NCBI GenBank assembly: GCA_029975165.1
Contig: JARKPR010000027.1
Span: 1 to 37,805, forward strand
Origin: Selenomonadales bacterium
Lineage (GTDB): Bacteria; Bacillota; Negativicutes; Sporomusales; UBA7701
Length of the DNA stretch: 37,805 nucleotides
Reading direction: 5' to 3'
Shown here: one piece after another, positions 1-37,805 of the stretch
Position numbering within the stretch: the first letter of the stretch is position 1
Layout of the letters: each line of letters opens with the position of its first letter
Notes under the pieces: model-generated
What the model was told of the DNA's origin: nothing
The model's input: the letters and a program-made list of their open reading frames with translations, nothing else
Database searches by the model: none
Translations under genes and position numbers: made by a program

Positions 1-84
1 GGGAGAGGTTCCACTCTTAGTAAAGCAGTCTTTGCCGCAAGGAGGGATAGGAATCCTCACCCCATACGAGCTTATTATATCTCA

Positions 85-98
85 CGGTCAATTGACCG
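85..98. promoter_or_regulatory. Perfect palindrome upstream of the efflux operon, candidate operator
   Basis: CGGTCAATTGACCG is a perfect 14-bp palindrome about 50 bases before the first gene. It lies where a repressor of the efflux operon could bind. No regulator gene is visible on this side of the window, so the binding protein is unknown. Promoter boxes around it are not clear. Confidence 0.4.
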
Positions 99-145
99 GC
101 GATATACGCCTTATAACCAAAACTAATTATAGTAGGAGGAATAAC

Positions 146-1168
146 ATGAGCGCCGCGAAAAAAATCGACAAGCGCAAACTGTTCACCGTCGCCGGCTGCA
201 TAGCGGTCGCTCTCGCCATCGCCGGCGGCTGGTGGTGGTACGCCGCCAGCGCCAAAGTATCCACCGACGACGCCCGGGTGAAAAGCGACATCATCAGCGT
301 CAGCACCAAAGTCCCCGGCCAGATCGAAGAACTCGCCGTCAAGCAAGGCGACCGGGTCGAAGCCGGCCAGGTCATCGCCCGCATCGACAGCCAGGCCCTC
401 AGCATCCAGGTCGAACAGGCCCAGGCCAACCTCGCCGCCGCCCAGGCCAAGCTCGCCTCGCTCGAGGCCGGCAACCGGCCCCAGCAGGTAGCCCAGGCCC
501 GCTCCTCGGTCGACCAGGCCGCGGCCAACCTCGACAAAGCGCGCAAAGACTTCGAGCGCACCGACACCCTCTACCAGGACGGCGCCCTCTCCGCCCAGCA
601 GCGCGACGCGGCCCAGACCGCCCTCAAAGTAGCCCGGGCCCAATACGACGCCGCCCGCCAGGGCTACAGCCTCGCGGCCGAAGGCGCCGCCGCCCAGGAC
701 GTCGACTACGCCCGGGCCCAGGTCGCCCAGGCCGCCGCCGCCCTCAAAAACGCCCAACTGCAGCTCGACAACTCCGCCATCGCCGCCCCCGCGGCCGGCA
801 TCGTCGCCAAGCTGCCCGTCAACAAAGGCGAGATGGTCGCGGTCGGCCAGACCATCTTCAGCATCACCGACCCCGCCGCCTCCTGGGTCGAGGCCAACAT
901 CGAAGAAACCGCCATCGGCCGCGTCAGGGACGGCGCCAGCGTCGACTTCACCGTCGACGCCTACCCGCGCCGCAAATTCAAGGGCGAAGTCGTCGACGTC
1001 GGCGCCGCCACCGGCTCGCAATTCGCCCTCCTGCCGGCCGACAACGCCTCCGGCAACTTCACCAAAGTCACCCAGCGCATCCCCGTCAAAATCCAGGTCG
1101 TCGACAGCGGTCAGGCCGTCCTCAAACCCGGCATGTCGGCCGTCGTCGCCATCCGCACAGGCAGGTGA
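146..1168 (+). CDS. HlyD/EmrA-family periplasmic adaptor of a drug efflux pump
   Basis: Membrane-fusion protein, 340 aa, that would couple the inner-membrane transporter encoded next to it to export across the envelope. ATG at 146 follows AGTAGGAGGA at good distance; a longer open frame upstream has no ribosome site. One N-terminal membrane anchor (about residues 12-31, rich in Trp/Tyr) is followed by a lipoyl-like half (VPGQIEELAVKQGDRVEAGQ), a long Ala/Gln-rich coiled-coil hairpin (about 85-210), the second lipoyl half (APAAGIVAKLPVNKGEMVAVGQ region) and a beta-barrel domain. This order is standard for EmrA/HlyD. The stop lies six bases before the transporter start, so the two are one operon. 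Substrate is unknown. Confidence 0.9.
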   Translation: MSAAKKIDKRKLFTVAGCIAVALAIAGGWWWYAASAKVSTDDARVKSDIISVSTKVPGQIEELAVKQGDRVEAGQVIARIDSQALSIQVEQAQANLAAAQAKLASLEAGNRPQQVAQARSSVDQAAANLDKARKDFERTDTLYQDGALSAQQRDAAQTALKVARAQYDAARQGYSLAAEGAAAQDVDYARAQVAQAAAALKNAQLQLDNSAIAAPAAGIVAKLPVNKGEMVAVGQTIFSITDPAASWVEANIEETAIGRVRDGASVDFTVDAYPRRKFKGEVVDVGAATGSQFALLPADNASGNFTKVTQRIPVKIQVVDSGQAVLKPGMSAVVAIRTGR

Positions 1169-1174
1169 CGCGCC

Positions 1175-2770
1175 GTGGCAGCAGTCGTTGATCGTCCCGC
1201 TCCCAACAAATACTTCGTCCTCTTCATCGTCTCCCTCGGCACCGTCCTCAGCGGCTATGTCGCCAGCTCGCTCGACATCGCCCTCACCAACATCATGAAC
1301 ACCTTCGGCTTCACCATGGACACCGTCACCTGGGTCCTGCTCGCCTACTCCATCCCCTACGGGGCCACCCTGCCCATCATGGGCAAGCTCGGCGACCAGT
1401 TCGGCCGCAAAAAAATCTACGTCGCCGGCCTCGTCGTCTTCACCCTCGCCACCATGATGGTCGGCCTGTCGTGGAGCAGCGCCTCGGTCGTCGTCTTCCG
1501 CATCCTCCAGGGCGTGGGCGCGGCGATGTACTTCCCCAACGCCATGACCATCGTCGCCGACGCCTTCCCGCCCGAAGAACGCGGCCAGGCCATGGGCATG
1601 TGGGGCGCGTTCGCCGCCGCCGGCGCCGTCCTCGGCCCCACCATCGGCGGCTACATCGTCGAATACGTCGACTGGCGGATGCTGTTCGACAGTATCGTCC
1701 CCATCTCCGCCGCCGGCATCCTCCTCGCCGCCTTTGTCCTCCAGGAATCACCCCGGCCGGAGACCCCGCCGCGCATCGACTACTTCGGCGGCGTCACCCT
1801 CGCCGCCGGCCTCAGCTCGCTCATCGTCGCCCTCAGCCGCGGCGCGGACGAAGGCTGGACCTCGCCGTACATCGTCGGCCTCTTCGTCGTCATGGCCCTC
1901 AGCCTCGCGGCCTTCCTCTACATCGAAAACCATGTCGAGGACCCGCTCGTCGACCTCGGCCTCTTCAAAAACGCCACCTTCTCCGTCGCCAACCTCGTCG
2001 GCTTCCTCACCTTCCTGGCCCTCATGGGCGGCCTGTTCCTCATCCCCTTCTTCCTCCGCAACATCCTCGGCTACACCCCCATCCGCGCCGGCCTGTCGCT
2101 TTTCCCCCTCATCGGCGCCCTGATCTTCACCGCCCCCCTGGGCGGCAAGCTCGCCGACAGGGCGGGAGGCAAGACGCCGGCCTCCGTAGGCATGCTTGTC
2201 CTCGCCTTCGCCATGTACTCCTTCCGCACCATGACCGCCGACACCGCCTACCCCTTCATCGCCGTCCGCCTCGCCCTCATGGGCGTCGGCCTCGGCCTCA
2301 CCATGTCGCCTCTCTCCAACGCTGCCATGGCCACCCTCCCCAAAGAAAAAATGGGCGTCGGCTCGGGCGTCTTCAACCTCTTCAAAAACGTCGGCGGCAG
2401 CGTCGGCATCGCCCTATTCGGCACGCTGCTCGACCAGCGCAACACCTTCCACACCGCCGTCCTCGCCGACTCCGTCCACATCGCCTCGCCGGCCGCCACC
2501 GGCCTGCTCGCCGCTCTCCAGGCCGGCTTCGCGCAAAGCGGCATGGCCGCCGCCCAGGCCCACGGCGCCGCCCTCGCCGTCCTCCAGGGCATGGTCGCCA
2601 AACAGGCCGCCGTAATGGCCTACGGCGACGTCTTCCAGGTCGTCGCCCTGCTCGCCGTCCTCGGCGCCCTCGCCGCCACCATGATTCGCGACGCCAAAAA
2701 AGCGCCGGCCCCGGACGAAAACGACCGCGCACCCGGCGCGGCCGGATCGCTGGCCGCCGATAACCCATAA
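1175..2770 (+). CDS. DHA2-family (EmrB/QacA) 14-TM MFS drug transporter
   Basis: Proton-driven multidrug exporter of the inner membrane, 531 aa, partner of the preceding HlyD protein. The start is GTG at 1175, six bases after the previous stop. Early in the protein GKLGDQFGRKK matches MFS motif A in loop 2-3, and the stretch GPTIGGYIVEYVDWR is typical motif C plus the following loop of the DHA2 group. Hydrophobic segments continue to about residue 505, consistent with 14 helices, followed by a charged cytoplasmic tail. The stop codon lies inside the loop of the terminator hairpin. The family is clear, the substrate cannot be read from the sequence. Confidence 0.9.
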   Translation: MAAVVDRPAPNKYFVLFIVSLGTVLSGYVASSLDIALTNIMNTFGFTMDTVTWVLLAYSIPYGATLPIMGKLGDQFGRKKIYVAGLVVFTLATMMVGLSWSSASVVVFRILQGVGAAMYFPNAMTIVADAFPPEERGQAMGMWGAFAAAGAVLGPTIGGYIVEYVDWRMLFDSIVPISAAGILLAAFVLQESPRPETPPRIDYFGGVTLAAGLSSLIVALSRGADEGWTSPYIVGLFVVMALSLAAFLYIENHVEDPLVDLGLFKNATFSVANLVGFLTFLALMGGLFLIPFFLRNILGYTPIRAGLSLFPLIGALIFTAPLGGKLADRAGGKTPASVGMLVLAFAMYSFRTMTADTAYPFIAVRLALMGVGLGLTMSPLSNAAMATLPKEKMGVGSGVFNLFKNVGGSVGIALFGTLLDQRNTFHTAVLADSVHIASPAATGLLAALQAGFAQSGMAAAQAHGAALAVLQGMVAKQAAVMAYGDVFQVVALLAVLGALAATMIRDAKKAPAPDENDRAPGAAGSLAADNP

Positions 2771-2789
2771 TAAGGGTTATCGGCTTTTT
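2756..2789 (+). terminator. Rho-independent terminator of the efflux operon
   Basis: Perfect 11-bp stem GCCGATAACCC / GGGTTATCGGC with a 7-base loop followed by TTTTT. The stem begins inside the end of the transporter gene and the stop codon sits in the loop. Confidence 0.9.
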
Positions 2790-2883
2790 CCTTATGCGTC
2801 AGTGAACCCCTCCCGTCAGAAAATAGGAGCGGGAAGGGTAATCATGGCAGGTGAATGTTGGCAGATAGAGAAATAATATGTCG

Positions 2884-2936
2884 AGGATTCCGGCCCGGAA
2901 ACGGGCTCCGCCTCAGAACTGGTATAAAGGCTGAGA
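2884..2936 (+). promoter_or_regulatory. Hairpins in the leader of the polysaccharide genes
   Basis: GCCCG-GAAA-CGGGC (2893-2906) is a GNRA-capped hairpin inside an outer GAGG/CCTC pairing. The same CCTC region also belongs to CTCAG, which can pair with CTGAG at 2931-2935 just before the start codon, so two exclusive folds are possible. Whether this controls expression is inference. Confidence 0.35.
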
Positions 2937-2939
2937 GAC

Positions 2940-4190
2940 ATGTCTAATGACCTTGCCAACACTGGAATAGTATTGTCGCGGGTAGCGTCGCGGATAGTAT
3001 CGCAGCAGGCCGGGGAGAGACTGAGACCGGGCCATTATTTAATGATCGTGTTATTGACGGTGATCATAACGGTATTATCCTCTGTCGTCGACTTTTCCAC
3101 CCCGCCTCCGCCGTGGCGCCTTCCGGCGGCAGGCGCGTTATTCGGTGCCATCCTGGTAATGTGCGGCTTCAGAGTCGGCAAATTTTCCAAGCGGGCTTTG
3201 GCGATACTGTATTTTTGGCTAGGCTACGCCACGGCGGGCGTGGTCGCCGCGCTCATCAATCGCGACAATCTCGTCGGCGAGCTTTGGCAATTATGCGGCG
3301 TATCCTTGATAATTTTCGCCGTTATCCCCCATTATATCAAGAAAAACGGCGCTCTTATCGTAACCAAAGCCCTTGTTCTGGGGGTTGCCCCGTTCATGCT
3401 TGCTTCCCTGGCCTTGCACCCGATCCAGCCGGGTTATGCGGGCGTTTATGCCAACTCGAACGGGATGGGGCTGGTGGCGGTTACCTGGCTGGCGGGCTTG
3501 CTCGTTTTACTGCGGAAGTACCTGCTGAATGAAAACAAGGGCTTTTTCTGCTACCTTTACTCAAGCCTGTCCGGAGTAGCGGCTGCGGTTTCAATCGTCG
3601 TGATTGTCGCGTCAAATTCGCGGACCAGCCTTATTACCGCCGCCGTACTTATAATGATATTTGTTGTGTCGCTTCTGGATTTGTCCAGGAAGCGATCCTG
3701 GGCAATGGCGGTCCTGGCTGGACTGGGCCTCTTGGTTTTTATGACGCTGACGATCACCGGGGTCTACCAAACCGATGTATTAAGCGAGCAAATGAGTAAA
3801 TTCAGTTCCGAGCTGGGGGTCGTTTCGGGCCGCGAGGTAATATGGCGAAACGTTATCGACAATGTCTCCGTTTTCGGCCACGGAGGCACCGGTTTGGTCA
3901 ATCGCCTGGGCCAACCCGCCCATAACACATATTTGGAGGTGCTGGACGCAAGAGGGATACTTGGCCTGGCATTCCGGCTCCTTTTCGATATGGCGGCAGT
4001 CGCCTTGGCATACAAAATCGCTGTCCGGCGGTCAAAGGAAGATATCTGCGCGGTAGGCCCCTTGATGGTCATCATGAACTATATAGTTCTCGGGCTGGCC
4101 GAAAACGTCAACGGCACATTGGGCAGCGGCATTCATATGGCCTTCCTGCTGATGGTCGGCGTGGCGATGCACTACGAGCATTATCATTAG
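2940..4190 (+). CDS. O-antigen ligase / polymerase family membrane protein
   Basis: Multi-spanning inner-membrane protein, 416 aa, of the Wzy/WaaL (O-antigen ligase) superfamily, which polymerises or ligates glycans on the outer face of the membrane. About 10-12 hydrophobic segments are visible. The large loop near residues 280-330 carries the family signature GREVIWRNVIDN, then FGHGG and AHNTYLEVLDARGILGL; the Arg and His of this loop are the usual functional residues. It heads a three-gene block with a beta-helix protein and a glycosyltransferase, so a role in surface polysaccharide assembly is likely. Whether it is a polymerase or a ligase cannot be decided from sequence alone. Confidence 0.8.
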   Translation: MSNDLANTGIVLSRVASRIVSQQAGERLRPGHYLMIVLLTVIITVLSSVVDFSTPPPPWRLPAAGALFGAILVMCGFRVGKFSKRALAILYFWLGYATAGVVAALINRDNLVGELWQLCGVSLIIFAVIPHYIKKNGALIVTKALVLGVAPFMLASLALHPIQPGYAGVYANSNGMGLVAVTWLAGLLVLLRKYLLNENKGFFCYLYSSLSGVAAAVSIVVIVASNSRTSLITAAVLIMIFVVSLLDLSRKRSWAMAVLAGLGLLVFMTLTITGVYQTDVLSEQMSKFSSELGVVSGREVIWRNVIDNVSVFGHGGTGLVNRLGQPAHNTYLEVLDARGILGLAFRLLFDMAAVALAYKIAVRRSKEDICAVGPLMVIMNYIVLGLAENVNGTLGSGIHMAFLLMVGVAMHYEHYH

Positions 4191-4208
4191 AAAGCTGGTT
4201 GGGCTATT

Positions 4209-5720
4209 ATGCGCCGAGGCAACCGGGCCGTGGTTTCTCCCCAAAGAAGACTGATATTAATATTGAGAGTCGCCGGGATATGCCTGATAGCCGCGCTTAT
4301 TGCGGGGCATGCGGCAGGGCTCGGGCTCGGCAGGCCCGCCATATACAACGCCCTTGACCACCTTTCCGTCCGTATTCCCCAGTCGGTCGCAGCCTTTTTG
4401 GGGATGCCCGGCGCTGCATCGGTGCCGGCCGGCAAGGGGCCGGCACCGGTCGCAACGGCGAATGGCATCGGCAATTATGAGGTGCAGGAGGACCCGGCCG
4501 CACTTAATGTAAAGGCTTTCGGCGCCAAAGGCGACGGGGTCGCGGACGATACCGCCGCTATCCAAAGGACGGTGAACGCCGTTCCGGCCGCCGGGGGGAA
4601 AGTGTTCATCCCCCCGGGGGTTTACATGGTAGAGGCAATGGAGTCGGTTAAGCTGAAAAGCCGCGTCACGTTGCTGATGGCCAAAGGAGCCGTTTTGAAG
4701 GCCATACCGAACGGCGCGGAGCATTACACCATTCTGGCCATCGACAAAGTCAGCGACGTTACGGTTGTCGGCGGCGTGATCCAGGGAGACCGGAAGCGGC
4801 ATATCGGCGATAAAGGGCAATGGGGCGCCGGCGTTCAGATAGGGGGCTCGAAAAATGTCGCCGTTCTGGGCACCGCGGCCGTCGACTGCTGGGGCGACGG
4901 CTTTTACATCGGCAACGAAACGGCAAAAGGATATCTGACGGGGGAATTTTCCGCGGTACCGGAAAATATCCGCCTGATCGACGTGCAGGCCGATAACAAC
5001 AGGCGGCAGGGCATATCGATAATCGCCGGGCGCAATGTCGAAATAATCCGCCCGGTGCTGACCAACACCAGCGGTGTGGCCCCCGCCGCCGGGGTGGACA
5101 TCGAGCCTAATTCCAACCGGGATTTTCTCGAAAACATCGTGGTGGCCGATGCGGTGACGAAAGGCAATGCCGGCCCGGGAATCCTGATAAATCTCACCGA
5201 GCTGGGCGGGACAACCAGGCCGGTGAATATCAGGATAACCAACCATCGCGACGCGGGCAGCGAGCGGGGGATGTACTTAATCGACGCCAATACGGGCGAT
5301 AACGTCACGCCGGGGACGGTGCTGATCGAGAACCCGGAATGGGTGAATGCGAAGAAGAACGGCGTGACCATTGCCAATCACGATTATCGCGCTTATGATC
5401 TGCTGATCAAAAATCCCCGGATAATAAACGCCAACAGCGCCGGTTCGCGCTCCGACGCCTGGAACGGTTCGGCGATCGCCATTTTCCACGACATCGGCAA
5501 CACTCCCGCCAGGACCGGCATCATCGGCAATGTGACCATCCATAACCCGGTGATAACCAACAATGCCGCCCGGCTGGTAACTCCCGTTTTTGTCTGGGAT
5601 TATGTGCCGGGCCGCACCATCCGGAAAGTGACGATCATCGATCCGGTCATCGACGGCGTGGCGGGAAACATGGCCGCTTTCGACGAAGTAAAGCAGTATA
5701 TAAGATTTACGGCAAGGTGA
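4209..5720 (+). CDS. Membrane-anchored parallel beta-helix protein, pectate-lyase-3 type
   Basis: 503 aa. An N-terminal hydrophobic segment (about residues 15-35) is a signal or anchor, then a linker rich in Ala/Pro/Gly leads to LNVKAFGAKGDGVADDTAAI (about 98-117), the hallmark start of the pectate lyase superfamily / GH28-like right-handed beta helix. The rest shows the short repeating strands of such a helix with many Asn residues. These proteins cleave, epimerise or bind acidic polysaccharides outside the cytoplasm. Position between an O-antigen ligase and a glycosyltransferase suggests it trims or modifies the polymer made here. Start ATG at 4209 is 18 bases after the previous stop; its ribosome site is weak. 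Substrate unknown. Confidence 0.75.
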   Translation: MRRGNRAVVSPQRRLILILRVAGICLIAALIAGHAAGLGLGRPAIYNALDHLSVRIPQSVAAFLGMPGAASVPAGKGPAPVATANGIGNYEVQEDPAALNVKAFGAKGDGVADDTAAIQRTVNAVPAAGGKVFIPPGVYMVEAMESVKLKSRVTLLMAKGAVLKAIPNGAEHYTILAIDKVSDVTVVGGVIQGDRKRHIGDKGQWGAGVQIGGSKNVAVLGTAAVDCWGDGFYIGNETAKGYLTGEFSAVPENIRLIDVQADNNRRQGISIIAGRNVEIIRPVLTNTSGVAPAAGVDIEPNSNRDFLENIVVADAVTKGNAGPGILINLTELGGTTRPVNIRITNHRDAGSERGMYLIDANTGDNVTPGTVLIENPEWVNAKKNGVTIANHDYRAYDLLIKNPRIINANSAGSRSDAWNGSAIAIFHDIGNTPARTGIIGNVTIHNPVITNNAARLVTPVFVWDYVPGRTIRKVTIIDPVIDGVAGNMAAFDEVKQYIRFTAR

Positions 5721-5751
5721 GCGGCGGCTCGTTCGCGAAGGGATGGGGCGG

Positions 5752-6621
5752 ATGAAGATAGCTTATTGTATAATGTGCCATAGGAACACCAATATCCTCA
5801 GGACGACCATCGCTTATTTATCGGTCGACAGCGATGTTTACGTGCATGTGGACAAAAAGGCGGATATCGCCGACTTTGCCGAATACACGAATAGCGTGTG
5901 TTTTATCGAACCGAGGATTAATGTTCGCTGGGCCGGATATTCGCAAATAGAATGCATGTTGGCGTTGCTGAACGAAACGCGGAAAAAGGATTACGATTAT
6001 ATATGTCTGCTGTCTGGCGACGATTTGCCGCTGAAAAGCAGGGACAAAATTAAAGAGTTCTTTGTACAAAACAACGGCAAGGAGTTTATCGGCGTACAAA
6101 AAGATTATGATCGCGCGTACATAGAGTTCAGGATAAAATATGAGCATTGCGAGCTGCAGTACAAGAAGGGCAAAACCGCCCTCGAACTGCTGCTGCTTAA
6201 ACTGCGCTACCTGCTGCGACTGAACAAGCTCAATAAGTATTATAGAATGTTGCCGCCCCTGTATTACGGAGCATCATGGTTTTGTATCAGCAGGCAGTTA
6301 AATGACTACATATTTGCCTTTCTGGAAAAAAACAGCTGGTACAAAAGCGCCTTTGAAAAGTCGTACTGCGGGGATGAGGAATTTTTCCAAACAATTGTCA
6401 TGAATTCCGCGTTTAAAGACAGAATATATAGCTATGACACCAAAACCAATACCGGCCGTATGGCGCTAAGGTACATCGACTGGGACAGCGGTCCGCAACA
6501 CCCCAAAATATTAACCGAGGACGATCTGCCGAAGATAAAAAACACCGACTGCATTTTCGGCAGAAAGTTTGCCGATAATTTGGATATAGGGCGCTATAAA
6601 AGCGAGTTAGGCCTAAAATAG
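5752..6621 (+). CDS. Core-2/I-branching (GT14) family glycosyltransferase
   Basis: 289 aa, beginning MKIAYCIMCHRN, followed by VDSDVYVHVDKKAD, the typical N-terminal nucleotide-binding half of the GT14 family (beta-1,6-N-acetylglucosaminyltransferase-like). The later CLLSGDDLPLKS and SWFCISR segments also match family landmarks. It would transfer a sugar during synthesis of the surface polysaccharide. An ATG nine bases upstream (5743) is possible, but the chosen start fits the family N-terminus and AAGGG spacing better. Codon use is clearly more A/T-rich than in flanking genes, suggesting acquisition by transfer. The donor and acceptor sugars are unknown. Confidence 0.8.
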   Translation: MKIAYCIMCHRNTNILRTTIAYLSVDSDVYVHVDKKADIADFAEYTNSVCFIEPRINVRWAGYSQIECMLALLNETRKKDYDYICLLSGDDLPLKSRDKIKEFFVQNNGKEFIGVQKDYDRAYIEFRIKYEHCELQYKKGKTALELLLLKLRYLLRLNKLNKYYRMLPPLYYGASWFCISRQLNDYIFAFLEKNSWYKSAFEKSYCGDEEFFQTIVMNSAFKDRIYSYDTKTNTGRMALRYIDWDSGPQHPKILTEDDLPKIKNTDCIFGRKFADNLDIGRYKSELGLK

Positions 6622-6624
6622 CAT

Positions 6625-6682
6625 GAAACAAAGCGCCTGCCAGCGCATTTTCGAATACGCGGGCAGGCGCTTGTTTTGTTTT
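6625..6682 (+). terminator. Terminator after the polysaccharide genes
   Basis: AAGCGCCTGCC pairs with GGCAGGCGCTT around a loop of about 20 bases, with A-rich sequence before and TGTTTTGTTTT after the stem. Confidence 0.85.
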
Positions 6683-6695
6683 CTATGTAACTAAG

Positions 6696-6754
6696 ATAGT
6701 TGACATTTCAACTATATCCCGGTAAAATAAAAGTAGTTGAAATACCAACTACTT
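6696..6754 (+). promoter_or_regulatory. Sigma-70 promoter flanked by two matching MarR-type operators
   Basis: TTGACA (6700-6705), a 17-base spacer and TAAAAT (6723-6728) form a near-consensus promoter. Operator 1, TAGTTGACATTTCAACTA (6697-6714), covers the -35 box. Operator 2, TAGTTGAAATACCAACTA (6734-6751), covers the expected transcription start. Both are inverted repeats with the same half-site TAGTTG, centre to centre 37 bp. Binding to either would block the promoter, so the downstream MarR protein is the natural candidate and autoregulation is likely. Confidence 0.85.
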
Positions 6755-6775
6755 CTTTGCGAGGAGGCGATAGCG

Positions 6776-7255
6776 ATCGCCAGCCTGAAGAACGACGTGC
6801 TGCGCGAGGTCGGCGCCCTGGCCCGCTGCATCTGGTCGATCCATGACATAGTCTTCCGCGGCCTCGGCCTGCAGCGCGGCCAATTCGTTTTCCTCACCCG
6901 CGTCTGTGAGCACCCCGGCGTCAACCTCGCCGAGCTCTCCGCCCTCCTTAAGGTCGATAAGACCACCACAACCAAGGCTGTCCAGAAGCTCCTCGCCGAG
7001 GGCTACGTCGAGCGGCGGCGCGACGATGTCGACGGCCGCATGTGGCGACTGGTGCCGACTGCCAGGGCCCTCGGGCTTTATCCGCGCCTCATCGCCGAGG
7101 AGAACCGCTGTCTCGACATCTGTCTTGCCGGCTTTGTGGGCGGCGAGCGGGCCGCCGCCGAGAGCCTGTTGCGGCGCATGCGCGGCAACATCGAACAGGA
7201 ATGGCAGGCCATGAAAACCGGCAGGGGGGAAGAAGATGTCCGCGATCACCGTTGA
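6776..7255 (+). CDS. MarR-family transcriptional regulator with a non-canonical start
   Basis: Winged-helix repressor of about 159 aa. From LREVGALARCIWSIHD onward it follows the MarR pattern: dimerisation helix, FVFLTRVCEHPGVNLAEL, recognition helix KTTTTKAVQKLLAEGYVERR and wing RDDVDGRMWRLVPT. No ATG, GTG or TTG lies at proper distance from the strong site GAGGAGG (6761-6767). ATC at 6776 is eight bases away and gives MASLKNDVLREV; ATA 6770, CTG 6785 and GTG 6797 are alternatives. A TTG at 6737 lies inside operator 2, about at the transcription start, so it is unlikely. The 3' end overlaps the GNAT gene by 20 bases. The DNA sites just upstream imply autoregulation. Confidence 0.8.
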   Translation: MASLKNDVLREVGALARCIWSIHDIVFRGLGLQRGQFVFLTRVCEHPGVNLAELSALLKVDKTTTTKAVQKLLAEGYVERRRDDVDGRMWRLVPTARALGLYPRLIAEENRCLDICLAGFVGGERAAAESLLRRMRGNIEQEWQAMKTGRGEEDVRDHR

Positions 7256-7724
7256 AACCTACACCTCGCCTTATAAGGAACAAGTCATCGACCATATCCT
7301 CGCCATCCAGCGCGGCGAATTCGCCATCCCCATCACCCGCGCCGACCAGCCCGACCTCGACGCCATCGAAACCTTCTACCAGACCGGGGCCGGGAACTTC
7401 TGGCTCGCCCTCGCCGCCGGTCGCGTCGTCGGCACCGTCGCCCTCGCCGACATCGGCGACCGCCAAGGCGCCCTGCGCAAAATGTTCGTCCACGCCGACT
7501 ACCGCGGCGGCGGGCATGGCGTTGCCGGGCAGCTGCTGGCCGCGCTGTCCGCCTGGGCCCGCGAGCAGGACCTGCGCGCCATCTACCTCGGCACGACCGC
7601 CAAATTCCTCGCCGCCCACCGTTTCTACGCAAAGAACGGCTTCGTCGAGATAAAAAAAGCCGACCTGCCGGCGTCGTTTCCGGTGATGAAAGTCGACAGC
7701 AAATTCTATCGCTACGATTTGTAA
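7236..7724 (+). CDS. GNAT-family N-acetyltransferase
   Basis: 162 aa acetyl-CoA dependent acyltransferase. Core features in order: VVGTVALADI (strand 4), LRKMFVHADYRGGGHGVAGQLL (acetyl-CoA pyrophosphate loop; the usual Q/RxxGxG/A appears as RGGGHGVA) and LGTTAKFLAAHRFYAKNGF, the typical end of the fold. ATG 7236 follows GGGGGGAAGA and lies inside the end of the marR frame, so the two genes are translationally coupled and presumably co-repressed. MarR-GNAT pairs often respond to a small toxic compound, but the acceptor substrate here is unknown. Confidence 0.85.
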   Translation: MSAITVETYTSPYKEQVIDHILAIQRGEFAIPITRADQPDLDAIETFYQTGAGNFWLALAAGRVVGTVALADIGDRQGALRKMFVHADYRGGGHGVAGQLLAALSAWAREQDLRAIYLGTTAKFLAAHRFYAKNGFVEIKKADLPASFPVMKVDSKFYRYDL

Positions 7725-7841
7725 GCCCGGCGGCGTTAATTGCCAGATAAGCTGTCAGGATGAAATGTTCGCATTTGCTAGGGTAAACGCTAGAAAACGT
7801 CAGAGAATTTTTGTGTTTATGTAAAATGTTTATGGAGCATA

Positions 7842-7874
7842 AAAAAGGGTATCGCCCTAGGCGATACCCTTTTT
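7842..7874. terminator. Bidirectional terminator between convergent genes
   Basis: AAAAAGGGTATCGCC and its complement ending in CCCTTTTT flank a loop of three bases. A- and T-runs on both sides serve the GNAT gene on the plus strand and the protease gene on the minus strand. Confidence 0.9.
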
Positions 7875-7877
7875 ATG

Positions 7878-9368
7878 TCAAATCGTACTTGCCGCCAGGA
7901 GGGCGCGGAACTCGTCGCCGCCGATCGTCTCCCGGTCGAGAAGGACGGCCACCGTCCGGTCGAGCGCGGCGCGGCGGGCGGCGAGGAGGGCGTGCGTCTC
8001 GGCCTCGATGCCCTGCAGGATGGCGGCCACGGCCATGTGGAGCGTGCTCTGCGGCAGGTCGTCGGCGGAGATTATGCCGAGGTCGGACATGCCGCCGTGG
8101 ACGATCTGGCGGGCCAGGCCGGACGCCTGCTGGAAGTCGCTGCCCGCGCCCGTGCTGCGGCTGCCGAGGATGACGTCCTCGGCGACGGCGCCGGCAAGGG
8201 CGACGGCGATCCGGTCCTTGAGCTGGTCGACGGTGTAAAGGTAGAGGTCTTCCTCCTGGGTAGTGCGGACATAGCCGAGGGCCTTGCCGCGGGCGGCGAC
8301 ATTGATGCTGGCTACCGAGCCGGGGCGGCGGACCTCGCCAGCGATGGCGTGGCCGGCCTCGTGGACGGCGATGCGCCGTTTTTCGTCCGCGCCCGGCAGG
8401 CGGTCGAGCCGCTCGCCGAGGATGACCTTGTCGATCGCTCCTTTGAGGTGGCGGGCGGCGACCTCGTCGGCGCCGTCGCGGCGGGCGGCGATGGCCGCCT
8501 CGTTGACGAGGCTTTCGAGGTGGGCGCCGGAAAACCCGAATGTATCGGCGGCCACGACCGCCAGGTCTACGTCGGCGGCCAGGGGCTTGTTGCGGGTATG
8601 GAGGGTGAGGATCTGCAGGCGGCCGGCCTTGTCGGGCAGGTCGACCTGCACCTGGCGGTCGAAGCGGCCGGGGCGCAGCAGCGCCGGGTCGAGCATGTCG
8701 GCGCGGTTGGTGGCGGCGATGAGCAGCACGCGGACGGCGTCGTCGGTCGACAGGCCGTCCATCTGGACGAGCAGCTCGTTGAGCGTCTGGTCGTATTCGA
8801 GGTGGCCGGCGTTCTGGCCGCGCTTGCCGCCGAGGACCTCGATCTCGTCGATGAAAATGACGGCCGCGGCTTTGCCCTGCCCGGCGGCGAGGGTGCGGGC
8901 CTGCTTGAAGAGCTGGCGGACGCGCTGGGCGCCGACGCCTACGTACATCTCGACGAACTCCGAACCGCTGGCGGCCACGAACGCCGCGTCGGTGAAGCGG
9001 GCCGCGGCTTTGGCGAGCAGCGTCTTGCCTGTGCCCGGTGGGCCGGCGAGCAGGATGCCCTTGATAGGACGGATGCCGAGGCGGCGGATGCCGTCGAGGT
9101 CGCGGACGAATTCTAAAGCCTCGCGCAGCTCGTTCTTGGCCACCTCCTGGCCGCCGATGTCGTCGAAGACCACGGACGGCTGGCGCCCGCCGTCGCCGCC
9201 CATGACGGCGAACGACGTCTTGCTGCCGTACCTGGCGTTGCCGAAGTAGAAGAGGGCGGCGATTATGCCGGCGAAGAAGAAGATCGGCAGGACATCGGCG
9301 CCCCGCCAGGCGAGGTAGGCGACGATGCCGGTCCCGACGCCGGCGGCGATCTGCGCGTACCGCATCAT
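7878..9368 (-). CDS. FtsH-like membrane AAA+ zinc metalloprotease, lacking an extracytoplasmic domain
   Basis: ATP-dependent membrane protease, 496 aa, shorter than the 600-650 aa of ordinary FtsH. Two N-terminal hydrophobic segments (about 5-20 and 28-43) are separated by only about eight residues, so the usual extracytoplasmic domain is missing. Walker A GPPGTGKT (109-116), Walker B VIFIDE (170-175), the second region of homology ending RPGRFDRQ (232-239), zinc motif HEAGH (336-340) and the third metal ligand Asp411 in GAGSDFQQA are all present, so both activities should be intact. The first ATG overlaps the stop of the upstream gene; a second ATG follows directly. Housekeeping FtsH is probably encoded elsewhere; this would be a specialised paralogue, possibly in sporulation or envelope quality control. 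Confidence 0.9.
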   Translation of the reverse strand: MMRYAQIAAGVGTGIVAYLAWRGADVLPIFFFAGIIAALFYFGNARYGSKTSFAVMGGDGGRQPSVVFDDIGGQEVAKNELREALEFVRDLDGIRRLGIRPIKGILLAGPPGTGKTLLAKAAARFTDAAFVAASGSEFVEMYVGVGAQRVRQLFKQARTLAAGQGKAAAVIFIDEIEVLGGKRGQNAGHLEYDQTLNELLVQMDGLSTDDAVRVLLIAATNRADMLDPALLRPGRFDRQVQVDLPDKAGRLQILTLHTRNKPLAADVDLAVVAADTFGFSGAHLESLVNEAAIAARRDGADEVAARHLKGAIDKVILGERLDRLPGADEKRRIAVHEAGHAIAGEVRRPGSVASINVAARGKALGYVRTTQEEDLYLYTVDQLKDRIAVALAGAVAEDVILGSRSTGAGSDFQQASGLARQIVHGGMSDLGIISADDLPQSTLHMAVAAILQGIEAETHALLAARRAALDRTVAVLLDRETIGGDEFRALLAASTI

Positions 9369-9883
9369 TTCACCTCCCGCGGGATGACGGCGTACAGGGC
9401 GGCGCCTTCGCGGGCCAACTGCACATAGACGTTGGCGGCGTCGACGTATACCCCGGCGTCCGCGCCGGCGGCGCGGGCTTTGGCGTCGACGCGCTCGGCC
9501 ATGGCCGCGAAGTTGCCGGTGAAGATGGCCTCCTGGATGTACAGGTGGATGCCGTAATATAAGGCTTCAAGTTCGGGGGTGCGGCTATCGGCGAGATTGA
9601 TGCGGGCCGGGGGCCGGCCGAGGATGGTTTTGGCGGTGGCGCCGATCTGGCCGTAGGTCTTGGCGAGGTTGTCGACGCTGCCGAGGGTGACGTTTATCGT
9701 CAGGTCGCCGTTCTTGCCCTCTTCCCAACTGGCGGCGGCAACGCCGGGGATGCCTTGCAGGCCGGCGTCCAGCGGCCTGGCGACCGCGTATTTCTGCCAC
9801 AGCAGCTGGCCGGCCACCAGGACTGCAACCGTAACCGCCAGGGCGGCGACGTAGGTCAGAAAGGCGCTGCGTTTGAAGTTCAT
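9365..9883 (-). CDS. Single-pass membrane protein coupled to the FtsH-like protease
   Basis: 172 aa, not recognised as a named family. One N-terminal membrane segment (about residues 8-28) is followed by a soluble domain of about 140 residues that should face outward, with no cysteines. ATG 9883 has AAAGGAGG before it. Its stop overlaps the start of the protease gene (ATGA arrangement), so the two are translated together. Since the protease lacks an extracytoplasmic domain and this protein is little more than one, it may act as its partner or adaptor; that is inference from gene order and topology only. Confidence 0.75.
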   Translation of the reverse strand: MNFKRSAFLTYVAALAVTVAVLVAGQLLWQKYAVARPLDAGLQGIPGVAAASWEEGKNGDLTINVTLGSVDNLAKTYGQIGATAKTILGRPPARINLADSRTPELEALYYGIHLYIQEAIFTGNFAAMAERVDAKARAAGADAGVYVDAANVYVQLAREGAALYAVIPREVK

Positions 9884-9899
9884 GGCGGGCCTCCTTTAG

Positions 9900-10040
9900 C
9901 AGGTGTGTAGCTTATCGCCGGCGTATAGCTTAACAGGCGTTTTGATTACATAACATTATAACATTATTTTATAGCTTCCGGTACATGTACTAATTGGCAC
10001 AACGCCCGGATATACTAGTTCTGCGGCTTTTCCCGCACTA
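9900..10040. promoter_or_regulatory. Divergent promoter region with A/T-rich repeats
   Basis: This spacer between divergent genes holds a tandem ATAACATT repeat (near 9951-9967), a 10-bp palindrome GTACATGTAC (9981-9990) and a TATAAT-like box on the minus strand within the repeat. No complete pair of promoter boxes could be assigned with confidence. Confidence 0.3.
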
Positions 10041-10054
10041 AAGGAGGCTGTGTT

Positions 10055-10249
10055 TTGGACAGGATTGCGCTGCTTCTCATCATCGCCGGGGCGCTGAATT
10101 GGCTGCTTGTCGGCCTGCTGCAGTTCGATGTCGTCGCCGCCATGTTCGGCGGCCAGGGCTCGTTCATGAGCCGGATAGTTTACACCGTCGTCGGTCTCGC
10201 GGGCCTGTGGGCGGTCACACTCCTGTTCCGCGAACGGGGGAGAGGCTGA
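10055..10249 (+). CDS. DUF378 small membrane protein
   Basis: 64 aa with two hydrophobic helices. MDRIALLLIIAGALNWLLVG matches the DUF378 family start (the conserved GALNWLLVG), and the second helix follows a short Gly-rich loop with SFMSRIVYTVVGLAG. The start is TTG at 10055, supported by AAGGAGG seven bases upstream. Function of the family is not established. It stands alone and is followed by a terminator. Confidence 0.85.
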   Translation: MDRIALLLIIAGALNWLLVGLLQFDVVAAMFGGQGSFMSRIVYTVVGLAGLWAVTLLFRERGRG

Positions 10250-10274
10250 TCGAGACGATATAACGCGGGCCGAT

Positions 10275-10310
10275 AAAAAATGAGCCGGACATATTTGTCC
10301 GGCTCATTTT
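10275..10310. terminator. Bidirectional terminator
   Basis: TGAGCCGGACA / TGTCCGGCTCA, 11-bp perfect stem with a four-base loop, A6 before and T4 after. It serves the DUF378 gene and, on the other strand, the nitroreductase gene. Confidence 0.9.
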
Positions 10311-10351
10311 ATGTAAAATTCATATGTAAATAACTACCAAAGGGTATTGTG

Positions 10352-11002
10352 TTACCGGATGAAGGTGACGAGGTCGGCGAGGGGCTTGCGGGGCGGGGCG
10401 GCGGGCTGCTCGTCCGGCCAACCTACCGGCACGAGGGCGACGATGTCCTCGTCCTGGCCGGTGCCGAGAAGCTTTTCGATGGCTTCCTTGGCCTGGGTGG
10501 GGCCGGCCATGTAGACGGCACCGAGGCCGAGGACGTGGAGGGACAGCAGCAGGTGGTCGACGAAGGCGCCGACCGTCTGGATGCGGGAGGCGGCGATGTT
10601 GCGGTTGCGGTTGATCGCGGCGACGCGGGGGTCGGCGATGTTGCGGGCCTGGAGCTTGTCGGCGATCGACTGGTAGACGCCGGCGCTGACGGCGATGAGG
10701 GCGGGGGCGTTGGTGAAGAAGGCGGAGCTCTTCTGCCAGCGCTCGACCGCCGGCCGGTCGGCCGGGTCGACGTCGAGGGAAGCGAGGTAGTCGGTGACTT
10801 CCTGCACGGCGCGGCCGATGGCGTCGATGGTGGCGCGGCTGGTTATCGCGTAGACGCGGTAGGTTTGCTTGCCGCCGCTGTTGGGCGACCAGCCGGCCGC
10901 CTCGATGGCCTTGGTGAGCAGTTCCTCGGGAACGGGGTCGCTTTTCCATTTGCGGATCGACCGCCGGGCTTTGAAGAGTTCGACCAGAGAAGCGAAATCC
11001 AT
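10352..11002 (-). CDS. Nitroreductase-family FMN oxidoreductase
   Basis: 216 aa. FKARRSIRKWKSDPVPEELL is the classic N-terminal FMN-binding motif (Arg-Arg-Ser-x-Arg) of the nitroreductase fold; WSPNSGGKQTYRVYAI gives the second flavin contact, and GLGAVYMAGP plus ALVPVGWPDE match the C-terminal flavin-binding part. Such enzymes reduce nitro compounds, quinones or enoates with NAD(P)H, or act in flavin metabolism; the substrate cannot be told. ATG 11002 has AGGAGGTAATGCC before it. Single-gene unit. Confidence 0.85.
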   Translation of the reverse strand: MDFASLVELFKARRSIRKWKSDPVPEELLTKAIEAAGWSPNSGGKQTYRVYAITSRATIDAIGRAVQEVTDYLASLDVDPADRPAVERWQKSSAFFTNAPALIAVSAGVYQSIADKLQARNIADPRVAAINRNRNIAASRIQTVGAFVDHLLLSLHVLGLGAVYMAGPTQAKEAIEKLLGTGQDEDIVALVPVGWPDEQPAAPPRKPLADLVTFIR

Positions 11003-11084
11003 GGCATTACCTCCTGTTGCTTGCGCTGTTGTCTGTGGCTAATTTTCCCTGCCGCCGCGGCCGATTCCTGCTTTTTGGCAGGCG

Positions 11085-11123
11085 AAAAAAACGGCGGGAA
11101 GGCAAAAATAGCCTTCCCGCCGT
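11085..11123 (-). terminator. Terminator of the 66-aa protein gene
   Basis: ACGGCGGGAAGGC / GCCTTCCCGCCGT, a 13-bp perfect stem with a seven-base loop; on the minus strand it is followed by T7. Confidence 0.9.
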
Positions 11124-11132
11124 CGGTGCCGA

Positions 11133-11333
11133 TTATTTACTGTAGGTGAGCAAATAATGCGAGCCGAGCCGTTCGTACTGCTGCAGGTGCCTCAGGACCC
11201 GCGAGCCCTGGGCGGGGCCGAGGTCGTCGATGCTGTCGCGGCCGATGGCCTCGCGGATGATGCTGCCGATTTCAAAGCCGGTATATCCCAGCCAGGCTAG
11301 ACGCCGGACGAGATCTTTAATGCGCAACTCCAT
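11133..11333 (-). CDS. Small hypothetical protein, 66 aa
   Basis: Starts MELRIKDLVRRLAWLGYTG and is predicted mostly helical, with no cysteines or membrane segment. ATG 11333 lies eight bases after GGAGG; a longer frame from TTG further up would place the ribosome site inside the gene. I do not recognise a family. The unit is complete: a strong promoter about 160 bases upstream, a structured leader, this gene and a strong terminator. The helix-turn spacing might allow nucleic acid binding, but there is no specific evidence for it. Confidence 0.65.
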   Translation of the reverse strand: MELRIKDLVRRLAWLGYTGFEIGSIIREAIGRDSIDDLGPAQGSRVLRHLQQYERLGSHYLLTYSK

Positions 11334-11344
11334 TTTTTCTTCCT

Positions 11345-11486
11345 CCGTAATCAAGTGATGGTAATCATAGCGCCGGGCGCTATCAGCCGCAAATTACCTC
11401 CGACTATTACCAACCGCCAACTAGAACGAAGAAAACCTGGGGAGGCAGATTTCTTGGCCTTTCGTAGTTTATGCCGGGGAATAATC
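11345..11486 (-). promoter_or_regulatory. Structured 5' leader of the 66-aa gene
   Basis: About 150 transcribed bases separate the predicted start site from the gene. On the minus strand ATAGCGCC-C-GGCGCTAT forms a near-perfect hairpin (about 11366-11384) nested in an outer GGTAAT/ATTACC pairing, and a GGCA/TGCC hairpin lies upstream. A cis-acting RNA element or a separate small RNA is possible; I do not recognise the class. Confidence 0.4.
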
Positions 11487-11492
11487 TATATA

Positions 11493-11521
11493 AATATAGC
11501 ATATTCGCCGGGCGATGTCAA
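11493..11521 (-). promoter_or_regulatory. Sigma-70 promoter of the 66-aa gene
   Basis: On the minus strand TTGACA (11521-11516), a 17-base spacer and TATATT (11498-11493), close to consensus. It lies just after the end of the 116-aa gene. Confidence 0.8.
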
Positions 11522-11544
11522 GGGACAACGGGAAAAATTGCCTT

Positions 11545-11895
11545 TTACCGCTGCCACATGGCCGGTTTCGGGCCAATTATTTCCAGGAAATGGTTGTAGA
11601 TGCGCGGCGCGTTGTCGCGGCGGAGGATGCAGACCTTGATGCTGTGGGGGGCGGTGCCGTGGAGGCACGAGTGGGCGATGCTGCCGGTGACGATGGCGTC
11701 GCACATGATGTAGCCGTAGAGGTAGGCTTCGGGGGCGGTCTCCTTCGTGCCGCCGGCGGCCACGTCCCAGAGCGGGTTGGCCACGTCGGCGACATATACC
11801 TGGGCAATCTCGGGGCTGTTCCACTGCCGGCGCACGGTCACAAGGTCGTTGTCAGTGACGGGCTTGACGCCTTTCGGTTTGGGCTTTTTCTTCAC
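11545..11895 (-). CDS. Hypothetical protein, 116 aa
   Basis: Begins VKKKPKPKGVKPVTDNDL, a Lys/Pro-rich tail, followed by a compact domain containing YLYGYIMCDAIVTGSIAHSCLHG and a conserved-looking HSIKVCILRRDN segment. The GTG at 11895 is preferred since AAGGAGGGG lies six bases before it; the ATG at 11925 has no site. The two Cys and two His residues around CDA and HSCLHG might bind a metal, which is only a guess. I do not recognise the family and no neighbour suggests a role. Confidence 0.6.
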   Translation of the reverse strand: MKKKPKPKGVKPVTDNDLVTVRRQWNSPEIAQVYVADVANPLWDVAAGGTKETAPEAYLYGYIMCDAIVTGSIAHSCLHGTAPHSIKVCILRRDNAPRIYNHFLEIIGPKPAMWQR

Positions 11896-11963
11896 GGGCT
11901 TCCCCTCCTTGCAAAATGGACCCATGATTATGATTCATTGTCCGGGGGGAATAATTCCTGCCG

Positions 11964-11999
11964 GAAAAAAACGCGGCCGGCAGGGTTAAGGCCGGCCGG
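11964..11999 (-). terminator. Terminator of rsgA
   Basis: On the minus strand a GC-rich stem (GGCCGGC / GCCGGCC, nine-base loop) is followed by GCG and T7. Confidence 0.8.
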
Positions 12000-12009
12000 C
12001 CGAGCGGGG

Positions 12010-13083
12010 TTATCGCTTACGCTTGTTTTTGGCGTAGTGCATGGCCTGCTTCATCTCTCCCAGGCCGCCGAACATCCTTTTGATCTTTTCCTGCTCAAGC
12101 TGACGGGAGTTGAGGCCTTCGTAGCCGAGCTCCTTCCGGAGCTTGGCGAAATTCGCGAAACGCTCCGGGGAGAGCAGGCCCGCTTGGATGGCGCTCAGGA
12201 CTTCGCAGCCCGGCTCGCCGGTATGGGAGCAGTCCTTGTACCGGCACTTGGCGGCCAGTTCCTCGATGTCTTCGAAGGAGCCGGCCAGGTCGCCGCGGTC
12301 GAGCTGCAGCTCGCGCATGCCGGGCGTGTCGATTACGATCCCCCCGCCGGGCAGCAGCAGCAGCTGGCGGTGCGTCGTGGTGTGGCGCCCCTTGTCGTCG
12401 CCGCGGGTTTCGTTCGTGGCCAGGAGTTCCCGCCCCAGCAGGCGGTTGATCAGCGTCGATTTGCCGACGCCGGACGACCCGATGAAGGCGATCGTCTTGC
12501 CTGCCCCGAGGTAAGGGAGGAGTTCCCGGCAGCCGCTTTCGTCTTTGCCGGAGCAGACGACGACAGCGGCGCCCGCGCCGACGGCGGCGACCTCGGCGAG
12601 GCGCGCGGCCGGATCGGGGCACAGGTCGGCTTTGGTGAGCACGATGACCGCCGCCGCCATGCTGTCCAGCGCCACGGTCAGATACCTTTCCAGGCGGCGC
12701 AGGTTGAAGTCGGCGTTGAGCGCCATGCAGATGAACACGGTGTCGATGTTGGCGGCGACGATCTGGGTCGCATTGGCCGTGCCTGCGGCCCGGCGCGCGA
12801 ATACGCTCCTGCGCCGCAATATGTGGCTGATGATCGCGTTCCCGGCGCGGTCGTCCGCCCGGTCGGTCATTACCCAGTCGCCGACCGCCGGGAAGTCGGC
12901 GCTGTCGGCCGCGTTGTAAGCCAGCTTGCCGGAAACGGTGGCCCAATACTCGCCGTGCTCGCCGATAACTTTGTACAGATCGCGGTGCTGTTCGCAGACC
13001 CGCGCGAGAAAGAAGCCCTCGTGCATGGTCGCTTCCTGCCGGAAGCGCGGGCTCAGTCCGTACTTTTCCAAGTCTATTTTCAT
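12010..13083 (-). CDS. rsgA: Ribosome small-subunit-dependent GTPase RsgA
   Basis: Late 30S assembly GTPase, 357 aa. It shows the circularly permuted G-motif order of the family: an OB-fold N-terminal domain, G4 as LTKADL, then G1 GSSGVGKS, the switch region with TRGDDKGRHTTTHRQ, G3 DTPGM, and finally the zinc knuckle with KCRYKDCSHTGEPGCEV (Cys, Cys, His, Cys). The start MKIDLEKYGL follows GGAGG six bases away. That GGAGG is buried in a 10-bp hairpin, and a small upstream frame ends on the start codon, pointing to translational control. Single gene with its own promoter and terminator. Confidence 0.95.
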   Translation of the reverse strand: MKIDLEKYGLSPRFRQEATMHEGFFLARVCEQHRDLYKVIGEHGEYWATVSGKLAYNAADSADFPAVGDWVMTDRADDRAGNAIISHILRRRSVFARRAAGTANATQIVAANIDTVFICMALNADFNLRRLERYLTVALDSMAAAVIVLTKADLCPDPAARLAEVAAVGAGAAVVVCSGKDESGCRELLPYLGAGKTIAFIGSSGVGKSTLINRLLGRELLATNETRGDDKGRHTTTHRQLLLLPGGGIVIDTPGMRELQLDRGDLAGSFEDIEELAAKCRYKDCSHTGEPGCEVLSAIQAGLLSPERFANFAKLRKELGYEGLNSRQLEQEKIKRMFGGLGEMKQAMHYAKNKRKR

Positions 13084-13196
13084 TTCCGTCCTCCAAAAAT
13101 TAAAAATCGTTTTTGGAGGGATACAGGCTTTAGTTCGCTTCCGTTCCCTCCGCGAAGGATACGGTGGCGACAATGGGCTGGGTAAACATGTTGCAT
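13080..13196 (-). CDS. Possible 38-codon leader reading frame overlapping the rsgA start
   Basis: Begins MQHVYPAHCRHRIL, 38 codons, and its TGA overlaps the rsgA ATG. A ribosome translating it would pass through and melt the hairpin that hides the rsgA ribosome site. Its own ATG is only two bases after AAGGGAG, which is too close for good initiation. A second frame in the same leader, 13130-13189 (MFTQPIVATVSF, 19 codons), has nine-base spacing and is the better candidate for initiation. Neither has independent support. Confidence 0.3.
   Translation of the reverse strand: MQHVYPAHCRHRILRGGNGSELKPVSLQKRFLIFGGRK
13090..13119 (-). promoter_or_regulatory. Hairpin sequestering the rsgA ribosome binding site
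   Basis: On the minus strand CCTCCAAAAA pairs perfectly with TTTTTGGAGG around a 10-base loop; the GGAGG of the second arm is the rsgA Shine-Dalgarno sequence. There is no T-run behind the stem, so it is not a terminator. Confidence 0.75.
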
Positions 13197-13213
13197 TACT
13201 CCCTTCTGTAGGT

Positions 13214-13242
13214 ATAGTAGTCGGTGCGGGGGATGCTGTCAA
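13214..13242 (-). promoter_or_regulatory. Sigma-70 promoter of rsgA
   Basis: On the minus strand TTGACA (13242-13237), 17-base spacer, TACTAT (13219-13214). Transcription would start near 13207, leaving a leader of about 120 bases that carries the short frames and the hairpin. Confidence 0.8.
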
Positions 13243-13262
13243 CCTTTTACGGCGCATAAGCG

Positions 13263-13287
13263 AAAAAAAGCCGGGCATAAGCCCGGC
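13263..13287 (-). terminator. Terminator after the DoxX gene
   Basis: GCCGGGC / GCCCGGC with a four-base loop followed by T7 on the minus strand. Confidence 0.85.
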
Positions 13288-13331
13288 CGGGTTGAGGAGG
13301 AGGTTCTGCGGCGTCACCTGGTGATTGGCGG

Positions 13332-13811
13332 TTACCGTTCGGAGGCGATGATGCCTACCGCGGCGACGCGGATGCGGGGGACGGTTTTCCTGTTGGCGAA
13401 GAATACGTGGTCGAGGCTGTATTTCCCGCCGCCGAAGAAGATGAGCAGGAGCATGAACAGCGAGTCCTCGATCGACGGGGCGGCGGCGAACAGGCCGGTG
13501 GTGAAATACATCGTCGGGGCGGCGACGGCGAGCGTGGCCAGGATCATGGCGGCGCCCAGCCGGGTAAACAGGCCGAGGGCGATCATGATGCCGCCGGCAA
13601 ACTCGCAGACCGCGGCGATTAAGCCGAGGGCTACGGGGCTAAAGGTGATGCCCAGGACGCCGACCATGGTGCCGAGCTTCAGCCAGGCAGCCGCGCCGCC
13701 GGCGATCTTCGGCCAGCCGTGCACGAAGATGAACATCAGCCCAAGCAGCACGCGCACCACGAGCAGCGCGCCGTCCCTGTTATCGTCCAGCCAAGCGGTA
13801 AGCTTTGACAT
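13332..13811 (-). CDS. DoxX-family membrane protein
   Basis: 159 aa with four hydrophobic helices. LLVVRVLLGLMFIFVHGWPKI and the later EFAGGIMIALGLFTRLGA are the DoxX-family landmarks (Arg in helix 1, Gly-rich helix 2-3). Family members are linked to thiol and oxidative stress or terminal oxidation, but the biochemical role is loosely defined. The start MSKLTAW at 13811 is nine bases after AGGAG; an ATG three codons earlier is too close to that site. A promoter with a large palindrome precedes it, so it is probably regulated. Confidence 0.85.
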   Translation of the reverse strand: MSKLTAWLDDNRDGALLVVRVLLGLMFIFVHGWPKIAGGAAAWLKLGTMVGVLGITFSPVALGLIAAVCEFAGGIMIALGLFTRLGAAMILATLAVAAPTMYFTTGLFAAAPSIEDSLFMLLLIFFGGGKYSLDHVFFANRKTVPRIRVAAVGIIASER

Positions 13812-13828
13812 ATGTAACATCTCCTATC

Positions 13829-13849
13829 AATTAATAATTATTATTAATT
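13829..13849 (-). promoter_or_regulatory. 21-bp A/T palindrome, candidate operator of the DoxX gene
   Basis: Two perfect 10-base arms (AATTAATAAT and its complement) flank a single central base. It lies between the promoter and the ribosome binding site of the DoxX gene, at the expected transcription start, which suits a repressor of the MarR, HxlR or TetR type. Confidence 0.5.
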
Positions 13850-13851
13850 TT

Positions 13852-13880
13852 ATAGTACAACAAGATTGGTAAAATGTACA
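13852..13880 (-). promoter_or_regulatory. Promoter of the DoxX gene
   Basis: On the minus strand TGTACA (13880-13875), 17-base spacer, TACTAT (13857-13852). Confidence 0.6.
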
Positions 13881-13933
13881 GACTTATTTTTGGAAAAGAA
13901 TGATTATTGAAACCGTCGTTACAACTGGCCCAT

Positions 13934-13970
13934 AAAAAACAAACCCGCACAAAAAAGTGCGGGTTTGTTT
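13934..13970 (-). terminator. Terminator after the secreted-protein gene
   Basis: AAACAAACCCGCAC / GTGCGGGTTTGTTT, 14-bp perfect stem with an A6 loop; on the minus strand the run TTTGTTTTTT ends the structure. Confidence 0.9.
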
Positions 13971-13979
13971 CGAAGCATC

Positions 13980-14540
13980 TTAAATTCTACGACCGCTTTT
14001 CCATCCGGGAATAAACGATTTTTCAACATTGGCGATAATATCGTCAAAAGCGTCCTGCTGATTTTCGGGATACGTTAAAGTGAATCCGTTATGAGCAGCA
14101 TCGCAGAAAAACTCTTTCCGATAGTAAATTGTGCCGTCTGTTTTCCACGAAATTACAAACCAGTCATCGCCTTTTGCCGTATAGCCCAACTCTCCTGATG
14201 CGTCTTTAAGAGACATTTGATAGTACTGATCAATTGTCCACCCGATATTATGTCCGCCATAGACCGATAATTCCACTAGGCCGTCAGGCGATGCAAACTT
14301 TGCCCCATCACCATTTGCCGGTAAGAAGGCTAAGTTAAAGGTTTGCGGAAAATCGACGGAAAAGCCGTATCTGCCGTTTATATATTTATAGTAGCCGGGA
14401 ATTGATGATTCATATACAGTAACGGTACCGCCAGGCATCTTGCCGTTAGTATTCGACAGTACAACGGCGGAATAGGCGGTACTTAATGAACCGGTCAACA
14501 ATACGATTGCCGCCATTACTGCGAGGATAGTTTTCTTCAT
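13980..14540 (-). CDS. Secreted protein of unknown function, 186 aa
   Basis: MKKTILAVMAAIVLLTGSLS is a clear Sec signal peptide, with cleavage likely after the AYSA region. The mature part is a small beta-rich domain (YKYINGRYGFSVDFPQTF, then ELSVYGGHN, and a C-terminal DAFDDIIANVEKSFIPG helix). This resembles the domain seen in many small lipoprotein or PsbP-like stress proteins of Firmicutes (Tyr-Gly-Phe-Ser-x-x-Phe-Pro motif), but no firm family can be named. The ATG at 14540 lies six bases after AAAGGTAGG; an ATG at 14558 overlapping the previous stop is possible. Probably co-transcribed with the DUF4931 gene. Confidence 0.75.
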   Translation of the reverse strand: MKKTILAVMAAIVLLTGSLSTAYSAVVLSNTNGKMPGGTVTVYESSIPGYYKYINGRYGFSVDFPQTFNLAFLPANGDGAKFASPDGLVELSVYGGHNIGWTIDQYYQMSLKDASGELGYTAKGDDWFVISWKTDGTIYYRKEFFCDAAHNGFTLTYPENQQDAFDDIIANVEKSFIPGWKSGRRI

Positions 14541-14554
14541 AGCGCGCCTACCTT

Positions 14555-15322
14555 TCATAGTCCGTAGATGCGCTTGAGGTCGGCGGCGATGTCGGGGATG
14601 CGGGTGGAGAGCTGGGGGATAGCGTAGCCGACGTAGATGGGGGAGGTGACGAAGCGGGGCATGACTTTGGCGGTTATCCGGCCGCCGATATGGTAGAAGA
14701 AGATGTTGTAGCTGTTGCAGTGGCGGTGGAAATGGTGGAGGAGGTAGTGGGCGCAGATCTGCAGGCAGTCGGCCAGGCGGTCGAGGTGCCCGAGGCCGGC
14801 GAGCTTGAGGTTGAATTCGACGAAACCGACGAGCGGCTTGTCGGCGATGGCGAGTTCGACGCCGCCGCCCTGGCTGATGACGAGGCCTTCGAGGCTGGCC
14901 GGGGGGATGCCGGCGGTGTAGTCGAGGTGGCGGAGGCCGACGATCTGCATGTGGGGGTGGCGGATGGTGCCGCCCGAGCAGGGGCCGTGGTTTTTGAAGA
15001 ACAGGACGGAGGCGAATTCGCCGCCGGCGATCATGTCCAGCCATTTCTCGGTGCCGAAGCGGATGACGCGGTGGAGGTGGTCCTTGGGATAGAGCGACAG
15101 TTCGGCGGCGCAGTCGTCGGTTTCGATGAGGACGGTCTGGAAGGTGTCGCGGAGCACCGGGTATTTATTGGCGAGGAGGAGGATCGGCCCGTCTTCGGCG
15201 ATGATGCCTTCCAGTTCGCCGCGGCAGCAGAAGGGGCATTTATGGCCGTTATCGACGACGGTGACCGGTTTGGTGCCGCCGAGCGCGGTGTCGAAAACGA
15301 GGTGGGTCGGTTTTGCGGTCAT
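14555..15322 (-). CDS. DUF4931 protein, GalT/HIT-like nucleotidyltransferase fold
   Basis: 255 aa. HKCPFCCRGELEG gives a zinc-type Cys pair near the N-terminus and GTIRHPHMQIVGL carries the HPHxQ active-site motif of galactose-1-phosphate uridylyltransferase-like proteins, where the second His is the nucleophile. NKYPVLRD also matches the GalT superfamily. DUF4931 proteins are smaller than GalT and their substrate is unknown. ATG 15322 follows AAGGGAG. The stop overlaps a possible start of the next gene, so the two are likely one transcript. No sugar-1-phosphate genes are nearby. Confidence 0.75.
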   Translation of the reverse strand: MTAKPTHLVFDTALGGTKPVTVVDNGHKCPFCCRGELEGIIAEDGPILLLANKYPVLRDTFQTVLIETDDCAAELSLYPKDHLHRVIRFGTEKWLDMIAGGEFASVLFFKNHGPCSGGTIRHPHMQIVGLRHLDYTAGIPPASLEGLVISQGGGVELAIADKPLVGFVEFNLKLAGLGHLDRLADCLQICAHYLLHHFHRHCNSYNIFFYHIGGRITAKVMPRFVTSPIYVGYAIPQLSTRIPDIAADLKRIYGL

Positions 15323-15378
15323 GGCTTGGTCTCCCTTGGGCGCGAGTGTTTTGCTGTTCTTATTATACCATACAAATG

Positions 15379-15410
15379 GCGAAAGCCCGTGCAGTTGCAC
15401 GGGTTTTCGC
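15379..15410. terminator. Hairpin between the RraA and DUF4931 genes
   Basis: CCCGTGCA-GT-TGCACGGG extended by GCGAAA/TTTCGC arms. The T-run is short on both strands, so termination of the upstream operon is probable but not certain. Confidence 0.55.
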
Positions 15411-15450
15411 ATGGCAAGCGGCGATGGTCGTTTACTGGGTGTGCCGGTTT

Positions 15451-16143
15451 TTATTCCCAGGCGCCGTCGATGATTTCGCAGCCGCGTTTGCGGAAGGCTT
15501 CGTCGGAGTAGGGGGAGCGGTCCACGGTGCCGTCGTCGATGGCCCGGAAGGTGGCCTGTTCTTTCTGGGACTTGATTTTGGCTTTTTCGGCGATGACCAC
15601 CGCGTCTTTGGGGCTGATGACGACGATGCCGTCGCCGTCGCCGACGAGGATGTCGCCGGGGTAGACGGTGACGCCGCCGCAGCTTACCGGGACGTTTATT
15701 TCTCCCGGGCCGTCCTTGTAGGGGCCCTGGGGGGTGATGCCGGCGGCGTAGATGGCCAGGTCCATGGTGCGCAGGGCGTCGGCGTCGCGCACCGCGCCGT
15801 CGACGACCACGCCGGCCAGGCTTTTTTTGCGGGCCTGCCGCATCATGATTTCGCCGGTGAGGGAATTGGCCAGGTCGCCGCGGCCGTCGACGACGATTAT
15901 GTCGCCCGGCTGGGCCAGGTCGAGGGCTTTGTGGAACATGAGGTTGTCGCCGATGCGGGCTTTGACGGTGAAGGCGACGCCGAGGAGGGGCGCGTCGTTC
16001 AGGGGCTTGATGCGGGCGTCCATGCAGCCCAGCCGGTTCATTTCGTCGGCGATGTTGGCGACCGGCAGGCCGCGGAATTTTTCCACGAGGTCGCGGGCGG
16101 GGCGGTTGATTTTGGTGTAGATGCGAAAGCCTGCGTTGGACAT
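15451..16143 (-). CDS. RraA-family aldolase / decarboxylase
   Basis: 230 aa. Sequence follows the RraA/HMG-aldolase fold; GDLANSLTGEIMMRQAR and GVVVDGAVRDADAL contain the catalytic pattern of active class II pyruvate aldolases (Gly-Glu at 98-99, Arg119 and Asp120 for substrate and metal), which pure RNase E inhibitors need not keep. Family members cleave 4-hydroxy-4-methyl-2-oxoglutarate or 4-carboxy-4-hydroxy-2-oxoadipate to pyruvate and decarboxylate oxaloacetate. It is last in the operon with the aconitase-like enzyme and an aminotransferase, so it probably performs the final C-C cleavage. Which oxoacid it uses is unknown. Confidence 0.85.
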   Translation of the reverse strand: MSNAGFRIYTKINRPARDLVEKFRGLPVANIADEMNRLGCMDARIKPLNDAPLLGVAFTVKARIGDNLMFHKALDLAQPGDIIVVDGRGDLANSLTGEIMMRQARKKSLAGVVVDGAVRDADALRTMDLAIYAAGITPQGPYKDGPGEINVPVSCGGVTVYPGDILVGDGDGIVVISPKDAVVIAEKAKIKSQKEQATFRAIDDGTVDRSPYSDEAFRKRGCEIIDGAWE

Positions 16144-16161
16144 TGGGCATATCTCCTTCGT

Positions 16162-16665
16162 TTAGTCGGTGGGGAAGTCGCCGTATTGGCGCATGTAGGC
16201 TACGAGGCCGCCGCCGGCGATGATGGCCCGGACGGACGGCGGCAGGGGCGGGGCCTGGCAGTAGGGGCGGCCATTGACGGCGACGGTGGTGCCGCCGTCA
16301 ACGGCGCTGACTTCGAGGAGGTCGTCCTGCTTTATGCCGTCCGTGTCGCAGACAACGAGCAGTATGCCGCTGTTGATGCCGTTGCGGTAGAAGGTGCGGG
16401 CGAAGGATTTGGCGAGGATGACGGGGATACCTGCGCCGCGGACGACGAGGGCGGCGATTTCCATGGCTGAGCCGCAGCCGAAGTTGCGGCCGGCGACGAG
16501 GATGTCGCCGGGGGCGACGCGGGCCGCAAAGGCCGGATCGAGGTCTTCCAGCAGGTATTTGCTGAGGGCGGTTTCGTCGAGGGTGTCGCGCTTGCGGCGC
16601 GAGGAGATGATGTAGTCGGTGTTGATGTCGTCGCCCAGCAGGTGGGCTTTGCCGCGATAGTTCAT
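16162..16665 (-). CDS. Aconitase-family hydro-lyase small subunit (LeuD-like)
   Basis: 167 aa swivel-domain subunit that completes the active site of the large subunit encoded just upstream. [21 protein letters not shown] is the usual start of archaeal/clostridial LeuD-type proteins, and [17 protein letters not shown] is the active-site loop. In most LeuD and aconitase proteins this loop reads GSSRE; here residues 66-69 are Ser-Ala-Met-Glu, so the catalytic Ser remains but the substrate-binding Arg is replaced by Met68. A substrate other than isopropylmalate is therefore likely. Its ATG overlaps the stop of the large-subunit gene. No other leucine genes are near. Confidence 0.85.
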
Positions 16666-17909
16666 GTTGCCAGCCTCCCCGGTGAGGTCATTCGGCCGGT
16701 TACGGCGCAGGCGGCCACGGAGGCCGGCGAGGCGAGGTAGATATTGGCTTTGACGTTGCCCATGCGGCCGATGAAGTTGCGGTTGGCGGTGGAGACGACG
16801 TTTTCGCCGGCGCTGGGGATGCCGGGGCTCGAGCCGCAGCACGGCCCGCAGCCCGGCGGCAGGATGACCGCGCCTTTGCGCAGCAGCCGCTCGATGAAGC
16901 CTTCTTTGACGGCGGCGAGGAAAACGGCGCGCGACGCGGGCACGACCAGGAGCTCGAAGCCGGCGGCCAGCGGGGCGTCGCCCATGACGTCGAGGGCGAG
17001 GGCGAGGTCGCTCAGCCGGCCGTTGGTGCAGGTGCCGAGCACGCCCATGTGGACGGGCAGGCCCTCGTGCGCGGCCACGGGAGCGACGGTGTCGACGTGG
17101 TGGGGGAGGGCGAGCATGGGTTCGAGCGCGCCGAGGTCGGCGGCGACGGTGGCCTCGTAAACGGCGTCCGCGTCAGCGGCGACGAAGGGTGCGCCGTCGC
17201 CGCAAAAGACTCTGGTGACGCTGTCGCCCGGCATCAGGGCGCATTTGGCGCCTGTTTCCACCATCATGTTGCACAGGGTCATGCGGTCGTCCATGGTCAG
17301 TCCGCCCACGGCCGGGCCGGCGAATTCGACGGCTTTGTAGGCGGCGCCGTCGGCCCCCAGCCTGCCGACGAGGAAAAGGGCCAGGTCCTTGGCGGTCACG
17401 CGGGGCCGGAGGCTGCCGGTGAGGAATACTCTGACGGTTTCCGGCACCCGGAACCAGAGTTTGCCGGTTATCATCGCCGCCGCCAGGTCGGAGGAGCCGA
17501 TACCTGTGCCGAGGGCGTTGAAGGCGCCGTAGGTGGTGGAGTGGGAGTCGCCGCCGACGATGAGCTGGCCGGGACGGACATAGCCTTTTTCCGGCAGCAG
17601 TTGGTGGCAAATGCCTTCGCCCAGTTCGAGCAGGCGGCACTGGCCGGCGGCGGCGAAGGCGCGCATGCTGTCGTGGAGGGCGGCGACCTTGTCGTTGGGG
17701 CAGGGGACGTAGTGGTCGAGGACCATGACGATTTTCGCCGGGTCGAAGACGCTTTTGCCGGCCATTTTGGCGAACAGGTCGAGGGTGAGCGGTCCCGAGC
17801 CGTCGGTGGCCATGGCCAGGTCGACGGCGGCGATTATGTTGTCGCCGGCCTGGACGGCCCGGCCGGCATGGGCGGAGAATATTTTTTCGGCAATGGTTTG
17901 CCCGGCCAT
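16662..17909 (-). CDS. Aconitase-family hydro-lyase large subunit (LeuC/HacA-like)
   Basis: 415 aa [4Fe-4S] enzyme moving water across a C=C bond of a hydroxy-acid. [50 protein letters not shown] and the three cluster Cys residues (GTCTNGR about residue 291; [11 protein letters not shown] about 353 and 356) are all present, so the cluster should assemble. The length fits the 415-425 aa class shared by archaeal-type LeuC, homoaconitase, citraconate/mesaconate-type and 2,3-dimethylmalate dehydratases. It starts 12 bases after the symporter stop and overlaps the small-subunit gene by four bases. True substrate is unknown; leucine synthesis is unlikely from context. Confidence 0.85.
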
Positions 17910-17921
17910 AGGAGAGCCTCC

Positions 17922-19190
17922 TCAGTCGTAGTTTTTCGCGTAGGCCGCCTGGACGGTTTCGGCCGGCAGCTGGCCTTCCCAGCGGGCGACGACCAGTGAG
18001 GCGACGGCGTTGCCGATGACGTTGGTGGAGGTACGCCCCATGTCGAGCAGGCGGTCGATGCCCATGATCATGAACAGGCCTTCCATAGGGAGGTTGAAGG
18101 CGGTGACGCCGAAGGAGAGCCCCATGAAGGCGGCGCCGGGGACGCCGGCCGAACCCTTCTGGATGATGGCCATGGTGACGAGCATCATTATCTGGGTCTG
18201 GATGTCGAGGGGGATGTTGAACATTTGGGCGATGAAGACGAGGGCCATGCATTTATAGAGGATGGAGCCGTCGAGGTTGAAGGAGTAGCCGGTGGGCAGG
18301 ACAAAGCTGACGATGTGCTTGGGGACGCCGAACTTTTGCAGGTTTTCGAGCATGAGCGGCAGGGCGGCCTCGCTGGAGCAGGTGGTGAAGGCGAGGATGA
18401 GCGGCTGCTTTATGGCCCGCAGTACTTGGAGGAAGCTGATTTTCATGACCAGGCAGGCCACCCACAGCACCGAGACGATGAAGATGACGAGGCCGAAATA
18501 AAGGGTGAAGATGAGTTTGCCCAGGGGGATGATGAGGGTCAGGCCGTATTTGCCGACCGTCCAGCCCATGAAGGCGAATACGCCGATCGGGGTGACTTTC
18601 ATGACGTAGTTGGTGACGACGAACATGGCGTCGGTGACGGCGGCGAAGAAGTCGAGGATGGGTTTGCCGCGCTCTTTGAGGGAGGCGGTGGCGACGCCGA
18701 AGAAGCAGGAGAAGAAGACGACCTGCAGCATGTTGGCGGTGCTCAGGGCTTCGAAGATGTTGCTGGGAATGATGCCGAGAAGAAGGTCCATGTTGCTTTT
18801 GAACTTGGCGGCCGTGCCGGCGCCGGCGGGGGCGGCGACTTTCATGAGCGGCACGCCTGAGCCGGGCTCGATGATGTTGGCGAGTATCAGGCCGAGGATG
18901 AGGGCGATGGTCGAGGCGAAGGTGAACCAGATCATGGTTTTGCCGCCCATCCGGCCCATCTGCTTGAAGTCGCCGGTGCCGGCGACGCCGGTGACGAGGG
19001 TGGCGAACACTAGGGGCACGATGATCATCTTGATCATTTTGATGAAGGCGTCGCCGATCGGCCGCAGCGAGTCGGCCATGCCGGGGAAGAAGTAGCCGAA
19101 GATGATGCCGCCGACCAGGCCGCCCATGATGTAATAGGGCTGTTTGTTCTTCTTTTTCTTGACGGGGGCTTGGACTACCGTTTCTGACAT
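17922..19190 (-). CDS. DAACS-family dicarboxylate/amino acid:cation symporter
   Basis: 422 aa sodium or proton symporter of the GltP/DctA family. Eight to ten hydrophobic segments are seen; PTGYSFNLDGS (the conserved NxDG substrate/cation site in helix 7) and the following helix with ALVFIAQMFNI are present, as is the Ser-rich hairpin region AFTTCSSEAALPLM. It would import a glutamate-, aspartate- or dicarboxylate-like compound. Position between an aminotransferase and a hydro-lyase implies that it brings in the pathway substrate. N-terminal MSETVVQAPVKKKKNKQ is cytoplasmic and basic. Confidence 0.9.
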   Translation of the reverse strand: MSETVVQAPVKKKKNKQPYYIMGGLVGGIIFGYFFPGMADSLRPIGDAFIKMIKMIIVPLVFATLVTGVAGTGDFKQMGRMGGKTMIWFTFASTIALILGLILANIIEPGSGVPLMKVAAPAGAGTAAKFKSNMDLLLGIIPSNIFEALSTANMLQVVFFSCFFGVATASLKERGKPILDFFAAVTDAMFVVTNYVMKVTPIGVFAFMGWTVGKYGLTLIIPLGKLIFTLYFGLVIFIVSVLWVACLVMKISFLQVLRAIKQPLILAFTTCSSEAALPLMLENLQKFGVPKHIVSFVLPTGYSFNLDGSILYKCMALVFIAQMFNIPLDIQTQIMMLVTMAIIQKGSAGVPGAAFMGLSFGVTAFNLPMEGLFMIMGIDRLLDMGRTSTNVIGNAVASLVVARWEGQLPAETVQAAYAKNYD

Positions 19191-19249
19191 TGCGTTCCCT
19201 CTTTCCTAATTTAATTCCGCGAGTGAAGTTTCCAGGCCCGAACCGCCGT

Positions 19250-20413
19250 CTATTCTTTGCCGGTTAGTTCGCGGATGCAGGCCGACACTCCTTGTCCCAA
19301 ATTGTGGATATGGCCGTGTTTGTAGAGGCAGGCCTCGATGGCGGCGACCACGGTGAGGGCGTCCTTGGGGTAGACTTGGCCCATGTGGCCGATGCGGATG
19401 ACGCTATCTTTGTAAGCTTTGCCGAGGCCGCCGGCCACGGCGATGCCGAAGCCTGCCCTGAGCTCGGCGCGCAGGGCGGCGCTTATTTCCGCACCCGCCG
19501 CGACGGCGGTGAGCGCCGGCGACCGCCAGGCCGCGTCGGCCGGGAAAAGCGACAGACCAAGGGCCTGCACGCCGGCCCTGATGGCGGCGGCGACCTTTTC
19601 GTGGCGGGCGTAACAGTTTTCCTTGCCTTCCTGCAGAATCATCGTCAGCGCTTCTTCGACACCGGCGACGATCGACATCGGCGTGGTGCCCGGGGTTTCG
19701 GGACGCTTGCCGTGGAAGTTTTTCCGGATGTCGCGGAACTGGATGTAAAACTTGGGGCATTTGGCGGCGTCGACAGCCTGCCAGGCGGCCTGGCTCAAAA
19801 CGACGAGGCTGAGGCCGGGGGGCGACATCAGGCCTTTCTGGGAGGCGGTGACAAGCACGTCGAGCTGCCAGGCGTCGAATTCGATCGGCAGGCAGCCGGC
19901 CGAGCTTACGGCATCGACGATCGTTAGCACGCCGTGTTTTTTGCCCAGGGCGGCGACCGCTTTGATATCGTTGACGCTGGCGGTGGTCGTTTCGTTGTGG
20001 CAGACGGTGATGGCCTTGACGCCGGGGTGGTCGGCGATGGCGCGGGCGATTTCATCGAGGCTGAGGGGGCGTAGCCAGTCGGTGCAGACGCGGTGGACGA
20101 CGATGCCGTGGGTGGCGGCGATCTCGGCGTACATCTCGCCGAATTTGCCGTTGCACGCCGCGATTATCTCGTCGCCGGGCGAGAGCAGGTTGACGATCGT
20201 GCCCTCCATCGCCCCCCGCCCGGTGGTGTGCACGAGGAGCACGTCTTCTTTCGTGCCCAGCAGCGTCTGGGCTTTTTCCACCAGCCCGGCAATAAGGACG
20301 GCCGCCTCGGCGGTGCGGTGATGGAGCATCGGCCGGGCGCCTGCGGCCAATACGCGCGCCGGCACGTTCACCGGTCCGGGGGTGAAAAGGGACACGTCTT
20401 CGTAGGTTTTCAT
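19250..20413 (-). CDS. Class V aminotransferase, alanine-glyoxylate / serine-pyruvate type
   Basis: 387 aa PLP enzyme. FTPGPVNVPARVL, RPMLHHRT, TTGRGAMEGTIVNLL, IVDAVSSAGCLPIEFDAWQLDV (Asp167) and TASQKGLMSPPG (Lys193 Schiff base) match the AGXT/PucG group. It would transfer an amino group between an amino acid and a 2-oxo acid. It is the first gene of the leftward operon with symporter, hydro-lyase and RraA aldolase, so it likely deaminates the imported amino acid or aminates glyoxylate or pyruvate. The ATG at 20413 is five bases after GGGAGAGG; an in-frame start 15 bases earlier is weaker. Exact substrates are unknown. Confidence 0.85.
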   Translation of the reverse strand: MKTYEDVSLFTPGPVNVPARVLAAGARPMLHHRTAEAAVLIAGLVEKAQTLLGTKEDVLLVHTTGRGAMEGTIVNLLSPGDEIIAACNGKFGEMYAEIAATHGIVVHRVCTDWLRPLSLDEIARAIADHPGVKAITVCHNETTTASVNDIKAVAALGKKHGVLTIVDAVSSAGCLPIEFDAWQLDVLVTASQKGLMSPPGLSLVVLSQAAWQAVDAAKCPKFYIQFRDIRKNFHGKRPETPGTTPMSIVAGVEEALTMILQEGKENCYARHEKVAAAIRAGVQALGLSLFPADAAWRSPALTAVAAGAEISAALRAELRAGFGIAVAGGLGKAYKDSVIRIGHMGQVYPKDALTVVAAIEACLYKHGHIHNLGQGVSACIRELTGKE

Positions 20414-20478
20414 CGGAACCTCTCCCATTAATAATTTCCGGATGAATGATAGTATTATTTACTACATTCACTACGGAT

Positions 20479-20570
20479 GTTGTAAAAAATAATTCTCTTG
20501 CTTTATTCTAACTCTTCCTTTATGGCCTGTAAAGGCGGTTGTTGTAAAAAATTCTTGTATATGGTACAGT
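20479..20570. promoter_or_regulatory. Divergent control region with repeated GTTGTAAAAAAT boxes
   Basis: GTTGTAAAAAAT occurs at 20479-20490 and 20541-20552, 62 bases apart, each followed by TTCT-TTG (directly in the second, with AA and C inserted in the first). A plus-strand promoter for the RpiR gene can be read as TTGTAA (20542-20547), 17 bases, TACAGT (20565-20570), so the second box overlaps its -35. The boxes are candidate RpiR operators. Confidence 0.5.
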
Positions 20571-20602
20571 GAAAATAATATTACGATGACGGCGGTGAAA
20601 GC

Positions 20603-21457
20603 ATGAAATCGACCCTGCTCAAGCGTTTGCGGCAGGAGACTACGCACCTGACGCCGGCGCAACGCCGGGTGGCCGACTATATATTGAAAAATCCAGTGGA
20701 TACGTCCTTTATGACCCTGGATCAATTGTCGGGGATAGTGGGGACAAGCACGGCCACGGTCATGCGCCTGTCCTTCCGGCTCGGGTACACGGGGTACAGC
20801 GATTTTCAGCGCGATCTGCAGGAGCTGCTGCGGGACCGGGTCGCCCCGACCACCCGCCTGGAGATCAACAAGAAGAAGCTGGAGCAGAGCAGCATCCTGG
20901 CGAACTGCGCCGATAACCACATCAATAACTTGAAGGCGATGATGGGGTTTCTCACGAAAGAGACGATCGACAGGTGTCTCGAGCTTATCGTGAACGCCGA
21001 TAAGATTTATATCGTCGGCCTGCGCTCGAGCTTTGCGATCGCCTATTATCTTCATCAAGCCCTCAATCAGATAATGGGGAACTGCAGGCTGCTCAAGGCC
21101 GGCTCCGGCGATAATGTCGACGACATATTGAATATCTGCCCTGACGACCTGGTCATCGGCATCACGATGCCGCGCTATTCGCGGCCGACGGTGGAAACAC
21201 TGAGAGTAATAAAGGGGTTCGGTCCGAAGATCATCGCGATAACCGATGGCTACAGTTCGCCGCTGGCGCCGCTCGCTGACGTGGTGCTGCCTTGCTCGGT
21301 CCGCAGCCTGGCTTTCCATAATTCGATCGCCGGCCCGATCTTTCTCGCCGATTTTTTGATTACGTCGCTGGCCATGAGCGAGCCGCTGAAGACGAAGAAC
21401 CGCCTGGAGGCCGCGGAGCCCATCCTCAAGCATTTGAATCTCATCATCGATGTCTGA
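20603..21457 (+). CDS. MurR/RpiR-family transcriptional regulator
   Basis: 284 aa. N-terminal HTH_6 domain (about residues 1-77) contains LTPAQRRVADYILKNP and the helix-turn-helix GIVGTSTATVMRLSFRLGYTGYSDFQ. A SIS domain (about 125-260) follows with KIYIVGLRSSFAIAYYLHQ and GITMPRYSRPTVE, usual for phosphosugar or small-acid sensing. It faces the aminotransferase operon across about 190 bases with shared repeat boxes, so it most likely controls that operon and itself. RpiR members outside sugar metabolism do regulate amino acid and organic acid uptake, so a non-sugar ligand is possible. Confidence 0.9.
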   Translation: MKSTLLKRLRQETTHLTPAQRRVADYILKNPVDTSFMTLDQLSGIVGTSTATVMRLSFRLGYTGYSDFQRDLQELLRDRVAPTTRLEINKKKLEQSSILANCADNHINNLKAMMGFLTKETIDRCLELIVNADKIYIVGLRSSFAIAYYLHQALNQIMGNCRLLKAGSGDNVDDILNICPDDLVIGITMPRYSRPTVETLRVIKGFGPKIIAITDGYSSPLAPLADVVLPCSVRSLAFHNSIAGPIFLADFLITSLAMSEPLKTKNRLEAAEPILKHLNLIIDV

Positions 21458-21487
21458 GCGACAGCTGCCCGTGCCGGACCGGAAACG

Positions 21488-21523
21488 AAAACCCTCTTCG
21501 CGTGAAGCGGCGAAGAGGGTTTT
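21488..21523. terminator. Bidirectional terminator
   Basis: AAAACCCTCTTCGC / GCGAAGAGGGTTTT, 14-bp perfect stem, eight-base loop. It ends the RpiR gene and the convergent NifB-type operon. Confidence 0.9.
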
Positions 21524-21550
21524 AACTTGCGGGTTTGCGGCCGTGGCGGG

Positions 21551-22402
21551 TTAGCCGGAGCGGGCGCAGCTTTGGCCGTCGCCGGCGCACAGCAGCCCTG
21601 CGGCGTCGGCGCGGCAGCGGCGGCAATGGTAGATCTGCGGGAGGTGGGCGACGGTCAGCTTGCGGAGGCGGGCCATGTCGGCGTCGGTAGGCGGCGCGAG
21701 GTTGGCGAACGGGGTGCCGCGGACGGGGATGAGGGGCATGCAGTTCATGGTGTCGGCGCCCCAGGCGGCCGCCCGGGCGGCGATGGCGGGGATGTGGCCG
21801 GCGTTGACGCCGGGCAGGACGACGGTGTTGATTTTGATCGTCAGCCCCCGCCGCTTGAGGGCAGCGATGCCTTCTTCCTGCCTGCTCAGGAGGAGCACGG
21901 CGGCGTCGCGGCCGCGGTAGGTGCGGCCGTCCAGCGTGACCGCGGCGTAGATGTGTTCGCCGATCAGGGGGTCGACGGCGTTGACGGTGACGGTGACGTG
22001 GGTGACGCCGGCGTCGGCCAGGGCGTCGGCATGGCCGGGCAGGCCCAGGCCGTTGGTGGATACGCAGATCAGGAGGTCGGGATGGTGGGCGTGCACGGCG
22101 CGCAGCGTGGCCAGCGTGCGGGGGGCATCGCAGAGGGCGTCGCCGGGGCCGGCGATGCCGACGACGGCGATGTCGGCCCGCCGCTTCAGGAGGCTGGCGA
22201 GGTCGGCGAGGGCTTCGGCAGGGGTGAGGACGCGCCCGGTGACGCCGGGGCGGCTTTCGTTGACGCAGTCGTAGAGGCGGTTGCAGAAGTTGCACTGGAT
22301 GTTGCAGCCGGGAGCCACCGGCAGATGGACCCGGCCCCAGCGGGCGCTGGCGCCGGCGTTGAAGCAGGGGTGGTTTTCGAGGGGCTTGCGGGGGTTATTC
22401 AT
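21551..22402 (-). CDS. NifB-type radical SAM protein (core only)
   Basis: 283 aa radical SAM enzyme with every core signature of NifB: HPC at 11-13, the SAM cluster motif CNIQCNFCNRLYDC (Cys33, 37, 40) continuing into NESRPGV, and the C-terminal CRRCRADAAGLL (Cys260, 263). In nitrogenase-making organisms NifB fuses two [4Fe-4S] clusters with a carbide and extra sulfide to form the NifB cofactor. The NifX-like C-terminal domain of many NifB proteins is absent, as in short archaeal forms. Its ATG overlaps the stop of the ferredoxin gene. No nifHDKEN gene lies in the window, so the product may serve another enzyme. Confidence 0.85.
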   Translation of the reverse strand: MNNPRKPLENHPCFNAGASARWGRVHLPVAPGCNIQCNFCNRLYDCVNESRPGVTGRVLTPAEALADLASLLKRRADIAVVGIAGPGDALCDAPRTLATLRAVHAHHPDLLICVSTNGLGLPGHADALADAGVTHVTVTVNAVDPLIGEHIYAAVTLDGRTYRGRDAAVLLLSRQEEGIAALKRRGLTIKINTVVLPGVNAGHIPAIAARAAAWGADTMNCMPLIPVRGTPFANLAPPTDADMARLRKLTVAHLPQIYHCRRCRADAAGLLCAGDGQSCARSG

Positions 22403-23175
22403 CGGTTTTCCGTCTTTCGTCCGAATTTAATGGCGTCCACGGGACAGGAGTGCAGACAGTCGCCGCAGTTGGTGCAGTTGGTTTCGTCGGGGCGGGCGCC
22501 CATCTCGCAGACCCGCCGGCAGGCGTCGCAGTTGGTACAGGCATCGGTCTTGAAAACGCGGAAGAAGGCCGCGCCTTTGAACAGCTCCAACAGGCCGCCG
22601 GTGGGACAGGCGAACCGGCACCACAGGTTGGCGACGAGCAGGCCGGCCGCCACCAGGCCGAGGACGACGAAGGTGCGGACCAGCCAGGCCAGGGAGGCGT
22701 GCTCGAAGGACAGGCGGATGGAGTTCCAGAATTCGCCGACGCGGATGGGGACCATGGCCCGCGGGTTTTGCAGGCCGATCCAGAGAAAGGCGGCGACGAG
22801 GAGGCCGATAGCCAGCCCGTACGGCGCCAGCCGCACAAACCGGTTGTCGACGCGCAGCTTGGCGAACGACAGCTTGCCGAGCATCTGGTTGACGAAGCCG
22901 CCGGGACAGAGCCAGCCGCAGAACGCCCGGCCGGCGAACATGACGGATAAGGGCAGGGCGAGCCAGAAAGTCCAGAAGTAGGCGGTGATCCGGCCCCAGC
23001 AGGTGATGACCGGGCAGACCCGGCAGCCCACGAAGGGGACAAGGAAGGGACAGCGGAAGATGCCGTAGAAGGCCCATTGCCCGAGGACGGCCAGCATGAC
23101 TAATTGAATTATTCTGCGGATGGGCGGCAGGCTGAGGCTGCCTGTTTTGGCGGTGGCTGTTTGCTGCTCAGACAT
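22399..23175 (-). CDS. NapH/YccM-like membrane polyferredoxin
   Basis: 258 aa with four to five hydrophobic helices and two CxxxCP-type motifs at membrane ends (FCGWLCPGGFVNQ and CRFACPTGGLLELF), as in NapH, CcoG and NosR C-terminal parts. The tail has two full [4Fe-4S] ferredoxin motifs, CTNCDACRRVCEMG and CTNCGDCLHSCPVDAI. It should move electrons between the membrane pool and cytoplasmic partners. Overlap with both neighbours (eight bases with the binding-protein gene, four with the NifB-type gene) implies tight co-translation. It could supply reductant to the radical SAM enzyme or to the binding-protein system; both are inference. Confidence 0.85.
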   Translation of the reverse strand: MSEQQTATAKTGSLSLPPIRRIIQLVMLAVLGQWAFYGIFRCPFLVPFVGCRVCPVITCWGRITAYFWTFWLALPLSVMFAGRAFCGWLCPGGFVNQMLGKLSFAKLRVDNRFVRLAPYGLAIGLLVAAFLWIGLQNPRAMVPIRVGEFWNSIRLSFEHASLAWLVRTFVVLGLVAAGLLVANLWCRFACPTGGLLELFKGAAFFRVFKTDACTNCDACRRVCEMGARPDETNCTNCGDCLHSCPVDAIKFGRKTENR

Positions 23176-24022
23176 CTTTTACCCCCAGTTTCTCGATCAG
23201 GGTGCGGCCCTTTTCGGAGTTGGCCGGGATAAAGCCGTGCTTTTCAAAGATGGCCTGGGATTCGTCGGCACAGATGAAGTTCACGTAGTCGTCGGCCAGG
23301 GCGCGGTCCTTGGCGTATTTCATGACGCCGATGGTGAAGGTGAGCGGGCCGGGCGGGAAGAGGGCCGCGGGGATGGGGATGGCTTCGACCTTCCCGGCGG
23401 TGTCGGCCCGGCGGGTGAGGCGCCGTTCGACGATGGAGGCGTCGCCTTCGCCGTTTATGATGCGCGGCATCATTTTGACGACGCAGGTTTCCTTTTCGGG
23501 TTTGTTGGCGAGAACGGCTTTATCGAGTTTCGCTTTGGTGAGGATGCCCATGATGGCGCCGCCGCCGGGCGGAGAGGCGCCGAGGGGAAGGATGACCCGC
23601 ACGCCCGGCTTGGCGAGGTCCTCGAGGGATTTGATGCCGGCGGGATTGCCGGGCGGGGTGACGAGGACGTATTCCGTGAAGCAGAGAGGCCGGAAGTAGA
23701 GCATGAGGTTGGCGGCCCGCAGGTCTTTGGCCAGTTGCAGCACCCGGCCGCCGAAGACTTCGGTGACGGCGCCGCCGAGGAGCGATTTGCCGAGCGCGGC
23801 CGCGAACGCCCCGGTATAGTCGATGCTGACGCCGTTGCGCTGCTCGTATAGGCTGTTGGCTTCGGTGAAGGCTTCGGCCAGGCCGCCGCAGGACCAGACC
23901 TGCAGCGCGTCGACCTGGAAGCGGCCGCCCAGCAGGACGGGCGAGAGGACGGCGGCCGCGGTCGAAGCCACGGCGGATTTGAGAAACGTCCGTCTGCTTA
24001 CGCCGCTTGTTTTGTTTTCCAT
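23168..24022 (-). CDS. Tat-exported ModA-like substrate-binding protein
   Basis: 284 aa periplasmic-binding-protein fold. The N-terminus GVSRRTFLKSAVAST is a twin-arginine signal (Arg10, Arg11), indicating export in folded form, maybe with cofactor. The rest resembles the ModA/type 2 oxyanion-binding group (SLYEQRNGVSIDYTGAFAAAL, then GGRVLQLAKDLR). No ABC permease or ATPase is encoded in the same operon; the neighbouring importer has its own binding protein. ATG 24022 follows AAAGGAG. It is the first gene of the operon with the polyferredoxin and the NifB-type protein. Ligand unknown; molybdate or tungstate is a possibility from family resemblance only. Confidence 0.75.
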   Translation of the reverse strand: MENKTSGVSRRTFLKSAVASTAAAVLSPVLLGGRFQVDALQVWSCGGLAEAFTEANSLYEQRNGVSIDYTGAFAAALGKSLLGGAVTEVFGGRVLQLAKDLRAANLMLYFRPLCFTEYVLVTPPGNPAGIKSLEDLAKPGVRVILPLGASPPGGGAIMGILTKAKLDKAVLANKPEKETCVVKMMPRIINGEGDASIVERRLTRRADTAGKVEAIPIPAALFPPGPLTFTIGVMKYAKDRALADDYVNFICADESQAIFEKHGFIPANSEKGRTLIEKLGVKDV

Positions 24023-24073
24023 AGCTGGCTCCTTTCGTAACGAAGATTGTTCGCGTTTTCACTGCCAAAATTA

Positions 24074-24096
24074 ATTATAGCAAAATTCTATAGAAT
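24074..24096 (-). promoter_or_regulatory. Promoter region with palindrome before the binding-protein/NifB-type operon
   Basis: On the minus strand TATAAT (24079-24074) is a perfect -10 box. The palindrome ATTCTATAGAAT (24085-24096) lies directly upstream, covering the spacer and -35 area, where no good -35 is seen. That pattern suggests an activator or repressor site. Confidence 0.55.
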
Positions 24097-24120
24097 ATCA
24101 TAATAAAATCTATAACAGTC

Positions 24121-24154
24121 AAAAATAAAAACCCGCGTATTTGAACGCGGGTTT
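24121..24154 (-). terminator. Terminator of the importer operon
   Basis: AAACCCGCG / CGCGGGTTT with an eight-base loop, followed on the minus strand by TTTTATTTTT. It separates the importer operon from the NifB-type operon. Confidence 0.85.
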
Positions 24155-24171
24155 GCTGCTATAGAGGCGCC

Positions 24172-25125
24172 TTATTTCGTCATGTCGACGATGAGCGGCT
24201 TGAGGTCGATCTTTTTGGTGAGCAGGCCGTTCTGGACGAGGAAGTCCTGGGTTTTCTCCAGGTCGGCGAGGTCGGCGGCGGTGACGGCCGGCGAGAAGTC
24301 GTACCAGCCGTACATTTTCTTGACGTCATCGATTGAAATGCCGGTTTCCTCGGCCGCCAGGCGATAGACTTCGTCGGGGTGCTCCCGCATGTAGCGCAGG
24401 GCTTCGTTGTGGACGCTAAGGTAGCGCGTGACGAGGTCGGGGTGGGCTTTGACGAAGGCGCCGGCGGCGGCGATGACAATGGTGGCGTCGAGCAGCCCTT
24501 CGCCGGTGGCGATAATGCGGGCGCCGTTTTCGAGGGCTTTGGGCACGGCGGGGCCGGCGACGAGGGCGGCGTCGACGCTGCCGGCGAACAGGGCGGCCGT
24601 AGCCTGGGGGATGCCCATGTTGACGAAGTCGGTGTCGGCGGCGGTCAGGCTGTTTTTCGCCAAAGCGGCGAGCAGCAGCTGATGGAGGATGGTGCCTTTC
24701 GGCCCGGCGATTTTTTTGCCTCTGAGGTCGGCAACGGTTTTGATTTGCGGGTCTTTGGCGATGACGACGAAGGCCTTGGGCGCCCGGCTGTAGATGCCGA
24801 CGATCTTGAGGTCGACGCCGTTGGCGGCGGCGAGGATGGCCGAGGTGCCGCCGAGGGCGTTGCAGAAGTCGAGCGAGCCGGCGGCGAGGGCCTCGGTCAT
24901 TTTGGGGCCTTCGAGGATTTCGGGGAAGACGACCTTGATGTTGTCCCTGGCGAATTCCTTCTCGAACAGGCCGAGCTTCTTTTCGACGATGGAGGGGACG
25001 TTGAGGGGCAGCTTGACGTAGGAGATCCTGACAGTGTCGACGGGTTTCGGCTTGCCGGGCGCGCCGCAGCCGGCCAAAGCGACGGCGAGGGCGGCGACGA
25101 GCAGGCAGGCGAGCAGTTTCTTCAT
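24172..25125 (-). CDS. SsuA/NMT1-type lipoprotein substrate-binding protein
   Basis: 317 aa binding protein of a nitrate/sulfonate/taurine-type ABC importer. MKKLLACLLVAALAVALAGC is a lipoprotein signal with lipobox Cys at position 20. The mature protein shows the family pattern RISYVKLPLNVPSIVEKKLGLFEKE, then FCNALGGTSAILAAANG, and VADLRGKKIAGPKGTI. The ATG at 25125 follows GAGAGG and lies one base after the ATPase stop. The ligand class (sulfonate, thiamine precursor, or other) cannot be fixed by sequence alone. Confidence 0.85.
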   Translation of the reverse strand: MKKLLACLLVAALAVALAGCGAPGKPKPVDTVRISYVKLPLNVPSIVEKKLGLFEKEFARDNIKVVFPEILEGPKMTEALAAGSLDFCNALGGTSAILAAANGVDLKIVGIYSRAPKAFVVIAKDPQIKTVADLRGKKIAGPKGTILHQLLLAALAKNSLTAADTDFVNMGIPQATAALFAGSVDAALVAGPAVPKALENGARIIATGEGLLDATIVIAAAGAFVKAHPDLVTRYLSVHNEALRYMREHPDEVYRLAAEETGISIDDVKKMYGWYDFSPAVTAADLADLEKTQDFLVQNGLLTKKIDLKPLIVDMTK

Positions 25126-25126
25126 G

Positions 25127-25864
25127 TTAAACACCTCTCTGGGCGGGCGGGCTTGTCAGCGAAGCCAGCAGGCCGGCCCGCAGTTTGTAGAACGGTTCGC
25201 CGGCGGCGTCGCGCGGGTAGGGGAAGGGCACGGCGACCTCCGCCGTTATCCTGCCGTCGGCCATGACCAGGACGCGCTGGCCGAGGATGAGGGCTTCGTC
25301 GATGTCGTGGGTGACGAACAGGATGGTTTTGTTGTGCTTGAGGAAGATGGCGACAAGCTCTTCCTGGAGGTTGCGCCGGGTGAAGGCGTCGAGGGCGCCG
25401 AGCGGCTCGTCCATGAGGATGATGTCGGCGTTGTAGCACAGCGCCCGGCCGAGGGCGGCGCGCTGGGCCATGCCGCCCGACAGCTGGGAGGGGTAGGCGG
25501 CCTTGAAGCCGCCGAGGCCGAGCATGTCGAGGTAGCGGCCGACGGTTCGCTTGATCTCGTCCGGCGGCTGGTCCCGCATGACGAGGGCCAGGTTCTGCTC
25601 GACGGTCAGCCAGGGCATGAGCCGTGGCTCCTGGAAGACCATGGCGATCCGGGCGCCGGGCGGGTCGAAGGCGACTTCGCCGGCCGACTGCTTTTCCAGC
25701 CCGCCGATGATCCGCAGCAGGGTGGTTTTGCCGCAGCCGCTGCGGCCTACGATGGTGACGAGGCTGCCTGCGGCCACGGCGAGGTCGACGCCGGCCAGGG
25801 CCGCGACCTGCCGACCCGGCAGGCGGTATTCCTTATAGAGCCCCTTTAGAGCTAAAGCTGTCAT
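25127..25864 (-). CDS. SsuB/TauB-type ABC transporter ATPase
   Basis: 245 aa nucleotide-binding subunit. Walker A GRSGCGKTT, Q-loop VFQEPRLMPWLT, signature LSGGMAQRAALGRAL, Walker B IILMDEPLGALD and the switch His in FVTHDIDEAL are complete. The QEPRLMPW segment is typical for the nitrate/sulfonate/taurine subfamily. Its 5' end overlaps the permease gene by 32 bases and it ends one base before the binding-protein start. Confidence 0.9.
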   Translation of the reverse strand: MTALALKGLYKEYRLPGRQVAALAGVDLAVAAGSLVTIVGRSGCGKTTLLRIIGGLEKQSAGEVAFDPPGARIAMVFQEPRLMPWLTVEQNLALVMRDQPPDEIKRTVGRYLDMLGLGGFKAAYPSQLSGGMAQRAALGRALCYNADIILMDEPLGALDAFTRRNLQEELVAIFLKHNKTILFVTHDIDEALILGQRVLVMADGRITAEVAVPFPYPRDAAGEPFYKLRAGLLASLTSPPAQRGV

Positions 25865-26615
25865 CGGTTTCGTTCTCCCCTGTCCATGGCAGGATGCGCG
25901 CGGCGAGCTTGAGGAAGGCGTAGTCGATTATGTAGCCGAACAGGCCGATGGCGAGGATGCCGACGATGACGACGTCGGGGCGGGAGAGCTGTTCGGCTTC
26001 GATGATCATGTAGCCGATGCCGGCCGAGGCGGCGATGAGCTCGGCGCCGATAAGGGCCCGCCAGCTGTAGCCGAGACCGAGCCGCATGCCGAGGACGACG
26101 GACGGGAGGGAGGCCGGGAGGATGATGCGCAGGAAGCGCTGCCGGGGGGTGAAGCCGAAGACCTGGCCGACTTCGATGAGCCTGGCGTCGCATTGCGCGA
26201 TGCCGGCCAGGGTGTTGAGGAAGAGGGGGAAGAAGGCGGCGAGGATGATGATGGCCAGCTTGGAGGCTTCGCCGATGCCCAGCCAGAGGATGAGGAGGGG
26301 GATGCAGGCGATGGGCGGGATGTGGCGGAGGAAGTGGAGGGTGGCGTCGAAGTAGGGGATGAGCCGCCGGTTCATGCCGAGGAGCACGGCCAGCGGAAAG
26401 GCGGCGAGGAAGGTGAGGCCGAAGCCGGCGAAGACGCGCCCCAGGCTGGTGGCCATGTGGCCGGCGAGGATGCCTTTTTGCCACAGCGCGGCGGCCGTCG
26501 CGGCGACGCCGGCAGGCGACGGGACGAGGTAGCTGTTGGCGAGGCCAAAGGCGGCGGCCGCCTGCCACCAGGCGAGGACAACGGCCGGGATGAGGAGGGC
26601 TTTGAGGATTTTCAT
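25833..26615 (-). CDS. SsuC/TauC-type ABC transporter permease
   Basis: 260 aa integral membrane subunit with about six helices. The BPD cytoplasmic loop for ATPase contact appears as EVGQVFGFTPRQRFLRIILPASLPSVVLG, the EAA-like motif of this subfamily. First gene of the importer operon, preceded by a promoter, structured leader and terminator, so its expression is probably decided by attenuation of transcription. Confidence 0.9.
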   Translation of the reverse strand: MKILKALLIPAVVLAWWQAAAAFGLANSYLVPSPAGVAATAAALWQKGILAGHMATSLGRVFAGFGLTFLAAFPLAVLLGMNRRLIPYFDATLHFLRHIPPIACIPLLILWLGIGEASKLAIIILAAFFPLFLNTLAGIAQCDARLIEVGQVFGFTPRQRFLRIILPASLPSVVLGMRLGLGYSWRALIGAELIAASAGIGYMIIEAEQLSRPDVVIVGILAIGLFGYIIDYAFLKLAARILPWTGENETDDSFSSKGAL

Positions 26616-26648
26616 CGGTCATTCCTGCTTCACGATTAAGATAACGGC

Positions 26649-26677
26649 AAAAACAAAAACCTTCCCAAGGAAGGTTT
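26649..26677 (-). terminator. Leader terminator (attenuator) before the importer genes
   Basis: AAACCTTCC / GGAAGGTTT with a three-base loop, followed on the minus strand by TTGTTTTT. It stands between the promoter and the first gene of the operon, so it must be bypassed for expression. Confidence 0.8.
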
Positions 26678-26801
26678 GCGGAAAATCAGCCGGCCGCTTC
26701 GTCCCTAGGAGCAGAGGAATCCTCTTTTCCGCAGGCGTGTCGTGTCCCGAACCTCCCTTCCGGCCAGGCGCACCCCGCCGGTCAGGACAAATATGCTCTT
26801 A
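26678..26801 (-). promoter_or_regulatory. Structured leader RNA, riboswitch candidate of unrecognised class
   Basis: On the minus strand: a CCGGC/GCCGG hairpin (26781-26760), a long-range perfect stem GCGGAAAA / TTTTCCGC (26732-26725 with 26685-26678) enclosing the hairpin AGAGG-ATT-CCTCT, and the leader terminator directly afterwards. GGAAGGGAGGTT in the leader could pair with AACCTTCC of the terminator and so act as antiterminator. I found no match to the core of TPP, SAM, cobalamin, FMN, lysine, glycine, guanidine-I or cyclic-di-GMP-I riboswitches from memory. Confidence 0.55.
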
Positions 26802-26807
26802 CCAATA

Positions 26808-26836
26808 ATTTTAGACGCAATCGTTGCCGCCGTCAA
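26808..26836 (-). promoter_or_regulatory. Sigma-70 promoter of the importer operon
   Basis: On the minus strand TTGACG (26836-26831), 17-base spacer, TAAAAT (26813-26808). Transcription would start near 26801. Confidence 0.8.
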
Positions 26837-26979
26837 CCGGTTTGTTTCCGGGCGGGCGGCAGGGGCGCAGGGTCCGTAAAACCGACAGAAAATACGCTTT
26901 ATTGCAGAGGAAAAACCGCCGGCGGCGTTGTATAGTCTTTACAAGCGGACAGCAATTATCGCGGAGGGGGCGACGCGGC

Positions 26980-27873
26980 GTGGAGCTTGGCAGGAGCAGG
27001 GCTTTGCTGGATAATATGTATGATGGTATTTATATCGTCGACAGGGACAGGAAGATCGTTTACTGGAACAGCGCGGCGGAAAAGCTGACAGGCTATCGGG
27101 CCGCCGCGATGGTCGGCAAGCGGTGCAACGACGACCTGATGATGCATGTGGACGAGAATGGCGAGAACCTCTGCAACGCCAAGTGCCCGCTGATCGGTAC
27201 GCTGCAGGACGGCGAGGTGCGGGAGACGACCGTTTATCTGCGCCATGCGCAGGGGCACCGGATACCGGTCGATGTCCGCGCCGTGCCGCTGCGCGACGAC
27301 GCCGGCGGGATCGAGGCGACGATGGAGGTTTTCACCCGCAACGGCAGTGTGGCGAGCAGCGAGCAGATGAAGGAGCTGGCGTTGAAGGCGTACATCGATT
27401 CGCTGACCGGCGTGCCCAACAAGGAGTATATCGACGGCAAGCTGCGGAGCCTGCTGGCAAGCCAGCTCCCCGGCGAGGGCCGGACGTTCGGCCTGGCGTT
27501 CGTGGAGCTGGCCAACCTGCGGCAGATAAACGACGAGTTCAGCATGTGGACGGCGAACGCGGCGCTGAAGGTGACGGCCAGGACGATCGTGGAGAACCTC
27601 AAGGAAGGGGACCTGGCCGGCCGGTGGTACGGCGGTCTCTTCCTTATTATTTCGCGTATGGACAGGAAGGCTGTCCTGCTCAACTGGGCGAACAAGATCA
27701 AGGCGCTCATCCAGCAGTCGAAGGTGGAGGACGATGAGGAGGTGCCCCTGCAGGTGTGTATCGGCGGCGTTTTCGCCCAGGTGGGCGAGAATGTCAATTT
27801 AACCTACCAAGCATTGGAGGGCGCGCTGAAGACCAGCCGCGCGGCCAGCGCCTGCATCAGCATAAAGGGGTGA
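26980..27873 (+). CDS. PAS protein with degenerate GGDEF domain
   Basis: 297 aa. The PAS domain (about residues 5-120) carries the pattern GKRCNDDLMMHVDENGENLCNAKCPL, with three Cys and a His that recur in anaerobe PAS proteins and may bind a metal or cluster. The GGDEF fold follows from DSLTGVPNKEYIDG (about 140). The active-site loop reads WYGGLFLI (217-221 YGGLF instead of GGDEF), and the metal Asp residues near FVELANLRQIND are changed, so it should not make cyclic-di-GMP. It may act as a sensor or effector. Start GTG 26980 has GGAGGGGG nine bases before; a longer frame has no ribosome site. Confidence 0.8.
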   Translation: MELGRSRALLDNMYDGIYIVDRDRKIVYWNSAAEKLTGYRAAAMVGKRCNDDLMMHVDENGENLCNAKCPLIGTLQDGEVRETTVYLRHAQGHRIPVDVRAVPLRDDAGGIEATMEVFTRNGSVASSEQMKELALKAYIDSLTGVPNKEYIDGKLRSLLASQLPGEGRTFGLAFVELANLRQINDEFSMWTANAALKVTARTIVENLKEGDLAGRWYGGLFLIISRMDRKAVLLNWANKIKALIQQSKVEDDEEVPLQVCIGGVFAQVGENVNLTYQALEGALKTSRAASACISIKG

Positions 27874-27889
27874 CGAAAGCAAGCCGAGA

Positions 27890-27917
27890 CCCGCGCTTGG
27901 GGCGCGGGCCTTTTTTT
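27890..27917 (+). terminator. Terminator after the PAS/GGDEF gene
   Basis: CCCGCGC / GCGCGGG, five-base loop, CC then T7. Confidence 0.85.
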
Positions 27918-27936
27918 GGGAGGGTGCGGGTTGTTG

Positions 27937-29160
27937 CTAGTCGGCGATGCGTTTTTCGCCGCTTATGGCCTGGAGGGGCTTGATGTCCTGGGTGACTTCG
28001 AGGACGCCGGCGAACGCCCCGGCTTGGTCGCGGACGGCGAAGTAGCGAATGTAGACGTACTTGCCGCCAAGCTCGAGCCAGAAGTCCTCCTGCTCCTTGC
28101 GGCCGCTCCGGAGGTCGGCGACGATTTTTTCGACGATGTGGACGCTGGCCGGCGGGTGGCAGTTTTCGACCCGGCGGCCGATGATGGTCCTGGCGCGGGG
28201 GAATATCCGGTCTTGGCCGGCGGAGAAGAATTTGACGGTGCCGTCCTTGTCGACGAAGGTGACGTCGACAGGCAGGTGGCTGAAGATGAGCTCGATCTCT
28301 TGGGGCGACAGGGTGCCGGTGGCGAATCTGATGTAGCCGCGCGCGCCGGCGTCGGCGAGCTTGTCGCGGCCGGCGGCCGTGTCGACGTTGACCGGCCGCC
28401 AGCCGCCGCGGGGCTCGACGAGGCAGTAGCCGATCTCGTCGCCGGCCTGGTGGATCTGGTGCCATTCGTCCTCGGACAGCGTTTCCATGGCCATGGGGAA
28501 GAGGATTTTTTCTTCTTTGAAGATCATCTCGCCGAGCTGGGCGAGCGCTTCGTCGAGCTTGGCCGCCAGTTGGTGTTTGTCGCCGGGCCGGTAGCCGGCG
28601 ACGAGTTTTTTGGCGTCCTTGAGGAGGTCCCTGATTTTGTCGTCGACGCCCCACATGACCTTGGGCGGGCCGGTGATTTCGTATTTCTCCAGGAAGGGGA
28701 AGAGGAGGTCTTCCTTGCGGCGGTAGTGCTTGTCGATGTCCCATAACAAGTTGAGCTTGGCGGCCAGTTCGAGGACGGCCGCCTGTTCGGCGTCGCCCCC
28801 GGCGGCGGACAGTTTTTCGAGGCTGGACCGCACCTCCCCGGCCAGCTTTTCGAGGGCCCGGTTTTCGTGGAGGAAGGCGTCCACGGGGTGGCCGGGAGGG
28901 ACGTCGGGCGCGGGGTGTTTTTCCAGGGCGTCGCGGAAGACGGCGGCGTGGACGTCGCACAGGCGCTGGACTTCTTTGACCTCCAGGCCTTCGTTTATAA
29001 GGCTTTGCTCGATGAGCGACAGCTCGGCGGGGTCGAGGTCGCCGGCGATGGCGTCGAACTTGGCTTTGACTTCTTCGACGGGTTTGCCGTCGTGGAGTTC
29101 GCGGATGATTTCTTTGACCGCTTTCTGCCTGTATTCCCGGTTTTTGATGAGTTCACTCAT
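27937..29160 (-). CDS. DUF438 hemerythrin-PAS protein
   Basis: 407 aa. DUF438 domain at residues 1-75 (KAVKEIIRELHDGKPVEEVKAKF), hemerythrin-like four-helix domain about 80-230 with HENRALEKLAGEV, DKHYRRKEDLLFPFLEKYE (His and Glu metal ligands) and EEKILFPMAME, then a linker and a C-terminal PAS domain (about 285-400) with VTFVDKDGTVKFFS and GRRVENCHPPASVHIV. Family members are thought to sense oxygen or nitric oxide and respond to redox in anaerobes. No output domain is fused. ATG 29160 follows GGGGAGG. It converges on the PAS/GGDEF gene; a joint role is possible but unproven. Confidence 0.9.
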   Translation of the reverse strand: MSELIKNREYRQKAVKEIIRELHDGKPVEEVKAKFDAIAGDLDPAELSLIEQSLINEGLEVKEVQRLCDVHAAVFRDALEKHPAPDVPPGHPVDAFLHENRALEKLAGEVRSSLEKLSAAGGDAEQAAVLELAAKLNLLWDIDKHYRRKEDLLFPFLEKYEITGPPKVMWGVDDKIRDLLKDAKKLVAGYRPGDKHQLAAKLDEALAQLGEMIFKEEKILFPMAMETLSEDEWHQIHQAGDEIGYCLVEPRGGWRPVNVDTAAGRDKLADAGARGYIRFATGTLSPQEIELIFSHLPVDVTFVDKDGTVKFFSAGQDRIFPRARTIIGRRVENCHPPASVHIVEKIVADLRSGRKEQEDFWLELGGKYVYIRYFAVRDQAGAFAGVLEVTQDIKPLQAISGEKRIAD

Positions 29161-29267
29161 GGTTGTGCCTCCCCGTTACACATAATTGCGGTGCTGCGCT
29201 TCTGCTCCTATTGTCCGCGGGATGAGGCGATATGATACGGGGGGCGGTGGGACGGCATGAGGCGAAG

Positions 29268-29295
29268 AAACCCCGCGTGCTGGCCGCGCGGGTTT
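29268..29295 (-). terminator. Terminator of the two secreted-protein genes
   Basis: AAACCCCGCG pairs with CGCGGGTTT (one bulge), with TTTCTTC following on the minus strand. Confidence 0.65.
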
Positions 29296-29321
29296 ACCGT
29301 GGCTTTTGCTGGCTGGAGCGG

Positions 29322-30455
29322 TTATTCGGCCAACAACCGCGACAGTTGTTCGTTCCAGGCTGGCAGCGCTTGCTGCGGCGCCCAGCGGTTATGAACTATT
29401 TTTTCGCCGTCGCCGATGGGGAAGACGAACACCGGCTTGTCCAGTCCGTTGAGCGGGTCGACGAAGACCTGGAGGGAAGCGGCCGTCTGCACGACGAGCA
29501 GCCAGTTGTCGGGTGACGATACCGCGTCGACGGCTTCGGGGATGAGCCGTTTTATTGCCGCGAACGGCAGGCACAGTTCGTTGTGGCCGACGAGCGCCGG
29601 CGGCAGCGGAATGTCGATGGGGTGGAACGAGACGAAATAGTTGTGGGAGTATTTCCAGTTACTGAATTGCAGCGGCACCATGAGCTGCCAGCGGCCGTCC
29701 CGACGGCGCAGGGTGAGGTCGGCCGCCGCGATGTACTGCTTGTCGCCGGCGGATTCCACTTTGACCGTCTTGTCGAATTCGTATTTGTACGCTTGAGTCT
29801 GATCGTCGATGGCGGCGGCCGCTTCCGGGGCGACGAGGTCTTTGAAGGCGATCAGGCCTCCTTTGTCGGCGTCTTTTTCCAACGCGGCCGGAACGCTGGA
29901 GCCGAGCTCGCAGAACGTTATGCTGGGATGGTATTGGTAGCCTCCTGCACCGGTCGTATAAACCCATATTTTCATGACGGCCATGTAGTTGCCGCCGACA
30001 AAGTCGAGATGAAAGCCTTCGGAGGAATAGAAGGGCCGTTCGTAATCCCGGACGGGAACCTCGGTTTGGTGTTCTTGGCCTATCTTATAGGAAACCGTTT
30101 TGTTTATCTCGATGAGCTGATATGGTTTTTCATTTTGCCGTTTACCGCGGATTTGTTCGAGCATGTAGAAGCCGTCAGGCGCGGCGGCGACGGCGATGCC
30201 CTTTTTCGCGGCGCAGTCGACGGCGTAGCCGTCGGCCGTGAGCCAGACGGTCCGGTATTCGTCGGTGCGGGCGCGGGGCGCGTAGTAATTTTCGCTGTCG
30301 TATGTGCCGCCCGCCTGTGCGAGGACGAGCAGCAGACCGTCGCTTTTCTCCACGCCGGCGGCGTTCTCGGCGGCACGGGCGCCGTTCGCGATCGGGACCA
30401 GCAGCGCAGCCGCCAGGACGGCGGCGAGGGCAATGCGGGCGAGAATGCCGGGCAT
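29322..30455 (-). CDS. Secreted protein of unknown function, 377 aa
   Basis: MPGILARIALAAVLAAALLV is a signal peptide, probably cut near the ARAA region. The mature protein is soluble, beta-rich, with two Cys (DCAAKKG and ITFCELG) and a third near NELCLPF; there is no known catalytic motif I can point to. Its family is unrecognised. ATG 30455 lies after AAGAGGTG; a GTG three codons earlier overlaps that site. It follows the frameshifted secreted-protein gene by 27 bases and is likely in the same transcript. Confidence 0.7.
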   Translation of the reverse strand: MPGILARIALAAVLAAALLVPIANGARAAENAAGVEKSDGLLLVLAQAGGTYDSENYYAPRARTDEYRTVWLTADGYAVDCAAKKGIAVAAAPDGFYMLEQIRGKRQNEKPYQLIEINKTVSYKIGQEHQTEVPVRDYERPFYSSEGFHLDFVGGNYMAVMKIWVYTTGAGGYQYHPSITFCELGSSVPAALEKDADKGGLIAFKDLVAPEAAAAIDDQTQAYKYEFDKTVKVESAGDKQYIAAADLTLRRRDGRWQLMVPLQFSNWKYSHNYFVSFHPIDIPLPPALVGHNELCLPFAAIKRLIPEAVDAVSSPDNWLLVVQTAASLQVFVDPLNGLDKPVFVFPIGDGEKIVHNRWAPQQALPAWNEQLSRLLAE

Positions 30456-30482
30456 AGCGGTCACCTCTTGTTATCTCTGTCG

Positions 30483-31408
30483 TTACGGCCGGGTTACGGT
30501 GATGACTTCTTTATTCGGGAAGCGCGAGCGCCAGTGCTCGATGGTCTGCGGCAGGCCGGCGAAGCGGGCGGAGTTGGTGTAGTGGCATACGTTGTCGAGG
30601 ACTACGAGCGCGGCCCACATTTCGCCTTCGGGGGTGTGCATGATGATGCCTTCCATGGAGGTGAACAGGCCCTTACGCCGCCCCGGTATACGGTGGCGCC
30701 GATCTGATCGAGGTCTTTTTCTTTATAAACGATATGAAAATATTTCAGGAATTCGCCGTAGGCACCGCCGACCAGGGCTTTGAAGGCCTCTTCGGCGGCG
30801 GGGTCTGTAAAAACGCCGTGATGGGTGAGGGTGGGCGGGGTCAGTTCGACTTTGCCCCGCCGGTATTCGCCGTTGTAGCTGACGCCAAGGGCGGCGCCCA
30901 GGTCGCCTTTTTGCGCGATAATCAATTCGTCCCCCTGCAGGCGGAAGGTCAGGGTTTCTCCCTGCTTAGATTGGTATACGGCCGCGTCGCCGGCGAACAG
31001 CGCCCGTTCCGGTCCCCACCCAGCTGGCGTGGGCGCCGCTGGAGGCGTATACCTTGAAATCGAAGCCCTCGGCGTTGACGTTCCAAATCTTGAGATGCGC
31101 GGGGCTGAAGTAATATTTGATCCGGCTCCAGCGTCCCGTCCAGGGGGCGGGGGCGCGAATTCCTCGAGGATGAAGTCCCGGTCGCCGGTCATTTCGCCCC
31201 GTAGCTTAAGCCAGGACTGCTGCGCGGCGTAGCGGTATTCGCCGCTGAGCTTGGCGCCGCTCTTGTCGAGGGTCATGGCGATGCGGAGGTCACCGATGGT
31301 GCCGGCGTATTCCCGGAAGTCGCCGCCGGCCGGGCCGCCGGGGGCGGCGCAGACGGGGCCGGCGAGGATGAGGAGCAGGGCGAGGAGGAGCAGGGCGGAC
31401 AGGCGCAT
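30483..31408 (-). pseudogene. Frameshifted gene for a secreted protein of unknown function
   Basis: Starts at ATG 31408 after AGGAGG with a signal peptide (MRLSALLLLALLLILAG). Coherent protein sequence then jumps frame at least three times. From about 31150 to 31025 the sensible frame reads IKYYFSPAHLKIWNVNAEGF and FKVYASSGAHASW; from about 31015 the original frame returns (AVYQSKQGETLTFRLQGDEL); near 30685 it shifts again to GLFTSMEGIIMHTPEGEMW and ends at the TAA at 30483-30485. All shifts lie in or beside runs of G or C (31141-31153, 31013-31025, around 30680), so sequencing error is as likely as decay. Total length is not a multiple of three. Function unknown. Confidence 0.7.
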
Positions 31409-31513
31409 GGGGCAGGCCTCCTGACGGCGGGTATTGTCGAAAGGACGCTAATGGTACATTCGCGGCGGTGGCCGGTTTACCTGCCAGATAATTACATCGA
31501 TGGCAAAAAGCAC

Positions 31514-31550
31514 AAAAAATAGCCGCTGTGGCGGCAGGAATCTATTTTTT
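31514..31550 (+). promoter_or_regulatory. Hairpin with T-run upstream of the acyl-CoA synthetase gene
   Basis: AAAAAATAG pairs with CTATTTTTT and encloses GCCGC/GCGGC. The T8 run makes it terminator-like, yet it lies about 60 bases before the gene. It may be an attenuator or only a spacer structure. Confidence 0.4.
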
Positions 31551-31612
31551 TTGCGGCGAAATCATCGGGAATAATCGGAAAGGTATGGAGAGTTATCGTG
31601 GGGAGGCTGCCG

Positions 31613-33109
31613 ATGCTTGTTCATGAGCTTGTAAACAGGGGACAGAGCGATAAAACGGTTTTCGGGGGGAAGCACGGGGTAACGTACGGGGAGCTGCAGG
31701 CGAAGGTGCGGCAGTACCGAGATTTCCTTTACGGCCAGGGGGTCCGCCCCGGCGACAGGATGGGCCTGTTTGCCAAGAATTCGCCCGAGTTCGTGTATAC
31801 TTACCTGGCGGTCGCCAGCCTGCGGGCGGTGGTGGTGCCGTTGAATTTCCTGCTGGCCGCCCCGGAGATCGCTTTCATCGTCCAGGACGCCGGCATGCGG
31901 ACGCTGGTGACGATGGGCCGGCTCGACCTGGACGAGGCGCTGGCGGCCTACGGCTATAGGGAGCGGCTGGAGCAGCTGATCATCGGCGAGTTCGCTCCGC
32001 GCCTGCCGGCGGCGACTGAGGAGCTGCGGGAGATCGGCGCGGCGGACGAGGACGAGGTGTGCGCGATAATATATACTTCCGGGACGACGGGCCGGCCGAA
32101 GGGGGCGATGCTCAGCCACCGCAACCTGATCAGCAATGTGCTGTCGTTCACGGCCAAGCTGCCGGTGGGCGCGGCGGATACGGTGTTGTGCGTGCTGCCG
32201 ATGTACCACGGCTTTGCGTGGACCTGCCCGGTGCTGGGGTCGCTGCTGCAGGGGGCGACGATCGTGATCGCCGATACGTTTACGAAGGAGATCGTGGCGA
32301 CGGTGCGGGACAATGCCGTGACGATCGTGTACGCCATCCCGGCGATGTATGCGGTGCTGATAAACTGGGCCGAGCCGGCGGATTTCCGGACGGTGACGCT
32401 GTTCGCGTCCGGCGGGGCGTCGCTGCCGGAGGCGCTGCTGGCGCGGTTCAAGGCGAAATTCGGCTGCAACATCTACGAGGGCTACGGCCTGTCGGAGGCG
32501 TCGCCGGCGGTGTGCTTCAACCCGCCGGCCAAGACTAAGCCGGGGTCGATCGGCCAGGCGCTGCCGGGCAACGAGGTGCGGGTGGCGGACGAGCAGGGGA
32601 ACGATGTGCCGGTGGGGGTGTGCGGCGAGCTGCTGGTCCGCGGGCCGAACGTGATGAAGGGGTACTACAACCGGCCGGCGGAGACGGCGGCAGCAATCGT
32701 GGACGGCTGGCTGCACACCGGCGATGTCGCCTGCCGGGACGAGGAAGGGTACTTTTTCATCAAGGACCGCTTGAAGGATATGATCGTCATCAGCGGCGAG
32801 AATGTGTACCCCCGCGAGGTGGAGGAGGTGCTGGGCGCTTACCCGGCGATCGCCGAGGCGGCGGTCATCGGCATCGACGACCGGGTGCGGGGCCAGACAG
32901 TGGCGGCCGCGCTCGTGCTGCGGGAAGGGGCGGCGCTGGACGAGAAGGATTTGCGGAAGTTCCTGCTGAAAAATCTGGCGGCCTATAAGGTGCCGCGGGT
33001 GTTCGCGGCGGTGGCGGCACTGCCGAAGAATGCGCTGGGCAAGGTGCTGAAGCCGGCGCTGCGGCAGCAGGCCGGGGAGATCTTCGCCAGAGGCGGCGCG
33101 AAGGGGTAG
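31613..33109 (+). CDS. AMP-forming acyl-CoA synthetase (ANL superfamily)
   Basis: 498 aa enzyme that activates a carboxylic acid with ATP and CoA. The phosphate loop YTSGTTGRPKG is at 154-164, followed by A5 YEGYGLSEASP, A7 DGWLHTGDVA, A8 RLKDMIVISGENVYPREVEEVL and the catalytic Lys477 in PKNALGK. The start is ATG 31613, six bases after GGGGAGG; an upstream GTG would place that site in the gene. The closest groups are medium- or long-chain fatty acid CoA ligases, but the acid is unknown. A small GntR-like gene follows after 12 bases and may be in the same transcript. Confidence 0.9.
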   Translation: MLVHELVNRGQSDKTVFGGKHGVTYGELQAKVRQYRDFLYGQGVRPGDRMGLFAKNSPEFVYTYLAVASLRAVVVPLNFLLAAPEIAFIVQDAGMRTLVTMGRLDLDEALAAYGYRERLEQLIIGEFAPRLPAATEELREIGAADEDEVCAIIYTSGTTGRPKGAMLSHRNLISNVLSFTAKLPVGAADTVLCVLPMYHGFAWTCPVLGSLLQGATIVIADTFTKEIVATVRDNAVTIVYAIPAMYAVLINWAEPADFRTVTLFASGGASLPEALLARFKAKFGCNIYEGYGLSEASPAVCFNPPAKTKPGSIGQALPGNEVRVADEQGNDVPVGVCGELLVRGPNVMKGYYNRPAETAAAIVDGWLHTGDVACRDEEGYFFIKDRLKDMIVISGENVYPREVEEVLGAYPAIAEAAVIGIDDRVRGQTVAAALVLREGAALDEKDLRKFLLKNLAAYKVPRVFAAVAALPKNALGKVLKPALRQQAGEIFARGGAKG

Positions 33110-33121
33110 GGGGGATGGCGG

Positions 33122-33397
33122 GTGGCAGGACCGGCAAAGGCGGCGGACGCCGGGTTCAGGACTGAGCAGGATTATGTGTATGCTGTTGTCCGCGAGGCGA
33201 TCGTGACCGGCGAGCTGAAGCCGGACGAGCGGCTGACCGTTGCCGGCCTGGCGTCCGCGCTGGGCGCCGGCGAGGCGGCCGTGGGGGCGGCGTTGCAGCG
33301 GCTGCAGGCCGACGGGCTGGTCACCGGCGACGGGCCGGACGTGGCTGTGGCTACGGTGGTCAGGGAGTTCCTCGACTTTGTCGACTACGGGTATTGA
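33122..33397 (+). CDS. HTH-only GntR-like protein, truncated paralogue
   Basis: 91 aa, corresponding to only the N-terminal winged helix of an FCD-type GntR regulator. It aligns closely with the N-terminus of the full-length regulator at 35717-36418 (shared stretches such as GELKPDERL against GELEPDERL). The effector-binding domain is absent; the stop comes after REFLDFVDYGY. The recognition helix consensus PVREAL reads AVGAAL here, so DNA binding may be weak or altered. Start GTG 33122 follows a GGGGGGA stretch. It could be a remnant, or a small regulator that forms mixed dimers. Confidence 0.75.
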   Translation: MAGPAKAADAGFRTEQDYVYAVVREAIVTGELKPDERLTVAGLASALGAGEAAVGAALQRLQADGLVTGDGPDVAVATVVREFLDFVDYGY

Positions 33398-33409
33398 TAA
33401 GGAAGCTGG

Positions 33410-33434
33410 CCCGCGCAACGAAGGCGCGGGTTTT
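33410..33434 (+). terminator. Terminator after the short GntR-like gene
   Basis: CCCGCGC / GCGCGGG with a seven-base loop, followed by TTTTCG. Confidence 0.7.
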
Positions 33435-33558
33435 CGTTTATGCAGGGGGCGGAAGGCGCGAAGGAAGTAGCTGGGGAAGAAGGTGCGGTCCGGCAGGAAT
33501 TTTTTGGAAGACGGCGAAGGGTATGGTATCGCGCGAGAAGAGGAAAGGGGTGGTTTGT

Positions 33559-34128
33559 ATGGCGAAGAAGATTCTGCTGCTGACCGGGGATTGCGCCGAG
33601 GATTACGAGGTCAAGGTTCCCCAGCAGGCCCTGATGATGCTGGGCTACGGGGTGGATGTGGCCGCGCCGGCCAAGAAGTCCGGGGATATGCTGCAGCTGG
33701 TGGTGCACGATTTCACGACGCTGGCCACGTATATCGAGCTGCCGGGCCACCGCATCGCGGTGGACGTCGCCGCCGCCGACGCGCGGGAGGCGGATTATGC
33801 CGGGCTGGTCATCCCCGGCGGCCGGGCGCCGGAGTATATCCGGATGTACGACGAGGTGCTGGCGCTGGTGAAGGCGTTCTTCGCCGCCGGCAAGCCGGTG
33901 GCGTCGATCTGCCACGGCAACCAGCTGCTGGCGGCGGCCGGCGTGCTGGCCGAGCGGACGGTGACGAGTTATCCGGCCTGCGCGGCCGAGTGCCGCTTGT
34001 GCGGGGCGGCGTGGCAGGACGCGCCGGTGGTGGTGCACGGCAACCTGGTCACGGCCCAGGCGTGGCCGAATCACCCCGAGTGGCTGCGGGCCTTCGTGAC
34101 GCTGCTGGGGGCGAAGATTGAGATTTGA
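33559..34128 (+). CDS. DJ-1/PfpI-family protein
   Basis: 189 aa, class I glutamine-amidotransferase-like fold. KKILLLTGDCAEDYEV holds the conserved acidic residue, ADYAGLVIPGGRAPEYIR is the usual loop and VASICHGNQLLAAAGVL carries the nucleophile Cys with the adjacent His. PfpI-like proteins are described as peptidases, deglycases or stress chaperones; the exact activity is not readable. ATG 33559 follows AGGAAAGGGG. A longer open frame upstream overlaps a terminator, so it is not used. Independent unit flanked by terminators. Confidence 0.85.
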   Translation: MAKKILLLTGDCAEDYEVKVPQQALMMLGYGVDVAAPAKKSGDMLQLVVHDFTTLATYIELPGHRIAVDVAAADAREADYAGLVIPGGRAPEYIRMYDEVLALVKAFFAAGKPVASICHGNQLLAAAGVLAERTVTSYPACAAECRLCGAAWQDAPVVVHGNLVTAQAWPNHPEWLRAFVTLLGAKIEI

Positions 34129-34145
34129 GAGATAAGACAAGGACG

Positions 34146-34177
34146 AAAAAACCGCGTAGGGGACTACGCGGTTTTTT
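34146..34177. terminator. Bidirectional terminator between convergent genes
   Basis: CCGCGTAG / CTACGCGG, GGGA loop, A6 before and T6 after. Confidence 0.9.
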
Positions 34178-34211
34178 GTGTCCGGGGAGGGGGCGGCGGT
34201 TTGAACATTTA

Positions 34212-35477
34212 TTAGCCGTAGATTTCGGTGAAGAGGCGATATTCGTGGTCGGATTTTTGCTCTTCTTGGAGACGTTTGCCGTTGATCTCGTGATAATTTT
34301 TCCGCAGGATGGCTGTTATTTCCGGGTCGATGCCGCCGTTATCGGCGTTTTTCTGAAGAATGGCCAGCACTTCGTGGGTGGGCATGGCTTTGCGGTAAGG
34401 CCGGTCTTCGCTGATGGCGGCAAAGATGTCGGCCACCGCCATGACGCGCGAGCCTAAGGCAAGCTCGTCGCCGCGGATATGGAAGGGGTAGCCCCGGCCG
34501 TCCAGCCGTTCGTGATGGAGGGAGCCCCAGAGGTTGATGGTCCGAAAGTCGTGGAGCGGCTGCAGGACATGGTAGCCGTAATATGTGTGCCGCCGCATGA
34601 TGTTCCATTCCTGCGGCGTGAGTTTGTCCTGTTTTTCCAGGATTTCGACCGGGACGGCCAGTTTGCCCAGATCGTGAAGGTAGCCGGCGACGCGTATCAT
34701 GACGAGCTCGGCTTGCGAAAAGGGGAGATAGCTGGCCAGGGTTTCGGCGATTATCGCCACGCTGGAGGAATGGTTGGCTGTAAAGGGGCTGCGGAAGTCG
34801 ATGACTTTCGCGAACAGGCGGGCCAAGGCCAAGGTTTCGTTGGGATCGAGCATCAGGGTGTCCGACGGAATAATGGTCTGCAAATACGGCGCCGTCAAGT
34901 CGGAGGCGATGTCCAGCCAAAAGAATTCCTTCTCGCCCACCTGCTTGAAAGCCTCGACAAGCTCGGGCGCAAACATGGTTCCTGTTCGCGCGGCGATGGT
35001 TTCCACGATCGGGGCGGCCTGGGAGAAGATTTCTTTTTTCGGGTCGATGAGCACCGCTATCCGGTCGGCAAGATGGATGATGTGGCTTTCCGGCGGCACC
35101 TCTTTATTGTTATATTCCCGGCCCGCGCCGCTGGCCCACGGGACGTGATGGAAGCGGACTATGCCGGCGATTTGGCTGAACGGTTCGAACATGCGCAGCA
35201 AACGATAGCCTGCTTCCGCATGCTTATGGGGGTTTTGGATTTCGAATTCGAGGCTGCTCAGCCTTTCCTGGAACGACAGGGCGCCGATGTCGTGCAAAGC
35301 GCCGGAGAGAATGAGGTTTTTCCTGCGCTGCATGGGCAGGCCGAGCTCGCTGGCGATCTGATAGGCGATATAGGCCACTTGTTTGTGATGGTTCGCCACC
35401 ATGGGGCTGATGAGGTCCATGGCGGAAGAGAGTGAAGTGGCTAAATCGAAAAGGGGGATTTGCAGTTCTTTGATCAT
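34212..35477 (-). CDS. Tandem HD protein with C-terminal HD-GYP domain
   Basis: 421 aa. The N-terminal HD-like domain has NHHKQVAYIAYQIAS, SGALHDIGALS and HHVPW. The C-terminal half is a full HD-GYP: NHSSSVAIIAETLA, AGYLHDLGKLAVP, HHERLDGRGYP and ADIFAAISEDRPYR. HD-GYP enzymes hydrolyse cyclic-di-GMP, so this protein should be an active phosphodiesterase, with the first HD unit as a regulatory or second catalytic part. No receiver or sensor domain is attached. ATG 35477 has AAAGGTGG seven bases before; a frame 29 codons longer lacks a site. It faces the GntR gene across a shared control region. Confidence 0.85.
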   Translation of the reverse strand: MIKELQIPLFDLATSLSSAMDLISPMVANHHKQVAYIAYQIASELGLPMQRRKNLILSGALHDIGALSFQERLSSLEFEIQNPHKHAEAGYRLLRMFEPFSQIAGIVRFHHVPWASGAGREYNNKEVPPESHIIHLADRIAVLIDPKKEIFSQAAPIVETIAARTGTMFAPELVEAFKQVGEKEFFWLDIASDLTAPYLQTIIPSDTLMLDPNETLALARLFAKVIDFRSPFTANHSSSVAIIAETLASYLPFSQAELVMIRVAGYLHDLGKLAVPVEILEKQDKLTPQEWNIMRRHTYYGYHVLQPLHDFRTINLWGSLHHERLDGRGYPFHIRGDELALGSRVMAVADIFAAISEDRPYRKAMPTHEVLAILQKNADNGGIDPEITAILRKNYHEINGKRLQEEQKSDHEYRLFTEIYG

Positions 35478-35578
35478 TACGAAACCACCTTTTTGCTTGA
35501 TGGGACACAGCCGTTCCCCGGGGTGTAGTAAATCATTCGGATAATCGCCGGCCAATTCCTCCATTGATCGGCAATATT

Positions 35579-35661
35579 CGACATATTTAGTTGTCGGATA
35601 TTTTATAAAAAAACGACAATTTTTTTGTGAAGTTTGCAGGGTTTTCGCAAAATTAGCGAAA
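35579..35661. promoter_or_regulatory. Divergent control region with repeated CGACA/TGTCG boxes
   Basis: CGACA (35579-35583), TTGTCG (35591-35596) and CGACAA (35614-35619) form two inverted pairs in the A/T-rich spacer between the HD-GYP and GntR genes. A second inverted repeat TTTCGC / GCGAAA is at 35643-35661. Further on, ATGATATAT occurs twice before the GntR gene with TATAAT-like boxes. These are candidate operators of the GntR protein. Confidence 0.45.
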
Positions 35662-35716
35662 TATATAATACATGATATATAATATATGATATATGATTTA
35701 CGAAAGAGGGATGACT

Positions 35717-36418
35717 GTGACGGGATTGTCCAAGGTGATGAGCACCGGATTCAAGACGAAGCAGGATTACGCTTACGATATCATCCGCGAGGGGATCGTG
35801 ACCGGCGAACTGGAGCCGGACGAACGGCTGATCATTTCCAGCCTGGCGGCCGATCTGGGCATCAGCGAGATTCCCGTGCGGGAGGCGCTGAAGCGGCTGC
35901 AGTCCGAGGGACTGATTATCAATAACGGGCCGGGGCTGTTCGTGGCGCCGGTGTCGGTGCAGGAGTTCATCGATCTGCTCGGGGTGCGGCTGGAGCTGGA
36001 AGGGATGGCGGTGCGGCGGGCGGCCGAGAACATCGACGAGTGCGGCCTGAAGGACGCGGAGAAGCTCATGGCCTGCATGGAGGAGGCCAACAGGCAGAAG
36101 GACTGGGCCACGTACAGCAAGTTGGACAAGGAGCTCCATTCGCTCATCCATTCCTATTGCCGGGTGGACGTGCTGATCAAGGCGATCAACGATGCCTGGA
36201 GCCTGAGCGAACGGGGCCGGGCGATCTTCCGCATCATGCCGTGGCGGGCGGAGACTTCGATCAAGGAGCACCGGGAGATTCTGGCGGCGCTCAGGGACCG
36301 CCAGGGCGCGGTGGCCGAGAAGCTGCTTATCAGCCATAAGAAGCAGGCGTTCGATCTGTTCACGGAGACGCTGACGGCGCAGCTGCCGCCGGCGGAGGAG
36401 GCGAGCCGGCAGGCCTGA
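35717..36418 (+). CDS. GntR-family (FadR/FCD) transcriptional regulator
   Basis: 233 aa. Winged helix at the N-terminus with REGIVTGELEPDERLIISSLAADLGISEIPVREALKRLQ (recognition helix PVREAL) followed by an all-helical FCD effector domain (RLELEGMAVRRAAENI; LDKELHSLIHSYCR; EHREILAALRDR), whose His residues normally hold a metal and bind a carboxylic acid. The GTG at 35717 fits AAAGAGGG six bases upstream; ATG 35711 is too close and ATG 35693 has no site, so the exact start is uncertain. It probably controls the dehydrogenase downstream and itself. Confidence 0.85.
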   Translation: MTGLSKVMSTGFKTKQDYAYDIIREGIVTGELEPDERLIISSLAADLGISEIPVREALKRLQSEGLIINNGPGLFVAPVSVQEFIDLLGVRLELEGMAVRRAAENIDECGLKDAEKLMACMEEANRQKDWATYSKLDKELHSLIHSYCRVDVLIKAINDAWSLSERGRAIFRIMPWRAETSIKEHREILAALRDRQGAVAEKLLISHKKQAFDLFTETLTAQLPPAEEASRQA

Positions 36419-36456
36419 GGCGTCGCGCGGGGCATATGAGATAGGAGACAGAGCAG

Positions 36457-36468
36457 TCGACTAGTCGA
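36457..36468 (+). promoter_or_regulatory. Palindrome before the dehydrogenase gene, candidate GntR operator
   Basis: TCGACTAGTCGA is a perfect 12-bp palindrome about 90 bases before the dehydrogenase start. It shares the CGAC element with the boxes upstream of the GntR gene. Confidence 0.4.
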
Positions 36469-36488
36469 AAACGGGCGGAACAGGTGCG

Positions 36489-36525
36489 CCGGCCGGGCGA
36501 CAACGTCCAGCCGGGGATTTTTTTT
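36489..36525 (+). terminator. Terminator or attenuator between the GntR and dehydrogenase genes
   Basis: CCGGCCGGGCG / CGTCCAGCCGG, ACAA loop, one mismatch and one G-U pair, then GGA and T8. It ends only 29 bases before the dehydrogenase start. Confidence 0.7.
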
Positions 36526-36554
36526 CGCCTTTTACGCAGAAGGGAGCTTTTAGC

Positions 36555-37502
36555 ATGGACAAGGTTCTGATCACTACCCCGACGTTTGCGAAGTACGGCA
36601 CCGAGGCGCCGGCGATTCTGGCCGCAGCCGGTTTGGAGGCAGTGCGGGCCGCGCAGCCGGTGAAGGCCGACCGCGACCTGCTGGGCTATTTGGACGGGGT
36701 AACGGCGATCATCACGGGGCTAGAGCCGATTACGGCCGCGGTGATCGACGCGGCCAAGGAGCTGAAGGTGATCGCCAAGCATGGCATCGGCGTGGACAAC
36801 ATTGATCTCGAGGCCGCCAGGCGGCGGGGGATAAGGGTGGTTAACGCGCCGGGGACGAACAAGGACGCGGTGGCTGATCTGGTTTTCGGGCTGATGTTCG
36901 CGCTGACGCGGCGGATTCTGGCCGCCGACGCGAGCGTCCGCCAGGGGCAGTGGCCGCGGATGTTCGGCCAGGCGGTGTGGGGCAGGAAAATCGGCATCGT
37001 GGGCATGGGGGCGATCGGCAGGGCCGTGGCCATGAGGGCCAAGGGGTTCCAGATGCCGGTATACGGCTGCGATACGTTTTGGGACGAGCAGTTCGCGGCC
37101 CAGTACGGCGTGCAGCGGGTCAGCCTCGAAGCCCTGCTGGGGGAGGCGGATTTCGTGACGCTGCATGTGCCGCTGATGGCGGAGACGCACAATCTCATCG
37201 GCGAGGCCGAGCTGCGGCGGATGAAGCCGACGGCGTATCTCATCAACGCGGCCCGGGGGGGCATCGTGGACGAAGAGGCGCTGTACCGCGCGCTGACGGC
37301 GGGGACGATCGCCGGCGCCGGGCTGGACGCGTTCGGCGCCGAGCCGCCGCTGGCTTCGCCGCTGCTGACGCTGGACAACGTGGTGCTGACGCCGCATATG
37401 GGCGGCTACACCGAGGAGGCCCTCGGGCTGACGAGCGTGGTGGCGGCGCAGTCGGCGGTCGATGTGCTCGCCGGCCGCCAGCCGCTGTCGGTGATCGTGT
37501 AA
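36555..37502 (+). CDS. D-2-hydroxyacid dehydrogenase (SerA/phosphoglycerate dehydrogenase-like)
   Basis: 315 aa NAD-dependent enzyme reducing a 2-oxo acid or oxidising a D-2-hydroxy acid. Rossmann motif GMGAIG at 150-155, with Asp173 behind the second strand favouring NAD; the catalytic set is Arg234 (NAARGG), Glu263 (GAEPP) and His281 (LTPHMGG). It lacks the C-terminal ACT domain of long phosphoglycerate dehydrogenases, so serine synthesis is only one option; glyoxylate, hydroxypyruvate or other acids are equally likely. ATG 36555 follows AAGGGAG. The preceding GntR regulator likely controls it. Confidence 0.9.
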   Translation: MDKVLITTPTFAKYGTEAPAILAAAGLEAVRAAQPVKADRDLLGYLDGVTAIITGLEPITAAVIDAAKELKVIAKHGIGVDNIDLEAARRRGIRVVNAPGTNKDAVADLVFGLMFALTRRILAADASVRQGQWPRMFGQAVWGRKIGIVGMGAIGRAVAMRAKGFQMPVYGCDTFWDEQFAAQYGVQRVSLEALLGEADFVTLHVPLMAETHNLIGEAELRRMKPTAYLINAARGGIVDEEALYRALTAGTIAGAGLDAFGAEPPLASPLLTLDNVVLTPHMGGYTEEALGLTSVVAAQSAVDVLAGRQPLSVIV

Positions 37503-37513
37503 GCAAAAACGGA

Positions 37514-37656
37514 ATATGCGAGGCTGGCTAGAAAGCTCCAGATGCAAGGCGCACCGGAGGATGATACCGGAAGCGTACATGGAACGTACGCTGAGGATGT
37601 CAGCCGAGGAGCAACGCCGCAGATGGACTTTATAGACAGCCTCCCATGAAATATGC
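37514..37656. repeat. MITE/REP-like palindromic repeat element
   Basis: Imperfect terminal inverted repeats: AGGCTGGCTAGAAAGCTCCA at 37522 matches the complement of the right end, which reads AGGCTGTCTATAAAGTCCAT from 37642. The centre has a second hairpin AGCGTAC / GTACGCT (37572-37592). The 7-bp direct repeat AATATGC flanks it on both sides (37514-37520 and 37650-37656), as a target duplication would. No coding frame is present. Confidence 0.65.
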
Positions 37657-37659
37657 AGC

Positions 37660-37805
37660 AGAATTATAAGACCGGCTATAAAAAGTCAAGTGGGAAGGAA
37701 CGTTACATGGCCGGGAGATAAGGAGCGTTGTCCCGAAGAACAGCAAAAATGATGGAAGTCATTTTGCGGCAGACATGACCGACAGCGGTCATGTGGGACT
37801 TTCCA
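37660..37805 (+). other. Structured non-coding stretch at the window end
   Basis: No convincing gene. Hairpins are AAAATGA / TCATTTT (37746-37765) and ACATGACCG / CGGTCATGT (37773-37794), and AAAGTC (37682-37687) can close the whole region with GACTTT (37797-37802). It may be the leader RNA of a gene beyond the window, or more repeat sequence. Confidence 0.4.

Follow-up and report, generated by a model that had tools for sequence, protein, structure and literature searches.

To our knowledge, NifB is thought to serve nitrogen-fixing enzymes only. The locus described here raises the question of what a NifB-type protein does in an operon with a Tat-signal protein and a membrane polyferredoxin. 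The operon lies in a window of 37,805 nucleotides (the whole stretch of DNA analyzed), where the three overlapping genes reported at 21551-24022 by the initial annotation were all recovered on the minus strand (Table 1). Their stop and start codons overlap as ATGTCTGA and ATGA, and an SsuABC-like transporter (24172-26615) is encoded just upstream. Terminator-like hairpins of the kind found between the transporter and the operon are about equally frequent in shuffled sequence; the hairpin 3' of NifB has a loop that exceeds the limit of the scan, hence its absence from the scan list. An Rfam search of the window gave no match at the gathering threshold. Overall, the evidence below suggests a further, so far unstudied role for the rare iron-sulfur product of NifB, on the outer side of the cell membrane.

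Table 1. Genes and candidate regulatory signals of the operon
Feature	Coordinates	Strand	Length or basis
TatSBP: Tat-signal protein, ModA (type II binding protein) fold	23168..24022	-	284 aa
NapH-like membrane polyferredoxin	22399..23175	-	258 aa
NifB radical-SAM core, without NifX domain	21551..22402	-	283 aa
Promoter-like site 5' of TatSBP, ATGATA-16-TATAAT	24074..24101	-	consensus match only
Terminator-like hairpin between SsuABC-like genes and TatSBP operon	24129..24154	-	hairpin scan
Hairpin with T-rich tail 3' of NifB, terminator-like	21488..21523	-	read directly from sequence

The NifB of the window matches TIGR01290 with 318 bits over residues 8-273 (model positions 9-278); the NCBI equivalog cut-off of this 441-position model, which reaches past the core, is 343.65. 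The NifB of a Campylobacter concisus isolate (L093) scores above that cut-off, at 351.4. Against the solved archaeal NifB 6y1x, the window protein scores 251.8 bits. As had been proposed for this short protein, all core motifs are conserved: the radical-SAM CX3CX2C and residues H11, C13, C113, C260, and C263, among which we take the K1/K2 cluster ligands to lie. The core residues are invariant in 27/27 NifBs of the main triad group and in 47/47 ordinary NifBs, and no residue separates the two sets at the tested threshold.

A phylogenetic tree, suggested earlier as a check, places the window protein outside ordinary nitrogenase NifB. Of 31 triad NifBs, 27 form one group apart from ordinary NifBs, with moderate support only (94/80); it is sister to nif NifBs, mostly from Desulfobacterota genomes. 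Two lineages in fact adjoin TatSBP-NapH, one downstream (27 rows) and one upstream (4 rows, 100/100). The upstream lineage is confined to one TatSBP subclade (100/100), and two residues of the window NifB, C46 and H259, are missing from it. The ordinary NifBs in the tree are only those fetched for this comparison; partial NifBs, one stop-containing row (L164), and ten duplicates were left out.

Does the source genome encode a nitrogenase? The initial annotation had noted no nifHDKEN genes, and this holds for the contig of the window (C51), where nothing besides the operon NifB matches TIGR01290, PF00148, or PF00142. It does not extend to the genome, where broken or interrupted pieces of nif-like NifB, NifH, and Oxidored_nitro genes occur on one 5.5-kb contig (C7). 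PF00148 and nif-like PF00142 are represented only by these short fragments, the remaining PF00142 matches being proteins of the wider family. A genome-wide search thus found no complete nitrogenase locus, in a genome that is 96.3% complete and in which a missed locus is conceivable. Four congeners carry full-length PF00148 genes. The decayed locus and the congeners would fit a relic, with nifB left behind by a lost nitrogenase, or an artefact of assembly or binning. We consider this very improbable, and for the most part already refuted: the NifB remnant on C7 and the intact NifB are different genes, NifB has dN/dS of 0.04-0.13 in four Campylobacter pairs, and the TatSBP-NapH-NifB order is common to Bacillota, Desulfobacterota, Campylobacterota, and others, isolates included. 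Conservation of this order had been named as a check, and it is borne out across phyla.

A motif-based scan of genome contigs with the peptide patterns LQVWSCGG and LYEQ[RK]NG[IV] recovered 52 loci with TatSBP relatives. NapH directly follows TatSBP at 48 of them, the remaining loci being cut off, and NifB adjoins the pair at 31; presence of NifB and NapH at the loci was counted with tblastn. At the genome level, a NifB match accompanies TatSBP in 49/50 cases, one of them weak (G469), the exception being G444; many of the genomes are incomplete MAGs. In a 398-genome sample of the phylum, a TatSBP search at E <= 1e-30 matched the source genome alone. Apparent NapH-NifB fusions at two loci (L102, L103) were rejected, as the long ORFs arise by extension in a wrong frame 5' of the start of NifB. 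At another locus (L111), NifB and TatSBP share one 594-aa frame; this is a single MAG and is not evidence of fusion.

The nitrogenase family is unevenly represented among these genomes. PF00148 is over the cut-off in 36/50, and in these the triad may possibly support nitrogenase; a match is absent in 12/50, including two Campylobacter concisus isolates. At loci with TatSBP-NapH and no adjacent NifB, PF00148 is over the cut-off in 11/11 cases; at judgeable loci in genomes without over-cut-off PF00148, NifB is adjacent in 12/12. The association of adjacency with PF00148 (42/50 judgeable) gives p = 0.018, not corrected for phylogeny, with two genomes that have sub-cut-off PF00148 only (G460, G474) grouped with the nitrogenase-free ones and a NifB cut to about 76 aa (L079) scored as adjacent.

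In Campylobacter, a strong NifB (over 300 bits) occurs in 17/18 genomes with TatSBP versus 0/30 others (48 genomes; p = 4e-12, not corrected for phylogeny). In the remaining genome (G499), TatSBP is interrupted by a stop, and the 10 kb read contains neither NapH nor NifB. In this genus, gains and losses mostly affect the whole operon at once; its decay is not strictly joint, because two genomes (G497, G512) keep an intact NifB beside a split TatSBP. The PF00148 search inside Campylobacter covers two genomes.

These distributions bear on a reading in which TatSBP-NapH assists NifB or helps nitrogenase to mature, as a source of electrons, metal, or the ninth chalcogen, rather than being the client of NifB. 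The frequency of PF00148 would fit such a role, as would the sulfur and selenium supply genes among the neighbors and the ordinary NifB within 10 kb of TatSBP in Solidesulfovibrio (L107, L116). We regard it as quite unlikely, given that 12/50 genomes retain the unit without a PF00148 match and that NifB accompanies TatSBP in Campylobacter; NifB therefore needs a purpose other than nitrogenase. Together with the tree, these two observations give good support to a non-nitrogenase use of the NifB product, which the initial annotation had raised.

TatSBP is the candidate for that use. It scores 156 bits against SBP_bac_11, 21.7 bits against the TAT_signal model (slightly below the cut-off of 22.7), and 28.6 bits against the ModA profile TIGR01256, below its cut-off of 62.5. 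Both Arg residues of the Tat signal are invariant in a 50-row alignment. An AlphaFold model (pLDDT 84) matched ModA in a fold search, with Z 26.1 to 4kd5. Three Cys residues, C45, C114, and C180, are invariant in 52/52 sequences. For C45 the sampling matters: LQVWSCGG is present at each of the 51 loci where TatSBP is readable, and relatives free of Cys45 would escape the scan, so that residues 40-47 are invariant among scanned loci because the scan required them. Cys114 and Cys180 lie outside both patterns, and all three Cys are present in 18 sequences gathered without the LQVWSCGG scan (8 from the same order and 10 from Campylobacter). None of the three positions is Cys in two aligned ModA chains or in five ModA-like paralogues from the same order. 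In the model, C45 immediately precedes helix 46-63 and C180 precedes helix 181-189, and the invariant Cys appear to sit at places matching the ligand cleft of ModA. The Ser (AAAS motif) and Tyr that we take to be the molybdate ligands of ModA align with G47 and E199. With these ligand positions replaced, TatSBP looks like a cofactor protein rather than part of a transporter. A binding protein without a permease had been called odd; the unit indeed has no permease of its own, and a transporter role is less likely than that of a cofactor protein.

Type II binding proteins have oxyanions or metals as ligands. TatSBP could accordingly be an ordinary oxyanion or metal binder, with the NifB-like enzyme running a different radical-SAM reaction and making no carbide cluster. 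The ModA fold and selenium gene neighbors are compatible with this; a molybdate binder would not be expected to have the Tat signal and the invariant Cys, no permease is included, and the NifB core is as invariant as, and at the tested threshold inseparable by any residue from, that of ordinary NifBs. We judge it unlikely.

The third protein has Fer4_5 and Fer4 matches and is predicted to cross the membrane with four helices; it carries the CX3CP motif twice and a pair of 4Fe-4S motifs at the C-terminus. It also has an additional CX8CX2CX4C loop between helices 1 and 2. It is NapH-like only, its 56.7 bits against TIGR02163 being far below the cut-off of 213.05. In NapH, the C-terminal 4Fe-4S domain is on the cytoplasmic side.

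The best explanation, to which we assign a probability of roughly 0.47 (lowered from 0.50 because the motif used to gather the family contains Cys45), is a NifB dedicated to the non-nitrogenase protein TatSBP. In the cytoplasm, NifB would make a cluster of the [8Fe-9S-C] type (NifB-co/L-cluster), which would enter the inter-domain cleft of TatSBP, with Cys45, Cys114, and Cys180 as likely ligands, and the Tat pathway would export the protein already folded. TatSBP may receive electrons through the membrane from the NapH-like protein. The resulting complex would catalyze a redox reaction in the periplasm, or serve as a sensor or carrier based on the cluster, and its substrate would most plausibly be a selenium or sulfur oxyanion, or a related chalcogen compound. 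We infer that NifB makes the same cluster here, that TatSBP is the client, and the direction of electron flow and class of substrate.

The selenium or sulfur role is the weakest part of this explanation, and we hold it to be doubtful. Selenium genes (YedE/SirA/SelD) occur near TatSBP at 11/52 loci. For YedE, 0.26 of 52 would be expected by chance if each 4 Mb held a single copy and the loci were independent; Sporomusaceae share a neighborhood, which leaves about five independent lineages. None of the three genes is beside the triad in the window. Similarly doubtful is the fuller proposal of a new enzyme class, a Tat-exported periplasmic enzyme with a binding-protein fold and a nitrogenase-type carbide cluster in bacteria without nitrogenase, a human-associated Campylobacter among them. 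Such an enzyme would be wired by the NapH-like protein to the respiratory chain and would probably reduce selenium or sulfur oxyanions for selenium or sulfur assimilation.

Another neighbor, the double-cubane protein DCCP, could be a partner or client. It is over the cut-off in 8/15 genomes searched, occurs at 6/52 fetched loci, and adjoins TatSBP at L045 and in one Campylobacter genome (G512, L202). Among the ORFs of a C. concisus DCCP neighborhood (L209), no selenium gene was recognized. An obligate partnership was rejected, as two of the 15 genomes (G463, G470) have no match and five others have sub-cut-off matches only. The same absences weigh against a reading in which NifB makes its usual cluster for another, mostly unlinked client such as DCCP, with TatSBP-NapH elsewhere in the pathway. 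Furthermore, the E. coli control carries DCCP but does not belong to the controls that match NifB; NifB is therefore not required for DCCP. We find this reading distinctly unlikely.

If a dedicated NifB for TatSBP is confirmed, bacteria also have a non-nitrogenase use of the L-cluster, and the client has another fold and another location (the periplasm). The nitrogenase precursor cluster could then be studied and engineered on a small, soluble protein that carries it, other uses of the carbide cluster would become directly testable with three genes, and nifB would call for caution as a marker of nitrogen fixation. Among the literature matches listed, which leave most subscription journals outside coverage, none concerns this gene triad.

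Precedents exist for parts of the proposal. The MCR activation complex of methanogens (McrC/Mmp7) was reported in 2025 to contain [8Fe-9S-C] L-clusters outside the Nif family, and NifB is reported to be essential in methanogens, including those without nitrogenase genes (PMC12176620). Unlike the TatSBP system, that complex is archaeal and serves ATP-driven MCR activation, and the accessible text of the report mentions no ModA-fold or NapH partner (PMC12176620). McrC/Mmp7 chains are not among the 50 matches listed in the TatSBP fold search, which excludes nothing. In the methylthio-alkane reductase MarBHDK, MarB is described, in the accessible part of the source, as a dedicated NifB-like maturase for a non-nitrogenase activity; its client is a nitrogenase-like protein (PMC12552129), whereas 12/50 triad genomes have no PF00148 match. 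TatSBP shares the fold of the molybdate-binding protein ModA but differs in its Tat signal, three invariant Cys, and Gly and Glu at the ligand Ser and Tyr positions. The NapH-like protein resembles the NapH/MauN/NosR polyferredoxins in its CX3CP and two 4Fe-4S motifs and weak TIGR02163 match; however, the triad includes no NapG or NapA and the protein has an extra four-Cys loop. Finally, the window NifB shares with nitrogenase NifB (TIGR01290) the radical-SAM core with CX3CX2C, HPC, C113, and CX2C-RADA, but it lacks the NifX domain, is encoded in its own operon with TatSBP and NapH, and belongs to a triad whose NifB is retained in genomes without PF00148 matches.

Three overlapping genes had been claimed in the initial annotation, encoding a ModA-like binding protein with a Tat signal (TatSBP), a NapH-like membrane polyferredoxin and a short NifB-type protein. 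They are real, all on the minus strand, with overlaps ATGTCTGA and ATGA. Given the flanking hairpins, the second of them read in the sequence 3' of NifB, and the promoter-like site, the triad is probably a transcription unit of its own, apart from the sulfonate/nitrate-type SsuABC-like ABC transporter directly upstream. Against the NifB model TIGR01290 this protein, a radical-SAM NifB core without NifX domain, scores 318 bits; the match spans the core alone, and the model with its cut-off of 343.65 has 441 positions. A NifB truncated so as to lack its NifX-like domain has been described as active in vivo (PMC5715403).

Coordinates of the triad, its surroundings and features at related loci
Feature	Location	Coordinates	Strand	Remark
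TatSBP	window	23168-24022	-	ORF
NapH-like	window	22399-23175	-	ORF
NifB	window	21551-22402	-	ORF
Triad	window	21551-24022	-
Terminator-like hairpin	window	24154-24129		ahead of TatSBP; consensus match only; flanks SsuABC-like genes
Promoter-like site	window	24101-24074		ahead of TatSBP; consensus match only
SsuABC-like transporter	window	24172-26615	-
Hairpin	window	26677-26657		flanks SsuABC-like genes
Decayed nif-like locus	L041 (G000:C7)	3800-5340
NifB + TatSBP frame	L111	5823-7607
Formate dehydrogenase	L121	11641-13701		in-frame TGA
Formate dehydrogenase	L105	3347-4588		in-frame TGA

The initial annotation had named conservation of the gene order as a check, and the order TatSBP, NapH, NifB is the same at all seven other loci of the organism's order (28 genomes); NifB there is full and of window type (67-78%) in six genomes and truncated in the seventh. 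TatSBP of at least 75% identity occurs in 9 of the 28; the ninth genome (G016), matched by identical coordinates for the nitrogenase family PF00148 to locus L082, has TatSBP-NapH without adjacent NifB. A motif scan of 84,980 species' genomes returned 52 TatSBP loci, only relatives carrying the exact motifs LQVWSCGG and LYEQ[RK]NG[IV] being visible to it. Record titles include Sporomusa, Anaerospora, Megasphaera, Geobacteraceae, Syntrophobacteraceae, Acidobacteriota, Phycisphaerae, Campylobacter concisus, Desulfovibrio and other Desulfobacterota or 'Deltaproteobacteria', and several are MAGs. NapH lies directly 3' of TatSBP in 48 of 52; three of the remaining loci stop within 195 bases of TatSBP (L098, L110, L126), and the match at the fourth, L130, is to a fragment of 78 bases. 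NifB is present in 33 loci and adjacent in 31 (30 listed plus L111, with NifB in the frame of TatSBP), three of the adjacent copies being partial (L079, L086, L091); the other two, at L107 and L116, are of the ordinary nif type and lie several kb from TatSBP. The single 594-aa frame of L111, from one Phycisphaerae MAG, reflects either a fusion or a missing stop. In Sporomusa silvacetica (L079/L048) the triad NifB is shortened to about 76 aa, TatSBP and NapH are intact, and several more NifB matches lie in the genome.

Apart from the window's NifB, the whole-genome nif search suggested at the outset found only broken pieces in the organism's own genome. PF00148 is limited to two short pieces, both on a 5.5-kb contig (C7) where NifB, NifH and NifD-like genes are truncated or interrupted. 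This decayed locus (L041) holds the first 60 aa of a NifB, an interrupted NifH and a NifD-like gene, with a small ORF between the pieces and an SsuABC-like operon ahead. Full-length PF00148 genes and an ordinary NifB (49-51% identity) occur in each of the four congeners that were examined, none of which has a window-type NifB. Because C7 holds only fragments while congeners keep full-length genes, nitrogenase has probably been lost in this species; the genome, 96.3% complete, is too little to carry the argument alone.

Searches for NifB and PF00148 covered 50 of the 52 TatSBP genomes (all except those of L110 and L130). NifB matched in 49, several partially; the sole match in G469 has E = 7.9e-5, and G444, with none, has its TatSBP at a contig end. 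PF00148, a family that takes in NifD/K/E/N and their relatives, exceeded the cut-off in 36, had no match in 12 and was sub-cut-off only (E about 3-4e-4) in two more. On judgeable contigs, all 11 cases of TatSBP-NapH without adjacent NifB came from genomes with PF00148 over the cut-off, and NifB was adjacent in all 12 cases from genomes without it (Fisher p = 0.018 for adjacency versus PF00148; 42 of 50 judgeable, kinship uncorrected). G026 is the only one of the order's 28 genomes to combine a full NifB with no PF00148 match; NifB dN/dS between the window and G026 is 0.27.

TatSBP also occurs in 18 of 48 Campylobacter genomes, and the 17 with strong NifB (>300 bits) all fall within these 18; remaining NifB-model matches in the 48 are below 30 bits. 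The PF00148 search covered two of the 48. The 18th TatSBP genome, G499, has an internal stop in TatSBP, with no NapH or NifB within the 10 kb read. Decay of TatSBP and NifB is not strictly joint, since TatSBP is split with NifB intact in G497 and G512, TatSBP is intact with a shifted NifB start in G482, and both are frayed in G477 (L200, L201, L202, L206 and L207 are the loci of the broken triads in these five genomes). Four pairs of Campylobacter genomes give NifB dN/dS values of 0.04-0.13, with dS saturated in two of the pairs.

In a tree of 80 NifBs, in which ordinary NifBs are those fetched in this analysis alone, 27 triad NifBs including that of the window form one group. The initial annotation had asked whether this NifB forms a separate clade; the group has moderate support (94/80) and adjoins 17 ordinary NifBs, mostly from Desulfobacterota genomes (joint node 100/98). 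A second triad lineage (L111, L119, L122, L125; 100/100) lies far from the main group on long branches; its NifB genes are upstream of TatSBP, and the proteins lack C46 and H259 but have the other core Cys/His. In the TatSBP tree these four loci share one subclade (100/100) with loci lacking adjacent NifB. The trees, given long branches and a limited ordinary NifB set, are read most simply if NifB became associated with TatSBP-NapH on two or more occasions. Such repeated joining would be hard to explain unless the product of NifB is what TatSBP-NapH needs. Our main reading is that NifB would make an [8Fe-9S-C]-type cluster (L-cluster) for a non-nitrogenase client, TatSBP.

The AlphaFold model of TatSBP is a confident ModA fold (pLDDT 84, pTM 0.81; versus 4kd5, Z 26.1, rmsd 1.9 over 224 residues), and by profile score the protein is not ModA (28.6 versus a cut-off of 62.5). 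Cys45, Cys114 and Cys180 occur in 52/52 sequences, including those as little as 45% identical to the window protein, and both Tat arginines, Ser44, Ser80, Ser150, Glu199 and Arg201 are invariant in a 50-row alignment; invariance of residues 40-47, Ser44 and Cys45 included, follows by construction from the motif scan, of which Cys114, Cys180 and Glu199 are free. All three Cys are also present in 18 TatSBPs from searches that did not use the motif, 8 in the order and 10 in Campylobacter, the members of each set being closely related. No Cys occupies these positions in two aligned ModA chains or in five paralogues resembling ModA, which come from three loci within the order; Cys180 falls in a gap in all five. 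Cys45 and Cys180 immediately precede modelled helices 46-63 and 181-189, a position at which the ligand sits in binding proteins of this type. The odd number of Cys does not point to disulfides alone. Few protein ligands suffice for the L-cluster in the cases described: Cys plus Gln in NifEN (PMC13031127), and His/His or Cys/Cys in McrC (PMC12176620).

Of the 16 Cys that are invariant across the 43-row alignment A4 of the NapH-like protein, eight are ferredoxin Cys; the others make up two CX3CP motifs and, at 42-59, CX8CX2CX4C. Its model is of moderate confidence (pLDDT 70.8; below 50 in the 36-58 loop), and the long helices (16-41, 60-81, 117-134, 162-180) place the 42-59 loop opposite the C-terminal ferredoxin domain. 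Judging from NapH topology, this loop presumably faces the periplasm.

Neighbours were surveyed up to 10 kb on each side of the 52 loci. Selenium genes occur near 11: the putative selenium transporter YedE near seven (about 0.26 expected by chance under a simple model), over the NCBIfam cut-off in L083 (tested as L047), L088 and L090; SelD near four, three confirmed; and formate dehydrogenase with in-frame TGA in L105 and L121, a few kb from TatSBP-NapH, with the selenocysteine-like HCARL*HAPTVAG. Other neighbours are SirA-like proteins, a Se/S carrier, cysteine desulfurase, rhodanese and, near six loci and also at L045 and L202, double-cubane cluster protein (DCCP). A comparative study connects YedE and YedF, in a shared context, with an activase and a family of Sec lyases (PMC5322559). 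None of the selenium/sulfur or DCCP neighbours occurs in the window's own 37.8 kb, where the one match is a class-V aminotransferase 24% like desulfurase, so a selenium/sulfur role is kept as a hypothesis only. Two further arrangements were seen: MauE/DoxX-like and rhodanese genes adjoin TatSBP-NapH in L113, L117, L120 and L100 (Desulfobacterota; Pfam run on L113 alone), and in two Geobacteraceae MAGs (L086, L090) a gene that stops about 0.2-0.3 kb 5' of TatSBP encodes an FdhA-like molybdopterin oxidoreductase of 893-908 aa.

No paper on the triad was among the literature matches listed. In methanogens, L-clusters are described in the MCR activation complex, and these archaea reportedly cannot do without NifB, even if they have no nitrogenase genes (PMC12176620); MarB is described as serving a nitrogenase-like reductase (PMC12552129). 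We see the triad as a variant of something already known, a NifB that would work for a client other than nitrogenase. To our knowledge, the MCR activation complex and the MarB system have no part in common with it except NifB or a NifB-like protein; if TatSBP were shown to hold the cluster, the triad would count as categorically new.
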